Shown: piece after piece, positions 1 through 64,000 of the stretch
How positions within the stretch are numbered: position 1 is the first letter of the stretch
Layout: each line of letters begins with the position of its first letter
The notes under the pieces: model-generated
What the model saw: only the letters and a program-made list of their open reading frames with translations
What the model was told of the DNA's origin: nothing
Databases searched by the model: none
Source of the DNA: an uncultured Clostridia bacterium
GTDB taxonomy: Bacteria > Bacillota > Clostridia > UBA1381
Length of the DNA stretch: 64,000 nucleotides
Direction of reading: 5' to 3'
Assembly (NCBI GenBank): GCA_947624165.1
Contig: CANQJC010000002.1
Coordinates: 62,001 to 126,000 of the forward strand
Made by a program: the position numbers and the translations under genes

Positions 1-367
1 TATACCGACCGTCGAAGCTCTCTTGAACAGTACTGAGGGCGATGAAAAGACAGGCGTTTCGATCGTACTCAAGGCCTTGGAGGAACCCGCATGGCAAATT
101 GCGAAGAACGCGGGCCTTGAAGGCAGCGTGATAGTAGATAAGGTTAAGGCTTGCGAAGTAGGCAAGGGCTTAAACGCTCTCACGGAGGAGTATGTGGATA
201 TGCTTGGCGCGGGTATCGTAGACCCCGTTAAGGTCACGAGAAGCGCGCTGCAAAACGCCGCATCAGTCGCTTCAATGGTACTTACAACGGAGAGCCTTGT
301 GACCGACATTCCCGAACCTCCCGCGGCGGCTCCCGCGATGGATCCCGGAATGGGCGGCATGTATTGA
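1..367 (+). CDS. groEL: GroEL chaperonin, C-terminal part (5' end outside window)
   Basis: This is the last ~121 residues of the 60-kDa chaperonin, which folds proteins inside a double-ring ATPase with GroES. The frame is open from base 2 and reads through the conserved equatorial C-terminal segment ([40 protein letters not shown]). It ends in the family's flexible Gly/Met tail, here GMGGMY. The start lies before the window. No further gene follows before the terminator at 464-505, so groEL ends its transcription unit. Confidence 0.97.
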
Positions 368-463
368 TAACGCACCGTAACATGAATATGTATTTTGTGC
401 ATAATTACCATTTGAAAATATAAAAGGATCATGTTAAAATAATATTATCATCGTGTAGCGAAT

Positions 464-505
464 CGGCGCGTAAATCCAGATTGGATTTACGCGCCGGTTT
501 TTTTT
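464..505 (+). terminator. Rho-independent terminator after groEL
   Basis: A 14-bp perfect stem (464-477 with 483-496) encloses a 5-nt loop and is followed by eight T residues (498-505). It separates groEL from the MATE gene. Confidence 0.92.
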
Positions 506-535
506 AAGAAATTTTATTGAAAGGAAAAGAAAAAT

Positions 536-1972
536 ATGGAAAAATCAAACGCTTATCTCGCCGAGGAAAGGGTGGGAATACTTATGAGGAAGTACGCCGC
601 GCCGTGCATTATTTCGCTGCTTGTCGCCGCGCTCTACAACATTGTCGACCAAATCTTCATAGCCAACGCCGACTATCTCGGCTCATACGGGAACGCGGCT
701 AATACCGTCGTGTTCCCGCTCACCGTGATCGCGCTTGCCTTTGCGGTCATGATAGGAGACGGCTGCTGCGCTTTTGTGAGCCTTAGTCTCGGCAGGAACA
801 GAAGAAACGACGCGGAAGCGAGTATAGGAAATTCCGTCGTACTGTCAATCATCGGAGGAGTAATTATTTGCGCCGTATATCTTATATTTCAAAACGCGAT
901 AATAGCGGCGTTCGGAGGGACGGTCAACGCGGAAACGTTCGATTACTCAAAGGAATATTTCTTTTATATAACGCTCGGGATACCGTTTTATGTGTTCGGT
1001 CAGGCGATGAACCCCGTCATACGTTCCGACGGCAGTCCAAAATTCGCGATGGCTTCAACGCTTGCCGGCGCGGCGGCGAATATTGTTCTTGATCCGATTT
1101 TTATATTCATTTTCAAATGGGGAATGATGGGAGCGGCTGTCGCGACCGTCGCGGGACAAATCATAACGGCCGCGCTTGCCGTGTGGTATCTGTTCCGCAC
1201 AAAGACGGTGAAGCTTACGCGCCGCAGCTTTTCGCTCAAATTTCGTATAATCGCCAAAATCATACCGCTCGGAATATGCAGCTTTCTGTCGCAGATATCT
1301 CTTGTTGCCGCTATGGCGGTCATCAACAACATGATAAGAAAATACGGCGCGCGCGACGAGATATTTTCTATGTCGCAGTACGCGCAGATACCTATGGCGG
1401 TCGTGGGAATAGTTATGAAATTTTTCCAGATCGTAATATCTGTCGTAGTGGGTATGGCGGCTGGCTGTATACCGATAGTCGGTTTCAATATGGGCGCGGG
1501 CGAAAAAGCACGGGTGAAGAAGCTTTTCACAATGCTGCTCGTGTGTGAAGCCGCCGTTGGAGCCGCCGCTCTGCTTATCGTCGAATTATTCCCGAACAAG
1601 CTTATCGCCGTGTTCGGAGCGGCGAACGAGAGCGCGTATTACACGGATTTCGCGCTTAAGGCGTTCAGAATATACCTGTGCATGATGATTTTCGCCTGCG
1701 TCAACAAGGCGGCGTTCATATTCCTTCAGGCTATGGGAAAAGCCGCGGCGTCGACTATGCTGTCAATGGTAAGAGAAATAATTTTCGGCGTCGGCTTCGC
1801 GCTGATTTTGCCTGTTTATTTTGGATTGGACGGCGTACTTTATTCAATGCCGGTTTCGGATATACTGACATTTATAATATCCGCCGCCGTGATAATCTCG
1901 ACATACAGAGCCTTGTCAAGACCGTATGCCGAAGCCGCGCCGTCGCTTGCCGCAGACCCGGGACGCGCTTGA
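536..1972 (+). CDS. MATE family multidrug/cation antiporter
   Basis: This 478-residue polytopic membrane protein of the MATE (MatE) family exports small molecules or drugs in exchange for Na+ or H+. About 12 hydrophobic segments span the length, in two homologous six-helix halves. Family-like stretches include the N-terminal RKYAAPCIISLLVAALYNIVDQIFI and the start of the second half, KIIPLGICSFLSQ. Length is typical (450-480). The ATG is preceded by an AAAGGAAAAG ribosome site. The gene stands alone between two terminators, so the substrate cannot be inferred from context. Confidence 0.93.
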   Translation: MEKSNAYLAEERVGILMRKYAAPCIISLLVAALYNIVDQIFIANADYLGSYGNAANTVVFPLTVIALAFAVMIGDGCCAFVSLSLGRNRRNDAEASIGNSVVLSIIGGVIICAVYLIFQNAIIAAFGGTVNAETFDYSKEYFFYITLGIPFYVFGQAMNPVIRSDGSPKFAMASTLAGAAANIVLDPIFIFIFKWGMMGAAVATVAGQIITAALAVWYLFRTKTVKLTRRSFSLKFRIIAKIIPLGICSFLSQISLVAAMAVINNMIRKYGARDEIFSMSQYAQIPMAVVGIVMKFFQIVISVVVGMAAGCIPIVGFNMGAGEKARVKKLFTMLLVCEAAVGAAALLIVELFPNKLIAVFGAANESAYYTDFALKAFRIYLCMMIFACVNKAAFIFLQAMGKAAASTMLSMVREIIFGVGFALILPVYFGLDGVLYSMPVSDILTFIISAAVIISTYRALSRPYAEAAPSLAADPGRA

Positions 1973-1980
1973 CGATATAT

Positions 1981-2010
1981 AAAAGGAGCAGCCGTTTGAC
2001 CGCTCCTTTT
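1981..2010. terminator. Bidirectional hairpin between MATE gene and SLH peptidase gene
   Basis: AAAAGGAGC (1981-1989) pairs with GCTCCTTTT (2002-2010), with A/T tracts on both sides. It lies between two convergent genes and could serve both. Confidence 0.75.
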
Positions 2011-2020
2011 AATTTTTGTA

Positions 2021-3628
2021 TTACGTGCCGAAATAAGAGAAATGCATATAGTCGATATTTCCGCTCCATGCGTCGCCGCCCCACGTGAATCCGTGATTTT
2101 CAAACGCGTTCATAACGTCGCCGTACGGCGTGATCGAATACGGACTTTCGTAAGGACGCCAGAAATCGCCGATAACCTCGCCCGACGTATAAATACAGTA
2201 ATTCTGCGTCGGATTGATATCTATCGCCGTACCCCAATTATGTTCGCTGCGTCCTCCGCGCCACGAATATCCTCCGACCGACTCAATGGGGAATTGTTCC
2301 TCGCCCTCAAAAATTTCCCGAAATACGGCGCGTACTTCGTCCGCGATATCTCTGTGTACGGTGAGAGTTGCTTTTGAAGCGCGTTTCGCTCCGCTGCCGT
2401 CCATTTTCCATACGTCGACTTCGATTTCCGTCATCATGGCTTCCGCGTCCTCCGAAGACTGCGGAGCGGTGAAAGCGTCGTCCGACGGTATCACGGCGTT
2501 GTCGGTTTCGAGATGAACGCTTTCGTCGATTATGCCGTTTGAGACCGTTATATCGTAAATACGCGACGGAGCGGAGGGAAGAACGACGGACGTTTCGCTT
2601 GTTTCATATGAATCCGTATGTGATTCTATGCGTTCGCTCGACCTGTGAGAGCGGCTCTGGACCGTCGTGACCGTATACGAGCCGCCGGACGCGTCCCATT
2701 CTACCGTGACCTTTCCGTCCGAGTAAGAAGCCCGCACGTTAAGCTTTGGGCTGCCCGTAAAAATCTGTATCGGTTCCGAGTAAACGGGATTTTCTCCCTG
2801 CTCGATCCATATGTAATAGGAACGGTTCTCCATAAGTCCGCTCAATTCAAAGCTGTGACTGTACGATACGGCTTGTCGCATAATTTCGCCGCCGTCGAAT
2901 ATATTCACTGTATATTCTCCGAAGCTGTCGTCGCCGTCCCACTCGAGCTGAGTACCGTTCGCTGCGGTGCTCTTGTCCGAATGTGACGTTATAACGGGAC
3001 GGCTTGCTTTGGGCGCGTCGATCATGCGGCTGACCATCGAAACGGCTTGTTCCGTCGTGACGCTGTCGTGAGGGTGAAACGCGCCGTCGCCGTAATCGCC
3101 CATAAATCCGCGTGAAGCGACGGACGAAACCGCGTTTTGCGCCCATGGCGCGACGTCGTTTTTGTCGTTAAACAAATTCAGCGCGTCCGCGTCTGCGCGA
3201 AGGCTCTCGCCGTTAAGAGCGGCGTAAAAATTACATATCACGACCGCGGTCTCCTGACGCGTTATACCGTCGTCGGGACGAAATCTGTTGTTTTCGTCTC
3301 CCTGCATGATACCCAACTCGTATATCGCGCCGAGCACGTTGCCTGCGTCGTCTGTATCCTCGAATTTATGCGGCTCCTCCGATATATACTCCGTCCCCGT
3401 ATGCGCGCCGAACGCGTCGTATATCAGCAGAGCGAATTCCGCGCGCGATATCTTGTCGGAATAATTTTTTGTGAATATTTCCGGCGGTATCGCCCCCATG
3501 GAAATCATTTCGTCAAAGCTGCCTTTCGCCCAGTCGGACGGCTCGAACACCCGCGCGCTCGCGCCGCAAACGCACAGTAAGCCGATAAGAAGAGCCGAAA
3601 GGGTCGCCGTAATTTTTTTCATTTTCAT
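2021..3628 (-). CDS. Secreted SLH-domain protein with C-terminal M15/VanY-type D,D-peptidase
   Basis: This is a 535-residue exported cell-wall protein. An N-terminal signal peptide (about 1-26) is followed by three SLH repeats (about 28-205), recognisable by the FxDTDD and GDENNRFRPDDGITRQE elements, which bind secondary wall polymer. Two fibronectin-like beta segments follow (about 210-370). The C-terminal ~140 residues are a peptidase M15 (VanY/D-Ala-D-Ala carboxypeptidase-like) domain, with the zinc motifs HNWGTAIDIN (near 460) and DYMHFSY (near 528). The inferred role is trimming of peptidoglycan stem peptides at the surface. The substrate (D-Ala-D-Ala or a cross-bridge) is not determined by sequence. 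Confidence 0.9.
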   Translation of the reverse strand: MKMKKITATLSALLIGLLCVCGASARVFEPSDWAKGSFDEMISMGAIPPEIFTKNYSDKISRAEFALLIYDAFGAHTGTEYISEEPHKFEDTDDAGNVLGAIYELGIMQGDENNRFRPDDGITRQETAVVICNFYAALNGESLRADADALNLFNDKNDVAPWAQNAVSSVASRGFMGDYGDGAFHPHDSVTTEQAVSMVSRMIDAPKASRPVITSHSDKSTAANGTQLEWDGDDSFGEYTVNIFDGGEIMRQAVSYSHSFELSGLMENRSYYIWIEQGENPVYSEPIQIFTGSPKLNVRASYSDGKVTVEWDASGGSYTVTTVQSRSHRSSERIESHTDSYETSETSVVLPSAPSRIYDITVSNGIIDESVHLETDNAVIPSDDAFTAPQSSEDAEAMMTEIEVDVWKMDGSGAKRASKATLTVHRDIADEVRAVFREIFEGEEQFPIESVGGYSWRGGRSEHNWGTAIDINPTQNYCIYTSGEVIGDFWRPYESPYSITPYGDVMNAFENHGFTWGGDAWSGNIDYMHFSYFGT

Positions 3629-3654
3629 ACCTCCGTAAAATAAAGCTCAAATCA

Positions 3655-3684
3655 AGTATAACATATCGCGCCGCCGCGCGTCAA
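3655..3684 (-). promoter_or_regulatory. Sigma-A-like promoter of the SLH/M15 gene
   Basis: On the minus strand TTGACG (3684-3679) lies 18 bp upstream of TATACT (3660-3655), about 30 bp before the start codon. Confidence 0.6.
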
Positions 3685-3734
3685 CATTTTAACCGCCGCG
3701 AAAAAAATACTTTTTATGTATTATTGAAGATATA

Positions 3735-3766
3735 TTGACAGGTCAAGCTAAAAATAGTAATATAAT
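3735..3766 (+). promoter_or_regulatory. Putative promoter of the agr regulator-kinase genes
   Basis: A perfect TTGACA (3735-3740) is followed by TAATAT at 17 bp (3758-3763) or TATAAT at 20 bp (3761-3766). The ambiguous -10 spacing suggests a weak or activator-aided promoter. Confidence 0.55.
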
Positions 3767-3800
3767 TATATGATAGTGTCAGCAAGGAAGGAAAGGATTT

Positions 3801-4538
3801 ATGGAAATTTCAATAATTGTCTGTGACGATGACGGAATTTTTCGTGAGGAAGTCGAAAAGCGTGTTTATAAAATCATGACCGACATGAATTACTCTTATA
3901 AAATCTTCCACTGTGCCGACGGAGCCGAGCTTATAGAGTGCTGCTGCAAACATGACGTTGACATTATTTTGGCGGATATAGATATGCCCGCCGTGAATGG
4001 ATTTGAAGCCGCAAAGGAGCTTGACGGAATACAGCCGGACGCGGAGCTTATTTTTGTCACGGCGCACAGCGAGCTTGCTTATCAGGCGTATGATTATAAG
4101 CCGTTCTGGTTTGTCGACAAAGCCGATATAAACCGATTCGATAAAGTATTTCTGAAGCTTGTGACAAAAATCATAAGGAGAAAACATGCAAAACACGTCG
4201 TCATTGTCGGAGAGAAGAACGATATTCAACTGCCGATAAATAACGTAATGTATTTTGACTCTTACAAAAACAATATAGTCGCGCATATGGAAAGGGGTGA
4301 AGCAATAACATTCAGATCCACCGTGAAGAAGCTTTACGAGCAGATCCGCGGCGAATATTTTGTAATGGTACAGCGCGGATACATAGTGAATTGCAGATTC
4401 ATAAAGCAATTCAGAAGCAAATATGTCGATCTTACGAACGGTGAAAGATTGACTGTTACAAGAGATACAAATAAACTTGAAAAAGCGCGTGCGCTTTATG
4501 GAAAGTATATGAGGGAACAATATGGAGAATCTATTTGA
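3801..4538 (+). CDS. LytTR-family response regulator, AgrA-like
   Basis: This 245-residue two-component regulator has an N-terminal receiver domain (about 1-125) with acidic residues D9/D10/D11 and probable phospho-acceptor D59 in ADIDMP. The C-terminal LytTR DNA-binding domain (about 140-240) contains FRSTVKKLYEQI and FVMVQRGYIVN. It is the expected output of the adjacent kinase and presumably binds the direct repeats before agrB. The gene overlaps the kinase by 17 bp, so the two are translationally coupled. The order (regulator, kinase, then agrB-agrD) is the reverse of staphylococcal agrBDCA. Confidence 0.92.
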   Translation: MEISIIVCDDDGIFREEVEKRVYKIMTDMNYSYKIFHCADGAELIECCCKHDVDIILADIDMPAVNGFEAAKELDGIQPDAELIFVTAHSELAYQAYDYKPFWFVDKADINRFDKVFLKLVTKIIRRKHAKHVVIVGEKNDIQLPINNVMYFDSYKNNIVAHMERGEAITFRSTVKKLYEQIRGEYFVMVQRGYIVNCRFIKQFRSKYVDLTNGERLTVTRDTNKLEKARALYGKYMREQYGESI

Positions 4539-5805
4539 AATTTTTGTGAATATTATTGAGGAATTTATAATTCTTTTGTTTTTATCGGCTTACTTCGGCT
4601 GCAAATACGACGGTAAAAAGAAATACGCGGCGTTCGCGGCGGGTATGGCGATCTCGGTCGGAACCATAACGCTGCTGGACAATGTTTCGGCGTTCGGAGT
4701 GGAAAATTTTCTGGGACTGTTTTTGATACTGATATATTTTTCCTATTCCTGCATATTTTTAAAGGGAGACGTTTACACAAAAATATTCATTTCATGCTTT
4801 ACGGACTGCGTTGTGGTATCCATAGCGGATTTGTCGTCGGTGATCGTAAGCTTTTTGTTCAATAAAAATATTCCGCAGCTGTCGATACTGTCCGCCGAAA
4901 GAATAATTCTTATCGTGATGACGAAGCTGCTGTTGATTTGCGTTTGCGTTTTTCTGTACAGGCATAAAATTTCAAACGTCGTGAAAGAAAAGAACATTAT
5001 CGTGTTGATTATAATGCCGATACTCACCGAGATCCTGTTCGCCGGAATAACTCCGATATATCTAAAATACGGCGATTTGAAGGAGGAAATGGTCGCGCTC
5101 GAAGCAAGTATTGTCGTTTTGATAATGCTGATGTATTATATGTTCGTACAAATAAATCACGACGCGAAACTTAAAACCGACTATGCCGTTTTAAGCCAGA
5201 AATACGAATCCGACAAGGCTCACGCCGGAGAACTTAAGGAGCTGTACGAAAAGACCTGCGGGATCAAGCATGACCTGAACATATATTTCTACACCGCCAT
5301 GACGTATCTTGAAAACGATGTGGAAAAGGCGAAGGAATATATGAATTCGGTAATGAATGAAAAAATAAAGGACGATATCAGATACATAGAAACGGACAAC
5401 GAATATTTCGACGCGATAGTAAACACAAAATTGGCGGTATGCCATAAAAAGGGCATACTTGCGCAGGTGCGCGTTATGAACAATACGCTGTCAAAGCTTT
5501 CGGACGAAGAGATAGGTATAATATTCGGGAATCTTCTCGACAACGCCATTAAAGCCGCGGACGAATCGAAGGAAAAAACGATAGAACTGGACGTAAAGAA
5601 GCAAAGCGTGTACGTGTCGATAATAGCGCAGAATTCCATAGACGGATCCGTTCTTGACGCCAACGGCGATTTAAATACAACAAAATCCGACAAACAGTCT
5701 CACGGATTCGGCGTTAAAAATATACGCCGTATTGTGCGAGATCATGACGGAATAATAGATTATTTTGAGGAGGACAACAGATTTTTCTGTCACATACTGG
5801 TATAA
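4522..5805 (+). CDS. AgrC-like sensor histidine kinase (GHKL ATPase)
   Basis: This 427-residue membrane kinase has six or so hydrophobic helices in the first ~215 residues, forming a peptide-sensing domain. A coiled linker follows, then a dimerisation segment with the likely phospho-histidine H250 in GIKHDLN. The C-terminal GHKL ATPase carries NLLDNAIKAADE (N box) and HGFGVKNIRRI (G box). AgrC proteins bind the cyclic peptide made from AgrD by AgrB. Overlap with the upstream regulator and proximity to agrB/agrD support this. There is no H-box of the classic EnvZ kind, as usual for the group. Confidence 0.9.
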   Translation: MENLFEIFVNIIEEFIILLFLSAYFGCKYDGKKKYAAFAAGMAISVGTITLLDNVSAFGVENFLGLFLILIYFSYSCIFLKGDVYTKIFISCFTDCVVVSIADLSSVIVSFLFNKNIPQLSILSAERIILIVMTKLLLICVCVFLYRHKISNVVKEKNIIVLIIMPILTEILFAGITPIYLKYGDLKEEMVALEASIVVLIMLMYYMFVQINHDAKLKTDYAVLSQKYESDKAHAGELKELYEKTCGIKHDLNIYFYTAMTYLENDVEKAKEYMNSVMNEKIKDDIRYIETDNEYFDAIVNTKLAVCHKKGILAQVRVMNNTLSKLSDEEIGIIFGNLLDNAIKAADESKEKTIELDVKKQSVYVSIIAQNSIDGSVLDANGDLNTTKSDKQSHGFGVKNIRRIVRDHDGIIDYFEEDNRFFCHILV

Positions 5806-5810
5806 AATAA

Positions 5811-5845
5811 TACAGTTTATCACAAAAAAGTACATTTCATCACAA
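5811..5845 (+). promoter_or_regulatory. LytTR-type direct repeat operator before agrB
   Basis: Two direct repeats, TACAGTTTATCACAA (5811-5825) and TACATTTCATCACAA (5831-5845), match at 13 of 15 positions. They are 20 bp apart start to start, close to two helical turns. The first contains ACAGTT, the core of AgrA/LytTR sites. The second ends 5 bp before the -35 box at 5851. Confidence 0.65.
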
Positions 5846-5850
5846 GGTCA

Positions 5851-5879
5851 TTGACCTTGTGATTCTTTTTAAATATAAT
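5851..5879 (+). promoter_or_regulatory. Sigma-A promoter of agrBD
   Basis: TTGACC (5851-5856), a 17-bp spacer and a perfect TATAAT (5874-5879). A perfect dyad with 12-bp arms (5839-5850 and 5852-5863) covers the -35 box. With the following TCTTTTT it could also act as a weak terminator for the kinase gene. Confidence 0.75.
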
Positions 5880-5908
5880 AAAAATATAGAGATAAACGGG
5901 GTATTAAG

Positions 5909-6487
5909 ATGAAAAAAAGCATATCCTTTCTTGTTGACACAATGCTTCGAAATCACATAATAGAAGCTGAAAAAGCAGAAATATGCCGGACGGGACTTGA
6001 ACTGATTATCTCGGATATAATAGGCTTTTCTTTGATATTGATTGCGGGTCTGCTGACCGATACAGTCGTATTTGCCTGCGTGTATTTGATTATGATGTGC
6101 TGCGTCAGAAAATTCTGCGGCGGCTTCCACGCAAACAGTTATTGGCTTTGCCGTACGGTGAGCGTGGGAACATATATTGCGGTCATAATCGTTAATTATT
6201 TGATTACGGAGCATGAAATGGCGTTTACGCTGTTCTTCGATATATTTTCGCTGGTTACGATAGCGGTTTTTGCCCCCGTGCGCCATCCGAACAAGACGCT
6301 CACCGATACGGAGGTGAAAGCGAACAAATTCTTTTCCGTAATATCAGCGTTTGTTTTCAGTATTCTTTCTGTTGTGCTGACCATATACCGCCTGAGAACA
6401 GGTTTGGTTATAGCAATAATAATGTTCGCGATCGCCGTGCTGATGTATGCGGGCATGATTGCAAACAAGAGAAGGGAGGTTATCTGA
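5909..6487 (+). CDS. agrB: AgrB-type membrane endopeptidase for autoinducer precursor
   Basis: This 192-residue accessory gene regulator B protein is an integral membrane cysteine protease that cuts the AgrD precursor and forms the (thio)lactone ring. The catalytic pair is visible as H74 and C81, seven residues apart in KFCGGFHANSYWLC, the same spacing as His77/Cys84 of S. aureus AgrB. About six hydrophobic segments are present and length is typical (180-210). It is directly followed, without a gap, by the short precursor gene at 6488. The promoter and LytTR-like repeat lie just upstream. Confidence 0.93.
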   Translation: MKKSISFLVDTMLRNHIIEAEKAEICRTGLELIISDIIGFSLILIAGLLTDTVVFACVYLIMMCCVRKFCGGFHANSYWLCRTVSVGTYIAVIIVNYLITEHEMAFTLFFDIFSLVTIAVFAPVRHPNKTLTDTEVKANKFFSVISAFVFSILSVVLTIYRLRTGLVIAIIMFAIAVLMYAGMIANKRREVI

Positions 6488-6667
6488 ATGTTAAGGAACA
6501 AAATTCTTTCGGCTATGGCGAACGCCGCCGAAAACGCGTGCATGGATTCAATGGGTGCCGCATCGAGAAAGCTTGCGTATGAACCGAAACTCTCCGAGGA
6601 AATGAAGGCATACAAGAACACCCATATATCGAAAATCGAGAAAATGTTCAGAAAACTGTCAAAGTAA
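6488..6667 (+). CDS. agrD: AgrD-like cyclic peptide autoinducer precursor (Ser-type)
   Basis: This 59-residue ORF starts at the codon after the agrB stop, where agrD is expected; GGGAGG of the agrB end serves as ribosome site. The N-terminal ~20 residues form an amphipathic helix. The segment SRKLA (26-30) is followed by YEPKLSEE. This lines up with the clostridial pattern of a Cys/Ser-led five-residue ring followed by H/Y-Q/E-P-acidic (for example CLWFT followed by HQPEEP in C. perfringens). A Ser26 lactone is inferred. Cys18 is an alternative ring residue but lies too far from the EP motif. The C-terminal tail of ~29 residues is longer and more basic than usual. Confidence 0.8.
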   Translation: MLRNKILSAMANAAENACMDSMGAASRKLAYEPKLSEEMKAYKNTHISKIEKMFRKLSK

Positions 6668-6748
6668 GATTTAATTCGTCACCAATGATGAAGTTACATA
6701 ATGTACAAAAGAAAAAGGGTACGAAAGATAAAATTTTTTAAGTTTTCA

Positions 6749-6778
6749 AATAAGGGACTCGCGTTCCTTATTTTTTTT
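6749..6778 (+). terminator. Terminator after the agr locus
   Basis: A 9-bp stem (6749-6757 with 6764-6772, one G-T pair) with a 6-nt loop runs into eight T residues (6771-6778). Confidence 0.85.
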
Positions 6779-6799
6779 GAGCATAAAATAAAAAAAGTC

Positions 6800-6828
6800 T
6801 TGATTTTTCCGTAAAAGTGTGGTAAAAT
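6800..6828 (+). promoter_or_regulatory. Promoter of rpsB-tsf
   Basis: TTGATT (6800-6805), 17 bp, TAAAAT (6823-6828). Transcription would begin near 6835, giving a leader of about 110 nt before rpsB. Confidence 0.8.
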
Positions 6829-6861
6829 ATTGCGGTATGAAAAATACACACATTCGCAGAT

Positions 6862-6898
6862 TATACGGACGTTGCCTTTTTGCCGGGGTTTCCGTATA
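6862..6898 (+). promoter_or_regulatory. Hairpin in the rpsB leader
   Basis: TATACGGA (6862-6869) pairs perfectly with TCCGTATA (6891-6898) around a 21-nt loop containing TGCC and GGGG tracts. Position in the leader of an r-protein operon suggests, but does not prove, an S2 autoregulatory RNA. Confidence 0.4.
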
Positions 6899-6946
6899 AG
6901 GCGAAGCGAATGGAGGAACAATCAAAAAACAAGGAGGAAACTAAAA

Positions 6947-7723
6947 ATGGCAAACGTTATTTCAATGAAGCAGCTTTTGGAGGCGGGCGTTCATTTCGGA
7001 CACCAGACGAGAAGATGGAACCCCAAAATGGCGGAGTACATCTTTACGGAAAGAAACGGTATTTATATTATCGACCTTCAAAAGACAGTGAAAAAGGTTG
7101 AGGAGGCATATTATTTCGTAAGAGATATTGCCGCTTCGGGCGAGGACATTTTGTTCGTAGGTACCAAAAAGCAGGCGCAGGATTCCATTAAGGAAGAAGC
7201 CGAAAGAGTAGGTATGTACTACGTAAACGCAAGATGGCTCGGCGGTATGCTCACCAACTTCAAGACTATCCAGAAGAGAATCGACCGTCTCGCGCAGATA
7301 AACGCGATGGAGGAGGACGGCACGTTCGATATGCTGCCCAAAAAGGAAGTTATAAAGCTTAAGGCTCAGAGAGACAAGCTTGAAAAATATCTCGGTGGTA
7401 TAAAGACGATGAAGAAGCTCCCCGGAGCCATGTTTGTCGTAGACCCCAGAAAAGAAAAGATCGCTATCGCCGAAGCAAAGAAGCTCGGTATCCCCGTTGT
7501 TGCTATCGTGGACACAAACTGCGACCCGGACGAGGTCGATTACGTAATACCCGGTAACGACGACGCAATAAGAGCCGTAAAGCTCATCGCTTCGACAATG
7601 GCAAACGCTATCATCGAAGGCAGACAGGGCGAGGACGCGCTTGTGGCTGCCCATGAAAACGAAGCCGACGACGCGGCTGAGGAATCGGCTGAAAATACGG
7701 CTGAGGAAACGACAGAGGAATAA
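6947..7723 (+). CDS. rpsB: 30S ribosomal protein S2
   Basis: This 258-residue small-subunit protein S2 sits at the head-body junction of the 30S subunit and helps recruit S1-like proteins and mRNA. Family signatures are [22 protein letters not shown] at the N-terminus, [19 protein letters not shown] and PGAMFVVDP. The ATG at 6947 is chosen because AAGGAGG lies 9 bp upstream and the N-terminus matches the family. An in-frame extension back to 6830 is leader sequence. The last ~30 residues are an acidic Glu/Ala/Thr tail. It is co-transcribed with tsf as in nearly all bacteria. Confidence 0.98.
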
Positions 7724-7757
7724 TTGTTTCTTAAAAATAAATTAGGAGGATTTAGAA

Positions 7758-8654
7758 ATGGCATTTACAGCTAAGGATGTTAAAGAATTGAGAGAAATGA
7801 CGGGCTGCGGTATGATGGACTGCAAAAAAGCCCTTGTTGAAACAGACGGCGACATGGATAAGGCTGTTGAATTTCTGAGAGAGAAGGGTCTCGCGACCGC
7901 TGCCAAGAAGGCGGGAAGAATCGCCGCCGAAGGTATAGTTAAGGCTTATGTAAACGGAAATGTCGGCGTACTTGTCGAGGTCAACTCCGAGACGGACTTT
8001 GTAGCGAAGAACGACGAATTCCAGCAGTTTGTATCGGACGTCGCAAAGACGATCGCGGATACAGATCCGGCTGACGTTGAGGAGCTTAAGAACAAGAAGT
8101 GCGGCGATACGACGATCGGTGAAATGCTTACGGAAAAAATCGCGAAAATCGGCGAGAATATGAATATCAGACGTTTCGCGAGAATCGAAACAAACGGCGC
8201 AATAGTCGAATACATTCATGCCGCCGGTAAAATCGGCGTACTCGTGGAAGCGGACGCGGAGAACAACGATACCGTGAAGGAATGTCTGAAGAACGTAGCC
8301 ATGCAGGTCGCCGCGCTTAATCCGAAGTATCTTTCGAGCGACGATGTGCCGCAGGATTACAAGGATCACGAAAAGGAAATTCTTATCGCACAGCTTAAGA
8401 ACGATCCGAAGAACGCGTCCAAGCCCGATAATATTATCGAAAAGATGATTACGGGACGTCTTGCCAAGGAGCTTAAGGAAGTCTGCCTTATGGAGCAGGA
8501 GTATGTTAAAGCTGAGAACAAGGAAAGCGTTGCAAAGTATGTTCAGAGCGTGGGCGGTATAACCGTTAAGCAGTTTGTACGCTTCGAGACGGGTGAAGGA
8601 CTTGAGAAGAAGGAAGAAGACTTCGCTGCGGAAGTTGCGTCAATGATCAAATAA
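7758..8654 (+). CDS. tsf: Translation elongation factor Ts
   Basis: This 298-residue guanine-nucleotide exchange factor recycles EF-Tu-GDP. The N-terminal UBA-like module carries KELREMTGCGMMDCKKAL, followed by the TDFVAKN motif that contacts EF-Tu and a repeated dimerisation domain. Length is typical. It lies 34 bp downstream of rpsB with its own GGAGG site, and ends at the bidirectional terminator at 8671. Confidence 0.98.
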   Translation: MAFTAKDVKELREMTGCGMMDCKKALVETDGDMDKAVEFLREKGLATAAKKAGRIAAEGIVKAYVNGNVGVLVEVNSETDFVAKNDEFQQFVSDVAKTIADTDPADVEELKNKKCGDTTIGEMLTEKIAKIGENMNIRRFARIETNGAIVEYIHAAGKIGVLVEADAENNDTVKECLKNVAMQVAALNPKYLSSDDVPQDYKDHEKEILIAQLKNDPKNASKPDNIIEKMITGRLAKELKEVCLMEQEYVKAENKESVAKYVQSVGGITVKQFVRFETGEGLEKKEEDFAAEVASMIK

Positions 8655-8670
8655 TTAAAAATGATATTAA

Positions 8671-8701
8671 AAAACCCGAAAGCATTTGCTTTCGGGTTTT
8701 T
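8671..8701. terminator. Bidirectional terminator between tsf and the SCP2 gene
   Basis: A 13-bp perfect stem (8671-8683 with 8688-8700) with a 4-nt loop and T/A tracts on both sides serves the convergent genes. Confidence 0.92.
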
Positions 8702-8708
8702 ATTATGA

Positions 8709-9278
8709 TTATTTCTTTGTTGTTTTTGTTGCTGCCGTTGATGCTGCGGGCTTTGCCGCCGTCTTTGCTGTTGTTGCCGCCTTTGCGGGAGCCGCTGCCT
8801 TTGCGGGTGCCGCCGCCTTTACGGGAGCCGCAGGCTTTGTTGCTTTTGCTTCAGATTTTTTTGTTTCTGTCTTTTTTGCGGGAGCAGTCTTTGATGTTTT
8901 CTTCGCGGCTGTCTTCTTGGCGGGAGCCTTTTTAGCCGCTGTCTTCTTTGCAGGCGCTTTTTTAATTGTGTTCTTCCAGTCTGTGATTTTAGAAGCGTCT
9001 CCCTGAACGTAAGCCTCGCCGTTGGCAACCGCCTTGTCCAGGCTCATTCTTCCGGCAATAACAGCCAGAAGTGCTGACTTTGTAATGTTAAGAACAGCGT
9101 TGTTATCGTAATAATCGTAGGGCTCAACAGAGAGCTTGCCGTCTTTTACCTCCGCATAGAAGGTACCGCCGCAGTCCTCGTCGGTAAACGTTACCTGAAC
9201 CGCAAAATCCGATAATCCGCTCGCGTCAGCTTTGTCGAATTTACCTTTTACCTTTAAAAATGCCTGTTCGAATGTCAT
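8709..9278 (-). CDS. SCP2 sterol-carrier-like domain fused to a Lys/Ala/Pro-rich histone H1-like tail
   Basis: This is a 189-residue protein. Residues ~1-105 form an SCP2 (sterol-binding-like) fold, a small hydrophobic-ligand domain (AVQVTFTDEDCGGTFYAEVKDG, the LNITKSALLAVIAGRMS helix, then AYVQGDASKI). From about 106 to the end the chain is almost only Ala, Lys, Pro and Thr, in imperfect APAKKTAAKK-type repeats, like histone H1 or AlgP tails and expected to bind nucleic acid or other polyanions. No signal peptide is seen. SCP2 proteins of this size in Clostridia normally end after the domain, so the tail is unusual. The function of the combination is unknown. The SD AAAGGAG and a consensus promoter lie upstream. 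Confidence 0.85.
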   Translation of the reverse strand: MTFEQAFLKVKGKFDKADASGLSDFAVQVTFTDEDCGGTFYAEVKDGKLSVEPYDYYDNNAVLNITKSALLAVIAGRMSLDKAVANGEAYVQGDASKITDWKNTIKKAPAKKTAAKKAPAKKTAAKKTSKTAPAKKTETKKSEAKATKPAAPVKAAAPAKAAAPAKAATTAKTAAKPAASTAATKTTKK

Positions 9279-9355
9279 TTTCGAAATTCTCCTTTCGCCT
9301 GACAGATAATTCTGTCGCTAATGTGTATAATTAGGTTAACCGTAACCTTTACTTT

Positions 9356-9385
9356 AGTATACATCAAATAAGAACAAATTGTCAA
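9356..9385 (-). promoter_or_regulatory. Promoter of the SCP2-tail gene
   Basis: On the minus strand a perfect TTGACA (9385-9380) is 18 bp upstream of TATACT (9361-9356). A GGTTAACCGTAACC partial dyad (9334-9347) lies in the early transcribed region and may be an operator. The 9279-9584 stretch holds only this promoter and the two below. Confidence 0.8.
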
Positions 9386-9412
9386 ATATTATTTATATTT
9401 TTGTGACTTATA

Positions 9413-9441
9413 TTGACTTTACAGGCGTCTGAAGGTAAAAT
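9413..9441 (+). promoter_or_regulatory. Upstream promoter-like element toward tRNA-Arg
   Basis: TTGACT (9413-9418), 17 bp, TAAAAT (9436-9441). No ORF follows before the tRNA, so it is probably a second tRNA promoter. Confidence 0.5.
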
Positions 9442-9547
9442 AAATGTAAGTAAAGACGAAAAAAAGGAAAATAAGCTTATTGTGATTATATATGTGAAAT
9501 ATATGAACACGATTCAATGCGCGCGCCGCAAACGCTTGATTTACCGA

Positions 9548-9576
9548 TTGACAATCCTTGTGTCGTATGATAAAAT
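9548..9576 (+). promoter_or_regulatory. Promoter of tRNA-Arg
   Basis: A perfect TTGACA (9548-9553), 17 bp, TAAAAT (9571-9576), 9 bp before the tRNA 5' end. Confidence 0.85.
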
Positions 9577-9584
9577 ATGCTCAT

Positions 9585-9661
9585 GCACCCGTAGCTCAGT
9601 TGGATAGAGCGCAAGACTCCGATTCTTGAGGCCGCAGGTTCGATCCCTGTCGGGTGCGCCA
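9585..9661 (+). tRNA. tRNA-Arg, anticodon CCG
   Basis: This 77-nt cloverleaf has a GCACCCG/CGGGTGC acceptor stem, a GCTC/GAGC D stem and an anticodon stem CAAGA/TCTTG around loop CTCCGAT (anticodon CCG, reading CGG). The T arm is GCAGG-TTCGATC-CCTGT, and the 3' CCA is encoded. A long minus-strand ORF over this region is the common tRNA shadow, not a gene. Confidence 0.96.
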
Positions 9662-9669
9662 GAATGGAA

Positions 9670-9695
9670 ACAGACCGCATATTTATGCGGTCTGT
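9670..9695 (+). terminator. Hairpin after tRNA-Arg
   Basis: A 12-bp arm pair (9670-9681 with 9684-9695) is followed by GTTTGTGT. The T-tract is weak. Confidence 0.6.
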
Positions 9696-9750
9696 GTTTG
9701 TGTATACACGAATTATCCCCGAATTTTACTGGAAATTTATATTCTTGAAT

Positions 9751-10263
9751 TTAAGAATTATTCGACTGAACGATATTCAATATTTCGAGCGCGTAGGAAC
9801 GCGGAGTTCTTCCGTTTATAATATGTATTTTATGATCACAGTCGTTATAAAACGGAAGCCTGTCGTTAAATCTTTTTTCAATATCCTCTATACTTTCACC
9901 GCGAAGCAAAGGACGCGATTTGCGCGCTTCTTCAAGACGTTCGCGTATGACGGAAAAATCGGGCGCGAGATTGAATATGATTCCGCTTTTCCTCAGCACG
10001 GCGATATTGCTTCCGTTGAGAGGAACGCCGCCGCCGGTAGCGATCACCGCGCCGACTGCTTCCGCCGCTTCTTTTATAACTTCGCTTTCCGCTTCCCTGA
10101 AATATTCCTCGCCGTATTTGGCGAAAATTTCATTTATGCTCATGCCGAATTTTTCTGTGATCATATTATCGGTGTCGAGGAATTTGTATTTGGACATTTC
10201 GGCTATCGCTTTTCCTATTTCCGTTTTGCCGGACGCCATAAATCCCGTGAGTACGATGTTCAT
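9751..10263 (-). CDS. aroK: Shikimate kinase
   Basis: This 170-residue P-loop kinase phosphorylates shikimate at the 3-OH with ATP (step 5 of the chorismate pathway, cytosolic). It shows the Walker A GFMASGKTEIG at 7-17, LDTDNMI for Mg/shikimate binding, the RE pair in EEYFREAE, the GGG loop (ATGGGVP) and the lid arginine in KSRPLLRG. Length matches the family. The ATG overlaps the aroE stop as ATGA, so both are co-translated. Confidence 0.96.
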   Translation of the reverse strand: MNIVLTGFMASGKTEIGKAIAEMSKYKFLDTDNMITEKFGMSINEIFAKYGEEYFREAESEVIKEAAEAVGAVIATGGGVPLNGSNIAVLRKSGIIFNLAPDFSVIRERLEEARKSRPLLRGESIEDIEKRFNDRLPFYNDCDHKIHIINGRTPRSYALEILNIVQSNNS

Positions 10264-11117
10264 ATGCCGAACACCTCCTTCTTTACGCGCTCTCCCATGT
10301 CGGACGGAAGCTGCGCGCCGGTAAACAGCTCATAAGCGATAATACCCTGATAGACGAGCATGCCGAGACCGTTAAGCGTTTTCGCTCCTCTTTCTCTCGC
10401 TTCTCTTAAAAAACGCGTTTCCGACGGATTATATATCATGTCGACCGCCGCCATACTGTCGTTTATGAACGACAGATCGTCTATCCCGATTATCCCGTCC
10501 GTAGGCAGTACGTCTTCCTGCGGCTCCATACCCGCGGACGTTGTGTTGATAACGATATCAAAATCAAAATTACGTATCTCCGTGCGGACGATAAAATTTT
10601 TGCGTGACAATATGTCCTCGGCAAGCGCGTCCGCTTTTGCTCTCGTTCTGTTGAGAAGCGTGATTTCCGACGCGCCGTTGTCTATCAGCCGTATAAGCGT
10701 GGGTCTTGTCACGCCGCCCGCGCCGAGTATCAGGATACGGCTGCCTTTTATGTTTATACCCGCTTTCAAAAGGGACATACAGAATCCGTCCGCGTCGGTG
10801 TTATAACCGTAAAGAGTACCGCCGCGGTTGACTATCGTATTGACTGACCCCAATTCCTTCGCCCCGTCCGTAACGACGTCAAGATACCGCATGACGTTCA
10901 CCTTATGCGGTGCCGTCACGTTAACGCCGCGTATGCCGAGCGCGCGTATACCTTTTACCGCGTCGCCGAGGTCGTCGGGATGTACGCGCCACGCGCAGTA
11001 TACGTAATCGTTATGTATCGTATCGGATATGAAGTTGTGCATAGCCGGTGAAAAGGTATGCTCAACGGGATATCCGATTATTCCGAGTTGTTTTGTGTGT
11101 CCGCTTATATCAAACAT
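10260..11117 (-). CDS. aroE: Shikimate dehydrogenase
   Basis: This ~285-residue enzyme reduces 3-dehydroshikimate with NADPH. Motifs are PVEHTFSPAMHN (substrate serines region), NVTAPHKVNVM with the catalytic Lys, NTDADGF, the Rossmann loop LGAGGVTRP and GLGMLVYQG. The ATG at 11117 is preferred over a TTG at 11135 because GGAG lies 8 bp before the ATG. It forms a two-gene operon with aroK. Confidence 0.95.
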   Translation of the reverse strand: MFDISGHTKQLGIIGYPVEHTFSPAMHNFISDTIHNDYVYCAWRVHPDDLGDAVKGIRALGIRGVNVTAPHKVNVMRYLDVVTDGAKELGSVNTIVNRGGTLYGYNTDADGFCMSLLKAGINIKGSRILILGAGGVTRPTLIRLIDNGASEITLLNRTRAKADALAEDILSRKNFIVRTEIRNFDFDIVINTTSAGMEPQEDVLPTDGIIGIDDLSFINDSMAAVDMIYNPSETRFLREARERGAKTLNGLGMLVYQGIIAYELFTGAQLPSDMGERVKKEVFGI

Positions 11118-11191
11118 TGTGATCTCCGTTCGCAATATATTTTATAAATATAAGTATATCATATATACTGCGGTTTGAACAGACTTTTTTG

Positions 11192-11548
11192 TTATTTTTT
11201 TGACTTTGAACGAAAAATTACCGATACGAGAAATCCGAAAACAAGAGCCGCTGCGACACCGCCGGACGAAGCGGTCAGACCGCCGGTGAATATGCCTAAG
11301 AATCCGCGTTCGTTCACAGCTTTTGCAACGCCCTTGCACAGGTTGTAGCCAAAGCCCGTGAGCGGTACGGTCGCACCGGCTCCGGCGAATTTCACGAGCG
11401 GTTCATATACGCGTATAAGCTGTAAAAATACGCCGAGAACGACAAACGTTACAAGTATTCTTGCCGGAGTAAGCTTTGTCTTGTCTATTAGGATCTGTCC
11501 TATAACGCATATAACTCCTCCGACGGCAAACGCCTTTAAATAATCCAT
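11192..11548 (-). CDS. spoVAE: Stage V sporulation protein AE
   Basis: This 118-residue polytopic membrane protein belongs to the SpoVA channel, which moves Ca-dipicolinate into the forespore and out at germination. The sequence YLKAFAVGGVICVIGQILID and the FAGAGATVPLTGFG motif are shared with SpoVAC, its paralogue two genes upstream. It follows spoVAD by 14 bp. Expression is expected from sigma-G in the forespore, but I could not identify a convincing sigma-G promoter. Confidence 0.95.
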   Translation of the reverse strand: MDYLKAFAVGGVICVIGQILIDKTKLTPARILVTFVVLGVFLQLIRVYEPLVKFAGAGATVPLTGFGYNLCKGVAKAVNERGFLGIFTGGLTASSGGVAAALVFGFLVSVIFRSKSKK

Positions 11549-11562
11549 GCAATACCCTCCAT

Positions 11563-12570
11563 TCAGTTTTCGATCGTTACCGCGTGCGCGATCGCCGGGA
11601 TGCTTTCACCCTGCTCGACGACCATGGGATTCATCAGCGCGCCGGTAGCCATAACAAGTATTTTTTTCAAATTGCGTTTTTTAAGCTCTCCGAATATATA
11701 GCCGCAGAAAACGCTGCCGCAGCACCCGCACCCGCTGCCGCCCGCGTGAACGTCCTGCGCTTCGATGTCATATATGAGCTTGCCGCAGTCGCGGTGATTT
11801 TTCCGTATGTCGAATCCCTCTTTGAGCATAAGCTCGCAAAGTATATCGGAGCCTATAACTCCCAGATCGCCCGTTAATATCATGTCGTACTCATCGGGCT
11901 TTGCGCCCGTGTCCGCAAAATGCGCAAGGAGTGTATCGATTGCCGCCGGAGCCATTGCCGCGCCCATATTGCTTATATCCGTCACGCCCTTGTCTATCAC
12001 CTTGCCTGTGGTAACGTGCGTAACGCGCGGACCGTCGCCGTGTGATGAAAGAACGGCGCAGCCCGCGCCCGTGACGGTCCATTGCGCCGACGGAGTACGC
12101 TGCCCGCCGTATTCGAGAGGGTTGCGGAACTGTCTCTCCGATGAACAAAAATGACTTGACGTAAGGCACATTACGTAGTCCGCGCAGCCGCCGCCTATCA
12201 GCATGGAGCCTATCGACATGCTTTCCGTCATTGTGGAGCATGCGCCGTAAAGACCGAAGAACGGTATGTCGAGATCGCGCACGCTGTAATGCGCTCCGAC
12301 GCATTGATTCAGCAAATCTCCCGCAAGAATATAATTTATATCGCTTTGCTTGAGACGCGCCTTTTCGAGCGCGAGGAGAGCCGTCTGACGCTGAAGCGTG
12401 CTTTCGGATTTCTCCCATGTTTTCTCACCGAGAGTGTCGTCCGTAAGCACTTTGTCGAACGTGCTGCCAAGCGGACCTTCGCCCTCCTTAACTCCCGCTA
12501 TGGACGCTGTTTCAAGTATCACGGGAGGATTTTCTATTTTGACTGTCTGAGTACCGATTCTTGTGTTCAT
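11563..12570 (-). CDS. spoVAD: Stage V sporulation protein AD
   Basis: This 335-residue protein has a thiolase-like fold and binds dipicolinic acid on the spore inner membrane. Family features include the N-terminal IGTQTVKIENPPVILETASIAG, the GACSTMTES loop in the thiolase active-site position, HAGGSGCGCCGSVFCGY and a conserved C-terminus SIPAIAHAVTI. It is essential with SpoVAC/E for DPA uptake. It lies between spoVAC (13-bp gap) and spoVAE. Confidence 0.97.
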   Translation of the reverse strand: MNTRIGTQTVKIENPPVILETASIAGVKEGEGPLGSTFDKVLTDDTLGEKTWEKSESTLQRQTALLALEKARLKQSDINYILAGDLLNQCVGAHYSVRDLDIPFFGLYGACSTMTESMSIGSMLIGGGCADYVMCLTSSHFCSSERQFRNPLEYGGQRTPSAQWTVTGAGCAVLSSHGDGPRVTHVTTGKVIDKGVTDISNMGAAMAPAAIDTLLAHFADTGAKPDEYDMILTGDLGVIGSDILCELMLKEGFDIRKNHRDCGKLIYDIEAQDVHAGGSGCGCCGSVFCGYIFGELKKRNLKKILVMATGALMNPMVVEQGESIPAIAHAVTIEN

Positions 12571-12583
12571 ACGCCGTCCCTCC

Positions 12584-13042
12584 TTAAAATAAGCTTATGA
12601 TCCAATAGATAAGCCCCGCTGCGCACGAAGCGAATGTGCCGTACAGTATCACGGGACCGGCTATCGTGAATATCTTCGCGCCTACGCCCAAGACCATTCC
12701 TTCCGTCTTTGCTTCCAGAGCGGGCGAAACAACGGAATTTGCGAAACCCGTTATGGGTACGACGGTACCCGCTCCGGCAAATTTGGCGATTTTGGGATAT
12801 ATGTCAAGTCCGGTAAGCAGCGCGCCCAGAAAAATGAGAGTGATCGATGTGAGTGTCGAAGCGTCCTCCTCGCCGAAGCCGCATTTCCCGAAAACGGCGA
12901 TAAGCACCTGACCCAATACGCATATTATCCCGCCGGACACAAACGCCTTCAGACAGTTTGAAAATATCTTCGAATCGGGAGTTTTTTGTTTCACATATTC
13001 GTTGTATTCCTTATTTGTCATTTCATGCTTCAAATTTTTCAC
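12584..13042 (-). CDS. spoVAC: Stage V sporulation protein AC
   Basis: This protein of about 145-152 residues has four hydrophobic segments and is the mechanosensitive-type channel component for Ca-DPA release. Conserved sequence NCLKAFVSGGIICVLGQ and KFAGAGTVVPITGFAN. The reading frame opens with GTG at 13042, but an ATG at 13021 (MTNKEYNEYVKQK) matches the usual family N-terminus better; the ribosome site AAAGG does not decide it. It is the first gene of spoVAC-D-E; spoVAA/AB are not nearby. Confidence 0.95.
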   Translation of the reverse strand: MKNLKHEMTNKEYNEYVKQKTPDSKIFSNCLKAFVSGGIICVLGQVLIAVFGKCGFGEEDASTLTSITLIFLGALLTGLDIYPKIAKFAGAGTVVPITGFANSVVSPALEAKTEGMVLGVGAKIFTIAGPVILYGTFASCAAGLIYWIISLF

Positions 13043-13151
13043 AGCCTTTCGTTATACGTTTGATTCTAAAATTTATTGTCCCGTTTTATTCGTAAAATAT
13101 GCCGTGTTTATTAACAAAAAATGAATTTTGTAAAAAAATAATATGAACAGG

Positions 13152-13180
13152 TTGAATTTTATTTTGTTTTGATATATACT
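13152..13180 (+). promoter_or_regulatory. Promoter of the DUF5685 operon
   Basis: TTGAAT (13152-13157), 17 bp, TATACT (13175-13180), about 30 bp before the GTATG start region with CGGAGG as ribosome site. Confidence 0.65.
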
Positions 13181-13215
13181 TATTCTGTACAGATTTTTTA
13201 CGGAGGGCGCGGCGT

Positions 13216-14079
13216 ATGTTCGGATATGTCACGATATGCGGAGAAAGGCTCAGCGATACGGGCAAAGCGGATTTTAAAGCGTATTACTGCGGTCTGTGCA
13301 AAGCGACGGGCAAATGCTGCTCGCAGGCGGCGCGGCTCGGACTGAGCTACGATATCACGTTTCTTGCGATCGTATTGTCGGCGGCGGACGCGGACAATAC
13401 GCATGACGAATACAGACGCTGTATACTTCACCCGCGCCGCGGGAAAATGCGCATCGTATGCGGAAGGACGCTGGATTACGCAGCGCGCGGGGGGAATATA
13501 CTTTCGTACCTGAAAGCACTTGACGACGTCAGAGACGATAAAAGCTTCAAGTCGCTTGTCGCCGCCGCAGTACTTTATCCCGGCGCGCGTTCGGCTATGA
13601 AACGATGCGGCGGGCTTTACACAGCCATAAAGGGATATTTGGATAAGCTTTCCGCGCTGGAAAAGGAAAATTGCGCCAATATCGACGAAACCGCCGACTG
13701 CTTTGCAAAAATTCTCGAAACGCTTTTTACGCCGCCTTTTATATCGGACGAATCTAAAAGGCGTATTCTTGCATGGCTCGGCTATAATATAGGAAGATGG
13801 ATCTATGTCATGGACGCGTATTCGGATATAGAAAAAGATATCAAGCGCGGTTCATATAATACCTTTGCCGCGGCGGCCGACGGCTCGGACGCGCGCGGGA
13901 TAAAGGATAAGCTGCGCGAAAGGCTTAAGGAATCGATGACGTTCACGCTTGAGAACGCGGCTTCGGCTTATAACCTGCTTGACTCCGATGTAAACCGCGA
14001 GGTCATAGAAAACATTCTCTATACCGCGCTGAAAAATAAACAGAACGTTATTTTGGGGGAAGAAGATGAATCCGTATGA
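13216..14079 (+). CDS. DUF5685 family protein
   Basis: This 287-residue protein matches the DUF5685 family of Firmicutes. The N-terminus MFGYVTICGERLSD and Cys pairs (YYCGLCKATGKCCSQAARLGLSYD) are characteristic. The rest is helical with conserved WIYVMDAYSDIEKDIKRGSYN, which resembles an all-helical prenyltransferase-like fold. No function is established. It overlaps the downstream J-domain gene by 14 bp, a pairing I recognise from other Clostridia. Confidence 0.85.
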   Translation: MFGYVTICGERLSDTGKADFKAYYCGLCKATGKCCSQAARLGLSYDITFLAIVLSAADADNTHDEYRRCILHPRRGKMRIVCGRTLDYAARGGNILSYLKALDDVRDDKSFKSLVAAAVLYPGARSAMKRCGGLYTAIKGYLDKLSALEKENCANIDETADCFAKILETLFTPPFISDESKRRILAWLGYNIGRWIYVMDAYSDIEKDIKRGSYNTFAAAADGSDARGIKDKLRERLKESMTFTLENAASAYNLLDSDVNREVIENILYTALKNKQNVILGEEDESV

Positions 14080-14647
14080 GGTGCTCGGCGTGAGCGAGGA
14101 CGCCGATGAAGAAACTGTCAAAAAAGCGTACAGAGCGTTGGTGAAGAAATATCACCCCGATAAGTACGTAAACAATCCGCTTGCCGATTTGGCGAGTGAA
14201 AAAATAAAGGAAATCAACAAGGCATACGATATGATCATGAACAAAAGCGCGTCGTCGGGACAAACGTCCGGCGGCACGTCGTATACGGGGAACACGTATA
14301 CGTCCGGCGCGGCGTCGTTTGCGAACGTCCGCATACTCATTTCGCAGTCGCGCATTCCCGAAGCTCTCGCCATGCTCGAAAAGCTGCCGAGGAGCGCGGA
14401 GTGGTATTATCTTTCGGGACGCGCCCGTATGCAGATAGGCTGGTACGACCAGGCGATTTCCTTTCTGCGGACGGCAGTCAATATGGAGCCGGACAATATC
14501 GAGTACAAAAACGCGCTCGAAAATATATTGAACAGGAACACGACATACACAAACACGCCGACGGGAACGACATATTCCGGCTGCTGCTCCCCGTGCGATT
14601 TGTGCACGGCGTGTATGTGTTTGGACTGCGTATGTCCGTGTTACTAA
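14066..14647 (+). CDS. DnaJ-domain protein with TPR-like and Cys-rich C-terminus
   Basis: This 193-residue protein has an N-terminal J domain (about 1-65) with the DnaK-stimulating HPD triad in KKYHPDKYV. A Ser/Thr/Gly linker follows, then a TPR-like pair (about 95-155, AEWYYLSGRARMQIGWYDQA). The last 22 residues contain nine cysteines, a likely metal or membrane-proximal site. It is not the classic DnaJ, since the zinc-finger and C-terminal substrate domains are missing. Overlap with the DUF5685 gene suggests a joint role. Confidence 0.9.
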   Translation: MNPYEVLGVSEDADEETVKKAYRALVKKYHPDKYVNNPLADLASEKIKEINKAYDMIMNKSASSGQTSGGTSYTGNTYTSGAASFANVRILISQSRIPEALAMLEKLPRSAEWYYLSGRARMQIGWYDQAISFLRTAVNMEPDNIEYKNALENILNRNTTYTNTPTGTTYSGCCSPCDLCTACMCLDCVCPCY

Positions 14648-14666
14648 AACTTTAAGGAGAATTTAA

Positions 14667-15638
14667 ATGAACAAGGAACAGCATATAACATCAATAGGCG
14701 GTCAGGCGGTAATGGAGGGCGTGATGATGCGCGGTCCGTACAAAACCGCCGTGGCTGTCAGGAAACCCGACGGTGATATCGCGAAAAAAATCGACGAGAA
14801 CGGTACGAAAACCCGTTCGAGCTTTTTCAGACTGCCTATCGTGCGCGGCTGCGTTAATTTTATAGACAGCCTTGTTATCGGAATGAAGGCACTCATGTAC
14901 AGCGCGGAATTTGTGGACATAGAAGACGAGGAAGGGGAGAGCGAAAGCAAGTTTGACAAGTGGCTCGACGAAAAATTCGGCGATAAAATAAAGGATATAG
15001 TAATATACGTATCAATAGCCATTTCGCTCGTTTTCAGCGTGCTTCTTTTCATGATACTGCCCACGTTCATAACGCGCGGCGCGGAAAAGCTCGGCGCGTT
15101 TATACCCGCCGTGTCGGCGTTCGTGGATTCGCATTTGTTCACAAGCCTTTTTGAAGGTATCGTGCGTATGGCGATATTTATCGGATACCTCGCTCTTGTG
15201 TCAAACATGAAAGAAATAAAAAGAGTGTTTCGCTATCACGGCGCGGAGCATAAGACGATTGCGTGCTACGAAGCCGGCGAGGAACTGACGGTCGAGAATA
15301 TAAAGAAATTTACGCGTTTTCACCCCAGATGCGGAACGAGCTTTTTGCTTTTCGTAATGATAGTGAGCATACTCCTGTTCGCGCTGTTACCGAGAGTAGA
15401 TATGGTTATTTTGAGAGTCCTTATGCGTCTCGCGCTGCTGCCTGTGGTCGCGGGAATTTCGTATGAACTCATTAAATGGGCGGGCAGAAGCAAAAACGTA
15501 TGCGTAACGTGGCTTTCGAAACCCGGTTTGTGGCTTCAGAAGCTTACGACGCGCGAACCCGATGAAAGCATGATCGAAGTAGCGATAGCCGCCATGGAAC
15601 CGTGTATACCCGAGAATAAAGAGGACGACAGATGGTGA
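14667..15638 (+). CDS. DUF1385 family membrane protein (YqhQ-like)
   Basis: This 323-residue protein has the family signature GGQAVMEGVMMRGP near the N-terminus, four to five hydrophobic helices (about 110-260) and the conserved motifs FRYHGAEHKTIACYEAG and HPRCGTSFL. Its biochemical role is unknown. In Clostridia it commonly precedes prmC and prfA; here prmC overlaps it by 7 bp. Confidence 0.93.
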   Translation: MNKEQHITSIGGQAVMEGVMMRGPYKTAVAVRKPDGDIAKKIDENGTKTRSSFFRLPIVRGCVNFIDSLVIGMKALMYSAEFVDIEDEEGESESKFDKWLDEKFGDKIKDIVIYVSIAISLVFSVLLFMILPTFITRGAEKLGAFIPAVSAFVDSHLFTSLFEGIVRMAIFIGYLALVSNMKEIKRVFRYHGAEHKTIACYEAGEELTVENIKKFTRFHPRCGTSFLLFVMIVSILLFALLPRVDMVILRVLMRLALLPVVAGISYELIKWAGRSKNVCVTWLSKPGLWLQKLTTREPDESMIEVAIAAMEPCIPENKEDDRW

Positions 15639-16471
15639 TCGGCGAGCTTGTTCGGAGCGCGGCGCAAATGCTCGGCGAAAACACGCGTTTTGAAGCCGAA
15701 CAAATCGTCATGAAAGCGGCCGGCGTCTCACATACGCAGCTTGTGACGCACGGACGCGACATTGAAGCCGACGACGCGCTTTGCCGCAAGGTGACGGAAA
15801 TGACGCGCCGCCGCGTTGACGGCGAACCGCTTCAATATATACTCGGCGAATGTGAATTTATGTCGCTCGGCTTTTATGTGAACAAGGGCGTCTTGATACC
15901 GCGCGCCGATACCGAGACGCTTGTCGAAGCCGTCGCGGACGCTGCGGACGGTGAACGCGGACTTAAAATCATAGATATATGTTCGGGAAGCGGGTGCGTT
16001 GGAATAAGTCTCGCGCGTTTTCTTCCCGACGCGGCGGTAGACATGCTCGACGTAAGCGATGAAGCGGTAAAGACGGCTGTGAGAAACGTTGAGCGCAACG
16101 ACGTGTCGGACAGAGTAAGAGCGATACGATTCGATATACTTTCCGACTGCCCGAATCAAGTATACGATATAGCGGTTTCGAATCCGCCGTATATCGAAAC
16201 CGACGCTATCGAGACGCTTGAAGCGCAGGTGAGGGATCACGAACCGCATACCGCGCTTGACGGCGGGACGGATGGGCTTATGTTTTACAGACGAATAACG
16301 GAGATTGCCGATAATATTCTCAGAGTCGGCGGCATACTTGCCTTTGAAACGGGATATGATCAAGCCGACGCGGTCAAAAGTATTATGAACGGCAAGTTTC
16401 GTGATATACGCGTCATAAAGGATCTGTGCGGCAACGACAGAGTTGTGATAGGCAAATTAAAAGCGGTATGA
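15632..16471 (+). CDS. prmC: Peptide chain release factor N5-glutamine methyltransferase
   Basis: This 279-residue SAM-dependent enzyme methylates the Gln of the GGQ motif in RF1/RF2, raising termination efficiency. It has an N-terminal helical RF-binding domain, the SAM loop IDICSGSGCVGISLA and the catalytic motif SNPPYIE. ATG overlaps the DUF1385 stop, indicating coupled translation. prfA is not in the window. Confidence 0.96.
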   Translation: MVIGELVRSAAQMLGENTRFEAEQIVMKAAGVSHTQLVTHGRDIEADDALCRKVTEMTRRRVDGEPLQYILGECEFMSLGFYVNKGVLIPRADTETLVEAVADAADGERGLKIIDICSGSGCVGISLARFLPDAAVDMLDVSDEAVKTAVRNVERNDVSDRVRAIRFDILSDCPNQVYDIAVSNPPYIETDAIETLEAQVRDHEPHTALDGGTDGLMFYRRITEIADNILRVGGILAFETGYDQADAVKSIMNGKFRDIRVIKDLCGNDRVVIGKLKAV

Positions 16472-16505
16472 CCGTTGTTTCGCGTGGTAAACTCGGAGGA
16501 GAAAT

Positions 16506-16952
16506 ATGGACAGAGTACAAAGGGCGAAGGAATTGTTTAATTCGGGCTGTAATTGTTCGCAGGCAGTCCTGTGCGCGTACTGCGATCTGTTCGGCATGGA
16601 CGAAAGTACGGCTATGAAGATAAGCGAACCGTTCGGCGGCGGTATGGGACGTATGCGCCTGACGTGCGGCGCAGTAAGCGGAATGTTTATGCTTGCGGGA
16701 CTGAAATACAGCAGAGGCGAAGCGAATGACATAGAAACGCGCACAAAGGTCTACACGACCGTCCGACTTTTGGCTGACGAGTTCAAGAAAATAAACGGCT
16801 CGATAACGTGCGCCGACCTTTTGGGCGCAAGCAGACCGAAAGACGACGGCGCGAAGCCGTCAGAAAGAAACGAGCATTTTTATAAAACGCGCCCGTGCGA
16901 GGGCTGCGTCGAAGACTGCGCGAAAATAATCGATAAATATTTGTTAGACTGA
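16506..16952 (+). CDS. C_GCAxxG_C_C family redox protein
   Basis: This 148-residue protein shows the defining cysteine pattern: NSGCNCSQAVLCAYCD, GGGMGRMRLTCGAVSG and the C-terminal PCEGCVEDC. The family is thought to bind a metal or Fe-S cofactor and is often linked to redox chemistry, but no reaction is established. GGAGGAG ribosome site; ends at a strong hairpin. Confidence 0.92.
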   Translation: MDRVQRAKELFNSGCNCSQAVLCAYCDLFGMDESTAMKISEPFGGGMGRMRLTCGAVSGMFMLAGLKYSRGEANDIETRTKVYTTVRLLADEFKKINGSITCADLLGASRPKDDGAKPSERNEHFYKTRPCEGCVEDCAKIIDKYLLD

Positions 16953-16981
16953 AAAAGGCTTGAGATAATCTCAAGCCTTTT
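16953..16981. terminator. Bidirectional terminator
   Basis: Arms 16953-16966 and 16968-16981 are perfectly complementary (AAAAGGCTTGAGAT and its reverse complement), flanked by A and T tracts, between convergent genes. Confidence 0.88.
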
Positions 16982-16988
16982 AATATTG

Positions 16989-17705
16989 TTACTCTTCTTC
17001 GTTTGCTTCCCGCTCCGCACTGATACGGTCGTTCATGTCCCGTCTCTCCACGATCGTTCTGATTTCCTTCCATTTGGTGTCCTCGTTTACGCTTGCGTCA
17101 AGACCGAAATACTCTTTAAACTGCTCCAAGACCTCGCCGGTACCGACGTAGCTGCCGAGCGTTACCTCGTCCAAGGCTTCGCCCCACGGCGTATTTTCCG
17201 TTACGAAGTCGGGGAACTTTAAAAGCGCGTCAAGCTCGTCATACGTCATACCATATATCTCGGATATCCTTCTTGTCGGTATCATGTTGTACGCCGCCGT
17301 TTCGTAGGTGTCGGCTCTCATATCGGCGGGCAGCTCATACTCCGCAATAAACTCCTCAAGCGTCATACCCGCTTCGTCAGCCGCTTCCTGCACCGTTTTG
17401 CCTGAAACGTCGAGATACGCTGAGTTATACGGATTTTCACTCCGCGCAGCAATGTCGCGCGTGACGAGCGACAGCGCGTCCTTTGCGTCAAACGTATCCG
17501 ACGCGCCTGCGGTCGGACCGTAAACGTCCGCTTTGTCGGCGAGCGACGCGTTTACCCATACCGCTCCGCACACGATTACGAGCGCGGCTGCGGCGGATAC
17601 GGCTGTAACGACGCCGCGCTTCTTCTTTGACATGATTGCCCTGAATCTCTTTTTAAGCGTCTTGCCGGTACAGCTCATTTCGGTTGTATACATTTTTCTG
17701 AACAT
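16989..17705 (-). CDS. Single-pass membrane protein, detached C-terminal part of a BlaR1-like sensor
   Basis: This 238-residue protein has a short basic cytoplasmic N-terminus (YTTEMSCTGKTLKKRFRAIMSKKKR). That segment resembles the stretch after the peptidase domain in BlaR1/MecR1-like proteins. One membrane helix (about 33-52) and an outer domain of ~185 residues follow. The outer domain holds repeated helical units (TVQEAADEAGMTLEEFI, RRISEIYGMTYDELDALLKFPD). It starts 17 nt after the stop of the M56 peptidase ORF, in another frame, with an AAAGGAGG site between them. The pair therefore looks like one sensor split into two coupled polypeptides. Ligand unknown; there is no penicillin-binding SxxK domain. 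Confidence 0.7.
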   Translation of the reverse strand: MFRKMYTTEMSCTGKTLKKRFRAIMSKKKRGVVTAVSAAAALVIVCGAVWVNASLADKADVYGPTAGASDTFDAKDALSLVTRDIAARSENPYNSAYLDVSGKTVQEAADEAGMTLEEFIAEYELPADMRADTYETAAYNMIPTRRISEIYGMTYDELDALLKFPDFVTENTPWGEALDEVTLGSYVGTGEVLEQFKEYFGLDASVNEDTKWKEIRTIVERRDMNDRISAEREANEEE

Positions 17706-17722
17706 TTCAAATCCTCCTTTAT

Positions 17723-18538
17723 CTAACGATGAATAAGATTAAGGATTGTATTCATGTAAACTTTCTTTTCCTCATCGGTCATGTCACCCGTAATTTCCGC
17801 GTCGCACGAGATCTCACATTCCTCGTTTATATTGGCGGCCGCGACATACATAAGCGGATTGAACCAGTGGATCCCGTTAACGATAAGCGCGGCGAACTTA
17901 TATATAAGATCGCGGCGGCGGTAATGCGTAAGCTCGTGTATCAGTACCGCTTCAAGAGAAGCGTCGGTTTGAGTGCCGGACAGATATATCACGGGATGCA
18001 GTATGCCCGTGAGCATGGGCGGCGACGCGTCGGCGCATATTCTTACGCGCGGCACTTTTTTTACACCCGCCTTTTTTGCCGCAGCGGATATGTCGATTTC
18101 GCACGGAAGCGACGATAGTTTCTTGCCGCGTATAAAACGCGCGTAGCTTATCGCCGCGCCGACGAAATACACGCACATTCCCGCGATCCATATAATTGCG
18201 GCAATTTCACCGCGGTCGATCGAAGAACCGACGCTGCCCGCGTGGCTGCCCGCGCCGATATCGATATCGTCCGCTAAGGTATTCGTCGCTGCGGGCGCGT
18301 CGAAAACGAGCGCGGGAAGCGGCAAGGACGGGATATGCGCCTGCGCGCGGTGGGGGAACGGCAGCGGTATCACCGTTACCGCAAGCACCGCTATCCACAT
18401 ATAGTAACGCCACTTCGCGGAGAATACCCGTGAAGTGATGGGCTTGAGCGCGAGCAATATAAGCGTGAGCACCGCGCCCGCCGCGGACAAAAGTAAAACA
18501 GTTCTGAAAATTACAAGCATAACCTTAACCCAATTCAA
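17723..18538 (-). CDS. BlaR1/MecR1-type M56 zinc metallopeptidase
   Basis: This 271-residue membrane protease has four hydrophobic helices and the cytoplasmic-loop zinc motif HELTH (in EAVLIHELTHYRRRD), with a downstream NEECEISCDAEI Glu region. In the bla/mec paradigm such proteins, once their sensor binds a ligand, trigger cleavage of the BlaI repressor. Here the ORF stops (NLIHR) before the usual last helix and sensor domain, which are encoded by the next ORF. It overlaps blaI by 14 bp. Confidence 0.85.
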   Translation of the reverse strand: MNWVKVMLVIFRTVLLLSAAGAVLTLILLALKPITSRVFSAKWRYYMWIAVLAVTVIPLPFPHRAQAHIPSLPLPALVFDAPAATNTLADDIDIGAGSHAGSVGSSIDRGEIAAIIWIAGMCVYFVGAAISYARFIRGKKLSSLPCEIDISAAAKKAGVKKVPRVRICADASPPMLTGILHPVIYLSGTQTDASLEAVLIHELTHYRRRDLIYKFAALIVNGIHWFNPLMYVAAANINEECEISCDAEITGDMTDEEKKVYMNTILNLIHR

Positions 18539-18893
18539 ACATTTCTTTTATTTCTTTTATTTCCTCGTCTGTCATTTCGTTGTTGTCGTAGAGAGCGGCG
18601 ACGAGATTTTTTACGGAACCGCCGAACACGCGCCCTATAAGGGACTTTGTTGCGTTCAGCTTATATTCGTCCTCGCTTATAAGAGGGTAATAGTAGTGCG
18701 TGCGTCCTCGGCTTTCAAAAGCAGCCCCGCCTTTTTCGCAAAGCCGCGTAAGAAGCGTTGCGATCGTGGTGCGCTGCCAAGCGGTACCGCTCAGGCTTTC
18801 CGTGATGCTCTGCGTGTTCATCGGTCCGTCCGCGTTCCACAATACTTTCAAAATCTCATATTCGCTCTCGGTTATTTTTTTCTTTGCCGGCAT
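18525..18893 (-). CDS. BlaI/MecI/CopY family transcriptional repressor
   Basis: This 122-residue winged-helix repressor is typical in size. Conserved segments are ITESEYEILKVLWNADGPMNTQSI, WQRTTIATLLTRLCEKG (recognition helix) and RGRTHYYYPLISEDEY, which contains the region cleaved in BlaI homologues. It is the first gene of the operon and very likely binds the two dyads in its own promoter. The regulated stimulus need not be a beta-lactam, since no beta-lactamase gene is near. Confidence 0.93.
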   Translation of the reverse strand: MPAKKKITESEYEILKVLWNADGPMNTQSITESLSGTAWQRTTIATLLTRLCEKGGAAFESRGRTHYYYPLISEDEYKLNATKSLIGRVFGGSVKNLVAALYDNNEMTDEEIKEIKEMFELG

Positions 18894-18915
18894 AATAACA
18901 ACTCCTTTATTTTTG

Positions 18916-18966
18916 ATTACATATGTAGTCTAATTGTATTTTACTACCTTTGTCTACAAATGTCAA
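18916..18966 (-). promoter_or_regulatory. blaI promoter with two BlaI-type operators
   Basis: On the minus strand a perfect TTGACA (18966-18961), 17 bp, TAAAAT (18943-18938). Between the boxes lies TTTGTNNACAAA (18949-18960). Downstream of -10 lies ATTACATATGTAGT (18916-18929) with the TACATATGTA core, typical of Bla/Mec operators. Confidence 0.75.
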
Positions 18967-19114
18967 TACCATTTTTAAAAAAATTTGAACATCTGAGCCG
19001 ATGATTTTGATTTTTAAGTTTTTATAGGTGTTTTACCGCCGAAAGCGATAAATTTTTTGAATAATACGCATATCTTTGAAAAGAATAGAATTATTGAGAG
19101 AAGGGAGTGAAATT

Positions 19115-20200
19115 ATGAGCGGAGCCATAATGATAACGCAGCTTTTCTTCACGCTCGTTGTGGGTATGTATTTTCTTACAAAGCTGCGGTTTGAAAAAAG
19201 CGACGCGCGTGCCGTTGATGAACATTCCGAAAAGGAAAAGGAGAAACTCTGCGCCATGCGGCGTATAAGTCTTACCGAGCCTATGAGCGAAGCTGCGCGT
19301 CCGACTTGTATGGAGGATATTGTGGGACAGGAGGACGGTAAGCGCGCGCTGCGCGCGGCATTGTGCGGACCGAATCCCCAGCATATACTTATATACGGTC
19401 CTCCGGGGGTCGGTAAAACGGCGGCGGCGCGTCTCGCGCTTGAATACGCCAAGAAAAGCGCGGGTACGCCGTTCGCGGACGACGCGGTTTTTGTCGAGAC
19501 CGACGCCACGATTATGCGTTACGACGAACGTTCGATCGCCGACCCGCTTATTGGTTCGGTACACGATCCGATTTATCAGGGAGCGGGCGCGTACGGCTCG
19601 GCGGGCATACCTCAGCCAAAAATGGGAGCGGTTTCAAAAGCGCACGGCGGCGTACTGTTTATTGACGAAATAGGCGAGCTGCCGCCGTGTCAAATGAATA
19701 AGCTGCTCAAGGTTTTGGAGGACAGGAGAGTAATGCTCGAAAGCGCGTATTACGCCGCTTCGGACAAAAATATTCCCGAATATATACACGATATATTCAA
19801 GAACGGCATACCCGCCGATTTCCGTCTCATCGGCGCGACGACGCGAAAAGCGGACGAAATACCGCAGGCGGTGCGTTCCCGCTGCGTTGAAATTTACTTT
19901 AATCCCCTTTCAAGGGAAAATATAGAAAAAATTATTTTAAAAACCGCGTCGCGTCTCAATATTGACGTCGATGAAAGCGCGGTGAGCATATTGTCGCGTT
20001 ATTCGCAAAGCGGACGCGACGCTGTAAAACTTTTGCAGACCGCAGCGAACATAACGTTTCTCGACGGAGGTGAAAAAGTCGGCACGGACGCGGCGGCGCG
20101 GACATTGAAGGCGTGCGGATATGCGAACGGAATGTATTTCGGCGGCGACGAACGGATAATAGATATATCCGTAATTAAGCCGAAAGAAAAAAACAGTTGA
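19115..20200 (+). CDS. LonB-like AAA+ ATPase lacking the Lon protease domain
   Basis: This ~361-residue protein has an N-terminal membrane helix (about 5-22) and the segment [41 protein letters not shown] (Walker A). Further family sequence is DPLIGSVHDPIYQGAGAYGSAGIPQPKMGAV, Walker B GGVLFIDEIGE, sensor IGATTR and the AAA lid. This is close to the first two thirds of B. subtilis LonB (552 residues). The protein stops where the S16 protease domain with its Ser-Lys dyad should begin, and no remnant fits in the 60 bp before lonA. ATG at 19115 follows GGGAG. The lonB-lonA order is conserved with B. subtilis. Confidence 0.85.
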   Translation: MSGAIMITQLFFTLVVGMYFLTKLRFEKSDARAVDEHSEKEKEKLCAMRRISLTEPMSEAARPTCMEDIVGQEDGKRALRAALCGPNPQHILIYGPPGVGKTAAARLALEYAKKSAGTPFADDAVFVETDATIMRYDERSIADPLIGSVHDPIYQGAGAYGSAGIPQPKMGAVSKAHGGVLFIDEIGELPPCQMNKLLKVLEDRRVMLESAYYAASDKNIPEYIHDIFKNGIPADFRLIGATTRKADEIPQAVRSRCVEIYFNPLSRENIEKIILKTASRLNIDVDESAVSILSRYSQSGRDAVKLLQTAANITFLDGGEKVGTDAAARTLKACGYANGMYFGGDERIIDISVIKPKEKNS

Positions 20201-20242
20201 AAATCGGACAAAAAAATTATATAATAATAGTGTTACTATTAT
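20197..20242 (+). promoter_or_regulatory. lonA promoter with adjacent dyad
   Basis: TTGAAA (20197-20202), 17 bp, TATAAT (20220-20225), overlapping the preceding stop codon. ATAATAG (20224-20230) and CTATTAT (20236-20242) form a dyad at the start site. No CIRCE or CtsR heptad was seen. Confidence 0.75.
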
Positions 20243-20260
20243 TTCAGAGGTGAAACTGTT

Positions 20261-22573
20261 TTGAACGAAAAACTTATATATATGCCGGCGGTGCCTATGA
20301 GAGGTATGGTTCTTTTCCCGTATATGACGCTTAATTTTGACGCGGCGAGGGATATATCCGTCAAAGCACTCGAAGCGGGCGTAGCGGAAAATTCAACGAT
20401 ACTTCTTGTCGCACAGAAGGATATTACGACCGAAAAACCGACCGCAGACGATTTGTACAAAGTCGGAACGATCGCCGCCGTAAGTCAGGTAATGCGTATG
20501 CCGGGCGGTGTTACGCGCGTTATTGCGCGCGGAATAAAACGCGGTTTGATAGCGGATATTCAAATCGAAAACGGATATTTCAAGGCGGGCGTGGTCGAAT
20601 ACAATGACGCGCCCGGTGCGAACGCGCTCATGAACGAAGCATATTCCAAGCGTCTCCGTAAGGCTTACGAGGAATATTTTTCGCAGAACCCGAAGCTTAC
20701 CGCAGACAGCTTTATGCGCGTGATGTCGGTACGCGACCCGGGCGAGCTGAGCGATATCATCGCCGCGGACATAGATTTGAATTCGGACGATAAGCAAAAA
20801 ATATTGGAGGAAACCGATATATACGAGCGAATCGAAAAGCTTATCGCCGCGATACATAACCAGATAGAGATCCTGGGGATAGAACGTTCGATCGCACAGA
20901 AAGTAAAGGAGCGCGTTGATAAAAACCAGCGCGAATATTATCTTCGCGAACAGCTTCGCGTGATACAGGAGGAGCTTGGCGACGGCGACGGCGTCAGAGA
21001 AGAGACGGAGGAATACATAAAGCGTATAAAGAAGCTTAAAACGTCCAATGACACGAAGGAAAAGCTGCTCAAGGAGGCGGATCGGTTTTCAAAGATGCCC
21101 CCAAGCTCGTCGGAAAGCTCCGTGATACGCAATTATCTTGATACCGTGCTCGACTTACCCTGGAACAAGACGACAAAAGAAGATTTTGATATAAAGAAAG
21201 CCGAACGCATACTTAACGAGGATCATTACGGACTTGAGAAGGTAAAGGAAAGGATCGTAGAATATCTTGCGGTACGCAGACTTACCGGCGGGAAAAACAG
21301 CGCGATACTGTGTCTTGCCGGACCGCCGGGGGTGGGAAAAACCTCCGTGGCAAAGTCCGTGGCGCGCGCGTTGGGAAGAAAATACGTGCGTATCTCGCTC
21401 GGCGGCATACACGACGAGAGCGACATACGCGGACACAGAAAGACGTATATAGGCGCGATGGAAGGCAGGATAATGGCTGCCATGAAGGAAGCGAAAACAA
21501 AGAATCCGCTTATCCTGCTGGACGAAGTCGACAAGATGGGTACGGATTATAAGGGGGACCCGTCCGCCGCGCTTCTCGAGGTGCTTGATTATGAACAAAA
21601 TTCCGCGTTCCGCGACCATTACATAGAAGTGCCGTTTGACCTTTCGCAGGTACTTTTCATAACGACCGCAAACACCCTCGACACGGTGTCAAAGCCGCTT
21701 CTTGACAGAATGGAGGTAATCACACTTTCGGGATACACGTCGAACGAAAAATTCCATATCGCCAAGGACTATCTTGTGAAAAAATCGCTGAAAAACAACG
21801 GGCTTAACGAAGACCAAATAAATATTGCCGATACCGCGCTCAGAAAGATAATCGACAGCTACACGCGCGAAGCGGGAGTGAGAAAACTCGAACAGGATAT
21901 AGGCAAGATATGCCGCCGCGCCGCGAAACAGATACTCGAAACGAATAAAAAGTCCGTGCGCGTAACGTCCAAGAATATCGAGGAATATCTCGGCAAGGAA
22001 CGTTTCCATTTCGACGTTATGAACGAACACGACGAAATAGGCGTGGCGCGCGGTCTCGCGTGGACGTCCGTGGGCGGCGAGACGCTTTCCGTGGAGGTAA
22101 ACATCATGCCCGGCAGCGGAAAGGTTGAGCTGACGGGTAAGCTTGGCGACGTTATGAAGGAGAGCGCGAGCGCGGCGATAAGCTATATACGCGCCAATTC
22201 AAAGTCGCTCGGGATAAGCGACAGCTTCCACAAGACGAAGGACATACATATACATGTGCCGGAAGGGGCTGTGCCGAAGGACGGACCGTCGGCGGGTATA
22301 ACAATGGCTACGGCTGTCGTGTCCGCGCTCACAAAGAACCCCGTGAGAAACGATATAGCCATGACAGGCGAAATAACGCTCCGCGGACGCGTGCTTCCGA
22401 TAGGCGGGCTTAAGGAGAAGTCCCTCGCCGCGTACAGAGCGGGCATAAAGGATATAATCATTCCCGAAGAGAACACGCCCGATATCGACGATATCCCCGC
22501 CGAGATAAGAAACAAGCTTCATTTTATTCCGGTCAGCAATATGGATACGGTGCTTCAAAACGCTTTAAGATAA
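20261..22573 (+). CDS. lon: ATP-dependent Lon protease
   Basis: This 770-residue cytosolic LonA degrades damaged and regulatory proteins. The N-terminal LAN domain (about 1-200, [15 protein letters not shown]) is followed by the AAA module with Walker [10 protein letters not shown] and Walker [11 protein letters not shown]. The S16 protease domain has the catalytic Ser in DGPSAGIT and Lys in [10 protein letters not shown]. Translation starts at TTG with AGAGGTG upstream. It is followed 12 bp later by engB, as in B. subtilis lonA-ysxC. Confidence 0.97.
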
Positions 22574-22585
22574 GGAGAACAAAAT

Positions 22586-23215
22586 ATGAATATACATAAC
22601 GCAAGCCTTACCGTCTCGGCGGTATGCAAAAATCAATATCCCGATACGGGATATATGGAATTTGCTTTTGCCGGACGCTCAAACGTCGGCAAGTCCTCAA
22701 TGATAAATAAACTGTTAAACAGAAAATCACTTGCGCGTGTGTCGGGAACCCCCGGTAAAACGGCGACGATAAATTTTTATAATATAGACGATACGATCTA
22801 TCTTGTGGATTTGCCTGGCTACGGCTACGCGCAGCGTTCAAAGCAGGAGATCGAGAAGTGGGGCAAAATGATGGAGGATTACCTTGCCAACCGTGCTCCG
22901 CTCGTACAGACGATTTTGCTTGTCGACAGCCGTCATAAGCCGACGAAGGACGATATAAGCATGGCTGAATGGATAAGACATTATCATGATAACCTTATCG
23001 TTATAGCGACAAAAACGGATAAGCTGAAGAAGAGTGAAATAGAACCGAATATGGAAACGATATGGAACACGCTTGAAATGGGCGAGGACGATATACTCGT
23101 GCCGTTTTCGATCAAAGACGACGAAGGAAAATACACGGTGTGGGACATGATTGAAATGATGCGCGCCGGCGAGCTGTACCCTTACGAGGAGAAAGACGAA
23201 GCCGAGAATGAATAG
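22586..23215 (+). CDS. engB: EngB/YsxC ribosome-biogenesis GTPase
   Basis: This 209-residue TrmE-Era-class GTPase is needed for late 50S assembly. G motifs visible: G1 GRSNVGKSSMIN, G2 threonines in GTPGKTATINFY, G3 DLPGYGYA, G4 TKTDKLKK, and G5 near VPFSIKD. Slightly longer than average owing to an acidic C-terminus. It belongs to the lonA operon. Confidence 0.96.
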   Translation: MNIHNASLTVSAVCKNQYPDTGYMEFAFAGRSNVGKSSMINKLLNRKSLARVSGTPGKTATINFYNIDDTIYLVDLPGYGYAQRSKQEIEKWGKMMEDYLANRAPLVQTILLVDSRHKPTKDDISMAEWIRHYHDNLIVIATKTDKLKKSEIEPNMETIWNTLEMGEDDILVPFSIKDDEGKYTVWDMIEMMRAGELYPYEEKDEAENE

Positions 23216-23227
23216 GAGGATGTGACA

Positions 23228-25651
23228 TTGAAGAAAATCAGAATAATTTTTGCGGTTATGTGCGTCGTATGCGCTTTGACGGCGGCGGCTTCGGTATACG
23301 CCGGAGACATAGTGTTTACGCCTGAGGGCGGCGGCAAATGGATCTACTGCAACAACCCCGAAGGAATACGAAACCGAGATTTAATGAACAGCGACGACGA
23401 TCCTCCGTCGTACATAATGAACAATGAAAATCTAAAGCCCGACCTCTACGATTTTCTTATCTGCCATATGAACACGACGGATACGGATAACGGATACGGA
23501 AAGGGCTATAATATCGAGCTTGACATAGAACTCACGGCGTGTGAGGACAGTGAGATAACGATAAACAAGGCGTTTTTCGAGACCCCTCTTGACGACGCTT
23601 ATATTTACAGCGACGGAACATGGGCAAAGGTGATGAACAAAGCGGGCTGTTTAAACGGTCTCGCATCGTTTCTGGGTGTGGATCTTGCCGAAATGAACGG
23701 CGCGTGTCTTTACGAGGCTCAGGATTTTGAGCCTGTGACGGTGGAAATAAAAAAAGGCGAAACGATTTGGTTAAGCTCATATATGGACGGTTACTGTCCC
23801 GTCGCGTGGGCAAAACCCGTGCAGATAATGGGAGAGATCGCAGTCAATTCGGGACAGATAAATTTCAACGTCGCGGCGTTCAAATCGAACGGTGAAGTCG
23901 GAGACAGAACGTCGTTTACGCCTGACGCGAAATTCGGGGAGTACGCGTATGACCGCACACAGAAAGGCATAGCCGATTCTCTGCCGATAGTAAACGTAAA
24001 CCTTGAATATACGATAGATTCCTCATACAAGGACGGGGACTTGATTTTCAATAAGGTCTTCAACCAATACGAGAAGGACGGCAAGGTAACTCAGGCATGG
24101 TGCAGCCACCTGAATCCGCAGGACGATATATGGTCGAAAAGTATATCCGTTGAATCCGACCTGCTTCACTTTCGCTATACGGACGATTCAAAGCTTACCT
24201 ATTACGGCTCAAAGGTGAAGAAAAACAAAATGGATAACGTATGGCAGCTTGACCCGTATCACAGCGACACAACGTACTACGAGGGTGAAGTGACATGGTA
24301 TAACGCCGCCGAATACGTCCCGAACTATCCGCTTTCCGAAAAACGCAGCAACCAGGGCTACGCTTGCAGTATGGGAAATTACGGCGTGACGGAACGCTAT
24401 AATCTCAAAGTGAAGAATACGACCGATGCGGACAAATATTTCGAGTACCTTGTGGAAACAAGCTCGAATGTGGCGGTATTCGTCGAGGACGAGGAAGGAA
24501 AACACAGCGGAATTTTAAAAGGCGAAAAAATGGACGCGCCGAGGGAGGTTATGGCGAGCGTGCTGATACCCGCCGGCGGCGAGAAGGAATTTTCGTTCAA
24601 TCTTGTTCTGCCTATCAATTATGTCGGCGGTATACGCAATTCCTTCTGCATTTCCTCCGAAAAACATACGGGCAGGACATACGAGGAATTTTTAAACGAT
24701 CCGCGCGCGGCGCAGGGACCGATGACGCGCGGTATAATAGCGGAGGAGGTCAAGGATAAACTGCCTGAGGAGGTCAAAAAGATAATAGGCGGGGATTATA
24801 ACTGCTACGAGCTTATAGACTCCGGCAACGGTTATATGATGCGCTGGATGGCGTGGGACGGAAGCCCGTATTACTGCGGCAGCAGATGGGATTTTGTAAA
24901 GACATTGTATTTCCTCGACAAGGACTTCAACATTACAGACAAGTATTATCCCGACAAAATTGCGCGTCTTGCCATGTACTATGAAGGATATTATTATGTG
25001 GAGGACGCTGACGGGGCGCGTTTCAGAACGAAGGACGGAAAGACGTGGGAATCTTACCCGGGTCGTATGCCGCTCCCCGATATAGAATTTAACGCATCCG
25101 AACCTTCTCAGTGGGCGAAGGAGGAGGTGTCGCGCGCGTTCGAGACGGACATAGCTCCGTACAGACTTAAGGACAAAATAACGTATACGGATGATATGAC
25201 CCGCTCGATGTTCTGCGACATACTTGCCGGTATGCTTAAGCTTAAAGGTATGCTGCCGGAGGCGGTACCCATGACGTTTGACGACACGGATAACGAAAAT
25301 GTTGCGCGTTTGTGGAACGCGGGTATAATATCGGGTTACGACGAGCGTACGTTCGCTCCGAATAACGCAATTACGCGTGAGGAAGCCGCCGTACTGCTTC
25401 GCGCGGCTGCGGAATATATGAATTATAAGCATGACGCGTCGGACGGGACCGAAAGCACGGACGGAGAAACGCAGAACGATGAATATAAATACGGAGACGA
25501 CGCAAATATCTCGGACTGGGCGAGAGATGCGGTTTACGCGATGAGAGACGCTTCGATAATGACGGGTGTGGGAGCTGATTTCGCGCCGAAGGATCATTAC
25601 ACGAACGAGCAGTCTATCGCTACGATAATGCGTCTTTACGATGCGGCGTAA
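23228..25651 (+). CDS. Large secreted protein with C-terminal SLH repeats
   Basis: This ~807-residue exported protein starts at TTG 23228 (AGGAGG 8 bp upstream; a GTG at 23222 is too close). The signal peptide KKIRIIFAVMCVVCALTAAASVYAG is clear. Residues ~30-600 are an acidic, aromatic-rich beta-type ectodomain (about 230-480 with YNLKVKNTTDADKYFEYLVE resembling an immunoglobulin-like fold) that I do not recognise. Three SLH repeats at ~620-805 (FDDTDNENVARLWNAGIISGYDERTFAPNNAITREEAAV) anchor it to the wall. It is 12 nt after engB but probably has an independent surface role. Confidence 0.85.
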   Translation: MKKIRIIFAVMCVVCALTAAASVYAGDIVFTPEGGGKWIYCNNPEGIRNRDLMNSDDDPPSYIMNNENLKPDLYDFLICHMNTTDTDNGYGKGYNIELDIELTACEDSEITINKAFFETPLDDAYIYSDGTWAKVMNKAGCLNGLASFLGVDLAEMNGACLYEAQDFEPVTVEIKKGETIWLSSYMDGYCPVAWAKPVQIMGEIAVNSGQINFNVAAFKSNGEVGDRTSFTPDAKFGEYAYDRTQKGIADSLPIVNVNLEYTIDSSYKDGDLIFNKVFNQYEKDGKVTQAWCSHLNPQDDIWSKSISVESDLLHFRYTDDSKLTYYGSKVKKNKMDNVWQLDPYHSDTTYYEGEVTWYNAAEYVPNYPLSEKRSNQGYACSMGNYGVTERYNLKVKNTTDADKYFEYLVETSSNVAVFVEDEEGKHSGILKGEKMDAPREVMASVLIPAGGEKEFSFNLVLPINYVGGIRNSFCISSEKHTGRTYEEFLNDPRAAQGPMTRGIIAEEVKDKLPEEVKKIIGGDYNCYELIDSGNGYMMRWMAWDGSPYYCGSRWDFVKTLYFLDKDFNITDKYYPDKIARLAMYYEGYYYVEDADGARFRTKDGKTWESYPGRMPLPDIEFNASEPSQWAKEEVSRAFETDIAPYRLKDKITYTDDMTRSMFCDILAGMLKLKGMLPEAVPMTFDDTDNENVARLWNAGIISGYDERTFAPNNAITREEAAVLLRAAAEYMNYKHDASDGTESTDGETQNDEYKYGDDANISDWARDAVYAMRDASIMTGVGADFAPKDHYTNEQSIATIMRLYDAA

Positions 25652-25669
25652 CAAAAGAAAATTTACGGG

Positions 25670-25698
25670 AGCGTATCCGATGATACGCTTCTTTTTTT
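25670..25698 (+). terminator. Terminator after the SLH protein
   Basis: AGCGTATC (25670-25677) pairs with GATACGCT (25682-25689), followed by TC and seven T residues (25692-25698). Confidence 0.88.
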
Positions 25699-25715
25699 GC
25701 GCGTTATTTTGATAC

Positions 25716-25744
25716 TTGAAAAAATACTTTATATGTAGTACAAT
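25716..25744 (+). promoter_or_regulatory. Promoter of rdgB operon
   Basis: TTGAAA (25716-25721), 17 bp, TACAAT (25739-25744). Confidence 0.75.
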
Positions 25745-25782
25745 ATTTGAAGGAAATAAATTTAAGGACGGAGATTATCGGT

Positions 25783-26370
25783 ATGAGAGTTATTGCGGCG
25801 ACAAAAAACGCGGGCAAGATACGCGAAATGACGGAGATACTGTCACCTCTCGGCATAAATATAGTGTCGCAGAGCGACGCGGGAATAGAAAGCGACGCCG
25901 AAGAAACGGGAAACACCTTCGAGGAAAACGCTTTGATAAAGGCGAGAAGCGTCGCCATACAATGCGACTGCGCCGTACTTGCCGACGATTCGGGATTGTG
26001 CGTTGAGTCTCTCGGCGGCGCGCCCGGAGTCAGAAGCGCGCGTTACGCGGGTGAGGGCGCGAGCGACGAGGACAGAATAAACAAGCTTCTTTCGCAGATG
26101 AAAGGACAAGAAAACAGAAACGCGAAATTTGTCACATCGGCGGCGTTCGTATATCCCGACGGTCGGGAAATAACCGCGTCGGGCGAGGTTTGCGGTACAA
26201 TACTTGACGAACCGCGCGGACATAACGGATTCGGATACGACCCGATATTTTACTGTACCGAGCTTGGCAAGACGTTTGCCGAAGCAAGCGAGGACGAAAA
26301 AAACGGCGTGAGCCATAGGGGCAGAGCCATGAAGAATTTGTATAAAAAGCTAATGACTACGGAGGATTGA
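25783..26370 (+). CDS. rdgB: XTP/dITP diphosphatase (RdgB/HAM1)
   Basis: This 195-residue enzyme hydrolyses non-canonical purine triphosphates (dITP, XTP) to monophosphates, keeping them out of DNA. The N-terminus MRVIAATKNAGKIREM, ADDSGLCVESLGGAPGVRSARYAG and HNGFGYDPIF are hallmarks, and the C-terminal SHRGRA motif is present. The ATG at 25783 is chosen over an upstream in-frame start because the family begins here and GGAG lies ahead. Confidence 0.96.
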   Translation: MRVIAATKNAGKIREMTEILSPLGINIVSQSDAGIESDAEETGNTFEENALIKARSVAIQCDCAVLADDSGLCVESLGGAPGVRSARYAGEGASDEDRINKLLSQMKGQENRNAKFVTSAAFVYPDGREITASGEVCGTILDEPRGHNGFGYDPIFYCTELGKTFAEASEDEKNGVSHRGRAMKNLYKKLMTTED

Positions 26371-26375
26371 GAACT

Positions 26376-26942
26376 ATGATGGACGATATTTATTTGGAGT
26401 ACATGGTAAAGAAAAAGAAGAGCGCGGGACAAAAAGCACTCATCGCGCTTGCGGTCGCGGCTGCGATAATAATTTCGCTTGCGATGCTCGTGTTCATATA
26501 CGCAATGGCAATATATCTTTCGGGGACGCAGGTAGGCTCCTTCACCTTCAGCATCGGACTTGTGATAATCGCTCTTTTATGGTACGGCGCGTATCTGATT
26601 ATAGGTATGCAAAACGTCGAATACGAGTATATTCTGACAAACAGTGAAATGGACATGGACAAAATAATGTCCAAAAGAGGAAGAAAGCATATCGTAAGCT
26701 TTGATTTCAAGGATATTGCGGTATGCGCCTGCGTAGATGACGGCGAGCACAATTCCGATTTCAAAAATGTTCAGGTACAGAAAACGTATGATCTTGTCGG
26801 AGACAAGTCCGTCGGAAACGTTTACTACGTCGATTTTTACGAGGACAGCGAACGTGTTAGAGTGCTGTTCCAGCCGACATACAAGCTCGTCAGCTCGGCA
26901 AAACGATACAATCCGAGGAACATATTTGTATACGAGAATTGA
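26376..26942 (+). CDS. Two-helix membrane protein, DUF6106-like
   Basis: This ~188-residue protein has two adjacent membrane helices (about 25-45 and 55-75) and a cytoplasmic beta-rich domain with EYEYILTNSEMDMDKIMSKRGRK and FQPTYKLVSSAKRYNPRNIF. The pattern resembles the DUF6106 group of Clostridia; function unknown. It starts a few bases after the rdgB stop and GGAGG overlaps the rdgB end. Confidence 0.7.
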   Translation: MMDDIYLEYMVKKKKSAGQKALIALAVAAAIIISLAMLVFIYAMAIYLSGTQVGSFTFSIGLVIIALLWYGAYLIIGMQNVEYEYILTNSEMDMDKIMSKRGRKHIVSFDFKDIAVCACVDDGEHNSDFKNVQVQKTYDLVGDKSVGNVYYVDFYEDSERVRVLFQPTYKLVSSAKRYNPRNIFVYEN

Positions 26943-26963
26943 GCGCGGAAAGGGTGAATTGAA

Positions 26964-28520
26964 TTGACTGTGAAAGCGTGTTTTGTGTCTGAAATGCGGG
27001 CGACGGATAAAGCCGCTTCGGAAATCGGAGGAATACCGAGCATTGTGCTTATGGAGAACGCCGCCGTCGCTTGCGTGGATGAATTGAAGAAGGACTTCCC
27101 TGACCTGAATAAAAAACGCGCGGCAATATTCTGCGGCAGGGGCAATAACGGCGGCGACGGATTTGCGATCGCAAGACGTCTCTCGAACATGGGGACCGAG
27201 GTTTCGGTATATCTTGTGTGCGGAAATGAATTTAAAGGCGACGCGAAGATAAATTTCGATATAATAAGCCGAATGAACATAAACACGGACGTGATATCCG
27301 ATACCGAAAACCTATCGTACATAATACGCGCGAACGACATAATAATCGACGCGATATACGGAACGGGTATTCACGGCACGCTTAACGGAATAAGCCGCGA
27401 CGTTATCGAGGAGATAAACGCCAATTCGTCATACACGATGTCTGTTGATGTGCCGAGCGGTATAAATTCGGACAGCGGTGAAATATGCGGAATATGCGTC
27501 AAGGCTGACAAGACGGTCACCTTTGCCGCTTATAAAGTCGGTATGCTTATGTTTCCGGCAGCCGATTTTATCGGTAAGACGGTCGTGGCGGATATTTCGA
27601 TCCCGAATTATATAATAGAGGGTCAAAACATAAACATAAACGTAACGGACGATGAATTTGTACGTGAAAATCTTCCCGTCCGCGCGAAAAACACGCATAA
27701 GGGCGATTACGGCAAGCTGCTCGTCATAGCCGGCTCCGAGGGAATGACGGGCGCGGCGTACCTTTCGTCGCAGTCGGCGATCGAAGCCGGAAGCGGTCTT
27801 GTCACTCTCGCCTTACCCGCGTCCTTAAACGCCGCCATGGAAGCAAAAACCACCGAGGTCATGACGCTTCCGCTCAGCGGAGCGGACGGACATATTTCAT
27901 CATACGCGTGCGAAACCGTTCTGAACTGCCTTGCAGGCGCGGACGCCGTGCTGATAGGACCCGGAATGGGACGCAGCTCTGACGCTGCGAAGGTCGTAAA
28001 GGCGGTGCTCAACGCTTCGTCCGTACCCGTTATAGCCGATGCGGACGCGATAAACGTTATTGCCAAGGATAAGGATATGCTGAGCGGCTGCACATGCCCT
28101 GTCATATTCACTCCTCATGCCGGAGAAATGTCGCGCCTGACGGGATTTGACGTTGATTATATAGAGAATAATCGCCTTATGGTCTCAAAGGAATTTGCCG
28201 AGGAATACGGGGTTACCCTTATACTCAAAGGACATCATACGATAGTAACAGGTCAGGACGGCGAGCAATATATTAGTATTACAGGCAACCCCGGCCTTGC
28301 CACCGGCGGAAGCGGCGACGTGCTTGCGGGAATAGTCGCGTCAATGGCGGCTCGCGGCGTAGGTGAAACCAAAGCCGCGGCTATGGCGGTACATATTCAC
28401 GGCACAGCCGGAGATATCGCAAGGGACAGATACGGCGAAGAATCTGTCACCGCTTCCAAAGTTATGGGATGCATCGGCGACGCTATGCGGCAAATATTAC
28501 AGGTAGAAAAATCAAAATGA
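26964..28520 (+). CDS. nnrD: Bifunctional NAD(P)H-hydrate epimerase / ADP-dependent dehydratase
   Basis: This 518-residue repair enzyme restores NAD(P)H damaged by hydration. The N-terminal YjeF_N epimerase (about 1-215) shows IFCGRGNNGGDGFAIARRL and DAIYGTGIHGTL. The C-terminal ADP-dependent dehydratase of ribokinase fold (about 225-510) shows KGDYGKLLVIAGSEGMTGAAYL, TPHAGEMSRLTG and GNPGLATGGSGDVLAGI. Start TTG at 26964, with AAAGGGTG upstream; a GTG two codons later is possible. Confidence 0.96.
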   Translation: MTVKACFVSEMRATDKAASEIGGIPSIVLMENAAVACVDELKKDFPDLNKKRAAIFCGRGNNGGDGFAIARRLSNMGTEVSVYLVCGNEFKGDAKINFDIISRMNINTDVISDTENLSYIIRANDIIIDAIYGTGIHGTLNGISRDVIEEINANSSYTMSVDVPSGINSDSGEICGICVKADKTVTFAAYKVGMLMFPAADFIGKTVVADISIPNYIIEGQNININVTDDEFVRENLPVRAKNTHKGDYGKLLVIAGSEGMTGAAYLSSQSAIEAGSGLVTLALPASLNAAMEAKTTEVMTLPLSGADGHISSYACETVLNCLAGADAVLIGPGMGRSSDAAKVVKAVLNASSVPVIADADAINVIAKDKDMLSGCTCPVIFTPHAGEMSRLTGFDVDYIENNRLMVSKEFAEEYGVTLILKGHHTIVTGQDGEQYISITGNPGLATGGSGDVLAGIVASMAARGVGETKAAAMAVHIHGTAGDIARDRYGEESVTASKVMGCIGDAMRQILQVEKSK

Positions 28521-28547
28521 TTATGATATAATTGAGGAGAAATAAAA

Positions 28548-29705
28548 ATGGATAAAAGAACGTGGGCGGAGGTTGACCTTGACGCCATAGCCCATAACAT
28601 AAAAGAAATAAGAAAGATAACGAATCCTTCGGCGCAGATCATGGCGGTCGTCAAAGCCGACGCATACGGTCACGGCTTCCTTGAGGTCACGCGCACGCTT
28701 CTCGAAAACGGCGCGGATCGTCTCGCGGTGGCTGTTTTGCAGGAGGGTAAGCAGTTGAGGAGCAGGGGAGTGACGGTTCCGATACTGATTCTCGGCGCAA
28801 GCGGCGACGACAGCGTGGAGGATTTGATAAATTTCGACATAACGCCGAGCGTTTTCAGCTATGACTTCGCCAAGACTCTCTCCTATGAAGCGGAGAGAAA
28901 AGAGAAAGTTACGAAGATCCATATCAAAATAGATACCGGCATGAGCCGTATCGGCTTTCTCGCGGGAGAGAACAACGAGGAAATAGTAGAGGAAATCATT
29001 AAGATATCAAAACTGCCGTATATAGAAATAGAGGGCATATTTTCGCATTTTGCCGCGTCGGACGAATTCGACAAATCGTATACGCTTTTGCAGTACAACA
29101 GATTTATGGACGTATGCGGCGAGCTTGAAAAGCGCGGACTGAATATACCGATAAAACATATTTGCAACAGCGCGGCTATCATGATGTATCCCGAGATGCA
29201 TCTTGATATGGTACGCCCCGGAGTAATTCTTTACGGAATGTACCCTTCCGACGAGGTGGATAAGTCAAAGCTCGATCTTATGAGCGCGATGACTCTTAAG
29301 TCCACCGTGACGCACGTGAAGGAAGTGGAGACGGGAAGGGGCGTAAGCTACGGCAGAGAGTACATAACCGAAAAAAGGACGAAGATAGCGACGGTACCTA
29401 TCGGTTATGCCGACGGATATTTAAGGAAGCTTGCCCGCGAAGGGAAAATGATCGTCAACGGAGTAAAAGTTCCTATTATCGGAAGAATTTGTATGGATCA
29501 ATGTATGATTGACGTTACAAATGTCTATAATATTGATAAAGGAGACGAGGTAATCATTTTCGGACGCGAGGGAGTTACGATAGACGATCTTGCAAGGTGG
29601 CTCGACACCATAAATTATGAGGTTTCGTGCGTAATAGGCAAGCGTATTCCGAGGATCTATACAAAACACGGGGAGGCGGTCAAGGTTTTAAACTACCTCA
29701 TGTAA
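28548..29705 (+). CDS. alr: Alanine racemase
   Basis: This 385-residue PLP enzyme interconverts L- and D-alanine for peptidoglycan. The PLP lysine lies in AVVKADAYGHG and the catalytic Tyr region near SYGREYITEKRTKIATVPIGYADGY; RICMDQCMID is conserved. GAGGAG upstream of ATG. It is followed by a MazEF-type pair, the same order (alr-ndoAI-ndoA) as in B. subtilis. Confidence 0.97.
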   Translation: MDKRTWAEVDLDAIAHNIKEIRKITNPSAQIMAVVKADAYGHGFLEVTRTLLENGADRLAVAVLQEGKQLRSRGVTVPILILGASGDDSVEDLINFDITPSVFSYDFAKTLSYEAERKEKVTKIHIKIDTGMSRIGFLAGENNEEIVEEIIKISKLPYIEIEGIFSHFAASDEFDKSYTLLQYNRFMDVCGELEKRGLNIPIKHICNSAAIMMYPEMHLDMVRPGVILYGMYPSDEVDKSKLDLMSAMTLKSTVTHVKEVETGRGVSYGREYITEKRTKIATVPIGYADGYLRKLAREGKMIVNGVKVPIIGRICMDQCMIDVTNVYNIDKGDEVIIFGREGVTIDDLARWLDTINYEVSCVIGKRIPRIYTKHGEAVKVLNYLM

Positions 29706-29763
29706 ATTCCCGTGAGGCGGTGCTTTTGCGTCTTTGGTAAAGGTAAAAGGGGGCCTGGTTACT

Positions 29764-29925
29764 TTGTCACAAATTAAAAAAACCGATAAAGAAAAGCTTA
29801 TCAAAGAGCTTGAGAATGGTTATATGGAAATGGCGGATATAAATCTTGAAATTGCGCGGACGTGTCTGGAAGCGGATAATGAAAGTCTTTCGCTGTGTGA
29901 GGAAAAACTGACGGAGTGTGAATAA
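29764..29925 (+). CDS. Short NdoAI/MazE-type antitoxin lacking the DNA-binding domain
   Basis: This protein of about 53 residues begins at TTG 29764 with GGGGG 10 bp upstream; an in-frame TTG at 29734 would add ten residues. It contains the segment [15 protein letters not shown], closely matching the C-terminal toxin-binding part of B. subtilis NdoAI (RRGYMEMAKINLNIA). The N-terminal ribbon-helix-helix domain of ~45 residues is missing. The acidic C-terminus is typical. It ends 2 nt before the toxin start, so the two are coupled. Confidence 0.75.
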
Positions 29926-29927
29926 AT

Positions 29928-30278
29928 GTGATTGTGAAAAGAGGAGATATTTATTACGCCGATTTAAGTCCGGTCGTCGGGAGCGAGCAGGGAGGAATAC
30001 GTCCCGTGCTTATCATCCAGAACGACATAGGTAATAAATACAGCCCCACCGTGATCGCGGCGGCAATTACAAGCCGTATAAACAAGGCAAAAATGCCGAC
30101 GCATATTGAGCTTACGGCAAAGGAATACGGGCTTAACAAAGACTCGGTTATACTGCTTGAACAAATCAGAACAATAGACAAGAGAAGACTGCGCGAAAGA
30201 ATAGGAAGAATAGACGACGGACTTATGGACAGCGTCAACGGAGCGTTGTCCATAAGCTTCGGTCTCGGCGGCATATAA
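29928..30278 (+). CDS. ndoA: MazF/NdoA (EndoA) mRNA interferase toxin
   Basis: This 116-residue PemK/MazF endoribonuclease cuts single-stranded RNA at short motifs; NdoA of B. subtilis cuts UACAU. Conserved residues: [29 protein letters not shown] with the catalytic Arg, [18 protein letters not shown] with Thr, and [13 protein letters not shown]. Start is GTG/ATT region MIVKRG at 29928. The antitoxin gene precedes it by 2 nt. Length is normal. Confidence 0.95.
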
Positions 30279-30296
30279 TGTAGTATCGGCTACATA

Positions 30297-30327
30297 AAAA
30301 ACCGTGTTCAATATGAACGCGGTTTTT
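30297..30327. terminator. Bidirectional terminator after ndoA
   Basis: A 14-bp stem (30297-30310 with 30314-30327, one G-T pair) has A and T tracts on its ends and lies between convergent genes; the T side overlaps the end of the ATP-grasp ORF. Confidence 0.85.
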
Positions 30328-31663
30328 ATTTCCCCTTTTTTTTCGTTATAACGGTCGGCAGCGACATTTCGCTGTACTGGGTCGATATGATACCCGTTTT
30401 CGCTATGCGGGAATACAAGCCCGCCATTTTGCCGCCGTAAACGTATATTCCCGTAATGTTTGAATAATTTCTGTACTGCGCGCCGCTGTCGTGCGGCAAA
30501 TCTATGTTCAATGACGCGTATGGAGGACAATATTCCTGGAGCAGATAACTCTTGCCGACGTTTTCCGTTACTTTCGCGCGCCACTCCTCGTCGCTCATGC
30601 CCTCCACTCCGGCATAAACGCCCTTTGACGCATACGAATCCTCGGGCTTTATGACCCATTTTTCTTTTTCCTCAAGCACTCCGTATTTTTTGACCGTCTC
30701 GTCGGTAAGAGATACGGTAAGGGGTATGTGTTTCATAACAAAATCCTTTTCGCTGTCCGTGAGGAAAGCAAGAGTCGCGTCGTCGCGGAGGACCTTGAAC
30801 ACGATTTTATTATGTATTATCTGCGTCATGAAATCGCCGATAAGACATACGTCGTTGTTTTTCGCCGCATTTATGAACGGAAGGACTTTATCGTAATTTC
30901 TCATTATGTCGCACGTTACGGCGCGGCGGTACACCGCGTCTATTTTTCTGCCGCGCGGAGAAATGAGGTTTTTTCCGTCGTATTTGAGATTTGTGATTTC
31001 GCATATCTCACATTCAAGTCCCCTGCGCTCAAAGGCCTTTTGAAATTCCGTAAATTCGCGGCTTATGTCTCCGCCGAAGAAATCGACGATCGCCACGTAA
31101 GGCTTTTTAACGGCTTTGTCGTATGAGGAGTAAATCTTGGAGAATGCCGCAGCCCATGAATCGAAAAGCTCGAACGTGCGCGCGTCATACAGCTTCGTAA
31201 ATTCTTGAAACGCGCTCGTCGCACGGATCGCCGTATTAAGCTCCTTATCCTCATTCATCGCGCTTGAACCGTCGGCGTTGAATTCACAGAATTTAAACGA
31301 GAAATCGTCCTCGTTAAAAAATATGTCTATACGGGCTATCGGCAGCAGACAGTCATAATGCGCCGGACGCAGTATGAGTTCTTCGAGTTTTTTGTCAAAA
31401 CCGAAAAGAGCGCGGTAGTCTTTGTCCGCGCGGTATCTGAGAATGACCTTTTCCAATATTCCGTACATTACCGACGCGATTTTCTCAAAATATGCCGCCA
31501 TTTCCTCCGTGAATATTTTTGGTATGTAAAGAGTGTGAACGTGGTAGCCGTGATAGCGCGCTGTTTTTGTTTTTATATATTTTTGCATTTCTTGCGCGCT
31601 TCGCACGTTTTCGCTGAAATTCGCGTCTATGATTCGTTTGTAATCCTCCTCGGCCGTAAGCAA
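30326..31663 (-). CDS. Glutathionylspermidine-synthase-like (circularly permuted) ATP-grasp protein
   Basis: This 445-residue protein appears related to the circularly permuted ATP-grasp ligases that include glutathionylspermidine synthase. Visible features are FKFCEFNADGSSAMNEDKELN in the N-terminal half (metal/substrate loop), VIKPEDSYASKGVYAG (ATP-binding lysine and glycine loop) and LLQEYCPPYASLN. It would catalyse ATP-driven amide bond formation, but the substrates are unknown. No amidase (CHAP) domain is present. An ABM-domain gene lies 36 bp upstream on the same strand. Confidence 0.75.
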   Translation of the reverse strand: MLTAEEDYKRIIDANFSENVRSAQEMQKYIKTKTARYHGYHVHTLYIPKIFTEEMAAYFEKIASVMYGILEKVILRYRADKDYRALFGFDKKLEELILRPAHYDCLLPIARIDIFFNEDDFSFKFCEFNADGSSAMNEDKELNTAIRATSAFQEFTKLYDARTFELFDSWAAAFSKIYSSYDKAVKKPYVAIVDFFGGDISREFTEFQKAFERRGLECEICEITNLKYDGKNLISPRGRKIDAVYRRAVTCDIMRNYDKVLPFINAAKNNDVCLIGDFMTQIIHNKIVFKVLRDDATLAFLTDSEKDFVMKHIPLTVSLTDETVKKYGVLEEKEKWVIKPEDSYASKGVYAGVEGMSDEEWRAKVTENVGKSYLLQEYCPPYASLNIDLPHDSGAQYRNYSNITGIYVYGGKMAGLYSRIAKTGIISTQYSEMSLPTVITKKKGK

Positions 31664-31699
31664 AAGAAATCCTCTCCTTTGATGATGTGTTGCGTCGTG

Positions 31700-31996
31700 T
31701 CAGCAGAATGCCGTTGGAACCGTGGAAAGCTGTTCTATGTTCATGTCAGACGTAATATGTTTTATCCCCGCGAGGAATTCGCAGAAATGCTTCGCCTCGT
31801 TATGCTGTTCGATTGCCGTGTCGTTGAGCCATTCCTCAATAAAGGTAAATTTTGACGCGTCCTGTCTGCCCTGATAAATTTTATATGAAAGACAGCCCTT
31901 TTCCTTACGCGTTTCGCGGAGAAGGTTTATGGCGCGTTTTTTAAATTCCTCTGTTTTGTCGGCGTTTACGCTGAATTTTGCTATTATTGTAATCAT
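31700..31996 (-). CDS. Antibiotic-biosynthesis-monooxygenase (ABM) domain protein, YgiN-like
   Basis: This 98-residue single ABM ferredoxin-fold protein has ITIIAKFSVNADKTEEFKKRA, KGCLSYKIYQ and FTFIEEWLNDTAIEQHNEAKHF. Members act as cofactor-free quinol monooxygenases or dimeric scaffolds. Substrate not determined. GAGGTGAG ribosome site; possibly co-transcribed with the ATP-grasp gene. Confidence 0.9.
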   Translation of the reverse strand: MITIIAKFSVNADKTEEFKKRAINLLRETRKEKGCLSYKIYQGRQDASKFTFIEEWLNDTAIEQHNEAKHFCEFLAGIKHITSDMNIEQLSTVPTAFC

Positions 31997-32101
31997 AAAT
32001 TCTCACCTCATGGCAATACAATATTATTGCGGGCGTTAAAGCTTTGTCTTTAAAGCCCGTAACTATTATACCATATCCCAAATCAATTTACAAGAAAAAT
32101 A

Positions 32102-32130
32102 TTGAATATCCTTCCGTTTTGTCGTAAAAT
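32102..32130 (+). promoter_or_regulatory. Promoter of fruK-HPr
   Basis: TTGAAT (32102-32107), 17 bp, TAAAAT (32125-32130). The ribosome site that follows is a run of nine G residues (32149-32157), 8 bp before the ATG. Confidence 0.75.
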
Positions 32131-32165
32131 ATACATATAGACCATCGAGGGGGGGGGAAAAGAAC

Positions 32166-33068
32166 ATGATTTATACCGTAACGCTGAACCCCGCGCTCGA
32201 TTATATAATAAACGTGCCGGAATACGTAAGCGGCGCGGTCAACAGATGCGCGTCGGAAAAAATTTTACCCGGAGGTAAGGGAATAAACGTTTCCGTCATG
32301 CTGAATAATATGGGTGTGGAAAGTAAGGCTTTGGGGTTTTGTGCGGGATTCTCCGGCGGCGAGATCAGGAAACTGTTGGAGGAAGAACATATATCGACCG
32401 ATTTCGTCGAGCTGAGAGAAGGCTTCACGCGCATTAACGTTAAAATAAAATCAGACGCGGAAACGGAAATAAACGGCGAGGGACCATGCGCCTTGGAAGA
32501 GGATTACGAAAGACTTGTAAAAAAGCTCGACGCCGCGCGCGAGGGAGACGTAGTCGTTCTTGCCGGCAGCACGCCGCCGCCTTTCGCGGATGACGCGTAT
32601 AGGGATATTTTAAACGCGGTAAACAAAAGGGGAGCTTTAACCGTCCTCGACGCTTCGGGAGCGTCGCTTAAAAACGCGCTCGCCGAGAGACCGTTTCTCG
32701 TAAAGCCGAATCATCATGAGCTTGCGTCTCTGTTCGGAACGGATATCGCGAGCCGTGCCGACGCGGTGCGTTACGCTCTCATGCTTCAAGAATACGGCGC
32801 GCGCAACGTTCTTGTTTCCATGGCTGAAAAAGGAGCCACGCTCATCTGTGAGGACGGGCGCGTGTATGGATCGGACGCGCCGAAAGGTAAGGCGCGTAAC
32901 TCCACGGGCGCGGGAGACTCGATGGTAGCGGGATTTGTAGCGGCATACGCTGCGACCGGCGATCTGTACAAGGCTTTTAAAACGGGAATAGCCGCGGGAA
33001 GCGCGAGCGCGTTTTGCGACGGGTTTGCTTCGGCGAGCGATGTCAAGAAGCTTTATGATTTATTATAA
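32166..33068 (+). CDS. fruK: 1-phosphofructokinase (PfkB family)
   Basis: This 300-residue sugar-phosphate kinase of the ribokinase/PfkB group begins with the FruK/LacC-type N-terminus YTVTLNPALDYIINV and has PGGKGINVSVMLNNMG and the anion-hole/catalytic motif STGAGDSMVAGF. The expected reaction is fructose-1-phosphate to fructose-1,6-bisphosphate. LacC (tagatose-6-phosphate kinase) is an alternative. The downstream HPr gene favours a PTS-linked role. No fructose EII gene is in the window. Confidence 0.9.
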   Translation: MIYTVTLNPALDYIINVPEYVSGAVNRCASEKILPGGKGINVSVMLNNMGVESKALGFCAGFSGGEIRKLLEEEHISTDFVELREGFTRINVKIKSDAETEINGEGPCALEEDYERLVKKLDAAREGDVVVLAGSTPPPFADDAYRDILNAVNKRGALTVLDASGASLKNALAERPFLVKPNHHELASLFGTDIASRADAVRYALMLQEYGARNVLVSMAEKGATLICEDGRVYGSDAPKGKARNSTGAGDSMVAGFVAAYAATGDLYKAFKTGIAAGSASAFCDGFASASDVKKLYDLL

Positions 33069-33082
33069 AAGGAAGTGCGCAA

Positions 33083-33340
33083 ATGAAGGAATTCAGCTAC
33101 ACAATAACCGACCCTGACGGCATACACGCCCGTCCCGCCGGTTTTCTCGTGAACGAAGCCGCGAAGTATGAGTCGTCGGTCACGATAAGCAAAGACGGGA
33201 AAACGGGTGACGCGAAACGTATTTTTTCGGTAATGTCGCTCGGCGCGAGACGCGGACAGACGATAATCGTGAGAGTGGAGGGAGCGGACGAAAACGCCGC
33301 CGCGTCGCGTCTGGAGGATTTCATGAAATCAAATCTTTAA
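33083..33340 (+). CDS. HPr-family phosphocarrier with His15 but Arg at position 46
   Basis: This 85-residue protein matches HPr along its length. The phospho-accepting His15 is intact in DGIHARPAGF, and VMSLGARRGQ is conserved. The regulatory Ser46, phosphorylated by HPr kinase, is replaced by Arg in AKRIFSVMSLG. It should therefore carry phosphate from enzyme I but not respond to HPrK. It is 14 bp after fruK, so it may act in fructose PTS transfer, like FPr. Confidence 0.9.
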   Translation: MKEFSYTITDPDGIHARPAGFLVNEAAKYESSVTISKDGKTGDAKRIFSVMSLGARRGQTIIVRVEGADENAAASRLEDFMKSNL

Positions 33341-33367
33341 AAAACAGGTCGCAGGACCTGTTTTTTT
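33341..33367 (+). terminator. Terminator after the HPr gene
   Basis: A 10-bp stem (33341-33350 with 33355-33364) with a 4-nt loop ends in seven T residues. Confidence 0.9.
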
Positions 33368-33417
33368 GCGCCGCAAATCAAAAAGGACATACTCATTTCA
33401 CACCGCCTCAGAATATA

Positions 33418-33446
33418 CTGAAATATATCAACATAATATATTTCAG
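33418..33446 (+). promoter_or_regulatory. Perfect 11-bp inverted repeat before three small genes
   Basis: CTGAAATATAT (33418-33428) and ATATATTTCAG (33436-33446) are separated by 7 bp, directly before GAGGGG. Inside lies CATAATA (33432-33438), a match to a sigma-G -10; GAATA sits 16 bp upstream, short of the usual spacing. Operator or forespore promoter are both possible. Confidence 0.45.
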
Positions 33447-33463
33447 AGGGGATAGATGCGTGT

Positions 33464-33688
33464 ATGAACAAGTTTGAAAGGCTTTTGAAGGACTTCGATG
33501 AAAATCAGATAAGAGAGATAAACAAATTTCTGAACTCTGCGGACGGTAAACGTCTTAAAAATCAAATAAACGCTTCCGATAAGGAACGGCTTATGAACGA
33601 ATTTTCAAAACTGGATCCGAACGAAGTAAAAAAGCGTATATCGGGCTTGAGCACGTCGGAGCTTATGAAAATAATGAAAAATTTATAA
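33464..33688 (+). CDS. Small helical protein of unknown function
   Basis: This 74-residue protein is charged and helical, with no cysteines, signal or membrane segment (FERLLKDFDENQIREINKFLNS, EFSKLDPNEVKKRISGLSTSELMKIMKNL). It is the first of three closely spaced small genes (33464-34327) of a kind I associate with spore-forming Clostridia. No function is assigned. A possible sigma-G-like -10 in its upstream dyad would fit sporulation, as an inference. Confidence 0.75.
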   Translation: MNKFERLLKDFDENQIREINKFLNSADGKRLKNQINASDKERLMNEFSKLDPNEVKKRISGLSTSELMKIMKNL

Positions 33689-33715
33689 AATGTTTATCAA
33701 AGAGGTGACACCAAA

Positions 33716-34021
33716 ATGGCTGACGCTATGGATACGCTGAAAAATATTCTCGGAGACGACGCGGAGGATAAAATAAAAAGCGTGATGAGTTCTTTTTCCT
33801 CACAGCAGTCGGACGGGGACGCGGCGATAAACGCCGACAGCCTTAACCAATTGATGCAGATGAAGGATATAATGCAGAATCTCACGATGAACAGGAGCGA
33901 CCCGCGCACAAACCTGCTTTTATCTCTGAAGCCTTATATGCGCAGCGGCAGACAGCGTTCGATCGACAGCGCGGTAAGGCTTTTGGGACTGACCGGCGTT
34001 TGGAAGCTTTTAAGAAAGTAA
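33716..34021 (+). CDS. Small conserved clostridial protein
   Basis: This 101-residue protein has an acidic N-terminal half and a basic C-terminal motif NLLLSLKPYMRSGRQRSIDSAVRLLGLTGVWKLLRK. Firmicutes have related short proteins with an LLRALRPYL-type motif followed by a helix. Function unknown. GAGGTG ribosome site; 27 bp after the previous gene. Confidence 0.8.
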   Translation: MADAMDTLKNILGDDAEDKIKSVMSSFSSQQSDGDAAINADSLNQLMQMKDIMQNLTMNRSDPRTNLLLSLKPYMRSGRQRSIDSAVRLLGLTGVWKLLRK

Positions 34022-34042
34022 GCTTTTTTTGGGGGTGGTGCG

Positions 34043-34327
34043 ATGTACAGAAGTTACAGCTATAATAATATGCCGCAGCCGATACATAAAAACAAAGAGG
34101 AAAAAAGGGAGGAGAAACACGTTGAAAAAAAGGAAACGCTTCCCTGCGCGCCGCAGCACGACGCGAAGGACGGAAAAAAGGACGGTATCCTGGGCGGTAT
34201 ACTCGGAGATCTCGAATCCGACGACATAATCCTTATTATCGTCGCGCTCGTGCTTTTGCTCGACGATTGCGACGATAAGCTTCTGCTCGTCGCTCTCGCG
34301 TTCATTTTCTTTTCGGAATGGTTTTAA
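34043..34327 (+). CDS. Small protein with hydrophobic acidic C-terminal hairpin
   Basis: This 94-residue protein has a His/Lys/Glu-rich N-terminal half and a C-terminal hydrophobic pair SDDIILIIVALVLLLDDCDDKLLLVALAFIFFSEWF with an Asp-Asp-Cys-Asp-Asp turn. Similar short proteins are common in sporulating Clostridia; role unknown. Preceded by GGGGGTGG. Confidence 0.78.
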   Translation: MYRSYSYNNMPQPIHKNKEEKREEKHVEKKETLPCAPQHDAKDGKKDGILGGILGDLESDDIILIIVALVLLLDDCDDKLLLVALAFIFFSEWF

Positions 34328-34400
34328 ATAAAGCTGTATAAAATTAGGCGAAACAGGAAAATACTATCTAAAAAGGAGAATGTACGGAGGTAAATTATAA

Positions 34401-34787
34401 TTGGTATACGAGCCTAAATTTTACAAGTGCGGCGAATGCGGTTCGATCCTCGAAGCGATAACGCCCCAGTGCTGCGACGAGCTTAACTGCTGCGGCAAAA
34501 CCATGCAGCTGATGCGCGCGAACGAGCTTGTAACGCTTGAGGAGAAGCATATCCCTGTCGTAAAGCGCGAGGGCAGAAACCTGACCGTGTGCGTGGGACG
34601 GGTGCTTCATCCGATGAGCAGCGAGCATAGCATCATGTGGGTGGAGGTAAAGAGCAAATACCACGAGCAGCGCGTGACGCTGAAAAAAGGCGACGACCCG
34701 ATCGCGCTGTTCGAAATTCCCGAAAACGAAAAAGTAACGATTTATTCTTACTGCAATCTGCACGGACTATGGCGCATTTCCGCGTGA
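34401..34787 (+). CDS. dfx: Desulfoferrodoxin (class I superoxide reductase)
   Basis: This 128-residue enzyme reduces superoxide to peroxide in anaerobes. The N-terminal desulforedoxin domain (1-36) has C10, C13, C30, C31 for the FeS4 centre, plus an extra C24-C25 pair. The SOR domain supplies the Fe(His4Cys) site: H in EEKHIPVV, H in LHPMSSEHSI, and Cys/His in YSYCNLHGLW. Start is TTG with CGGAGG upstream. Confidence 0.95.
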   Translation: MVYEPKFYKCGECGSILEAITPQCCDELNCCGKTMQLMRANELVTLEEKHIPVVKREGRNLTVCVGRVLHPMSSEHSIMWVEVKSKYHEQRVTLKKGDDPIALFEIPENEKVTIYSYCNLHGLWRISA

Positions 34788-34801
34788 TATATTTCGCTAA
34801 G

Positions 34802-34849
34802 ATTACAGCGGCGGTATATAAACCTTACATTTTATTTACACGCTGTAAT
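34802..34849 (+). terminator. Long-loop inverted repeat after desulfoferrodoxin
   Basis: ATTACAGCG (34802-34810) and CGCTGTAAT (34841-34849) pair perfectly around 30 nt, followed by TTTGTTG. It may be a weak terminator, or an operator for the promoter that begins at 34854. Confidence 0.4.
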
Positions 34850-34853
34850 TTTG

Positions 34854-34882
34854 TTGCGTTTGAGAAAATAATGCTGTATAAT
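34854..34882 (+). promoter_or_regulatory. Orphan sigma-A promoter
   Basis: TTGCGT (34854-34859), 17 bp, perfect TATAAT (34877-34882). No plus-strand gene lies downstream, only the hairpin at 34920-34958. Confidence 0.55.
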
Positions 34883-34919
34883 GTACTTACGGAACAAAAT
34901 AGGATAAAAGGGGAATTGA

Positions 34920-34958
34920 AAAAGCCGGCTGCCGTCCCATCGGGACGCGTCGGCTTTT
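34920..34958. terminator. Two-part hairpin, terminator of the GH2 gene on the minus strand
   Basis: Outer stem AAAAGCCG/CGGCTTTT (34920-34927 with 34951-34958) and inner stem CGTCCC/GGGACG (34933-34938 with 34942-34947). The T tract is best on the minus strand. It may also end a short plus-strand RNA from the orphan promoter. Confidence 0.7.
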
Positions 34959-34971
34959 CCCGTATATAATT

Positions 34972-37602
34972 TTATACAAAAAGCTTTTTCACTTGCTCCG
35001 CGTCAAGCGTCTGCTTCGGCTTAAACGCGTCTGACGCGGTGTATTTATAAATACTGTTTCTCAACGCCGCGCCGCATTTGTCGTCCGCGCCGAGGTCAAA
35101 ACCGCAGAAAAGTATATCCGCGTTACCCACGCGCGCTTCAAACAGCGGTGAACGCCGCACGTTATAAAAGAAATTCGGTACCGGCTCGACTATGTATTTA
35201 AAATTGCCGTCCAGCACGGACACATCGGCGTTTACGGAAGCGTCGACGGGGTGCTTCCACTGAAAATCAGCGTATTTTCCCGTCGGGAAATCTGAAAACA
35301 CCTCGTGCTTATCGTCGATTATAAGTCCGCAGGCACGATCCGACTCAAAGTGAGCGGGCGACCAGAACGCGGGCTTGAAAAGACCGTCTATGGGGTGACG
35401 CAAATTCTCTTTTGTCATCATGAAAATAGCCTTGCCGCCGTTCTCGCACAGCGCGTCAAATTCGCTGCCCGCGTCTTTGATCACATTCACGCCGCACACG
35501 CGCGTCTCCTTCGCAATAACAAAAATCGTCCACGTATTCTCATACTCTTCTACCGCAAGACGCGCCGTAAGCATCGACGATTCCGTAATGAAGTCGAGCG
35601 GGAACGACACGGACTGAGAGTGCGTCTGAATTTCATACACGGCTTCATCGCCCTTTAGGAGCGTCAGCGTGTAGAGCGGACGCTTTATTTTTTCCTCGCC
35701 GTAATCGTAAAGGTCGAGATCGGCTTTGAATTTATCCGTATTATAAAATATTCTGTCGGATTTTAACAGAGGAACGACGGGCGAACAGAAGCATCTGAAA
35801 TCTTCTGCGGAGATAATATTTTTACTTCTCCAAAATACGTCGAGCAGTCCGATCGTGGCGGTACCCTGACCCGTGTAATCCGAAAGACCGAGAAGCTGAA
35901 AACCTCCCATATGATGTGTACGCAGAGACGCTTCGACGTCCTCCTTGTACATGAGAGCCGCCATCGCGCCGGACGCTTTTTTGTATTCGTCAAGCATATG
36001 ATAGACGTTATGCTCCAGCATATCCCTTTTGATACGCTCAAAGTTGGCGGGGAGCAGATTGCCGGTATAGTCGTTCGTGCTGTCCACGTCGGGATATACG
36101 CAGTATTGACCGATTTCAAACGATACGGTCGGTATATTTATTGATTTTATTGCTTTTTCGTAGTTGAGACGCGTATGCTCCGAAACAACGTCGTGGAACA
36201 CCTGGACGCGTACTCTTTTTTCATTCACTTCAAACGCGGAGAAATAGTCGTCCGCAGGTGTTACGGGACGGTCAAAATTAGACGTGAGCGTATATAACCG
36301 CCTGTTGTCGAGTGCTTTGATTTGGACGGTGAGATTCTCGAGCATTTCAAAATCGCCGAGAAGCTCGTTGCCGTTTGAGAACATAATGAACGACGGGTGG
36401 TTTCCGAACCATTCGGATATGTTCATCGCTTCATTATGGAAATACGTCCTGTGTATGGGATCGTCGCCCGTGGAGAGGGCGCACACGTCCACATTGAGCC
36501 ACAGCGGCATCTCGGCAAGAACGTAAACGCCGGTCATATCCGCGGCTTGGAACGCCGCTTCGGGCGGACACCAGGCGTGAAAACGCACATGATTCAGACC
36601 GTACTCCTTCACTGTCCTGAACGTTCTGAGCCAGGATTTAAGGTCGGTCGGGGGATAGCCGGTGAGCGGGTAAATGCCGCAGTCAAGCGTGCCGCGCAAC
36701 GCTGTTTTTTTGCCGTTTACGACAAAGTCGCGTCCTTTTGCGGCTACGGTGCGCATACCGAAGCTTACGCTTGAACTGCTCGCGCTTTCTTCGTGTCTGA
36801 CGGTTATGTTCATTTTGTAAAGGGCCGGATCAAATTCGCTCCAGTATATCGGCTTTTTTATCGGATAATCAAATCTTACTATCTGTTTTTTGTTGAAAAG
36901 CGTAAACGGATATTTTTTAACCCTGAGCGTCTCTCCGTCGGGCGTTTCGGCGAATGCTTCGACAACGACCTCGCTTCTGTCGTTGGGCTTCAGGCAGTCG
37001 GAATGAAGAGTAAGCTTTACGGACACGTTCCTTTCCGACGGGAAGATTTGAATGTTGGACGCGTGGAAAATCTCCTCGCATCTCAGTTCGATTTTTCCGA
37101 TAACGCCGTTCCATACAGACTGCGTGTCTACCGAATATCCGCTCGCCATACCGTCTATATTCAGCAGGTTGGAATTGTCGATTCGAAGCGTAATAGTATG
37201 CGAACCGCCCTTTATCCTGCCGGTGAGATTATAGATGTGCGGCGTGGAAATTTCAATTATGCGCCTGTCGATTTTCACACCGTCTATCCATAAATCGGAA
37301 GCTATATTGACGCGTTCCAGGAAAAGCGTCAGATACTTGTCCGCAAATTCGTCGGGGAGCGTGAAATCACGCTGAAGCCACAGCGCGCCTATATATTCGT
37401 AGCGCGGACGGAGGGTGCGGACGCTTTCGTAATTATATTCGTCGCTTGGGACAAATTTTTTGCCGACTTTATTCAGACACGCGTCGCCCGGAAGGGTGAA
37501 GTTTTCGTTTTTTAAGCTTCGTTCGTATATTTTTTGCGATATGCCTGTATTTTCAGGGTCGGTCTCATACCGCCATTGTCCCGATAAATCAATAGTACGC
37601 AT
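34972..37602 (-). CDS. Glycoside hydrolase family 2 (beta-galactosidase/mannosidase-like)
   Basis: This 876-residue cytosolic glycosidase (no signal peptide) has an N-terminal sugar-binding jelly roll (about 1-175), an immunoglobulin-like domain (about 180-290) and a TIM barrel (about 295-600). The acid/base Glu is visible in FSNGNELLGD and the probable nucleophile in VSFEIGQYC. A C-terminal ~270-residue beta region follows. Exact substrate unknown; the GH2 fold covers beta-galactoside, mannoside and glucuronide cleavage. Start overlaps the DUF5107 stop as TAATG. Confidence 0.88.
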   Translation of the reverse strand: MRTIDLSGQWRYETDPENTGISQKIYERSLKNENFTLPGDACLNKVGKKFVPSDEYNYESVRTLRPRYEYIGALWLQRDFTLPDEFADKYLTLFLERVNIASDLWIDGVKIDRRIIEISTPHIYNLTGRIKGGSHTITLRIDNSNLLNIDGMASGYSVDTQSVWNGVIGKIELRCEEIFHASNIQIFPSERNVSVKLTLHSDCLKPNDRSEVVVEAFAETPDGETLRVKKYPFTLFNKKQIVRFDYPIKKPIYWSEFDPALYKMNITVRHEESASSSSVSFGMRTVAAKGRDFVVNGKKTALRGTLDCGIYPLTGYPPTDLKSWLRTFRTVKEYGLNHVRFHAWCPPEAAFQAADMTGVYVLAEMPLWLNVDVCALSTGDDPIHRTYFHNEAMNISEWFGNHPSFIMFSNGNELLGDFEMLENLTVQIKALDNRRLYTLTSNFDRPVTPADDYFSAFEVNEKRVRVQVFHDVVSEHTRLNYEKAIKSINIPTVSFEIGQYCVYPDVDSTNDYTGNLLPANFERIKRDMLEHNVYHMLDEYKKASGAMAALMYKEDVEASLRTHHMGGFQLLGLSDYTGQGTATIGLLDVFWRSKNIISAEDFRCFCSPVVPLLKSDRIFYNTDKFKADLDLYDYGEEKIKRPLYTLTLLKGDEAVYEIQTHSQSVSFPLDFITESSMLTARLAVEEYENTWTIFVIAKETRVCGVNVIKDAGSEFDALCENGGKAIFMMTKENLRHPIDGLFKPAFWSPAHFESDRACGLIIDDKHEVFSDFPTGKYADFQWKHPVDASVNADVSVLDGNFKYIVEPVPNFFYNVRRSPLFEARVGNADILFCGFDLGADDKCGAALRNSIYKYTASDAFKPKQTLDAEQVKKLFV

Positions 37603-40600
37603 TATTTTTTGTTTCCTTTCAGCATATTTACGAGCTCAGACAGTCCTTGATGCGAAACGTCCTCCATAAGCCCCGCTTCCGCGTATTTGAGCGCGTTTTC
37701 CGTATCGTTGAGACCGCTGTAACCGAGCGCGGTAAGGAACGCGCAGCTCACGCGGTTTTTTCTGTCGAGATCCGCGTCGAAAATCAGGAAATCGGGAAGC
37801 GATACCGCGAAATAATCTATTTCCATATGATCGTTCATATGCTCCAGACCGTATGCCGTGAGAGTGTTAAACATACCGCGCGCCTTCTTCTCGTCTCCCA
37901 AAGCCGCCGCAGCCATGGCGCGGTAATAGAACATTTCGGGCGGCTGGTCGTTGTAATATACGGCGGAGGACAGGTCGCTGCCGCCGCGCATCGCAAGCGC
38001 GTAATATTCCGAAGCCTTTATGTAATCGGTATTCTCGTATGTTCTTGCGAGCATATAATATATATCGTTGTCGAGCGTACCGAAAAGCTTGCCTTCGCCG
38101 AGATTTTCGGGATATGTGAGAGCGCGCGTCAGATATTCGCGCGCAGCGTCGCGGTCGCCGTTATTCATAGATTCCGCCGCCAGTCCCATGAGTGCTTTCT
38201 TGTACTGCGCCGGAATTTTTCCTTCTCCGCCCTCCCACGGGTGGAAGATGTGCATATTTATCGCCTTTAAGGCTTTGTCGAAGAAGCCCGCGCTGTTGAG
38301 CAGCGTAACATACTCCGTGTACAGATCGTCGCGCTGTGCGACAAGCTCCTGATTATCCGCAAGAAGCTTAAGTCTCTTTTTCACAGGGACGTTGGTTTGC
38401 TTGTAAAGCTGGTCAAGCTCAAACAAAATACGCGGATTTTGTTTGTCGAGCCTGAACGAGCGTTCCATTTCCGCAACGGCCTTGTCCTTGTCTTTGAGCT
38501 TGTTGAAGTACGCGAGCGCGAGATTCCTGTGCACGATAGGATTGGACGGATCAAGCTCATTCGAGGTAGTCCAGCATCTGAACGCTTTTTCCCACTGACC
38601 CTTGTCATACAAAAGGTTACCCAAAAGGTACGGCGCGTTCGCGTCCGAGCTGTTATGCTCCATAGCGTACCTGAGCACAAGAATATCGTTGAGACGCACG
38701 GGGAAGCAGTAATCGCAGTTACACTTCGCCGCCATTTCAAGATTCACTTCGCTTTTTGAATAATACGCCATATAATAATGGAGCATCGCTTTATCCGCTT
38801 GAGAAACGAGAGCAAGGACCTTTGCCGCCTCGTCGTACAGACCGAATTCATTATAATCGAGCGACAGCTCTATGTAGCTGTCAATATCGCCGCGCATTAT
38901 TGTCGTAAGCTCGTTGAGCGCGGCGAAATCGTCCGTCACGCGATAAAATTCATAGCGGCATCCGTAATTGAGCGGGTCGATCTCCATAGTTTCGAGCGCG
39001 AGAGTTTTTGCGTCCATAAGTTTACCCGTAAGACGCAGGAGCGTCGTTTTGAGGTTACGCGCTTTGAGGTTGTGCGCTCCCTTAAGAAGAGACTGCTCAA
39101 CAAATTCGAGTGCAGCCGTATAGTTGCCGCGCAGCGCGCTGATGCACGCAAGCTGATAGAATCCCTTATCCTGCATGCTTCCCGACCATATCGACTTGTA
39201 GAACGCGTCGAACGCTTCGTCGAATCTGCCCTGCTTTCTGAGCGTCAGACCGAGGTTATAATACGGTTCGCAGTCGTAGGGGTTGGGATTTTTCCATGTA
39301 GATTTTTTGATTGCCGCTCTGAAATGACGCTCCGCCTTTTCGAATTCTCCGTTGTTGTAAAGATACCTGCCGTATGCGTTGTTGAGCCGTATATCCGTTT
39401 TGTCGCGGTGAAGTCCCTCAAGATAATAATCTTCGGGGCGGTAAGTCGCGTGGCGGTACTGCTCGAGATGCAGCGCGGTGAGATAAAGCTCTTCAAGAGA
39501 CTTGATCTCGGACGGCTTCGCGCACGGCTCGGCGGGCGACGGTGTCTTTTCATATTTATAAGGAGCCGGCGTATAGGAACATATTTCGTTTCCGTCCTCG
39601 TCTTTTACGGAGAGCGTCAAATCGGTCTCCGCGTCTCCGTCGAGTATTACCGCGGACGTATAAGGATTTTCGGGCGATATATCGAATTTTTCGTTAATAT
39701 ACTTTCTGATTTTGCCGGTCAGAGAAATAGTGACCGTCTTTTTCTCGGGCGAGTACACGCTTACAAACGCGTTGCCCTCGGACGTTTCGAGATTTATCGC
39801 CGCGCCCAGAGACGCGTTTTTGACCGCGCCCACGCTCTTGTACGGGAGGAAATACTGAGTAAACGTCTTTTCCTCATAAGGAGCGATGAAAGTGAAGTCG
39901 GGCTGATTATCGGTAAACATTCCCGTCATAAGCTCTATATAGGGACCGTTTTCGTCCGTTAGGTTTCTGTCCCATGCCTTTCCGAAATCTCCGCAGCCCC
40001 ATGTCCATTGCTTCTTTCCGGGTGAAATGTGATGATCTGCGATATGCAGAAGTCCCGCGTCCTTGGAATAATCATAATTACCTATAAAATCGTAATCGGA
40101 ATGATACGCCATATACGACGTGGGTACGGGTATATTCTTATAACGCGAGATATCAACTCCCGAGCTGTAATCCATTTTATAATACGTGCTCGTCGAAATC
40201 GGAAAACGCGACACGTCGCGCTTGCCGTGATCCATAACGGCGTGTACGTCGGGAGGAAAAATTGATTTTGTGTAATCGTTTACGGGTACCGCGGGATTCG
40301 CCCACCATAAAAATGTCTGCGGACGGTCGGTCTGATTGTAAAGCTGTCCCTTGATCTCCAGATACGCCTTGCCGGGATAAAGCGTATATTTCGCCATACC
40401 CTTTGTTCTGTGCATCTTTTCTATTTCACTTACAAATACGGTAGCCGAACCGTCTTCGTTTTCCCGAACGGTATAGTCGACGGGGTCGAACGTGGAAGGA
40501 CGATGATGCTGCGGCCAGTTGAATTCGATACCGCCGGAGACCCACGGACCCGCGAGACCGACAAGCGCGGGTTTTATGACCTCGTTATAATACACCGCGT

Positions 40601-40871
40601 CGTAATTATTCGTTTTGTCAAGTATTCTCTGTATTTTACCGCCTATTTCCGGCAGTACCGTTACAAGCAGATATTCGTTCTCGAGAAATACCGCCGTATA
40701 CGTTTTGTCAGTTTTTTCATCGGCGACGCTTTCACATACGGGGTGGGGATATACTCGTCCCGAGCTGCCCTGGTACACGCGCTTGTCAAGAAACATCGGT
40801 ATCTTGCTGTATTCTCCGATTTCGTATGTGGGGATAGTAATGTCGGTTACGCTAACCTTTACCTTGTCCAT
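37602..40871 (-). CDS. DUF5107 domain protein with C-terminal TPR array
   Basis: This ~1,089-residue protein has an N-terminal ~430 residues matching DUF5107, a galactose-mutarotase-like beta-sandwich (VLPEIGGKIQRILDKT, GGIEFNWPQHHRPST, QTFLWWANPAVPVND). It is followed by many tetratricopeptide repeats (about 500-1080). No signal peptide. The inferred role is binding or conversion of a glycan in the cytoplasm, with the GH2 partner translated by TAATG coupling. The catalytic activity is not known to me. ATG at 40871 has AAAGGAAGGA upstream; an upstream in-frame start is leader. Confidence 0.85.
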   Translation of the reverse strand: MDKVKVSVTDITIPTYEIGEYSKIPMFLDKRVYQGSSGRVYPHPVCESVADEKTDKTYTAVFLENEYLLVTVLPEIGGKIQRILDKTNNYDAVYYNEVIKPALVGLAGPWVSGGIEFNWPQHHRPSTFDPVDYTVRENEDGSATVFVSEIEKMHRTKGMAKYTLYPGKAYLEIKGQLYNQTDRPQTFLWWANPAVPVNDYTKSIFPPDVHAVMDHGKRDVSRFPISTSTYYKMDYSSGVDISRYKNIPVPTSYMAYHSDYDFIGNYDYSKDAGLLHIADHHISPGKKQWTWGCGDFGKAWDRNLTDENGPYIELMTGMFTDNQPDFTFIAPYEEKTFTQYFLPYKSVGAVKNASLGAAINLETSEGNAFVSVYSPEKKTVTISLTGKIRKYINEKFDISPENPYTSAVILDGDAETDLTLSVKDEDGNEICSYTPAPYKYEKTPSPAEPCAKPSEIKSLEELYLTALHLEQYRHATYRPEDYYLEGLHRDKTDIRLNNAYGRYLYNNGEFEKAERHFRAAIKKSTWKNPNPYDCEPYYNLGLTLRKQGRFDEAFDAFYKSIWSGSMQDKGFYQLACISALRGNYTAALEFVEQSLLKGAHNLKARNLKTTLLRLTGKLMDAKTLALETMEIDPLNYGCRYEFYRVTDDFAALNELTTIMRGDIDSYIELSLDYNEFGLYDEAAKVLALVSQADKAMLHYYMAYYSKSEVNLEMAAKCNCDYCFPVRLNDILVLRYAMEHNSSDANAPYLLGNLLYDKGQWEKAFRCWTTSNELDPSNPIVHRNLALAYFNKLKDKDKAVAEMERSFRLDKQNPRILFELDQLYKQTNVPVKKRLKLLADNQELVAQRDDLYTEYVTLLNSAGFFDKALKAINMHIFHPWEGGEGKIPAQYKKALMGLAAESMNNGDRDAAREYLTRALTYPENLGEGKLFGTLDNDIYYMLARTYENTDYIKASEYYALAMRGGSDLSSAVYYNDQPPEMFYYRAMAAAALGDEKKARGMFNTLTAYGLEHMNDHMEIDYFAVSLPDFLIFDADLDRKNRVSCAFLTALGYSGLNDTENALKYAEAGLMEDVSHQGLSELVNMLKGNKK

Positions 40872-40905
40872 GTTGGATCCTTCCTTTCGTTTTTTATATG
40901 GGTAT

Positions 40906-41004
40906 ATTATACAACATATTTTTATAAAAAGCATTAGTGAAAATTGCGTAAAAATATTAAAATATTGCTAAAGATTTGATTTTATAAAGACAGTATGTTA
41001 TAAT
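40906..41004. promoter_or_regulatory. Divergent promoters of araC-type regulator and GH2 operon
   Basis: Plus strand: TTGATT (40976-40981), 17 bp, TATAAT (40999-41004). Minus strand: TATAAT (40911-40906) without a recognisable -35, as expected for a promoter needing an AraC-type activator. Confidence 0.65.
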
Positions 41005-41047
41005 ATAAAAGGATAAAATAATATGAAAAAATTGCGGAGGTGAAAGC

Positions 41048-41917
41048 ATGGGCGCGTTCGACATTGACATAGACGACCGCTCCTTATGGGTGACCGCGAC
41101 GCCGGTAGACAAGAATGTGACGATGCCGTTCTACATAACGGAGGTGGGACATTTTTTTGCGCGCCGCGATTATGTGACCGAGAGAACGGGACACGACAGC
41201 TATATGCTGATTTTTACGCTTGGGGGACGCGGCTGCCTGAGGACCGGCGGCTTTCGAGGTGCGTTATCCGAGGGCGAAGCTGTGATATTTGACTGTCGGG
41301 AACCGCATTACTATCGAAGCGAGACGGACGAGTGGGATTTTTTCTGGATGCATCTGCGCGGTTCCGGTGCGGCGGGCATGATAAGCGCGATAAATTACGA
41401 CGGAATACGCGCCGTCAAGATAGACGACATAGACGGATTTGCCGCGCGTATGAACGGCGTCGCGTCGTTAGCGGACAAAAACGATATAAAGACTGTTTCC
41501 GCGATCTCCGCGGACGTGCACATGATTTTAAACATGATGATAGAGGGAAGCCTCGGCGGCACGGACAGCGGCGGCGTGCACGCGCGCGAAATAAAAGAAG
41601 CGGTCAGATTTATCGAGGGGAATTACATGAACCAGATAAGCGTCGAGGATATTACGAAACGTATTCACGTTTCAAAATACTATTTTATACGTCTGTTCCG
41701 GCAAAGTATGGGAATGTCGCCGTACAGCTACCTGATAAATTACAGAATAAACCGTTCAAAAATACTTTTGAGGACGGAGAGCGTCGGTATAGGCGAAATC
41801 GCGGGCCGCGTCGGATTCGCCGACGTGAGCAATTTTATAACGCAGTTTAAGAAACAGACGGGACAGAAACCGATGGATTACAGACGGCGTTTCCTGCGTC
41901 CGCAGACAGGCGTATGA
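41048..41917 (+). CDS. AraC-family transcriptional regulator
   Basis: This 289-residue regulator has an N-terminal cupin sugar-sensing domain (about 20-150, LIFTLGGRGCLRTGG and EGEAVIFDCREPHYYRSE). Two C-terminal helix-turn-helix motifs span about 180-280 (SVEDITKRIHVSKYYFIRLFRQSMGMSPYSYLINYRINRSKILL and GRVGFADVSNFITQFKKQTGQKPMDYRR). It is divergent from, and likely activates, the DUF5107-GH2 operon in response to a glycan product. Confidence 0.94.
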   Translation: MGAFDIDIDDRSLWVTATPVDKNVTMPFYITEVGHFFARRDYVTERTGHDSYMLIFTLGGRGCLRTGGFRGALSEGEAVIFDCREPHYYRSETDEWDFFWMHLRGSGAAGMISAINYDGIRAVKIDDIDGFAARMNGVASLADKNDIKTVSAISADVHMILNMMIEGSLGGTDSGGVHAREIKEAVRFIEGNYMNQISVEDITKRIHVSKYYFIRLFRQSMGMSPYSYLINYRINRSKILLRTESVGIGEIAGRVGFADVSNFITQFKKQTGQKPMDYRRRFLRPQTGV

Positions 41918-42010
41918 CGACGGCGTTTGACGCGTAAAACAAATATTTGCGCTGAAATCGTTTTGAAAACGCAATTTAATCTTAATGTTACAGAAAACGC
42001 TAAAAATCTA

Positions 42011-42039
42011 TTGCAGAAACGGCTTCTTTATGTTAAAAT
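42011..42039 (+). promoter_or_regulatory. Promoter of SLH repeat protein
   Basis: TTGCAG (42011-42016), 17 bp, TAAAAT (42034-42039). Confidence 0.65.
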
Positions 42040-42078
42040 TGAAATATAGCTACTATGTATATGAAAGGGAGAAATGTT

Positions 42079-43920
42079 ATGAAAAAACTAATAAAGACGG
42101 CAGCGGCGGCGTTCGCTGCTCTCTCGTTGACGCTGCCGGTATGCGCCGCGCCCGTAACGGGATTCAACGATATTGATACGGAAAATTTCGCATGGGCGAA
42201 GCCGTACATCGAAGCCATGGCGCAGAAGGGACTTATTTCAGGCTACGAGGACGGAAGCTTCAGACCCGACAACGACGTGACGAGACTTGAAGCCTTGTCG
42301 CTCTTCGCGAGGGCGATGGGCTCGGTAGACAGCGTAAATAAGCCTGTCGTCGAAATAGCCAACGAAAAATTCGCTTCGGTGATCGACGAATACGATCTCA
42401 AATGGGGAAACGACGAGATCGCGTACCTGATGTATAAGGGCGCGCTGAAGAAAGCGGATCTCGATACGTACTTGAAGGACGCGGAAAAAGATACGCCAAT
42501 GAAGCGTTACGAAGCCGCGATCATCATAACGAAGGCTATGGGCGGCGAAGCCAAAGCCCTTGCGGATCTCGGAGTGGTTCTCGATTACGCCGATTCGAGG
42601 GAGATCCCCTCCAACGCCATTCAATATGTGGCTTACGCAAGCGACGCGGGTATCATGGAGGGCATGGGAGAAGGATTGTTTTCACCCAATACGCCGGTAA
42701 AAAGAAGCCAGATGGCTGTTATGCTTTCGCGTACCGTTGAAAAGACGGATTACAGATTTGAGAAAGCAAAGCTCTTAAGCGTTGATACAGACACAAGAAC
42801 GATAGAAGCCGCAGACTCGACAGGCGGCGAAGGAAAAACGTATGCTTACACGGACGATACGGTAATGCGCAGCATGGGCGACGAAACGCAGCCCAAGGAT
42901 ATGGAAACGGGCGTTGACGCTATTCTGACTTTTTCGGGAGAAACGCTTGTGGGCGTTGAGACAATAGCGGCGCAGCCCGACAAGACCGTAAGAGGTAAAT
43001 ATGTAAGCTACGCCACGACCTCCGGCAAGACCACCGTTAAGGTCACCGACGAGGACGGAGAGACAGGCACATACGAATGTGCGTCGGACGTTTCGATAAC
43101 GTATGACGGCACTCCGGCAACTGTCAGAAACTTCTCACAGGGCGACGTTGTTACTCTTAAGCTTGTAAATGGAAAGATCGCCGAGCTTATCGGCGAGACA
43201 AAGACGTCGACAATATCGGGAGCGATAGTTGAGAAACTCGACATATCAAACGGAGTAAAGATAACGATAAGCCACGGAAACAGCGCGTATGACGGTCAGA
43301 CGTATGAGGTGAGCGAGGACGTTACCGTAAAGAAGAATGACGCGACGGTAGGGCTGGACAGCATTTACGCGGGCGACAAGGTTTCGCTTACGCTCCAATA
43401 CGGCGTGGTGACAAAGATAACGGCAACGTCGTCGAAAAAGACTGTCGAAGGCTCGATCCGTTCGCTCACAATAGCGTCGCCGCAGTCGACTATGACCGTG
43501 AGAGTAGACAACGAGGACGTGACTTACGATATACCGATGGACGTTGAGATACTCATTAATGGCAGCGAAGGCTCGCTTTACGATTTCAGAGTAGGCGACC
43601 TTGTCAAGCTGACGGTCGAGAGCGACGCGATAACGAGGATCGTCGCGACGTCGACACAGGAATCGTCGGGCAATATGACGGGCGTTGTAACGGGCATAAA
43701 CACATCTTACGGCGTTGTCAGTATTCTTCCCTCCGGGGTTTCGGACGGAGAACCCAGACAGGTATTCTGCAAAGACGAATCGACAACATTTGTTGCGGCT
43801 GACGGAAAATCCAAAAAGATGAAGGACGTGAAAGTCGGTCAGACGGTCGACGTCAGAGGAACCGTATCGAACGGTGTGTTTGTGGCAAAACTGTTCGTGA
43901 TAGTCGCCGACGCGCAGTAA
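42079..43920 (+). CDS. Secreted S-layer-homology protein with beta repeats
   Basis: This 613-residue surface protein has a signal peptide (MKKLIKTAAAAFAALSLTLPVCAAP), three SLH units (about 28-220; FNDIDTENFAWAKPYIEAMAQKGLISGYEDGSFRPDNDVTRLEAL is the clearest) and then about five ~65-residue beta-hairpin repeats. The repeats contain recurring units such as VTLKLVNGKIAELIG, VSLTLQYGVVTKITA and VKLTVESDAITRIVA. Likely a wall-anchored structural or adhesin-like protein. ATG at 42079 has AAAGGGAG upstream. Confidence 0.9.
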   Translation: MKKLIKTAAAAFAALSLTLPVCAAPVTGFNDIDTENFAWAKPYIEAMAQKGLISGYEDGSFRPDNDVTRLEALSLFARAMGSVDSVNKPVVEIANEKFASVIDEYDLKWGNDEIAYLMYKGALKKADLDTYLKDAEKDTPMKRYEAAIIITKAMGGEAKALADLGVVLDYADSREIPSNAIQYVAYASDAGIMEGMGEGLFSPNTPVKRSQMAVMLSRTVEKTDYRFEKAKLLSVDTDTRTIEAADSTGGEGKTYAYTDDTVMRSMGDETQPKDMETGVDAILTFSGETLVGVETIAAQPDKTVRGKYVSYATTSGKTTVKVTDEDGETGTYECASDVSITYDGTPATVRNFSQGDVVTLKLVNGKIAELIGETKTSTISGAIVEKLDISNGVKITISHGNSAYDGQTYEVSEDVTVKKNDATVGLDSIYAGDKVSLTLQYGVVTKITATSSKKTVEGSIRSLTIASPQSTMTVRVDNEDVTYDIPMDVEILINGSEGSLYDFRVGDLVKLTVESDAITRIVATSTQESSGNMTGVVTGINTSYGVVSILPSGVSDGEPRQVFCKDESTTFVAADGKSKKMKDVKVGQTVDVRGTVSNGVFVAKLFVIVADAQ

Positions 43921-43929
43921 CGTAAATAA

Positions 43930-43963
43930 AATAAAGGGCGGAAATGCTTTTCCGTCCTTTATT
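43930..43963 (+). terminator. Hairpin after the SLH repeat protein
   Basis: A 13-bp stem (43930-43942 with 43951-43963, one G-T pair) has no clear T tract, so termination may be partial. Confidence 0.55.
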
Positions 43964-43989
43964 GATTAAATCCCAATGCGAGGTAAAAC

Positions 43990-45129
43990 ATGAAAAGATT
44001 TGAAAAATATTACGGCTGGATCGTTGCGTTCGTATTCTGCGTCGCTGTTATCGCGGTGTATAAGACCTTTGACAACTTCCATAACGTAACCTACTATTTC
44101 GGAGTGGTAATGCGCGCGTTTAAACCGTTTTTGATTGCGTTTATTATCGCGTATATACTTAATATGCCCGCGAAGCGGCTGCAAAAGCTGCTGAGCAAAA
44201 TTAAAAATTCGTTTGTACAAAAACACGTTTTCGGTATAAGCATAGTGATTATATACTTGTCGGCGTTTGTGCTGCTTGTTATGATATTGAGAATGCTCAT
44301 ACCGGCTCTCTACCGCAATATTATGGACCTGTACAACAACGCTCCGAGGTATATATCGGCGATAGAAAATTATATAGCTGATTTTGAAATAGCAAAACGG
44401 CTCAATCTTACAAATATAGATTTGCTTCAGCATATCGAAAAGCTGTTCTCGTCGATCGACATGGCGCAGCTTGGAAAGTACGCTCAGGGCGTGTTCAGCG
44501 TCACGAGCAGTCTCTTTGATATTTTCGTTGCGATAATAGCTTCGATATATATGCTCCTCGATAAAGAACGTCTGCAAAGAAACGCCGTAAGAATACTGGA
44601 GGCGTTCTTTAAACAAAAGACCGTAAACTCGGTCATGACGTATATAAAGCGTATAAACGATATTTTTACGAATTATATATACAGCCGCCTTGCTTGCAGC
44701 GTTATTATGGCTGTGATATGCAGTCTCGCGCTTATGCTCCTTAAGGTCAGATACGCGCTCATTCTCGGACTGTTTATCGGTGCCATGGACATGATACCCT
44801 ACTTCGGCTCCATTATATCGTGTATCGTTTCGATAGGCGTGACGATTATTACGGGCGGCATATGGAAAGGCGTATGGACGGCGATCGTGCTGCTTGTGCT
44901 TCAGCAGATAGACGGAAATATCCTCGGTCCGAAAATCATGGGTCAGACGCTTGAGATAAGACCGCTTTGGATAATATTCGCCGTGTCGGTCGGCGGCGCG
45001 CTTTTCGGCTTTATAGGTATGCTCATATCCGTGCCGGTCGTCGCTATCGTGAGGGTAGTCGCGTCGGAATATATCAGCGCGCGTGAGCTTAAAAGAAATA
45101 TTTCGGAGGAAAATATAAACGATGAATGA
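43990..45129 (+). CDS. AI-2E family transporter (YdiK/TqsA-like)
   Basis: This 379-residue polytopic membrane protein has about eight helices in the family arrangement, with the conserved FLIAFIIAYILNMPAKRLQKLL, the long amphipathic middle segment and ILGLFIGAMDMIPYFGSIISCI. Family members export small molecules or act as Na+/H+ antiporters; the AI-2 link is not general. It overlaps the next gene by 8 bp. Confidence 0.9.
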   Translation: MKRFEKYYGWIVAFVFCVAVIAVYKTFDNFHNVTYYFGVVMRAFKPFLIAFIIAYILNMPAKRLQKLLSKIKNSFVQKHVFGISIVIIYLSAFVLLVMILRMLIPALYRNIMDLYNNAPRYISAIENYIADFEIAKRLNLTNIDLLQHIEKLFSSIDMAQLGKYAQGVFSVTSSLFDIFVAIIASIYMLLDKERLQRNAVRILEAFFKQKTVNSVMTYIKRINDIFTNYIYSRLACSVIMAVICSLALMLLKVRYALILGLFIGAMDMIPYFGSIISCIVSIGVTIITGGIWKGVWTAIVLLVLQQIDGNILGPKIMGQTLEIRPLWIIFAVSVGGALFGFIGMLISVPVVAIVRVVASEYISARELKRNISEENINDE

Positions 45130-46324
45130 CAAAATTGCCGTGATAGGCGGCGGCGCGTCGGGACTTGCCGCCGCCATAGCCGCTTCCGAGAACGGCAAAC
45201 ACCGCGTCGTTGTGTACGAAAGCGGCGCGAGGGTAGGAAGAAAAATACTTGCCACGGGCAACGGACGCTGCAACATGACGAATATAAACGCCGACATACA
45301 AAATTATCACGGTACCGATACGCGGTTCATTCTCGGCGCGAAGAACAGATTTTGGGTAAATGAAACGATAGACTTTTTTGAAAAGCTCGGAGTTGTGATA
45401 ACGACGGAGCCTGACGGAAAGGTCTACCCGTACTGTAACAAAGCGTCGGCTGTGCTCGACGTAATGCGTTTAAAGCTTGAGGAGACCGATAACGCCGACA
45501 TTGTCACATCGTTTGAAGTTTCGTCAGTCAGAAGGAAGGACGGCGTTTTTTTGCTCAAAACGTATGACGGCAGGGAAGACACGGCGGACAAGACGATCAT
45601 AGCGACTGGCGGCAAAGCCGCGCCGAACCTCGGATCGAAGGGCGCGGGCTATGAAATTCTAAAATCGTTCGGACACAAGATAACGCCGCTTCGACCGTCG
45701 CTCGTGCAAATCAAAACGGAGACCGACGTTGTCAAGCGTCTGAAAGGAATAAAGCTCGACGCTCTCGTGACGATAGGCGGCGAGAGTGAGTACGGAGAGA
45801 CGCTTTTTACGGATTACGGACTGTCGGGACCCGCGATTTTCGCTATCTCATCTCGTATCAACGGCGAAAAAACCGTTTCTCTTGATATAATGAACCGATA
45901 CGGCTGCAATGAGCTTCACGCGATGCTCAGAGAGCGCGCGGCGTTAAGAGAAAATACCGCGCTTGAAAACTTTTTCACGGGAATGTTTCCAAACCGTGTC
46001 GGACAGGCGATATTAAAATGCGCCGGCGTCGCGCCGCTTTCAAGACGCGCCGGCACGCTCGGTACGGACGAGATAACGCGCATATGCGCTTTGATAAAAA
46101 AATGGGACTTCAAAATTACGGGAACGATGTCGTGGAACAACGCGCAGGTAACAAAAGGCGGCGCGCTTACGAACGAATTCGATCCCGTGACTATGGAATC
46201 AAAAATTGTAAAAAATCTCTACGCCGTCGGCGAGGTGCTCGACATAGACGGCGACTGCGGCGGATACAATCTACAGTGGGCTTGGTCGTCGGGTTGCCTT
46301 GCGGGACGCAGCGCGGGTAAATAA
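45122..46324 (+). CDS. BaiN/HI0933-type FAD-dependent oxidoreductase
   Basis: This 400-residue flavoprotein has the N-terminal dinucleotide fold IAVIGGGASGLAAAIAASENG, NGRCNMTN, ATGGKAAPNLGSKGAGYEI and the C-terminal FAD loop VGEVLDIDGDCGGYNLQWAWSSG. Members such as BaiN reduce steroid double bonds or are uncharacterised. Substrate unknown. Confidence 0.93.
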   Translation: MNDKIAVIGGGASGLAAAIAASENGKHRVVVYESGARVGRKILATGNGRCNMTNINADIQNYHGTDTRFILGAKNRFWVNETIDFFEKLGVVITTEPDGKVYPYCNKASAVLDVMRLKLEETDNADIVTSFEVSSVRRKDGVFLLKTYDGREDTADKTIIATGGKAAPNLGSKGAGYEILKSFGHKITPLRPSLVQIKTETDVVKRLKGIKLDALVTIGGESEYGETLFTDYGLSGPAIFAISSRINGEKTVSLDIMNRYGCNELHAMLRERAALRENTALENFFTGMFPNRVGQAILKCAGVAPLSRRAGTLGTDEITRICALIKKWDFKITGTMSWNNAQVTKGGALTNEFDPVTMESKIVKNLYAVGEVLDIDGDCGGYNLQWAWSSGCLAGRSAGK

Positions 46325-46342
46325 TTGTACGGAGGTAAAAAC

Positions 46343-46906
46343 ATGAGAGACTCAATGAAAATGACCGTCACATACCAGTTTATGTATATTCTGCTCACAC
46401 AGGTACTCGCGTCGGCAGCCGTTATGCTTTTCGGACTTGTTTTTTTCTGGTATTTTACGAGTATGCATATAGTAAAGGAGATCCTTTCCGTGATATTCAT
46501 GATTGCGGCGTTCGCGATGCTTTACACAAGCTCAAAACGATTCGCTGTACTTGACAACAAGCCGTACACGCCGCTTAAGAGAAGCTTGATAAAGGGAGCT
46601 TTGTTCGGAGCCGTAGTTGCGGCTGTGAATGTTGTCTTTACCGTCGTTTACCATTTTATATGGGTAAAATTCGGCACGGACGCGGGACTTGCCAATATCC
46701 CGTCCGTAATCGTGAACGTCGTGTATTTTTACTGGACGTATCCGTATAACGGGATCATGAACATGAACGACGGAAATATAACGTATTATTCCGCATTAGC
46801 CATGGTCGTCGTGCCGATCGCGGCGACGCTTCTCGGATATATTGCGGGATGCCGTAAGTTTAATCTTACGGAAAAGCTTGGTGAATTTATGTACGAAAAG
46901 GAATAA
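46343..46906 (+). CDS. Polytopic membrane protein of unknown function
   Basis: This ~187-residue protein has about five hydrophobic helices (ILLTQVLASAAVMLFGLVFFW, ILSVIFMIAAFAMLYT, ALFGAVVAAVNVVFTVVY, and others). The start ATG 46343 has CGGAGG 7 bp before it; an upstream TTG would include that site. No recognised family. It follows the flavoprotein by 18 bp. Confidence 0.8.
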   Translation: MRDSMKMTVTYQFMYILLTQVLASAAVMLFGLVFFWYFTSMHIVKEILSVIFMIAAFAMLYTSSKRFAVLDNKPYTPLKRSLIKGALFGAVVAAVNVVFTVVYHFIWVKFGTDAGLANIPSVIVNVVYFYWTYPYNGIMNMNDGNITYYSALAMVVVPIAATLLGYIAGCRKFNLTEKLGEFMYEKE

Positions 46907-46921
46907 AAATTATAATAACGG

Positions 46922-46950
46922 TTGCTTTTTGGAATTTTCTGTGTTATAAT
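46922..46950 (+). promoter_or_regulatory. Promoter of the 98-residue hypothetical gene
   Basis: TTGCTT (46922-46927), 17 bp, TATAAT (46945-46950). Confidence 0.7.
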
Positions 46951-47012
46951 GATTATATATTATCGAATGAGCGAAGCAACATAAGCACGTATTACTGAGA
47001 GGAGAGAATCTT

Positions 47013-47309
47013 ATGGCGGCACAGAAAAAAAAGAAGCTTCTGACCTACAAGGGCAAGCCGCTTCTTAAATGCGGAGACAGAATATATTACGGAAATCTTG
47101 AGGATAAATGTATTCTCGCTCTTGACATAATCGAAACGAAGGACAATAACGATATAAAGTCCTCGACAAAAATAAAAGTTCAGGTAATGGACAATACGGG
47201 CGAGTTCGGAAAAGGTCAAATTTACCGCAAGGGAGAAAGAGACAATTTGTATAAGGCTCTTGATATCGGTGAATGGTGGCTAAAAGACGCGCTGCAAATG
47301 ATGGGTTAA
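47013..47309 (+). CDS. Small basic conserved hypothetical protein
   Basis: This 98-residue basic protein has an N-terminal KKKKLLTYKGKPLLKCGDRIYYGN and a beta-rich centre (TKIKVQVMDNTGEF). No membrane or metal motifs. Short relatives occur in Clostridia; function unknown. AGGAGAG ribosome site, own promoter and terminator. Confidence 0.82.
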   Translation: MAAQKKKKLLTYKGKPLLKCGDRIYYGNLEDKCILALDIIETKDNNDIKSSTKIKVQVMDNTGEFGKGQIYRKGERDNLYKALDIGEWWLKDALQMMG

Positions 47310-47340
47310 AAAAAGGTATCTCAAACGAGGTACCTTTTTT
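47309..47340. terminator. Bidirectional terminator
   Basis: AAAAAGGTATCTC and GAGGTACCTTTTTT (47309-47340) form a stem with one G-T pair and an AAAC loop, between convergent genes. Confidence 0.88.
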
Positions 47341-47342
47341 CA

Positions 47343-48635
47343 TCATATAATTTTTCCGATCATAATACCGTCGGAATTTTCTTCAAGCAGAACGCGCGCG
47401 GTCGTATCGTGCAGATCCGCGTCCGACGGTACGCGTACCGTTATGTAGTTGGGCGTTTTTCCCTCGTACATATTATCCTTTGCGCGTCTTTCAAACAGCA
47501 CGGGCATTATCCTGCCGATAAACCGTTCCAGAAACGCGTCGCGCGATTTTGTCGTTTCGCGTATCATCAGCTTACTGCGCTCCTCCTTGATTTCGGGAGG
47601 GATCTGGTCACGGCGCGCGGCGGCGGGTGTGCCGCGTCTGGGCGAGTATTGGAATATATGCGCGTCGGCGAATCCGATTTTACGAACAAACTCAAGAGAT
47701 TCGTTAAATTCCTCGTCCGTTTCACCGGGGAAACCGACCATTATATCCGTTGTGACAGCCGCGTCCTTAAACGTATCGCGCAGCGCGTCCGCTATGTCCT
47801 TAAACTGCTCCGCGGTGTAATGCCTGTTCATACGCTTAAGCGTCTCATCACAGCCCGATTGAAGAGAAATGTGAAAATGCGGGCAGAGCTTTTCGGCATT
47901 CTTGATTTTTTCAATAAATTCGGAATTGAGCGTCATAGGCTCGATTGAGGAAAGACGTATACGCTCTATGCCGTCCACGGCATTCGCTTCATTGATGAGC
48001 TTTTCGAGTGACGCACCGCTAAGGTCCGCGCCGTAGGACGCGACGTGTATACCGACGAGAATAATCTCTTTGAAATTGTTCGCGGCAAGCGTTTTGATTT
48101 CATTCGTGATATCATCAAGCGGACGGCTTCTCACAGGACCTCTGGCATAGGGAATGACGCAGTACGAGCAAAATTGGCTGCACCCCTCCTGCACCTTGAT
48201 GTACGCGCGTGTTCTGCCGGAATAGGTGCTTATGTGCAGTTTTTCAAAATCATGGTTGTCCATAATATTCGATACGAGATTCACATGCGAATTTGCTCCG
48301 TATTTTTCAACGATATCCACTATGTTCCTCCTGTCCTTCGTACCGATAACAATATTCACGCCTTCCATGTCAAGAAGCTCGTTCGGCGCGGTCTGAGCGT
48401 AGCAGCCCGTTACGGCGATAACGGCGTTCGGGTTTGCTTTTACCGCGCGCCGTATAATTTGGCGCGACTTGCGGTCGCTCATATTTGTGACCGAACAGGT
48501 ATTTATAACGTAAACGTCGGCTTTTTCGCCGAAATCGCAGATTTCATATCCGCTTTGGGCGAACAGCTCGGCGATCGCTTCCGTTTCATATTGATTCACC
48601 TTGCAGCCAAGAGTATATAACGATACTTTTTTCAT
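47343..48635 (-). CDS. mtaB: tRNA t6A37 methylthiotransferase MtaB
   Basis: This 430-residue radical-SAM methylthiotransferase converts t6A37 of ANN-decoding tRNAs to ms2t6A. The N-terminal UPF0004 domain with Cys residues (TLGCKVNQYETE, INTCSVTNMSD, TGCYAQT) precedes the radical-SAM CxxxCxxC in EGCSQFCSYCVIPYARG, and a TRAM domain is C-terminal. ATG at 48635 follows AAAGGAG. The upstream in-frame extension is not coding. Confidence 0.95.
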   Translation of the reverse strand: MKKVSLYTLGCKVNQYETEAIAELFAQSGYEICDFGEKADVYVINTCSVTNMSDRKSRQIIRRAVKANPNAVIAVTGCYAQTAPNELLDMEGVNIVIGTKDRRNIVDIVEKYGANSHVNLVSNIMDNHDFEKLHISTYSGRTRAYIKVQEGCSQFCSYCVIPYARGPVRSRPLDDITNEIKTLAANNFKEIILVGIHVASYGADLSGASLEKLINEANAVDGIERIRLSSIEPMTLNSEFIEKIKNAEKLCPHFHISLQSGCDETLKRMNRHYTAEQFKDIADALRDTFKDAAVTTDIMVGFPGETDEEFNESLEFVRKIGFADAHIFQYSPRRGTPAAARRDQIPPEIKEERSKLMIRETTKSRDAFLERFIGRIMPVLFERRAKDNMYEGKTPNYITVRVPSDADLHDTTARVLLEENSDGIMIGKII

Positions 48636-48737
48636 ATGCGTCTCCTTTTGATATATCAGTTTTACCACAAAAGCCAAAAAAAAATTTACCGACATTAGCA
48701 TTATTATATAAAATTTTTATTTAAAACGCAATACCTA

Positions 48738-48766
48738 TTGACTAATTGAGGAAAAAGTTGTATTAT
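48738..48766 (+). promoter_or_regulatory. Promoter of the HPr-like gene
   Basis: TTGACT (48738-48743), 17 bp, TATTAT (48761-48766). Confidence 0.7.
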
Positions 48767-48827
48767 AGTAAACGTAAGAGATTACAAACAAATAGGCTAT
48801 ATGCACGAATTAAGGAGGAGTATTATT

Positions 48828-49058
48828 ATGAAAACATTTGATTTGCTTTTAAGCTCTATTAACGACGTAAAAGACTTCGTGAATATCGTAAGCAAGTATG
48901 ATTTCGATGTGGATCTGACATCAGGTAGGTATGTTGTTGATGCAAAATCTATCATGGGTATCTTCAGTTTGGATCTTTCTAAGCCTATTAAGGTTGAGGT
49001 ACATTCTGATGACTGTGATAAGTTCATGTCGGAGCTTGACAAGTTCATTGTTAAATAA
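48828..49058 (+). CDS. HPr-like protein without the active-site His (Crh-like)
   Basis: This 76-residue protein resembles HPr and keeps the regulatory-serine motif VDAKSIMGIFSLDL (Ser41, equivalent to Ser46). The phospho-His loop IHARP is replaced by SSINDVKDF. Such proteins cannot pass PTS phosphate but could be phosphorylated by HPr kinase, as with B. subtilis Crh. ATG 48828 has AAGGAGGAG upstream. Monocistronic, with its own promoter and terminator. Confidence 0.88.
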   Translation: MKTFDLLLSSINDVKDFVNIVSKYDFDVDLTSGRYVVDAKSIMGIFSLDLSKPIKVEVHSDDCDKFMSELDKFIVK

Positions 49059-49071
49059 TTAAAAGGCATAT

Positions 49072-49104
49072 AAAAATCCGAAGCGTTTTGCTTCGGATTT
49101 TTTT
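49072..49104. terminator. Bidirectional terminator after the HPr-like gene
   Basis: A 13-bp stem (49072-49084 with 49090-49102) ends in T residues to 49104, which overlap the end of rbgA on the other strand. Confidence 0.9.
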
Positions 49105-49966
49105 ATTCCTCGCATACGTCGTCGGGCGTTTCGAGCGTTATTTTTCCGATTTTCGCTCCGCGCAGCTCGTCCAGTATCATATTTGCCGCTCGTTCGGTAT
49201 CTGTTTCACCGCCGGAAATAACAAATCCGCGTTTTTTCCCGATTTGCTCCAATATTTCATATCCCTGAAGCCCGCCGATCTCATCAAGCTTATATCTTGC
49301 GCGCAGCTCGTCGGGATAGTTATCGCGCAGATATTCGCACAGTGAATACGATAAAAGCTCCGTGTTCATTATTTCATCTTTGATCGCTCCCGTGTACGCG
49401 AGCCGCATCGCAACGGATTGATCCTCGAATTTCGGAGGAAGTATGCCGGGCGTGTCTAGCAGCTCCGCGCCGCCCTTAATGGTGAGCCACTGTTTACCGC
49501 GCGTAACGCCCGGTCTGTCGCCGGTTTTTGTGCTTGCCTTGCCGATAAGACGGTTTATAAGACTTGACTTGCCGACGTTCGGTATACCGACCATCATTAT
49601 TTTGAGCGTTCTGTTCCTGCCTTTTTCTTTTTCACGCTCGATTTTATCGAGCACGAGGGCGCGCGCTTCGTTCATTACGCTGCCGATACCCGAAAGCGTC
49701 GTGCAGCTTATCGGAATAACTCTAAGCCCCGACTTCGCGTAATAGTCTATCCACATTTTTGTGCGTTTGCCGTCCGCCAGGTCGGATTTATTCATCACGA
49801 GCAGGCGCGGCTTGTTTTTTATTATATCGTCAAAATTGGGATTTCGTCCCGAGTACGGAATACGCGCGTCGAGTATTTCTATAACCACGTCGATAAGCTT
49901 CAGGTTATCCTCGATAAGCCGGCGCGTTTTTGCCATATGTCCCGGATACCATTGTAGGTTCTGCAT
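49103..49966 (-). CDS. rbgA: Ribosome biogenesis GTPase RbgA (YlqF)
   Basis: This 287-residue circularly permuted GTPase is needed for 50S maturation. Motif order: G4 MNKSDLAD, G5 region, G1 GIPNVGKSSLINRL, G3 DTPGILPPKF. N-terminus MQNLQWYPGHMAKTRR is diagnostic. ATG at 49966 with AAAGGAGAG. It lies downstream of lepB, as in B. subtilis (rplS-lepB/sipS-ylqF). Confidence 0.96.
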   Translation of the reverse strand: MQNLQWYPGHMAKTRRLIEDNLKLIDVVIEILDARIPYSGRNPNFDDIIKNKPRLLVMNKSDLADGKRTKMWIDYYAKSGLRVIPISCTTLSGIGSVMNEARALVLDKIEREKEKGRNRTLKIMMVGIPNVGKSSLINRLIGKASTKTGDRPGVTRGKQWLTIKGGAELLDTPGILPPKFEDQSVAMRLAYTGAIKDEIMNTELLSYSLCEYLRDNYPDELRARYKLDEIGGLQGYEILEQIGKKRGFVISGGETDTERAANMILDELRGAKIGKITLETPDDVCEE

Positions 49967-49998
49967 TGTTTCTCTCCTTTCCTCGGAATATAAATAAC

Positions 49999-50051
49999 GG
50001 GGCGTATCGTATTTGTCCGTCGGTAATGGGCGGGCAAGTACGATACGCCCC
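49999..50051. repeat. 53-nt near-perfect palindromic element between lepB and rbgA
   Basis: GGGGCGTATCGTA (49999-50011) pairs perfectly with TACGATACGCCCC (50039-50051); the interior TTGTCCG and CGGGCAA also pair (one G-T). There is no T tract, so it is not a standard terminator. It could be a dispersed palindromic repeat or an mRNA processing site in the lepB-rbgA transcript. Confidence 0.6.
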
Positions 50052-50067
50052 TTAAATACGTCAATAT

Positions 50068-50748
50068 TTATTTTGTGCGTCCGATCTCGGTCAACGGCCA
50101 TATCCTCACCTGAGATTTTCCGAGAATTGCGTCGTAGGGGACCTGTCCAAGTTCGGACGAACGGCTGTCCTTACTGTGGTTTCTGTTGTCGCCCATGACG
50201 AACACGTTATCTTCGTCTACGGTGACGGGATATTCCACCGTCGGGTCTATTGAGGACGTCGTGCCTTCGTAATACGGCTCGTCTATCGGCGTGCCGTCAA
50301 CGTAAACCTTTCCGTCGACAAGGTCTACCGTCTGACCCGGCATAGCGATTATCCTCTTAACGTAATACTTCTTTTTAAGATTGGCAGGCATACTCCTTGA
50401 CGCGATAAACTTTCCGATAAACGAAAGCTCATCCTTGTCCTCGGATTCGGCGAGAGAGTCAAAATATTTTTCTCTGTTTTTGTATTGGCTGTCAAGTATT
50501 ATTATATCGCCCTGATGCGGCTCGTAACCGAGCTTCGTCACGATGAGCCTGTCATTGTCGACGAGCGTGGGGAACATACTTGAACCGTCGACCCTCACTA
50601 TATCGAAAATAAATCCCTTAATCAGAAAAGCGATAATGACCGCTATGGCAAGCGTATACACCCATTCCCATATTTCCTTCGCTATCGATACGTTCTGCGT
50701 ATCTTCTTTATTCTGTGAAACTTCGTTTTTTCCTTCATGCTCAGCCAT
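50068..50748 (-). CDS. lepB: Signal peptidase I
   Basis: This 226-residue membrane serine protease cleaves Sec/Tat signal peptides. An N-terminal cytosolic acidic segment precedes one membrane helix (about 27-47); the catalytic Ser is in VDGSSMFPTL, Lys in YVKRIIAMPG, and box E GDNRNHSKDSR is present. ATG 50748 has GGAGG upstream; the longer in-frame version is not supported. Confidence 0.96.
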   Translation of the reverse strand: MAEHEGKNEVSQNKEDTQNVSIAKEIWEWVYTLAIAVIIAFLIKGFIFDIVRVDGSSMFPTLVDNDRLIVTKLGYEPHQGDIIILDSQYKNREKYFDSLAESEDKDELSFIGKFIASRSMPANLKKKYYVKRIIAMPGQTVDLVDGKVYVDGTPIDEPYYEGTTSSIDPTVEYPVTVDEDNVFVMGDNRNHSKDSRSSELGQVPYDAILGKSQVRIWPLTEIGRTK

Positions 50749-50847
50749 GATATTACCTCCTGATTTGTTCTGTATGCATGCTATTATAGCGCGTATATAT
50801 GAATCTGAAATGAATATAATGTTAATATTTGTTTGGTGATGATAAAA

Positions 50848-50871
50848 AAAGGGACATCGGTATGTCCCTTT
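50848..50871 (-). terminator. Terminator of rplS
   Basis: AAAGGGACAT/ATGTCCCTTT stem with CGGT loop; on the minus strand it is followed by seven T residues (50850-50844). Confidence 0.88.
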
Positions 50872-50887
50872 CCATATGCTAAGGAAA

Positions 50888-51241
50888 TTATATTCTTTCC
50901 TTAACCTTCGCCGCCTTACCGACTCTGTCACGCAGATAATACAGCTTAGCGCGTCTTACTTTACCCTTTCTCGAAACCTCGATTTTTTCGATATTGGGTG
51001 AATTGACGGGCCATGTCTTTTCTACGCCTACGCCGTAAGAAATACGTCTGACGGTGAAAGTCTTGGCGATGCCGCCGCCCTGTACCTTGATTATGGTACC
51101 TTCAAACATCTGAGTTCTTGTACGCGAACCCTCGACGATTCTCTGATAAACCTTTACGTTGTTTCCGACAACGAGCTCGGGTAAATCAGTTCTGATTTGG
51201 TCTTTTGTCAAAGCGTTAATGATTTCCTGTGCATTCATCAT
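50888..51241 (-). CDS. rplS: 50S ribosomal protein L19
   Basis: This ~117-residue large-subunit protein lies at the 30S-50S interface. It shows [52 protein letters not shown] and [22 protein letters not shown]. Two adjacent ATG codons (51241, 51238) follow GGAGG. No trmD lies upstream; spoIIP is divergent. Confidence 0.97.
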
Positions 51242-51419
51242 TAAATCCTCCTTAAAATCCAAGATATTCGTGCCGACCAAGGCAGAGGACTATCCGTAAT
51301 AACTACAAAATTATACCACAGCAAAATTGAAATTGCAAGACTTTTTTTTATTTTTTTTCTACATATTTTTATTCGCCGCGCGTATTTATATTATAGTGCT
51401 GATAAGGGAGGACATGATT

Positions 51420-52544
51420 ATGAAATTCAAAACGATAGTTATAACGAAAAAAACGATCATCGTCTGTCTCGCGGCACTCGTTTCGGTCGCTGCCGCGGCG
51501 TGCGTTTGTTTCACCGCGCGCCGTACTGAGGACGTGTTCGGTGAACAAAGCGGCGCGTATGAGGATATTTTAAAGGAGGGACTGCCGTCCGACGAAGGGA
51601 TAGAGCTAAAATCGGCGTTAAATAAAATTATCGGCTTCGATATAGATAAACCCGAAACGATCATAGACGAATATTCGACGGTCTTTAATGGGACAACCGC
51701 CGACGTCGGCGATAACGCCGAGGTCGAAACACCCGACGCCGAACCAAAAGCGTCGGAGGAAACTGCCGCGCCGAACGAAACGGCTTCCGAGGAGCCGCCG
51801 CTCCCTGATTCGGCTGCAATCGCTTCTGCAAGCGGACTTGAAGTCAGCAACGCAACGGATTACAGCGTAAACGCCGACGCGGCATGTACCGAACCGATGT
51901 CATTCGGAGCGGATACGAACGAGCCGCTCGTTCTTATAATGCACACTCATACGACCGAATGTTACGACGGCGACGCGATGAGCGGCGAAACGGAGCGGAA
52001 CACGAACGAGGAATTGAACGTTATCGCCGTCGGCAACGAGATATGCTCCGTCCTGGAGGAAAACGGAATAAAAACGATACACGACGCGACATATCATGAT
52101 TATCCTTCGTATCAGGGCGCATACACGAGGGCGTTGGCTACGATAGAAAATCAGCTTCGCGAGTATCCGTCAATTAAAGCCGTTCTCGACATACACCGCG
52201 ACGCGTTTATTTATCCTGACGGAACAAAGCTGCGCGTTGCGCGCGACATAAACGGAAAAAGCACGGCGCAGGTGATGATCGTCGCGGGAACGGACAGTAT
52301 GGGACTTTGGCACGATAACTGGCGCGAGAATTTTAAATTCGCGGCAAAAATACAGAATGCGGCGCAAATAATGTATCCCGGGCTTATGCGCCCGATAAAC
52401 CTGCGCACCGAGAGATTTAACGAGCACACGACGACGGGCAGTCTCATACTTGAGGTCGGAAGCAACGGCAATACTCTCGAAGAAGCGAAGGAGGGCGCGC
52501 GCTGCGTCGCGCGTGCGGTCGCGGCTGTGCTGAAAGCAAAATAA
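51420..52544 (+). CDS. spoIIP: Stage II sporulation protein P
   Basis: This 374-residue membrane-anchored amidase/endopeptidase acts with SpoIID/SpoIIM in engulfment. One N-terminal helix (about 10-28), an acidic low-complexity linker (about 85-150) and the C-terminal SpoIIP domain with PLVLIMHTHTTECY (zinc His/Glu), AVLDIHRDAF and SLILEVGSNGNTLEEA. ATG 51420 has GGGAGG 8 bp upstream. It precedes lepA, as in many Firmicutes (gpr-spoIIP-lepA). Confidence 0.95.
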   Translation: MKFKTIVITKKTIIVCLAALVSVAAAACVCFTARRTEDVFGEQSGAYEDILKEGLPSDEGIELKSALNKIIGFDIDKPETIIDEYSTVFNGTTADVGDNAEVETPDAEPKASEETAAPNETASEEPPLPDSAAIASASGLEVSNATDYSVNADAACTEPMSFGADTNEPLVLIMHTHTTECYDGDAMSGETERNTNEELNVIAVGNEICSVLEENGIKTIHDATYHDYPSYQGAYTRALATIENQLREYPSIKAVLDIHRDAFIYPDGTKLRVARDINGKSTAQVMIVAGTDSMGLWHDNWRENFKFAAKIQNAAQIMYPGLMRPINLRTERFNEHTTTGSLILEVGSNGNTLEEAKEGARCVARAVAAVLKAK

Positions 52545-52562
52545 ACGTTGCAAAAAATCCGC

Positions 52563-52591
52563 TTGACATTTTTGCCGTGATTTGATACACT
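52563..52591 (+). promoter_or_regulatory. lepA leader promoter
   Basis: A perfect TTGACA (52563-52568), 17 bp, TACACT (52586-52591). The predicted start site (~52598) falls at the first base of the hairpin. Confidence 0.8.
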
Positions 52592-52596
52592 GGTAT

Positions 52597-52674
52597 CAAC
52601 GGAGGATGCTGCATGACTTTCTTTATGAGGTATGGGCTTTTGCCCTATCCTTTCTTCGTCAGCATCCTCCGTTG
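52597..52674 (+). promoter_or_regulatory. Leader hairpin sequestering a Shine-Dalgarno before lepA
   Basis: Arms CAACGGAGGATGCTG (52597-52611) and CAGCATCCTCCGTTG (52660-52674) are perfectly complementary over 15 bp, and a smaller stem (GGGC/GCCC around TTTT) lies inside. The left arm holds GGAGG, which would pair with CCTCC of the right arm. No T tract follows, so it is not a terminator. Confidence 0.7.
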
Positions 52675-52675
52675 A
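52613..52675 (+). CDS. Putative 20-residue leader peptide inside the lepA hairpin
   Basis: ATG 52613 is 7 bp after GGAGG (52601-52605) and reads 20 codons to TGA at 52673-52675, exactly spanning the hairpin loop and right arm. The peptide is hydrophobic and aromatic (begins MTFFMRYGLL, ends VSILR). Translation is inferred only from the SD spacing and framing. It could tune folding of the hairpin or attenuate lepA. Confidence 0.45.
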   Translation: MTFFMRYGLLPYPFFVSILR

Positions 52676-52726
52676 AATATTTAAATGTTTTCAGGTAATA
52701 TTTAGCAGGAAGCGGGAGAATAACAG

Positions 52727-54535
52727 ATGCCCAACAAGAGACAGGAAAAAATAAGAAATTTTTGCATAATAGCGCATATCGATCACGGTAAATCCACCCT
52801 TGCCGACAGACTTCTTGAACTGACCGGCGAAGTCGAGGAACGCGATATGGAGGAACAGCTTCTCGATAATATGGATCTTGAACGCGAACGAGGTATCACG
52901 ATCAAGGCTCATGCTGTCACGCTCAAATATAAGCGCGGTGACGGCGATATCTACACGCTAAATCTTATAGATACTCCGGGACACGTCGATTTTAATTACG
53001 AGGTTTCGCGCTCTCTTGCCGCGTGCGAAGGCGCGATACTCATAGTCGATGCGTCTCAGGGTATAGAAGCGCAGACGCTCGCGAACACATACCTTGCGAT
53101 AGACCATGATTTGGAGGTCGTTCCCGTAATAAACAAGATAGACTTACCGTCCGCGCAGCCCGACGCGGTGATACGCGAAATCGAAGATGTGATAGGGATA
53201 CCCGCCGAGGACGCGCCGAAAATATCCGCGAAAACGGGACAAAACGTCGAAGCGGTGCTCGAGGAGATCGTAAACAATATACCCGCGCCCGACGGCGACG
53301 AGAACGCTCCTTTGCGCGCGCTTATTTTTGATTCGTATTATGACAGCTACAAAGGCGTGATAGTCTATGTGAGAGTGAAGGAAGGCGGCGTAAAAACGGG
53401 CGACAAAATAAAAATGATGGCGACCGGCGCGCAGTTTGACGTGGTCGAGGTGGGTTATATGCACCCGTCGGGACTTATAAGCACGGGCGAGCTTCACGCA
53501 GGAGACGTGGGATATATTGCCGCGAGTATAAAAAACATTCAGGATACGCGCGTCGGAGATACCGTTACGGGCGTCGCCGCTCCCGCTTTGCAGCCGCTCC
53601 CCGGATACAAGAAGGTAAACCCCATGGTCTACTGCGGTATTTATCCGGCTGACGGCGCGCAGTACGAGGACTTAAAGGACGCGCTTTCAAAGCTGAAGCT
53701 CAACGACGCCGCGCTTATGTTTGAAGCGGAAACGTCCGTCGCGCTCGGATTTGGCTTCCGCTGCGGTTTTCTCGGACTTTTGCATATGGAAATAATACAG
53801 GAGCGTCTTGAAAGAGAATATAATCTTGACCTTGTGACAACGGCTCCGAGCGTTGTGTATAAGGTATATAAAACAAACGGCGATATGATATGGGTGGACA
53901 ACCCCGCGAATTTGCCCGACGGTTCGGAAATCGAATATATGGAAGAACCGATGGTCAAAGCAACGATAATGGCTCCGAAGGATTTTGTCGGTAACGTCAT
54001 GGAGCTTTGCCAGGAACGGCGCGGGATTTACAAGGATATGACGTATATGGACGAATCGAGAGCGGAAATTTTCTACGAATTGCCGCTGAACGAAATAATT
54101 TACGACTTCTTTGACGCGCTCAAATCGCGTACCAAAGGTTACGCGTCGTTTGATTACGAGCTGTGCGGCTATAACCGCTCAAATCTCGTTAAACTCGACA
54201 TACTTTTAAACGGAGAGCCGGTAGACGCGCTTTCGTTTATAATTCATAAGGACAGCGCGTATACGCGCGCGAGAAAAATGGCTGAGAAACTGAAGGAAGC
54301 TATCCCGCGTCAGCTTTTTGAAGTGCCGATACAAGCGGCGATAGGCTCGAAAATAATCGCGCGCGAAACGGTAAGAGCGTTAAGAAAAGACGTGCTCGCA
54401 AAATGCTACGGCGGCGACATAACGCGGAAAAAGAAGCTCCTCGAAAAACAGAAGGAAGGCAAGAAGCGTATGCGTCAGGTCGGCAGCGTCGAGGTGCCGC
54501 AGGAAGCGTTCATGTCCGTGCTTAAGCTCGATTAG
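52727..54535 (+). CDS. lepA: Elongation factor 4 (LepA)
   Basis: This 602-residue translational GTPase acts in back-translocation or ribosome assembly. G1 [11 protein letters not shown]2 region [10 protein letters not shown]3 DTPGHVDF and G4 NKIDLP are present, as is the LepA-specific C-terminal domain ([33 protein letters not shown]). Its 3' end overlaps the convergent barstar gene by 4 bp. Confidence 0.98.
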
Positions 54536-54795
54536 TCATTGTCGTATTCAACTGTAAGAAAATCGTTGAATTCGTCCGCTTCGCGTATCACATTCAGAAT
54601 TTCATTGGCACAGCCGCCCAGATTATCGCGCAGGGCGGCTGTGTTTTTTATTATAATATGCGCGCGCGCAGAAGTGAGAACATCATAGAGCGCGTCAAGA
54701 TTACGTCCGTATCCGTGCATAAGCGACGTCTTTTCTATTTTGTCGTGAAACGTCTCAACGTCTTTGATTTTTTTACCGTCCAGTATAAGTTTCAT
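54532..54795 (-). CDS. Barstar-family ribonuclease inhibitor
   Basis: This 87-residue barstar-like inhibitor would bind the adjacent barnase in the cytosol and prevent RNA cleavage. Family features: [31 protein letters not shown], with the acidic helix region [24 protein letters not shown] ribosome site. Directly downstream of the barnase gene. Confidence 0.9.
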
Positions 54796-54818
54796 AGGAT
54801 CAACCGCCTTTCAGTTTA

Positions 54819-55322
54819 TCAATAGATCTGAGTGAATGAATTATAGTGGTCGTCGGTATAGTATATGTCGCCGTCATCGGAGTAAATTATTCTCTCCGCG
54901 CCGCGCCGCCCGCCGTGGTAATTAACGTCACATTCGCGGTACTTCCCGTTCTTGGGAAGCTTTTTTTCATGATTGCCGAATCGGTCGCCGCCTATCGACT
55001 TGCCCGGCGCGACGTTTTGAAGATTACCTTCCTTGCTGTCCCAGCCGAGCTGCTGAGCTTCTTTTTTCGTTATAAAATTTGACGGAAGCTTGTTAAACGT
55101 ATGCAAATACGCCGCCACCGTCGCGGGCGTTGTGTAAACTCCGTCCTCGCGCACATTTTCTTCCGCGTATGCGAGCGCGTCCTCCGAAATATCGTCGTCG
55201 TCAAATTGCTCCGTAAAAACGGTCCTTTCGCTTTGCGTCACGTCTGTGTCGGACGCGGGTGCGCACGATGCGGCGAACGCGACCGAAAAAATCAGCGTCA
55301 GTAAAAATATCAGCTTCTTCAT
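54819..55322 (-). CDS. Barnase-type extracellular ribonuclease with lipoprotein signal
   Basis: This 167-residue protein carries a lipobox (FAASC, Cys at about 20), an acidic linker (about 25-60) and a C-terminal guanyl-specific RNase domain close to Bacillus barnase: VAAYLHTFNKLPSNFITKKEAQQLGW, APGKSIGGDRFGN, the catalytic Glu in RECDVNY, Arg in ERIIYS and His in TDDHYNSF. Likely tethered to the membrane outside. Located 14 nt after tmcAL. Confidence 0.92.
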   Translation of the reverse strand: MKKLIFLLTLIFSVAFAASCAPASDTDVTQSERTVFTEQFDDDDISEDALAYAEENVREDGVYTTPATVAAYLHTFNKLPSNFITKKEAQQLGWDSKEGNLQNVAPGKSIGGDRFGNHEKKLPKNGKYRECDVNYHGGRRGAERIIYSDDGDIYYTDDHYNSFTQIY

Positions 55323-55336
55323 AACTGCTTACTCCC

Positions 55337-56485
55337 TTAATTTATTATTATCGGCGGCGTCGTAAAGTCCGCGCCGCCTATGCGTTTTCGCGGGTCGGGC
55401 GATGTGATCGCGAAAACGTCGGTCGCTCTCACGTCCAGACGGAACATACGGCTGTTCTCTCTGTGATCCGCTGTTTTGACGATTATCGGCACGGGACATT
55501 TTTTCTTTGCTTCTCTTAAAATATCCATTCCGTTCTTATTCATGCCGAGTACGCGTATATATTCCGGCTGCGGCGAGTATATATCCTTCGTAAAACCGAT
55601 CAGCGCGCCGATAATAACACGCCGTATTCGGCTCATGGTGTATCGTTTGCTTTTTACTCCCTCGCAAATTTCCGCGAACGAGCCGTATTCCGCCGCCGCA
55701 CGTATTATCCTGTTTTCAAGTCCCTCCGAGACCTCGTTTATCTCACGCAGCGCGTCGGGCGACGCTGTCCTTAACAGCGCGGCGGCACAGTCGAGCCTTG
55801 AAATATCATAACCGAGCGCGCCGTCGATCTCGTCCGTACGATACGGGATAAAACGGCTTATATCCTCGCCGCGGGAGATCATTTCGCGTATCCGCGCTCC
55901 CGACGCGTATTTTTCGCTTGCCGCAGAACCGTCGTGCTCCGCTCCCGTCCGACGTATCGTGAACGGACTCATTTTACTTCCGCTCCTTATGAGCGCGCGT
56001 ATATATTCAACGGCGAGTATATTGTTCGGACGCGAAAGGATAGCGTTATCGCCGTGTGCCTTTGCGAGAGCCGACGGATAACTCATTCCGTCGGACATAT
56101 ACGACCGTACCGTTTCGCTTACCGAAGGTTCTTCGTTTTCAAGGCCGAGCGCGGTTTTATACAGCGCGTCGATATCGCCGGATTCCGAACCGAACGCGAG
56201 AGTATCCGTAACGGAAAGGGCGTTGAGCGTATTCACGCCGCCTTCCGCAAAGCTTCGCGCGGCGTTAAGCGCGTAACACACGGGAAGCTCCAGGACAAGA
56301 TCCGCGCCGTACGTCAAAGCGGTGCGCGCGCGCGTCCATTTGTCCGTCACAGCCGCGTCTCCGCGCTGGACGAAGCTGCCGCTCATCACGACAACGACAT
56401 GATCGCATCGGCGTTTCACTTCGTCGATCATGTATTTATGACCGTTATGAAATATGTTATACTCCGCGATTATTCCGGCAGTCAT
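55337..56485 (-). CDS. tmcAL: tRNA(Met) cytidine acetate ligase (TmcAL)
   Basis: This 382-residue HIGH-type nucleotidyltransferase-like enzyme makes ac4C34 in elongator tRNA-Met using acetate and ATP. N-terminal GIIAEYNIFHNGHKYMI (HxGH-like), MSGSFVQRGDAA, LELPVCYALNAARSFAEGGV and the C-terminal family region are seen. ATG 56485 follows GAGGTG. Upstream of barnase-barstar on the same strand. Confidence 0.93.
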   Translation of the reverse strand: MTAGIIAEYNIFHNGHKYMIDEVKRRCDHVVVVMSGSFVQRGDAAVTDKWTRARTALTYGADLVLELPVCYALNAARSFAEGGVNTLNALSVTDTLAFGSESGDIDALYKTALGLENEEPSVSETVRSYMSDGMSYPSALAKAHGDNAILSRPNNILAVEYIRALIRSGSKMSPFTIRRTGAEHDGSAASEKYASGARIREMISRGEDISRFIPYRTDEIDGALGYDISRLDCAAALLRTASPDALREINEVSEGLENRIIRAAAEYGSFAEICEGVKSKRYTMSRIRRVIIGALIGFTKDIYSPQPEYIRVLGMNKNGMDILREAKKKCPVPIIVKTADHRENSRMFRLDVRATDVFAITSPDPRKRIGGADFTTPPIIIN

Positions 56486-56616
56486 AAAATCACCTCGATA
56501 TCATTATACAGTATACGATTTGATATTTCAACCGTTTTGTGACGCGCACCGCGCACACATAAAAATTTTGCCGAATAACGGAATAAAATTTGTACAGAAT
56601 AAAAGCATAAAACATA

Positions 56617-56672
56617 TTGACAAAGTAGGAAATATAAAGTAAAATATATCTGAACAGTTATTCAAGTGTTCA
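56617..56672 (+). promoter_or_regulatory. nifS promoter with operator-like inverted repeat
   Basis: A perfect TTGACA (56617-56622), 17 bp, TAAAAT (56640-56645). TGAACA (56651-56656) and TGTTCA (56667-56672) form a 6-bp dyad spaced by 10 bp, just at the start of transcription. Confidence 0.7.
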
Positions 56673-56700
56673 ATTTTGATATGATACGGGAGATGATTCA

Positions 56701-57879
56701 ATGAAGTCGGTATATATGGACAATAACGCGACGACTTACGTGAAAAAAGAAGTCCTTGACGCGATGCTTCCTTATTTTACTGATATATACGGCAACGCTT
56801 CGTCAAAGTTTTACCGCGTCGGACGCGAAGCCGAACAGGCTTTGTATACGCTTCGCGAGAGCGTGGCGAAAAATATAGGCGCGGAACATACGAACGAAAT
56901 TTATTTTACCGGCTCGGGCTGCGAAGCGGACAACTGGGCTGTAAAGGGAATAGCCTTTGCTCACAGAAATAAGGGAAACCATATTATTACGAGTAAAATC
57001 GAGCATCATGCGATACTTAACGCTTGCGAATATCTTGAGAAGCAGGGCTTCGACGTGACGTATCTCGATGTTGACGAATACGGCTTTGTAAAACCGGAGG
57101 ACGTCGAGGCGGCTGTTACGGATAAAACTATCCTGATTACGATAATGACCGCAAATAACGAAATAGGCACGATCGAACCCATTAAGGAGATAGCCGGGAT
57201 AGCGAAAAAGCATAAGGTGATTTTTCATACCGACGCGGTGCAGGCGATAGGTCATATAAAAATAGACGTTAAGGAGATCGGCGTGGATATGCTCTCTCTC
57301 TCGGCGCATAAATTCCACGGACCGAAGGGCGTCGGCGCGCTGTATATCAGAAACGGCGTAAAAATAGACAATCTGATACACGGCGGCGGGCAGGAACGCG
57401 GGAAAAGAGCCGCGACGGAAAATATCGCGGGTATCGCCGGTATGGCAAAAGCCCTTGAAATTGCCGTGGAGGATCTTGAAGCCAATTCGGCGCGCTGCAA
57501 AAAAATGCGCGACCGTCTGATAAACGGGATCCGCACTTCGATCCCTTACTGCCGTTTAAACGGTCCTGAGGACGAGGGCAGACTTTGCAACAACGTCAAC
57601 TTCTCGTTTCAATACGTCGAAGGCGAGTCGATACTCATGATGCTCGACATGAAAAATATTGCCGCTTCTTCGGGCAGCGCGTGTGCTTCCGGCTCTCTCG
57701 ACCCGTCGCATGTGCTCATGGCGATAGGGCTTCCGCATGAAATAGCCCACGGTTCTCTGAGACTGAGCGTCGGCGAGGACACGACGGAGGAGGAGGTAGA
57801 TTACGTGATCGAGACCTTGCCGCCGATAATACAAAGACTTCGGGATATGTCGCCTTTATACGAGGGCGTTGAAAAGTAA
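56701..57879 (+). CDS. nifS: Cysteine desulfurase NifS-type
   Basis: This 392-residue class V aminotransferase-fold PLP enzyme removes sulfur from cysteine for Fe-S clusters. N-terminal YMDNNATTYVKKEV, PLP-Lys in LSAHKFHGPKG, catalytic Cys in ASSGSACASGSLDPSHVL. Followed 30 bp later by nifU scaffold. No iscR gene is adjacent. Confidence 0.97.
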   Translation: MKSVYMDNNATTYVKKEVLDAMLPYFTDIYGNASSKFYRVGREAEQALYTLRESVAKNIGAEHTNEIYFTGSGCEADNWAVKGIAFAHRNKGNHIITSKIEHHAILNACEYLEKQGFDVTYLDVDEYGFVKPEDVEAAVTDKTILITIMTANNEIGTIEPIKEIAGIAKKHKVIFHTDAVQAIGHIKIDVKEIGVDMLSLSAHKFHGPKGVGALYIRNGVKIDNLIHGGGQERGKRAATENIAGIAGMAKALEIAVEDLEANSARCKKMRDRLINGIRTSIPYCRLNGPEDEGRLCNNVNFSFQYVEGESILMMLDMKNIAASSGSACASGSLDPSHVLMAIGLPHEIAHGSLRLSVGEDTTEEEVDYVIETLPPIIQRLRDMSPLYEGVEK

Positions 57880-57909
57880 ATCAAAACTCAACGGAAAGGA
57901 AGGAAAATT

Positions 57910-58296
57910 ATGTACAGTGAAAAAGTAATGGATCATTTCGCCAATCCGAGAAACGTGGGAGAGATCCCCGACGCTAACGCGATAGGAGAGGTAGGAAACG
58001 CAAAGTGCGGAGACATAATGAAGATATATATGGATATCGAGGATAATATTATAAAGGACGTAAAATTCAAGACGTTCGGCTGCGGCGCGGCAATTGCGAC
58101 AAGCTCCATGGCGACGGAGATGGTAAAGGGCAAAAGCGTGGATGAAGCACTTGAACTTACAAACAGAGCCGTTATGGAAGCACTTGACGGTCTCCCGACA
58201 GAAAAGATACATTGTTCCGTGCTTGCCGAGGAAGCCATACATTCCGCTATTGAGGATTATAAAAAGCGCGGCGGCAAGGTCAATGAAAATAAATAA
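57910..58296 (+). CDS. nifU: Fe-S scaffold NifU (IscU-like)
   Basis: This 128-residue scaffold assembles [2Fe-2S]/[4Fe-4S] clusters with sulfur from NifS. N-terminal MYSEKVMDHFANPRNVGEI, the cluster Cys in NAKCGDIMKIY, FKTFGCGAAIATSSMATE and KIHCSVLAEEAI give three conserved Cys. It lacks the C-terminal ferredoxin domain of long NifU, as in NifS-associated clostridial scaffolds. Confidence 0.96.
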   Translation: MYSEKVMDHFANPRNVGEIPDANAIGEVGNAKCGDIMKIYMDIEDNIIKDVKFKTFGCGAAIATSSMATEMVKGKSVDEALELTNRAVMEALDGLPTEKIHCSVLAEEAIHSAIEDYKKRGGKVNENK

Positions 58297-58307
58297 GTTA
58301 TTTAATG

Positions 58308-58353
58308 ATGTGGTGTTGAGAACAGGTGACAAAAACCGTTTTCGACACCGCAT
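58308..58353 (+). terminator. Weak hairpin after nifU
   Basis: ATGTGGTGTTG (58308-58318) and CGACACCGCAT (58343-58353) pair with two G-T pairs around 24 nt, followed by TTTGTA. Possible terminator. The rest of 58297-58545 holds only the fapR promoter and operator. Confidence 0.4.
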
Positions 58354-58440
58354 TTTGTATGTATTGAGGTAATATTAACCATATTTTGTGTACAATATTT
58401 AACATAATCAACAATCTTTTCACGAAACAGCAATAACGTA

Positions 58441-58469
58441 TTGCATTGAAACCCGTCATGGTATATAAT
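58441..58469 (+). promoter_or_regulatory. Promoter of the fapR-fab operon
   Basis: TTGCAT (58441-58446), 17 bp, perfect TATAAT (58464-58469). Confidence 0.75.
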
Positions 58470-58484
58470 TGGTTAGTCAATGAT

Positions 58485-58501
58485 TTAGTACCTGATACCA
58501 A
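58485..58501 (+). promoter_or_regulatory. FapR operator
   Basis: TTAGTACCTGATACCAA (58485-58501), an imperfect inverted repeat (TTAGTA/TACCAA) matching the known FapR site pattern, lies about 10 bp downstream of the transcription start, where the repressor would block elongation until malonyl-CoA releases it. Confidence 0.75.
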
Positions 58502-58545
58502 TAATAATTGATAAAACGTCGAAAGGACAGAAAGGAGCGCGCTTT

Positions 58546-59106
58546 ATGACGAGGACAGTAATGAAAAAACGTCGTCACGAATTTTTACTCAGACAGATAC
58601 GGCAGAACCCTTTTTTGAAGGACGAAGACCTGGCGCGCGCATGCAATGTGAGCGTTTCGACAATACGTTTTGACAGAGCCGAGCTTGGGATAGCGGAATA
58701 CAGAGAGAGAGTCAAAAGCGCGGCTGTTGAAGGAATGGGTGCCGCGGCGGTGCAGACGGGAGAGGTTCTCGACCTGAATCTGTTCCACGACGGTATAAGC
58801 GTTCTTGAAACGGACGCGTCAATGACATTCGACGGCACCGATATAGTAAAGGGACAGTTTATTTACGCCTTTGCGGAAAATCTCGCGCTGAGTGTGATAG
58901 ACGCGAAAGCCGCGCTCGTTAAATTCGCAAACGTCAAGTACGTTCACGAAGCGCGTGCCGGAGAACGTCTTATCGCGAAATCGAACGTCATGAGAGTTAA
59001 CGACAACGGTTACGTGGTACGCGTAGTGATAAAGGCGAATTTAAACGAAGTTTTCAGGGGTAAGTTTAGTCTTATCGTTAAAGACGACGATGTTTTGGAG
59101 GAATAA
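58546..59106 (+). CDS. fapR: FapR transcriptional repressor of lipid synthesis
   Basis: This 186-residue repressor has an N-terminal helix-turn-helix (about 5-60, FLKDEDLARACNVSVSTIRFDRAELGI) joined to a hot-dog effector domain (about 75-186) that binds malonyl-CoA. FapR regulates fatty acid and phospholipid synthesis genes in Firmicutes. Its stop is directly followed by plsX, the usual order. AAAGGAG site. Confidence 0.95.
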   Translation: MTRTVMKKRRHEFLLRQIRQNPFLKDEDLARACNVSVSTIRFDRAELGIAEYRERVKSAAVEGMGAAAVQTGEVLDLNLFHDGISVLETDASMTFDGTDIVKGQFIYAFAENLALSVIDAKAALVKFANVKYVHEARAGERLIAKSNVMRVNDNGYVVRVVIKANLNEVFRGKFSLIVKDDDVLEE

Positions 59107-60114
59107 ATGAAGATTATAATTGACGCTATGGGGGGCGACCACGCACCCTCCGCACCTGTCAGAGCGGCGGTCAGAGCCGCGGACGAGCTTGATGTTGAAA
59201 TAATTCTTGTCGGCAGGACGGAGGACATAGAAAGGGAACTTTCCGAATCCTCGTATAATAAGGAACGAATAAGCATCGTTCACGCCGACGACGTGATATC
59301 CAACCATGAGGAACCGGCGAAGGCTGTGCGTTCAAAAAAGAACGCGTCCGTGGTTGTCGCGGCGCGTATGCTCAGCGACGGCGAGGGCGACGCGATGCTT
59401 TCAATGGGAAATACCGGCGCGCTTCTCGCGTCAGGGCTTCTGACGGTGGGCAGGATAAAGGGCGTGATCCGTCCCGCGCTTGCGACGCTTCTGCCGAGCG
59501 CGAAGGGACCGAAAATGCTTATAGACGCCGGTGCCAATACAAACTGTAAGCCGGAAAATCTCGCGCAGTTTGCGGTCATGGGCAGCATATACATGAAAAA
59601 CGTGCTCGGCATAAAAGACCCCACGGTGGGACTGATGTCGAACGGCGAGGAGGAAGGGAAAGGCGACGAGCTTACAAAAGCGTCGTTTCCTTTGCTTAAA
59701 GCCGCGCCGGTGAATTTCATCGGAAACATCGAAGGACGCGACGTAATGGAAGGAAGCGCGGACGTTATTGTCTGCGACGGATTCGTCGGCAATGTGATTC
59801 TGAAGACGGTCGAAGGTATGGGACATGTGGTGAGCGACAAGGTAAAGGGAATTTTCACAAACGGACTTTTCACGAAGCTTGGCGCGTTGTTCGTCATGAA
59901 CGGACTTAAGGAATTTAAGAGAACGATGGATTACCGCGAATACGGCGGCGCGCCGCTTCTCGGAACGAAGAAGCCCGTGATAAAAGGTCACGGTTCGTCC
60001 GACGCCAAGGCTGTTTTCTCGGCTATAAATCAGGCAAAGAAATTTGTTGAGACAAGCGTGATTGACGATATTGTCAATAATATAAGCGGTATGGAGGAAA
60101 AATCACATGATTAA
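59107..60114 (+). CDS. plsX: Phosphate acyltransferase PlsX
   Basis: This 335-residue peripheral membrane enzyme converts acyl-ACP to acyl-phosphate for glycerolipid synthesis. N-terminal IIIDAMGGDHAPSAPV and MLSMGNTGALLASG, GLMSNGEEEGKGDEL and GFVGNVILKT are signature motifs. Start codon touches the fapR stop; overlaps fabH by 8 bp. Confidence 0.97.
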   Translation: MKIIIDAMGGDHAPSAPVRAAVRAADELDVEIILVGRTEDIERELSESSYNKERISIVHADDVISNHEEPAKAVRSKKNASVVVAARMLSDGEGDAMLSMGNTGALLASGLLTVGRIKGVIRPALATLLPSAKGPKMLIDAGANTNCKPENLAQFAVMGSIYMKNVLGIKDPTVGLMSNGEEEGKGDELTKASFPLLKAAPVNFIGNIEGRDVMEGSADVIVCDGFVGNVILKTVEGMGHVVSDKVKGIFTNGLFTKLGALFVMNGLKEFKRTMDYREYGGAPLLGTKKPVIKGHGSSDAKAVFSAINQAKKFVETSVIDDIVNNISGMEEKSHD

Positions 60115-61084
60115 CGCGAAAATAACGGGAATAGGAGGATACGTCCCCGAAAAAATTTACGACAACGCATATATGGAGAGTATCGTAGACACAAGCGACG
60201 AATGGATCGTTCGCCGCACGGGCGTTAAGGAAAGACGTATTTCTGCGGACGACGAGTATACGACCGATATGGCGACGAAGGCGGCGAAGAAGGCACTTGA
60301 GAACGCCGGACTTGGCGCGGAGGACATTGACCTTATAATTCTTGCAACGGTTACGCCGGATTACTTTACGCCTTCATGCGCGTGCGTGGTACAGCGCAAT
60401 ATCGGCGCGGTCAACGCGGCTGCCTTTGACTATAACGCGGCTTGCTCGGGTTTCGTAACGGGGCTTATCATAGCGAAGCAGTTTATACAGACGGGAATGT
60501 ATAAAAATATTCTAATCGTATGCGCCGACACGCTCAGCAAGGCGACAGACTATACAGACAGAGCAACGTGCGTGCTTTTCGGCGACGCGGCGGGCGCGGC
60601 TGTCGTAAGTGCGAGCGAGGAGGAAGGTATCATGACGACCGATATGGGCGCGGACGGAACCGGCGCGCTTTCGATCACAAGTCTTGCGTACAGAAACGAC
60701 GACGAAGAAATTGAAAAAAGAGTCGCGCACAGAAAAGATACGATTTGGATGGCGGGACAAGCCGTTATGAAGTTTGCCGTCAAGGCTATGGCTGACGCGA
60801 GCAACAAGGTCGTCAGAGAAGCCGGACTTACGTGGGACGATATATCGCTCGTCGTACCGCACCAGGCGAATTACAGAATAGTGGACAGCGCGATAAAACG
60901 CATGGGTATCACGGAAGACAAGGTATATTTAACTCTGGAGAAATACGGAAATACATCCGCGTCGTGTATACCCGTGGCTTTGAGCGAAGCCGTTGAAAAG
61001 GGCAGAATAAAAAAAGGCGACAACATTGTCCTTGTCGGATTCGGCGGCGGACTGACTTGGGGAGCGGCATTGATTCGGTGGTAA
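60107..61084 (+). CDS. fabH: Beta-ketoacyl-ACP synthase III
   Basis: This 325-residue thiolase-fold enzyme starts fatty acid chains by condensing acyl-CoA with malonyl-ACP. Catalytic triad visible: Cys in NAACSGFVTG, His in VPHQANYRI, Asn in YGNTSASCIP; GFGGGLTWGA near the C-terminus. Overlap with plsX points to coupled translation. Confidence 0.97.
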   Translation: MINAKITGIGGYVPEKIYDNAYMESIVDTSDEWIVRRTGVKERRISADDEYTTDMATKAAKKALENAGLGAEDIDLIILATVTPDYFTPSCACVVQRNIGAVNAAAFDYNAACSGFVTGLIIAKQFIQTGMYKNILIVCADTLSKATDYTDRATCVLFGDAAGAAVVSASEEEGIMTTDMGADGTGALSITSLAYRNDDEEIEKRVAHRKDTIWMAGQAVMKFAVKAMADASNKVVREAGLTWDDISLVVPHQANYRIVDSAIKRMGITEDKVYLTLEKYGNTSASCIPVALSEAVEKGRIKKGDNIVLVGFGGGLTWGAALIRW

Positions 61085-61121
61085 ATTATATAGGCGCGAT
61101 GCGCGGAAAGGATATAAAGTT

Positions 61122-62063
61122 ATGAAAACAAGATTATGCGAATTGCTCGGGATCGAGTACCCCGTAATTCAGGGCGGTATGGCGTGGGTCGCCACGGCTG
61201 AACTTGCGGCTGCCGTTTCGAACGGCGGCGGAATAGGACTTATCGCGGCGGGTAACGCGCCTGCGGATGTCGTTAGAGAACAGATACGCAAAGCAAAGTC
61301 GCTCACGGACAAACCGTTCGGCGTAAACGTAATGATGATGTCGCCGTTTGTGGACGAGGTAATGCAGGTGATAATCGAGGAAAAACCTGCCGCCGTCGCG
61401 ACCGGCGCGGGTAATCCTTCAAAATATATTCCCGCTTTGAAGGACGCGGGTATAAAAGTTATGCCGGTAATCGCCAGCGTAGCCATGGCTGTAAAAATGG
61501 AAAAAAGCGGCGCGGACGCCGTAATAGCCGAAGGCACGGAAGCGGGCGGTCACATCGGAGAGCTTACGACCATGGTTCTTGTCCCGCAGGTCGCGGACGC
61601 AGTTTCCATACCCGTCGTTGCCGCCGGCGGTATCGCCGATAAGCGCGGCGCGGTAGCCGCGTTCGCACTTGGCGCGAACGGCATACAGGTAGGTACGCGT
61701 TTTATCTGCTCAACGGAATGTATAGCGCATGATAACTATAAACAGGCGGTACTCAAGGCGAAGGACCGCGACGCAGTAGTAACGGGAAGAAGCACCGGCG
61801 CGCCGGTGAGAGCCTTAAAAAATAAGCTCACACGCGAGTACGAAAAGCTTGAGAAGGAGGGCGCGTCGTTTGAGGAGATCGAAGCACTCGGCGTGGGCGG
61901 TCTCAGACGAGCCTTTGAGGAGGGCGACGTTCAGACGGGTTCGCTTATGGCGGGTCAATCGGCAGCCATGGTTAAAGAGATCGAACCCTGCGCCGACATA
62001 ATCAGAAGCTATTTTGACGGCGTGGAAGATATTCTGAAAAATATAGAAAGTCAAATGGTATAA
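61122..62063 (+). CDS. fabK: Enoyl-ACP reductase II (FMN-dependent)
   Basis: This 313-residue TIM-barrel flavoprotein of the NPD/FabK type is the enoyl reductase of this operon, used instead of FabI. IQGGMAWVATAELAAAVSNGGGIGLIAAG, PFGVNVMMMSP, AEGTEAGGHIGE and AAGGIADKRG are typical. Its presence predicts low triclosan sensitivity, as known for FabK. No other enoyl reductase gene lies in the window. Confidence 0.95.
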   Translation: MKTRLCELLGIEYPVIQGGMAWVATAELAAAVSNGGGIGLIAAGNAPADVVREQIRKAKSLTDKPFGVNVMMMSPFVDEVMQVIIEEKPAAVATGAGNPSKYIPALKDAGIKVMPVIASVAMAVKMEKSGADAVIAEGTEAGGHIGELTTMVLVPQVADAVSIPVVAAGGIADKRGAVAAFALGANGIQVGTRFICSTECIAHDNYKQAVLKAKDRDAVVTGRSTGAPVRALKNKLTREYEKLEKEGASFEEIEALGVGGLRRAFEEGDVQTGSLMAGQSAAMVKEIEPCADIIRSYFDGVEDILKNIESQMV

Positions 62064-62112
62064 ATCGAGATGATACGTTCTCGGTTATACGCGGATATAA
62101 GGAGAAAAATAA

Positions 62113-63048
62113 ATGGGAAAACTTGCATTTGTTTTTGCGGGACAAGGCGCGCAGGCGGTAGGAATGGGCAGAGAGCTCGCGCAAAATTTCGACGTCGCCG
62201 CAAAAACGTTTGACGAGGCGTGCGAAGCCGTCGGATTCGACATAAAGGATATGATCTGGAACGGCGACAGCGACACGCTGATGATTACCGAAAACACTCA
62301 GCCGGCGATAGTCACGATGAGCGCGGCGGCTTTGAAGATACTCGAACAAAACGGGATAAAGCCCGACATAACGGCGGGGCTGAGTCTCGGCGAGTATACG
62401 GCGCATATTGCGTCAGGCTCTATGAAATTCGCCGACGGCGTAAGGCTTGTAAAAAAACGCGGAAAGTATATGCAGGAGGAAGTACCCGTAGGCGTTGGAG
62501 CTATGGCGGCGATAATCGCGCTCGGAACGGACGATGTGATCGAGTGCTGCGAGGAAGCGTCGAAGGTAGGCGTTTGTTCACCCGCAAATTTCAACTGCCC
62601 GGGACAGATAGTCGTATCGGGTGAAAAAGCGGCGGTCGATCGCTGCTGTGAAATAGCGAAGGAAAAGGGCGCGAAACGCGCTATGCTTCTTCCCGTTTCC
62701 GCACCGTTCCATTGCAGTATGCTCGTCGGCGCGGGAGAAAAGCTTAAAAAGGAGCTTGAAAACGTCGAAGTAAGCGACATGAACATACCCGTGATAACAA
62801 ACGTGACCGCCGATTATGTTCGATCGAAGGATGATATAAAACCGCTTCTCATCAAGCAGGTGTCGTCATCGGTAAGATGGGAGGACTCTATCCGCAGAAT
62901 GATAGCCGACGGCGCGGATACGTTCGTTGAAGTCGGTCCGGGTAAGGCTTTGAGCGGATTTATAAAGAAAATATCTAAGGAAGTACGCGTGTTCAACGTA
63001 GAGGATATGGCGTCGCTCGAAAAGACGCTTCAAGGACTTGGCGCGTAA
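62113..63048 (+). CDS. fabD: Malonyl-CoA:ACP transacylase
   Basis: This 311-residue enzyme loads malonyl groups on ACP. FVFAGQGAQAVGMG, catalytic Ser in GLSLGEYTAH, Arg-containing RGKYMQE region, and His in SAPFHCSML. Ends with GPGKALSGF typical. Intact. Confidence 0.97.
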   Translation: MGKLAFVFAGQGAQAVGMGRELAQNFDVAAKTFDEACEAVGFDIKDMIWNGDSDTLMITENTQPAIVTMSAAALKILEQNGIKPDITAGLSLGEYTAHIASGSMKFADGVRLVKKRGKYMQEEVPVGVGAMAAIIALGTDDVIECCEEASKVGVCSPANFNCPGQIVVSGEKAAVDRCCEIAKEKGAKRAMLLPVSAPFHCSMLVGAGEKLKKELENVEVSDMNIPVITNVTADYVRSKDDIKPLLIKQVSSSVRWEDSIRRMIADGADTFVEVGPGKALSGFIKKISKEVRVFNVEDMASLEKTLQGLGA

Positions 63049-63066
63049 CAGGAAGGAGACGAGAAA

Positions 63067-63807
63067 ATGTTAAAAGGAAAAACTGCCGTAATAACAGGCT
63101 CGGGCAGAGGTATAGGCAAGGCTATCGCTCTGAAGCTCGCGTCCTACGGCGCGAATATCGTCATAAACGATATTCCGTCCTCGGATTACGCTGACGAAAC
63201 GTGCGAGGAGATCAAGGCGTTGGGCGTCGGTTCAATTGTCGTCAAGGGCGACGTGAGAAAGAAGGAGGACGTTGACGCGCTCGTGAGCGAGACGCTCAAT
63301 ACCTTCGGTACGCTTGACATATTCGTAAACAACGCCGGTGTGACCAGAGACGGACTTATGATAAGAATGTCCGAGGACGACTGGGATCTTGTAATGGATA
63401 TAAACCTGAAAGGCGCGTTCAACTGCATAAAAGCCGCCGTAAGACCGATGATGAAGCAGAGGAGCGGGGCGATAGTTAATATCGCGTCAATCGTCGGCGT
63501 TATGGGTAATGCGGGACAGGCAAACTATGTCGCTTCAAAAGCGGGTCTTATAGGACTTACAAAGACGACCGCCAAGGAGTTTGCGTCGCGCGGGATACGA
63601 TGCAACGCCGTTGCTCCCGGATTTATACGTTCCGCTATGACGGACGTCCTTCCCGACGACGTTAAGAAGAAATATTTCGACTCGATCCCGCTCGGAAAAT
63701 TCGGCGAAACAGAGAACATAGCTGACGTTGTTGCGTTTCTTGCTTCGGATATGTCACAATATGTGACAGGTCAGGTAATAAATGTTGACGGCGGACTTGT
63801 AATGTAA
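63067..63807 (+). CDS. fabG: 3-oxoacyl-ACP reductase
   Basis: This 246-residue SDR enzyme reduces 3-ketoacyl-ACP with NADPH. TGSGRGIGKAIALKLA cofactor loop, NNAG, catalytic Ser in NIASIVGVMG, and YVASKAG (Tyr/Lys). C-terminal TGQVINVDGGLVM. Follows fabD by 18 bp. Confidence 0.97.
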   Translation: MLKGKTAVITGSGRGIGKAIALKLASYGANIVINDIPSSDYADETCEEIKALGVGSIVVKGDVRKKEDVDALVSETLNTFGTLDIFVNNAGVTRDGLMIRMSEDDWDLVMDINLKGAFNCIKAAVRPMMKQRSGAIVNIASIVGVMGNAGQANYVASKAGLIGLTKTTAKEFASRGIRCNAVAPGFIRSAMTDVLPDDVKKKYFDSIPLGKFGETENIADVVAFLASDMSQYVTGQVINVDGGLVM

Positions 63808-63875
63808 TATAATAAGGCTATATAATTCAGAGTGAATTTATATACATTCTTACCGAAAGGGGGTGCAGTTGTATA

Positions 63876-64000
63876 ATGGATGAGTTTGAGAGAGTAAAAA
63901 ACGTCATTGTCGACCAGCTTAGCGTCGAGGCTGAGGAGGTAACGCCGGAAGCTTCGTTTGTCGACGATTTGGGAGCAGATTCTTTGGACGTTGTGGAGCT
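63876..64000 (+). CDS. acpP: Acyl carrier protein, N-terminal part (cut by window end)
   Basis: The first 41 codons of ACP run from ATG 63876 (AAAGGGGG upstream) and include [11 protein letters not shown], whose Ser receives 4'-phosphopantetheine. The 3' part is outside the window. It continues the fab operon; fabF would be expected next. Confidence 0.95.

Follow-up and report, generated by a model that had tools for sequence, protein, structure and literature searches.

A complete agr-type operon in an uncultured Clostridia bacterium with a predicted serine-lactone signal and a long-tailed AgrD precursor

Which residue closes the ring of the signal peptide encoded by this locus, and what might the long C-terminal part of its precursor do? 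The AgrD-like ORF following agrB has no Cys at the ring position, and the original prediction placed the ring at Ser26, giving a charged lactone with the core SRKLA and a tail described as unusually long and basic. Coordinates refer to the window, that is, the whole stretch of 64,000 nt analysed (contig CANQJC010000002.1, positions 62,001-126,000 of the forward strand, assembly GCA_947624165.1). The window contains a complete agr-type quorum-sensing operon in the order response regulator, kinase, agrB, agrD; the plan of the locus is ordinary, and what is unusual is its lineage, characterized by a serine ring, a polar core bearing Arg, and a long tail.

The agr locus and its relatives

All four genes are located on the forward strand. 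The AgrA-like response regulator (3801..4538) combines a receiver with a LytTR DNA-binding domain (PF00072, E = 5e-15, and PF04397, E = 2.8e-10, respectively), and is followed by an AgrC-like sensor histidine kinase with a GHKL ATPase domain (4522..5805; PF14501, E = 2.7e-19). PF14501 and PF04397 both scored above their cut-offs and the gene order was the same in relatives, as for an AgrC/AgrA pair; the kinase gene was likewise positioned directly 5' of agrB in seven related loci (L048, L050, L051, L052, L053, L054 and L055). Judging from this adjacency, the kinase is the probable receptor of the AgrD peptide. The agrB gene (5909..6487) encodes a membrane cysteine endopeptidase/cyclase of 192 aa, matching PF04647 with 116 bits relative to a gathering cut-off of 23, and the predicted retention of the catalytic residues His74 and Cys81 was borne out, both being present and unchanged across 12 orthologues. 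It is the sole AgrB found in its genome assembly, which is approximately 82% complete.

The agrD gene (6488..6667, forward strand) begins at the base next to the agrB stop, preceded by GGGAGG at 6474-6479, and relatives are arranged alike, in agreement with the original description of a short ORF immediately after agrB. Its 59-aa product, MLRNKILSAMANAAENACMDSMGAASRKLAYEPKLSEEMKAYKNTHISKIEKMFRKLSK, can be divided into a leader (residues 1-25, 6488..6562) ending in a conserved G-x-A in which G23 and A25 are invariant, a predicted ring S26-R-K-L-A30 (6563..6577) positioned by homology with characterized AIPs, and a C-terminal tail (residues 31-59, 29 aa, 6578..6664) comprising a YEP segment and a conserved S48-K-x-E51 helix. 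A terminator-like hairpin is found approximately 80 bp 3' of agrD (6748..6773, forward strand). As in AgrD proteins generally, a ring-type nucleophile (Cys, Ser or Thr), here Ser26, stands five residues before a [YH][QE]P-type segment, here Y31-E32-P33. With TIGR04223, whose curated cut-off is 19 bits, the window AgrD taken alone scored only 13.8 bits, which could suggest a non-functional or chance ORF next to agrB; orthologues alike in sequence and position occur beside AgrB orthologues in several genera, making this reading scarcely credible and upholding the identification as AgrD. One orthologue (G069:C26) reached 31 bits, above the cut-off, and five of eight aligned long-tailed AgrDs matched the model at E<=1.

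When the AgrB query was searched against 70 genomes of the window's family, orthologues of 42-47% identity were recovered, most of them followed by an ORF of the same type (59-63 aa), and eight related genomes had both an AgrB (41-47% identical) and a long-tailed AgrD. The AgrD orthologues were 41-54% identical and lay 3' of an AgrB orthologue in seven other genomes, while in G016 agrB and agrD were at the ends of different contigs (ends of G016:C56 and G016:C25; loci L010 and L213), where an insertion or an assembly break may part agrB from its likely agrD. A profile of the long-tailed AgrDs searched against 391 genomes spread over the class gave full-length matches in the window's family only, and a search of the open literature returned no description of this AgrD group, which is not proof of absence. 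Among the relatives with names, which include Candidatus Ornithomonoglobus merdipullorum, metagenome assemblies from the gut predominate.

Some arrangements departed from the common plan. At L214 2881-5290 (G045:C60), an agrD-like ORF with the core SRGGA and an altered tail comes after a response regulator and a kinase, with no agrB in between; G045 has an AgrB of the window's lineage elsewhere (C70). In another family, an orphan long-tailed AgrD-like ORF with the core SQGFE was seen at L215 2703-2972 (reverse strand), with no agrB in the 8 kb examined. Within the window itself, an ORF at 8709-9278 (reverse strand) has a C-terminal half consisting of a Lys/Ala-rich low-complexity tail.

To examine relationships, 85 AgrB rows, labelled with their ring and tail types, were placed in a tree built by a quick method with SH-aLRT support; midpoint rooting served for drawing. 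The long-tailed set formed one side of a branch with support 100, of nine rows when L010, whose agrD sits elsewhere, is counted; according to the tree, the long tail arose once and was then kept. This branch was nested in a 19-row group (support 95) in which 18 of the 18 assigned AgrDs have Ser as ring residue. In the rest of this group the tails are shorter (13-24 aa), and the rings include SSNGM (Ructibacterium gallinarum), SGSGM (L054) and STSGM (the second system of L051). These short-tailed AgrDs, whose AgrB lineage is sister to that of the window, share with it the G-x-A-S motif, the small polar Ser ring and the gene order, but lack the SKxE helix and an Arg or Lys at ring position 2. 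Both types occur at L051 1836-7763 as two tandem regulator-kinase-agrB-agrD systems, the first long-tailed and the second short-tailed. The nearest outside group holds an AgrB paired with CPWII, the core of C. difficile Agr1 (L101).

Ring residue, placement and polarity

Among the nine long-tailed orthologues, Ser26, the GxAS motif and YEP were invariant; in the eight aligned AgrDs, to which L036 was added as the ninth, the invariant positions were A11, G23, A25, S26, Y31, E32, P33, S48 and E51. Closure through Cys18 would recommend itself as this is the only Cys of the window AgrD, but in the nine orthologues the residues at this position are C F F F F A A Y F. Since Ser26 is invariant while the Cys18 position is F, A or Y in the other orthologues, Ser26 is by far the best ring candidate; cyclization through Cys18, which the original prediction had set aside, was ruled out as very improbable. 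From the sequence, the signal is thus probably a serine lactone.

The use of serine is not exceptional in itself, contrary to what the absence of a ring Cys had seemed to imply. TIGR04223 matches were found in 122 of the 391 class-level genomes, and 90 AgrDs were chosen from the matches listed, giving a sample weighted to the better-scoring ones; among the 88 that could be parsed, the ring residue was Cys in 57, Ser in 22, Thr in 2 and another letter in 7, with the qualification that in several of these 7 a Cys stands within two residues and that one Ser row (SCIIS) is ambiguous as a Cys adjoins the Ser. Rarity of serine was accordingly dropped as a distinguishing feature. In AgrDs of a Lachnospiraceae lineage (L058-L085) a Cys follows the Ser (SC core), and Oscillospiraceae relatives have Ser or Thr at the Cys position, which may reflect more than one change of the ring residue.

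There are also published precedents. Staphylococcus pseudintermedius/intermedius RIPT[STGFF] (PMC12312760, PMC10482373) has a five-residue Ser ring like that predicted here, and its lactone has been proven chemically in Staphylococcus, although this ring ends in two Phe and belongs to a distant lineage with a short staphylococcal tail. Enterococcus faecalis Fsr, producing GBAP, QN[SPNIFGQWM] (PMC12312760), likewise involves a Ser lactone made by an AgrB-type enzyme, as predicted for the window, but with a nine-residue ring and with fsrD embedded in fsrB. A further precedent is C. difficile Agr2 (agrB2D2C2A2), NSA[SSWVA] (PMC12312760), which is clostridial, has a Ser ring residue and has its own kinase and regulator; its ring is hydrophobic and its gene order is B-D-C-A, relative to A-C-B-D in the window. 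Conversely, an AgrD with Ser could not be processed by S. aureus AgrB1 or AgrB2 (PMC10482373); whether Ser can be used therefore depends on the AgrB, a point counted against an agr lactone at this locus.

With respect to placement, the ring residue of known AIPs is located five residues before the segment that starts the tail, as in S. aureus AIP-1 YST[CDFIM], C. perfringens [CLWFT] and C. difficile Agr1 ANST[CPWII] (PMC12312760). In the sampled L101 sequence, HQP directly follows the CPWII core. When the precursor is aligned with S. aureus AgrD, Ser26 falls at the place of Cys28 and E32 at that of E34, which is among the tail residues reported to be essential (PMC10482373). The position of SRKLA is thereby supported, and a cut after Ala30 is predicted. 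Ring size could nevertheless differ by one residue: the same agr system may form a larger or shifted ring (for example, from S26 to Tyr31) with the cut elsewhere before or inside YEP, given that six-residue clostridial rings are listed, as for C. acetobutylicum, [CVLVTL] (PMC12312760), that some sampled AgrDs have their Cys one residue off the usual position, and that ring positions 3-5, which are not conserved among long-tailed AgrDs, do not fix the cut site. We regard this as unlikely, as the invariant Y31-E32-P33 aligns with the residues just past the cut in S. aureus and C. difficile Agr1, and five-residue spacing suits the great majority of the 88 sampled AgrDs; a ring from Ser26 to Ala30 is thus preferred.

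SRKLA as such does not represent a conserved core, only the Ser and a basic second residue being kept; the positive charge predicted for the ring was better supported, as ring position 2 of the nine long-tailed AgrDs is Arg seven times and Lys and Met once each (R/K in 8/9). Counting F, W, Y, I, L, M and V at ring positions 2-5 as hydrophobic, at least two such residues were present in 75 of 80 sampled rings, none of which contained Lys or Arg (0/80), while each of the nine long-tailed rings had zero or one. Relative to the class sample, the polarity of the ring is therefore an outlier. In the wider serine clade, 17 of 18 rings had at most one hydrophobic residue, the exception being L013 (SMWGM, three hydrophobics), a row assigned to the polar group by hand. 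Hydrophobic residues of the kind required in staphylococcal AIPs for AgrC are missing from the window's ring, which counts against the model presented below.

The AgrD tail

The 29-aa tail had been predicted to be unusual in being both long and basic, of which only the length stood. Tails of the long-tailed set measure 29-30 aa, outside the 11-22 aa of the class sample (n = 88), a range that also applies when C. difficile Agr2 is the comparison. Net positive charge was found in 62 of the 88 sampled tails, so that an acidic tail is not the clostridial norm, and the charge of orthologous tails ranged from approximately +4 to -2, giving no support to a role for basicness, which was dropped as a special feature. 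What is unusual is consequently tail length together with the polar ring, a ring serine being already known elsewhere.

Conservation in the tail is highest at its end, where mean pairwise identity reaches 54% (residues 47-58); residues 40-46 average 43% and the leader 42%. An AlphaFold model of AgrB-Trp-AgrD, in which the agrB stop is artificially read as Trp to join the two proteins and from which the helix assignment alone was used (mean pLDDT 87; approximately 62-78 in the AgrD part), placed helices at AgrD residues 37-45 and 49-58; a Foldseek search of the PDB with this read-through model returned nothing at E<=0.001. Processing by S. aureus AgrB is affected by the length of the AgrD tail and by its residues E34 and L41 (PMC10482373); the counterparts of these two residues in the window are the invariant E32 and M39, respectively. 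We infer that the extra helix is likeliest to be an added contact with AgrB.

Alternatively, the released tail (residues 31-59), with its amphipathic end, could constitute a second product that acts, for instance, on membranes or as a signal. The identity of residues 47-58, with S48 and E51 invariant, their helical conformation in the model, the single gain and retention of the long tail, and the helical moment of the window's tail end (shuffle p 0.0035) would fit such a product, but the moment reached significance by shuffling in some orthologues only, being weak or non-significant in several, no export signal was found, and the S. aureus tail is freed into the cytoplasm and degraded (PMC12312760). 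A contact with AgrB is favoured, and a second product is considered improbable.

Promoter layout and a model for the system

Upstream of agrB, two imperfect 12-bp direct repeats, ACAGTTTATCAC and ACATTTCATCAC, separated by an 8-bp gap (5812..5843, forward strand), form a VirR-box-like, putative LytTR operator just upstream of the -35 (at 5851) of a sigma-70-type promoter for agrBD (TTGACC-17-TATAAT, 5851..5879, forward strand), assigned by consensus match (11/12). VirR boxes have this layout (PMC2838878), with a spacing of 7-8 bp between repeats that directly precede the -35. Comparable pairs with a 20-22 bp period preceded agrB and a TTGAC/TATAAT promoter in most related loci examined, with no such pair seen in L052. 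A terminator-like hairpin (5839..5863, forward strand; 11 pairs, 3-base loop, T-rich tail) probably ends agrCA transcription; it overlaps the -35 of the agrBD promoter and may couple both.

A direct-repeat search of the window's genome assembly returned, at the setting used, the agrB site only, and in the loci of relatives no further pair of this kind was conspicuous. The secreted-protein genes next to these loci shared no Pfam family. Small proteins with apparent signal peptides are encoded 3' of agrD in L047 (2366-2968), L049 (1677-3259), L051 (8065-8547), L054 (3586-5523) and L055 (4848-6959), and are possible targets.

C. difficile Agr1 (agrB1D1), ANST[CPWII] (PMC12312760, PMC10602386), resembles the window in having a VirR-type site at its promoter, on which RgaR acts (PMC10602386), and differs in its Cys ring, hydrophobic ring, 16-aa tail and lack of an adjacent kinase or regulator. 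As the Agr systems of C. difficile (Agr1) and C. perfringens have been reported to be non-autoregulatory (PMC10602386), the positive feedback on agrBD that we infer from the operator may fail here.

Taken as a whole, an agr locus with a five-residue Ser26-Ala30 lactone, a feedback loop and a docking tail is the reading we consider likely. The genes and their order, the conservation of Ser26, the tail and the catalytic residues, and the operator and promoter layout are observed; the cut site, ring chemistry, receptor, feedback and role of the tail are deduced. AgrD would be bound at the membrane by AgrB, which, through His74 and Cys81, would cut after Ala30 to give an acyl-enzyme; attack by Ser26 would then yield the five-residue lactone S-R-K-L-A, the leader would next be trimmed off, followed by export of the peptide. 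Once its concentration is high, the peptide would activate the adjacent AgrC-like kinase, and the LytTR regulator would bind the repeats at 5812-5843 and raise agrBD transcription, closing a positive loop. The first part of the tail (YEP to M39) matches the tail required by AgrB of S. aureus, and the additional helix at the C-terminus would probably serve as a docking contact for this AgrB lineage, being discarded after cleavage.

More tentatively, and with less than even confidence, the group can be seen as a serine-lactone agr lineage with a small polar, Arg-containing signal, whose AgrC would read charge and backbone rather than a hydrophobic patch of the staphylococcal type, and whose AgrB would require the second helical segment of the tail. 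An AgrB lineage working wholly on serine, with rings devoid of the hydrophobic residues used in receptor recognition, would extend the range of chemistry known for agr signals. The long tail offers a natural test of substrate recognition by AgrB, and for gut-type Clostridia, known for the most part through metagenome assemblies, the peptide is a candidate signal.

What the first reader, a model, noticed from the sequence alone, without database searches (positions are those of the whole stretch)
8709..9278. SCP2 lipid-binding domain joined to a histone H1/AlgP-like Lys-Ala-Pro tail
The first ~105 residues form an SCP2-type hydrophobic pocket. The rest is almost only A, K, P and T in KKAPAKKTAAKK-like units, typical of DNA or polyanion binding tails. 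The combination is not one I recognise and suggests a lipid-responsive nucleoid, ribosome or polyphosphate partner. It has its own perfect -35 promoter.
Basis: partly seen in the sequence, partly recalled or inferred. Interest (0 to 1): 0.5.

Follow-up and report, generated by a model that had tools for sequence, protein, structure and literature searches.

The report
Lipid-binding protein with histone-like tail
A small protein of gut bacteria joins a likely fat-binding pocket to a long, floppy, positively charged tail like that of histone H1; the same kind of tail sits on two glycogen-building enzymes of the same bacterium, which hints at a shared way of anchoring proteins to DNA, RNA or membranes.

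Summary
The minus strand, 9278-8709, encodes 189 residues. Residues 1-105 have an SCP2 fold (Pfam over cut-off; predicted structure matches SCP2 proteins and alkylsulfatase C-termini). Residues 106-189 are almost only A, K, T and P, net +23, predicted disordered. The promoter TTGACA-N18-TATACT is real; 33 of 34 upstream regions examined have its like.

The architecture is widespread: 73 of 81 proteins (the nearest 80 of 179 named loci, plus the window) carry such a tail. Length varies (46-88 residues in the genus) yet charge is kept, and identical tail repeats differ in codons about as much as random choice gives, so the peptide rather than the DNA seems maintained. One distant relative has the arm at its N-terminus.

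New here: in the genus the arm recurs chiefly on this protein (15 of 16 genomes), branching enzyme GlgB (12) and glycogen synthase GlgA (11). One genome of a distant family has armed GlgA, GlgB and polyphosphate kinase, but an unarmed SCP2 protein. I read the arm as an electrostatic tether to a cellular polyanion, most likely nucleic acid, as in PhaF and AlgP; a membrane tether as in UbiJ is the main rival. PolyP is unlikely as general partner. Binding was not tested.

The parts
8709..9278 (-). CDS, 189 aa, SCP2 domain plus Lys/Ala/Thr/Pro tail
8964..9278 (-). SCP2-fold domain, residues 1-105, net charge -5
   Evidence: Pfam; AlphaFold2 block pLDDT 87-95 over residues 1-100; structural matches; charge
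8712..8963 (-). polybasic, predicted disordered tail, residues 106-189, net charge +23
   Evidence: composition; block pLDDT 48-57 over residues 111-189
9356..9385 (-). promoter TTGACA-N18-TATACT
   Evidence: similar promoter in 33 of the 34 upstream regions given, the window included
9301..9316 (-). leader inverted repeat GACAGA-ATTA-TCTGTC, a short hairpin just ahead of the ribosome site
   Evidence: read by eye; folded in 14 genus leaders, the window included
9289..9295 (-). ribosome-binding site AAAGGAG
   Evidence: read by eye
8670..8701 (.). terminator stem-loop between this gene and the convergent tsf gene; found on + by the scan, a T run also on - by eye

Best explanation
A monocistronic, probably abundant cytosolic lipid-binding protein. 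Its SCP2 domain would hold an acyl chain or similar lipid (inferred from fold). Its disordered Lys/Ala/Thr/Pro arm is an electrostatic tether that keeps the protein on a cellular polyanion, most likely nucleic acid (nucleoid or ribosomes), in the manner of the arms of PhaF and AlgP. Shown here: the architecture, its spread, the kept composition of the arm, and arms of like make-up on glycogen enzymes and on nucleic-acid proteins. Inferred: ligand, partner, abundance and purpose.
For: SCP2 fold. Arm in 73 of 81 proteins; net +13 to +23 in the 29 tails (28 relatives and the window's own copy), with K 678 against R 14. Codon mismatch between identical tail pentamers is 796 of 1655 (0.48) over the 15 genus proteins; for the window 48 of 95, against 0.49 expected at random. 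The arm is N-terminal in one distant relative (L248), as expected of a tether. Similar arms on ParB-family protein and trigger factor and, by eye, on TopA, IF-2 and FtsK. Near-invariant promoter, 33 of 34. AlgP and PhaF arms bind DNA (PMC9239181, PMC3574117, passages).
Against: No binding data. Similar arms also sit on glycogen enzymes, whose substrate is not a nucleic acid. G014, a 99% complete genome of the same genus, lacks the protein, so it is dispensable. 8 of 81 relatives lack such a tail, and G116 and G396, which have arms on other proteins, have unarmed SCP2 proteins. No conserved neighbour gene points to a pathway. In two genus members identical pentamers differ in few codons (L039 6 of 35, L045 24 of 140), so recent duplication occurs. 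The acidic domain (mean net -6.6 in 78 tailed rows) could instead bind its own tail.
Confidence: 0.48

Rival explanations
1. The arm is a membrane tether: lysines hold the lipid carrier on anionic phospholipids so that the SCP2 domain can pick up or deliver lipid at the bilayer.
For: It fits a lipid-binding domain best. In E. coli UbiJ an SCP2 domain is followed by a flexible region (129-165) whose K/R residues contact the membrane in simulations (PMC9499169, passages).
Against: Similar arms sit on GlgA, GlgB, ParB-family protein and trigger factor, which are soluble proteins by general knowledge. Apart from Ala and Pro the window tail has at most one hydrophobic residue in 84 (count).
Confidence: 0.22
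2. The arm anchors storage-polymer machinery: glycogen enzymes and the lipid carrier share an arm that ties granules to the nucleoid or to one condensate, as proposed for PhaF and PHA granules.
For: In the genus the unit KK[APTS]3KK lies in the SCP2 protein in 15 of 16 genomes, in GlgB in 12 and in GlgA in 11; the other kinds of gene that I could name by eye have it in 4 genomes at most. GlgA arms in 20 of 21 further family members read. Separate recurrence in family f45 on GlgA (3 genomes), and on GlgB and PPK1 (one genome, G116); on GlgP in one f54 genome.
Against: The traits separate. G014 and G023 (both 99% complete) have armed GlgA and no SCP2 protein found by two searches; G019 and G028 (81% and 86% complete) likewise by one. 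G133 has an armed SCP2 protein and an unarmed GlgA (its second GlgA match was not read). G116, with armed GlgA, GlgB and PPK1, has an unarmed SCP2 protein (L251). No PHA synthase found in 16 genus genomes.
Confidence: 0.14
3. The tail is a neutral or merely solubilising low-complexity extension that expands and shrinks without a partner.
For: Length varies from 46 to 88 residues in the genus. The label 'tail' needs 9 changes on the domain tree, at least 6 forced by well-supported branches. L039 and L045 show signs of recent duplication.
Against: Charge and composition persist across the genus while codons are about randomised overall, and the longest exact DNA repeat in the window tail is 11 bases. 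Lys is used almost without Arg.
Confidence: 0.11
4. The tail binds polyphosphate, as shown for AlgP's association with polyP granules.
For: AlgP associates with polyP granules and its KPAA tail is needed for their spacing (PMC9239181, passages). PPK1 in one genome of a distant family itself carries such an arm (L301).
Against: PPK1 found in 6 of 16 genus genomes, 5 of them among the 15 with the SCP2 protein; the one genome without the protein has PPK1; PPK2 in 0 of 16; the window's genome (82% complete) showed neither.
Confidence: 0.05

Closest known systems
SCP2 / non-specific lipid-transfer family (PF02036; rabbit SCP2 1c44) and alkylsulfatase C-terminal domain (PF14864; Pisa1 2yhe)
   Same: Domain over both Pfam cut-offs; VIA Z 15.8, 1.5 A over 102 residues to 2yhe and Z 12.2, 2.5 A over 108 residues to 1c44.
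   Different: 16% and 23% identity to these two; stand-alone with a polybasic tail; ligand unknown; stretch VEPYDYxD conserved in this subfamily.
UbiJ (E. coli)
   Same: SCP2 domain followed by a flexible region with lysines and arginines.
   Different: UbiJ works in ubiquinone synthesis with UbiK and has a helical C-terminus (PMC9499169, passages); here the tail is longer and almost pure A/K/T/P.
PhaF and AlgP (Pseudomonas)
   Same: An N-terminal part with another job plus an H1-like Lys/Ala/Pro arm that binds DNA (PMC9239181, PMC3574117, passages).
   Different: Different N-terminal parts (helical by those papers); no PHA synthase found in this genus.
Chlamydial Hc2 (PF07382)
   Same: Lysine-rich repeats with length variation between strains (PMC2848022, start of abstract in the listing).
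   Different: The window protein scores 19.3 against a cut-off of 40; it has an SCP2 domain, which Hc2 lacks as far as I recall.

Membership tests
SCP2 (PF02036) | Profile score over curated cut-off | tested here: met
   31.0 bits against 21.3; 47 of 53 aligned members match at E <= 0.001
SCP2 (PF02036) | SCP2 fold | tested here: met
   AlphaFold2 model, block pLDDT 87-95 over residues 1-100; the 46 Foldseek matches at E <= 0.001 are SCP2-like, UbiJ and alkylsulfatase-type chains
SCP2 (PF02036) | Lipid bound in the cavity | not testable with these tools
   needs ligand assay or crystal structure
Alkylsulfatase (PF14864 as a part) | Metallo-beta-lactamase catalytic domain in the same protein | tested here: not met
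   189 aa; no other domain over cut-off in Pfam
Histone H1-like Hc2 (PF07382) | Profile score over curated cut-off | tested here: not met
   19.3 bits against 40; 10 of 53 members match at E <= 0.001, composition-driven in my reading
Histone H1-like Hc2 / AlgP-type arm | DNA binding by the arm | not testable with these tools
   needs a binding assay
PhaF-type phasin | PHA synthesis in the cell | tested here: not met
   PhaC_N found in 0 of 16 genus genomes, 77-99% complete

The most novel reading that the evidence does not exclude
Gut Clostridia use one interchangeable histone H1-like arm as an addressing tag. It is added, at either end, to the lipid carrier and to glycogen synthase, branching enzyme, phosphorylase and polyP kinase. 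It gathers carbon-storage and lipid-carrier proteins on the nucleoid, or in one condensate, so that stores are spread between daughter cells or spores. (Odds lowered from 0.17 to 0.15 on checking, because G116, with three armed storage enzymes, has an unarmed SCP2 protein.)
Probability: 0.15. Interest if true: 0.72.

Novelty: new variant of a known kind. Interest (0 to 1): 0.5.

Why it matters
Both halves are known kinds, but their union is common in uncultured Clostridia, and my ten literature searches (openly licensed PMC papers only) showed no description of it in what I saw. If the arm is a tether, it would be a simple, repeatedly acquired addressing device, shared by a lipid carrier and glycogen enzymes. 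It would extend the PhaF/AlgP idea of granules tied to the chromosome to glycogen, which can be tested by deleting one tail.

Tried and rejected
Operon or neighbour clue: clustering of ORFs around 80 named loci plus the window found no neighbour family in more than 13 loci; tsf and rpsB, next to the gene in the window, in 6 each, window included. Many loci are cut by contig ends. Rejected as a functional clue.

PolyP partner; not favoured. PHA or phasin role: PhaC not found. HU with its own tail: HU found in 16 of 16 genus genomes; the 16 best matches, one a genome, lie in open frames of 94-109 aa, so HU itself has no long tail.

DNA slippage as origin of the tail: not the general reason. The wider set of 63 proteins with repeats gives 2351 of 5945 (0.40) against a mean random expectation of 0.44, and L039 and L045 fall well below theirs, so some recent duplication exists.

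A specific SCP2-glycogen pair: rejected as obligatory, because the arm traits separate.

The pattern KK[APTS]3KK has noise: over 16 genus genomes 114 places against 33 for the reversed pattern, and in G014 2 against 11. Several places gave no open frame with the motif or an unrelated protein. Of the places (13 genomes) I fetched 20 stretches only.

Papers: searches found 0 papers; some searches listed papers, none of which describes an SCP2 protein with such a tail in what I saw. I read passages only of PMC9239181, PMC3574117 and PMC9499169, and the start of the abstract of PMC2848022 in the listing.

Dropped or failed rows: L029 was left out because my script took the wrong strand (the same contig is L103, 108 aa, no tail). 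Of the 81 proteins the 8 counted as untailed are L079, L080, L098, L103, L106, L107, L108 and L110 (short, weakly charged, acidic, or out of frame by eye). In one search the label rule was slightly looser (78 tailed of 93) and the tree warns of few columns. In one search the GlgA reference was lost by a script error; GlgA was identified. Genus members and L032-L045 are the same genomes seen twice; they were not added together.

Full report
What is there. Window 8709-9278 holds one gene on the minus strand. Its protein has 189 residues. Residues 1-105 belong to the SCP2 superfamily: Pfam PF14864 38.4 bits (cut-off 27) and PF02036 31.0 bits (cut-off 21.3). An AlphaFold2 model on 53 aligned sequences has block pLDDT 87-95 over residues 1-100 and 48-57 from residue 111 on. 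The model's best solved matches are SCP2 proteins, UbiJ and the C-terminal domains of alkylsulfatases: VIA Z 15.8 with 1.5 A over 102 residues for 2yhe, and 12.2 for rabbit SCP2 1c44. A profile search of PDB sequences finds SCP2 proteins first (1c44 at 3.1e-5) and weakly the alkylsulfatases. Residues 106-189 are K25 A31 T14 P8 S3 E2 plus one other, net +23. Four KK[APTS]3KK units lie in the window, all in this tail; 0.01 are expected by chance.

Expression. TTGACA-N18-TATACT lies at 9385-9356. I gave the 250 bases upstream of the start in 34 members: the window and 33 of the 80 named loci, mostly the nearest ones. Of these, 33 have TTGACA-N17/18-TATACT or TATAAT; the exception, L059, has TTGGCA. 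No shuffled control was run for that count. So sharp a conservation suggests a strong housekeeping promoter, hence an abundant protein (inference). In the 14 genus leaders, the window included, a short inverted repeat lies just before the ribosome site. In 13 of them it is GACAG..CTGTC or AACAG..CTGTT, and in L044 a different stem. The gene looks monocistronic: it is convergent with tsf with a terminator between them, and a tRNA-Arg gene lies upstream in the other direction.

Spread. With the full protein, 29 of 61 genomes match: 15 of 16 in the genus, 13 of 21 in the rest of the family and 1 of 24 in the rest of the order. With the domain alignment, 58 of 391 genomes of the class match. The genus member without a match, G014, is 99% complete, and searches with the domain profile and PF02036 did not find it there either; the PF02036 search also missed G012, which one search found. 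A scan of named genomes found 179 loci with a relative and kept the best 80. Their titles name Clostridia, Clostridiales, Eubacteriales, Oscillospiraceae, Ruminococcus, Lachnospiraceae, Ornithomonoglobus, Bacillota or just 'bacterium'; many are metagenome bins from animal gut. Of these 80 plus the window, 73 carry a tail of at least 25 residues with K+R at or above 20% and net charge at or above +6. Tail length is 26-115, median 70, median net +17. The other 8 are short, weakly charged, acidic or out of frame. The 99 more distant named loci were not seen.

Is the tail real biology or slippage? Identical pentamers within one tail were compared codon by codon. Over 15 genus proteins 796 of 1655 codons differ (0.48), and in the window 48 of 95, where a random draw from the tail's own codons would give 0.49. 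So the repeats are mostly old or held at protein level. Two genus members differ less than expected (L039 6 of 35, L045 24 of 140), which points to recent duplication there. Lysine is used 678 times and arginine 14 times in 29 tails. On a tree of 93 domains the label 'tail' needs 9 changes, at least 6 forced by well-supported branches (few columns, so treat it as a guide). In one distant family the arm is at the N-terminus (L248) while a sister has none (L251). Domains of tailed members are more acidic (mean -6.6, 78 rows) than those of untailed ones (-3.6, 12 rows), but kinship is not corrected for.

The unexpected link. I searched the window's own genome for KK[APTS]3KK. There were 8 places: 4 in this gene and 4 in two other genes on contig C29 (the reversed pattern gave 2). 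Those two are glycogen branching enzyme GlgB and glycogen synthase GlgA, both with C-terminal arms. Over 16 genus genomes there were 114 places against 33 for the reversed pattern. The unit lies in the SCP2 protein in 15 genomes, in GlgB in 12 and in GlgA in 11. Other kinds of gene that I could name by eye (ParB linker, FtsK N-terminus, a REP-type transposase, a membrane protein with a zinc ribbon) have it in at most 4 genomes each. Incomplete genomes may hide more.

I then took 80 chosen genomes and looked for GlgA: 72 have it. In one search I read the C-termini in the 30 loci which that search returned (L216-L245; L217 is the genus member G014), which are the best matches. In the window's family outside the genus, 20 of 21 have a lysine-rich tail of 49-186 residues, net +9 to +24, and one, G022, only 18 residues. 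In the 8 loci outside the family there is none, nor in G040; the other matches were not read. The arm also occurs on GlgA in the distant family f45 (G116, G142, G377), on GlgB and polyphosphate kinase in one genome there (G116; L302, L301), and on glycogen phosphorylase in one f54 genome (L311). The same fetches showed arms on trigger factor, a ParB-family protein and a Sir2-type deacylase and, by eye, on TopA, IF-2 and FtsK.

The SCP2 arm and the glycogen-enzyme arm are separable. G014 and G023 have armed GlgA and no SCP2 protein found, and so do the less complete G019 and G028. G133 has the armed SCP2 protein (L259) and an unarmed GlgA (L245). G116, with armed GlgA, GlgB and PPK1, has an unarmed SCP2 protein (L251), and G396, with an armed trigger factor, likewise (L262).

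How it may work. The simplest reading is an electrostatic tether. H1-like Lys/Ala/Pro arms in bacteria are documented on AlgP and PhaF: they bind DNA and are thought to tie polyP or PHA granules to the nucleoid (PMC9239181 and PMC3574117, passages). The proteins that bear such arms here include several with nucleic-acid partners, which favours nucleic acid. The lipid-binding domain favours the membrane instead, and UbiJ is a precedent for an SCP2 domain with a basic flexible part that touches the membrane in simulations (PMC9499169, passages). PolyP is a poor general partner: PPK1 was found in 6 of 16 genus genomes, 5 of them with this protein, and PPK2 in none. PHA synthase was found in none of 16. 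These absences are limited by completeness of 77-99%.

Against my reading: no binding was measured, the ligand is unknown, the gene can be lost, no neighbour hints at a pathway, arms come and go between relatives, and the purpose of arms on glycogen enzymes is itself open.

Verdict. Observation confirmed; interpretation partly supported; a new variant of a known kind. The recurrence of one kind of arm on a lipid carrier and on glycogen enzymes is the part worth following.

Noticed in passing
L141 1863-3899 and 6421-8181 (own genome, contig C29): Branching enzyme GlgB and glycogen synthase GlgA end in Lys/Ala/Thr/Pro arms. In the 11 genus GlgA tails read, a conserved KEP....NPF stretch lies between two basic blocks (by eye).
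   Followed up: partly
window 9301-9316 and homologous leaders: A short hairpin with changing stem sequence lies shortly ahead of the ribosome site in 14 genus leaders; it might stabilise the mRNA or be a protein site.
   Followed up: partly
L301 1766-3499: Polyphosphate kinase of a genome of a distant family (G116, f45) carries an N-terminal lysine-rich arm of roughly 90 residues.
   Followed up: no
L296 742-1698: A Sir2-type deacylase of the same genome carries a Lys/Ala/Ser tail; lysine acetylation of such arms might be regulated.
   Followed up: no
L192, L193, L213: REP-type transposase-like proteins (named by eye) end in a lysine-rich tail closed by KNLPSWLL.
   Followed up: no
L106 / L140: One relative of the SCP2 protein has a 223-residue extension that starts Lys/Thr-rich and then turns into an acidic repeat (net -11).
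   Followed up: no
window 9585-9661: tRNA-Arg (ccg) on the plus strand just upstream, divergent from the gene.
   Followed up: no
window 11192-13042: spoVA genes (SpoVAC/AEB and SpoVAD families) lie near; probably a chance neighbour, since no neighbour is widely conserved.
   Followed up: partly
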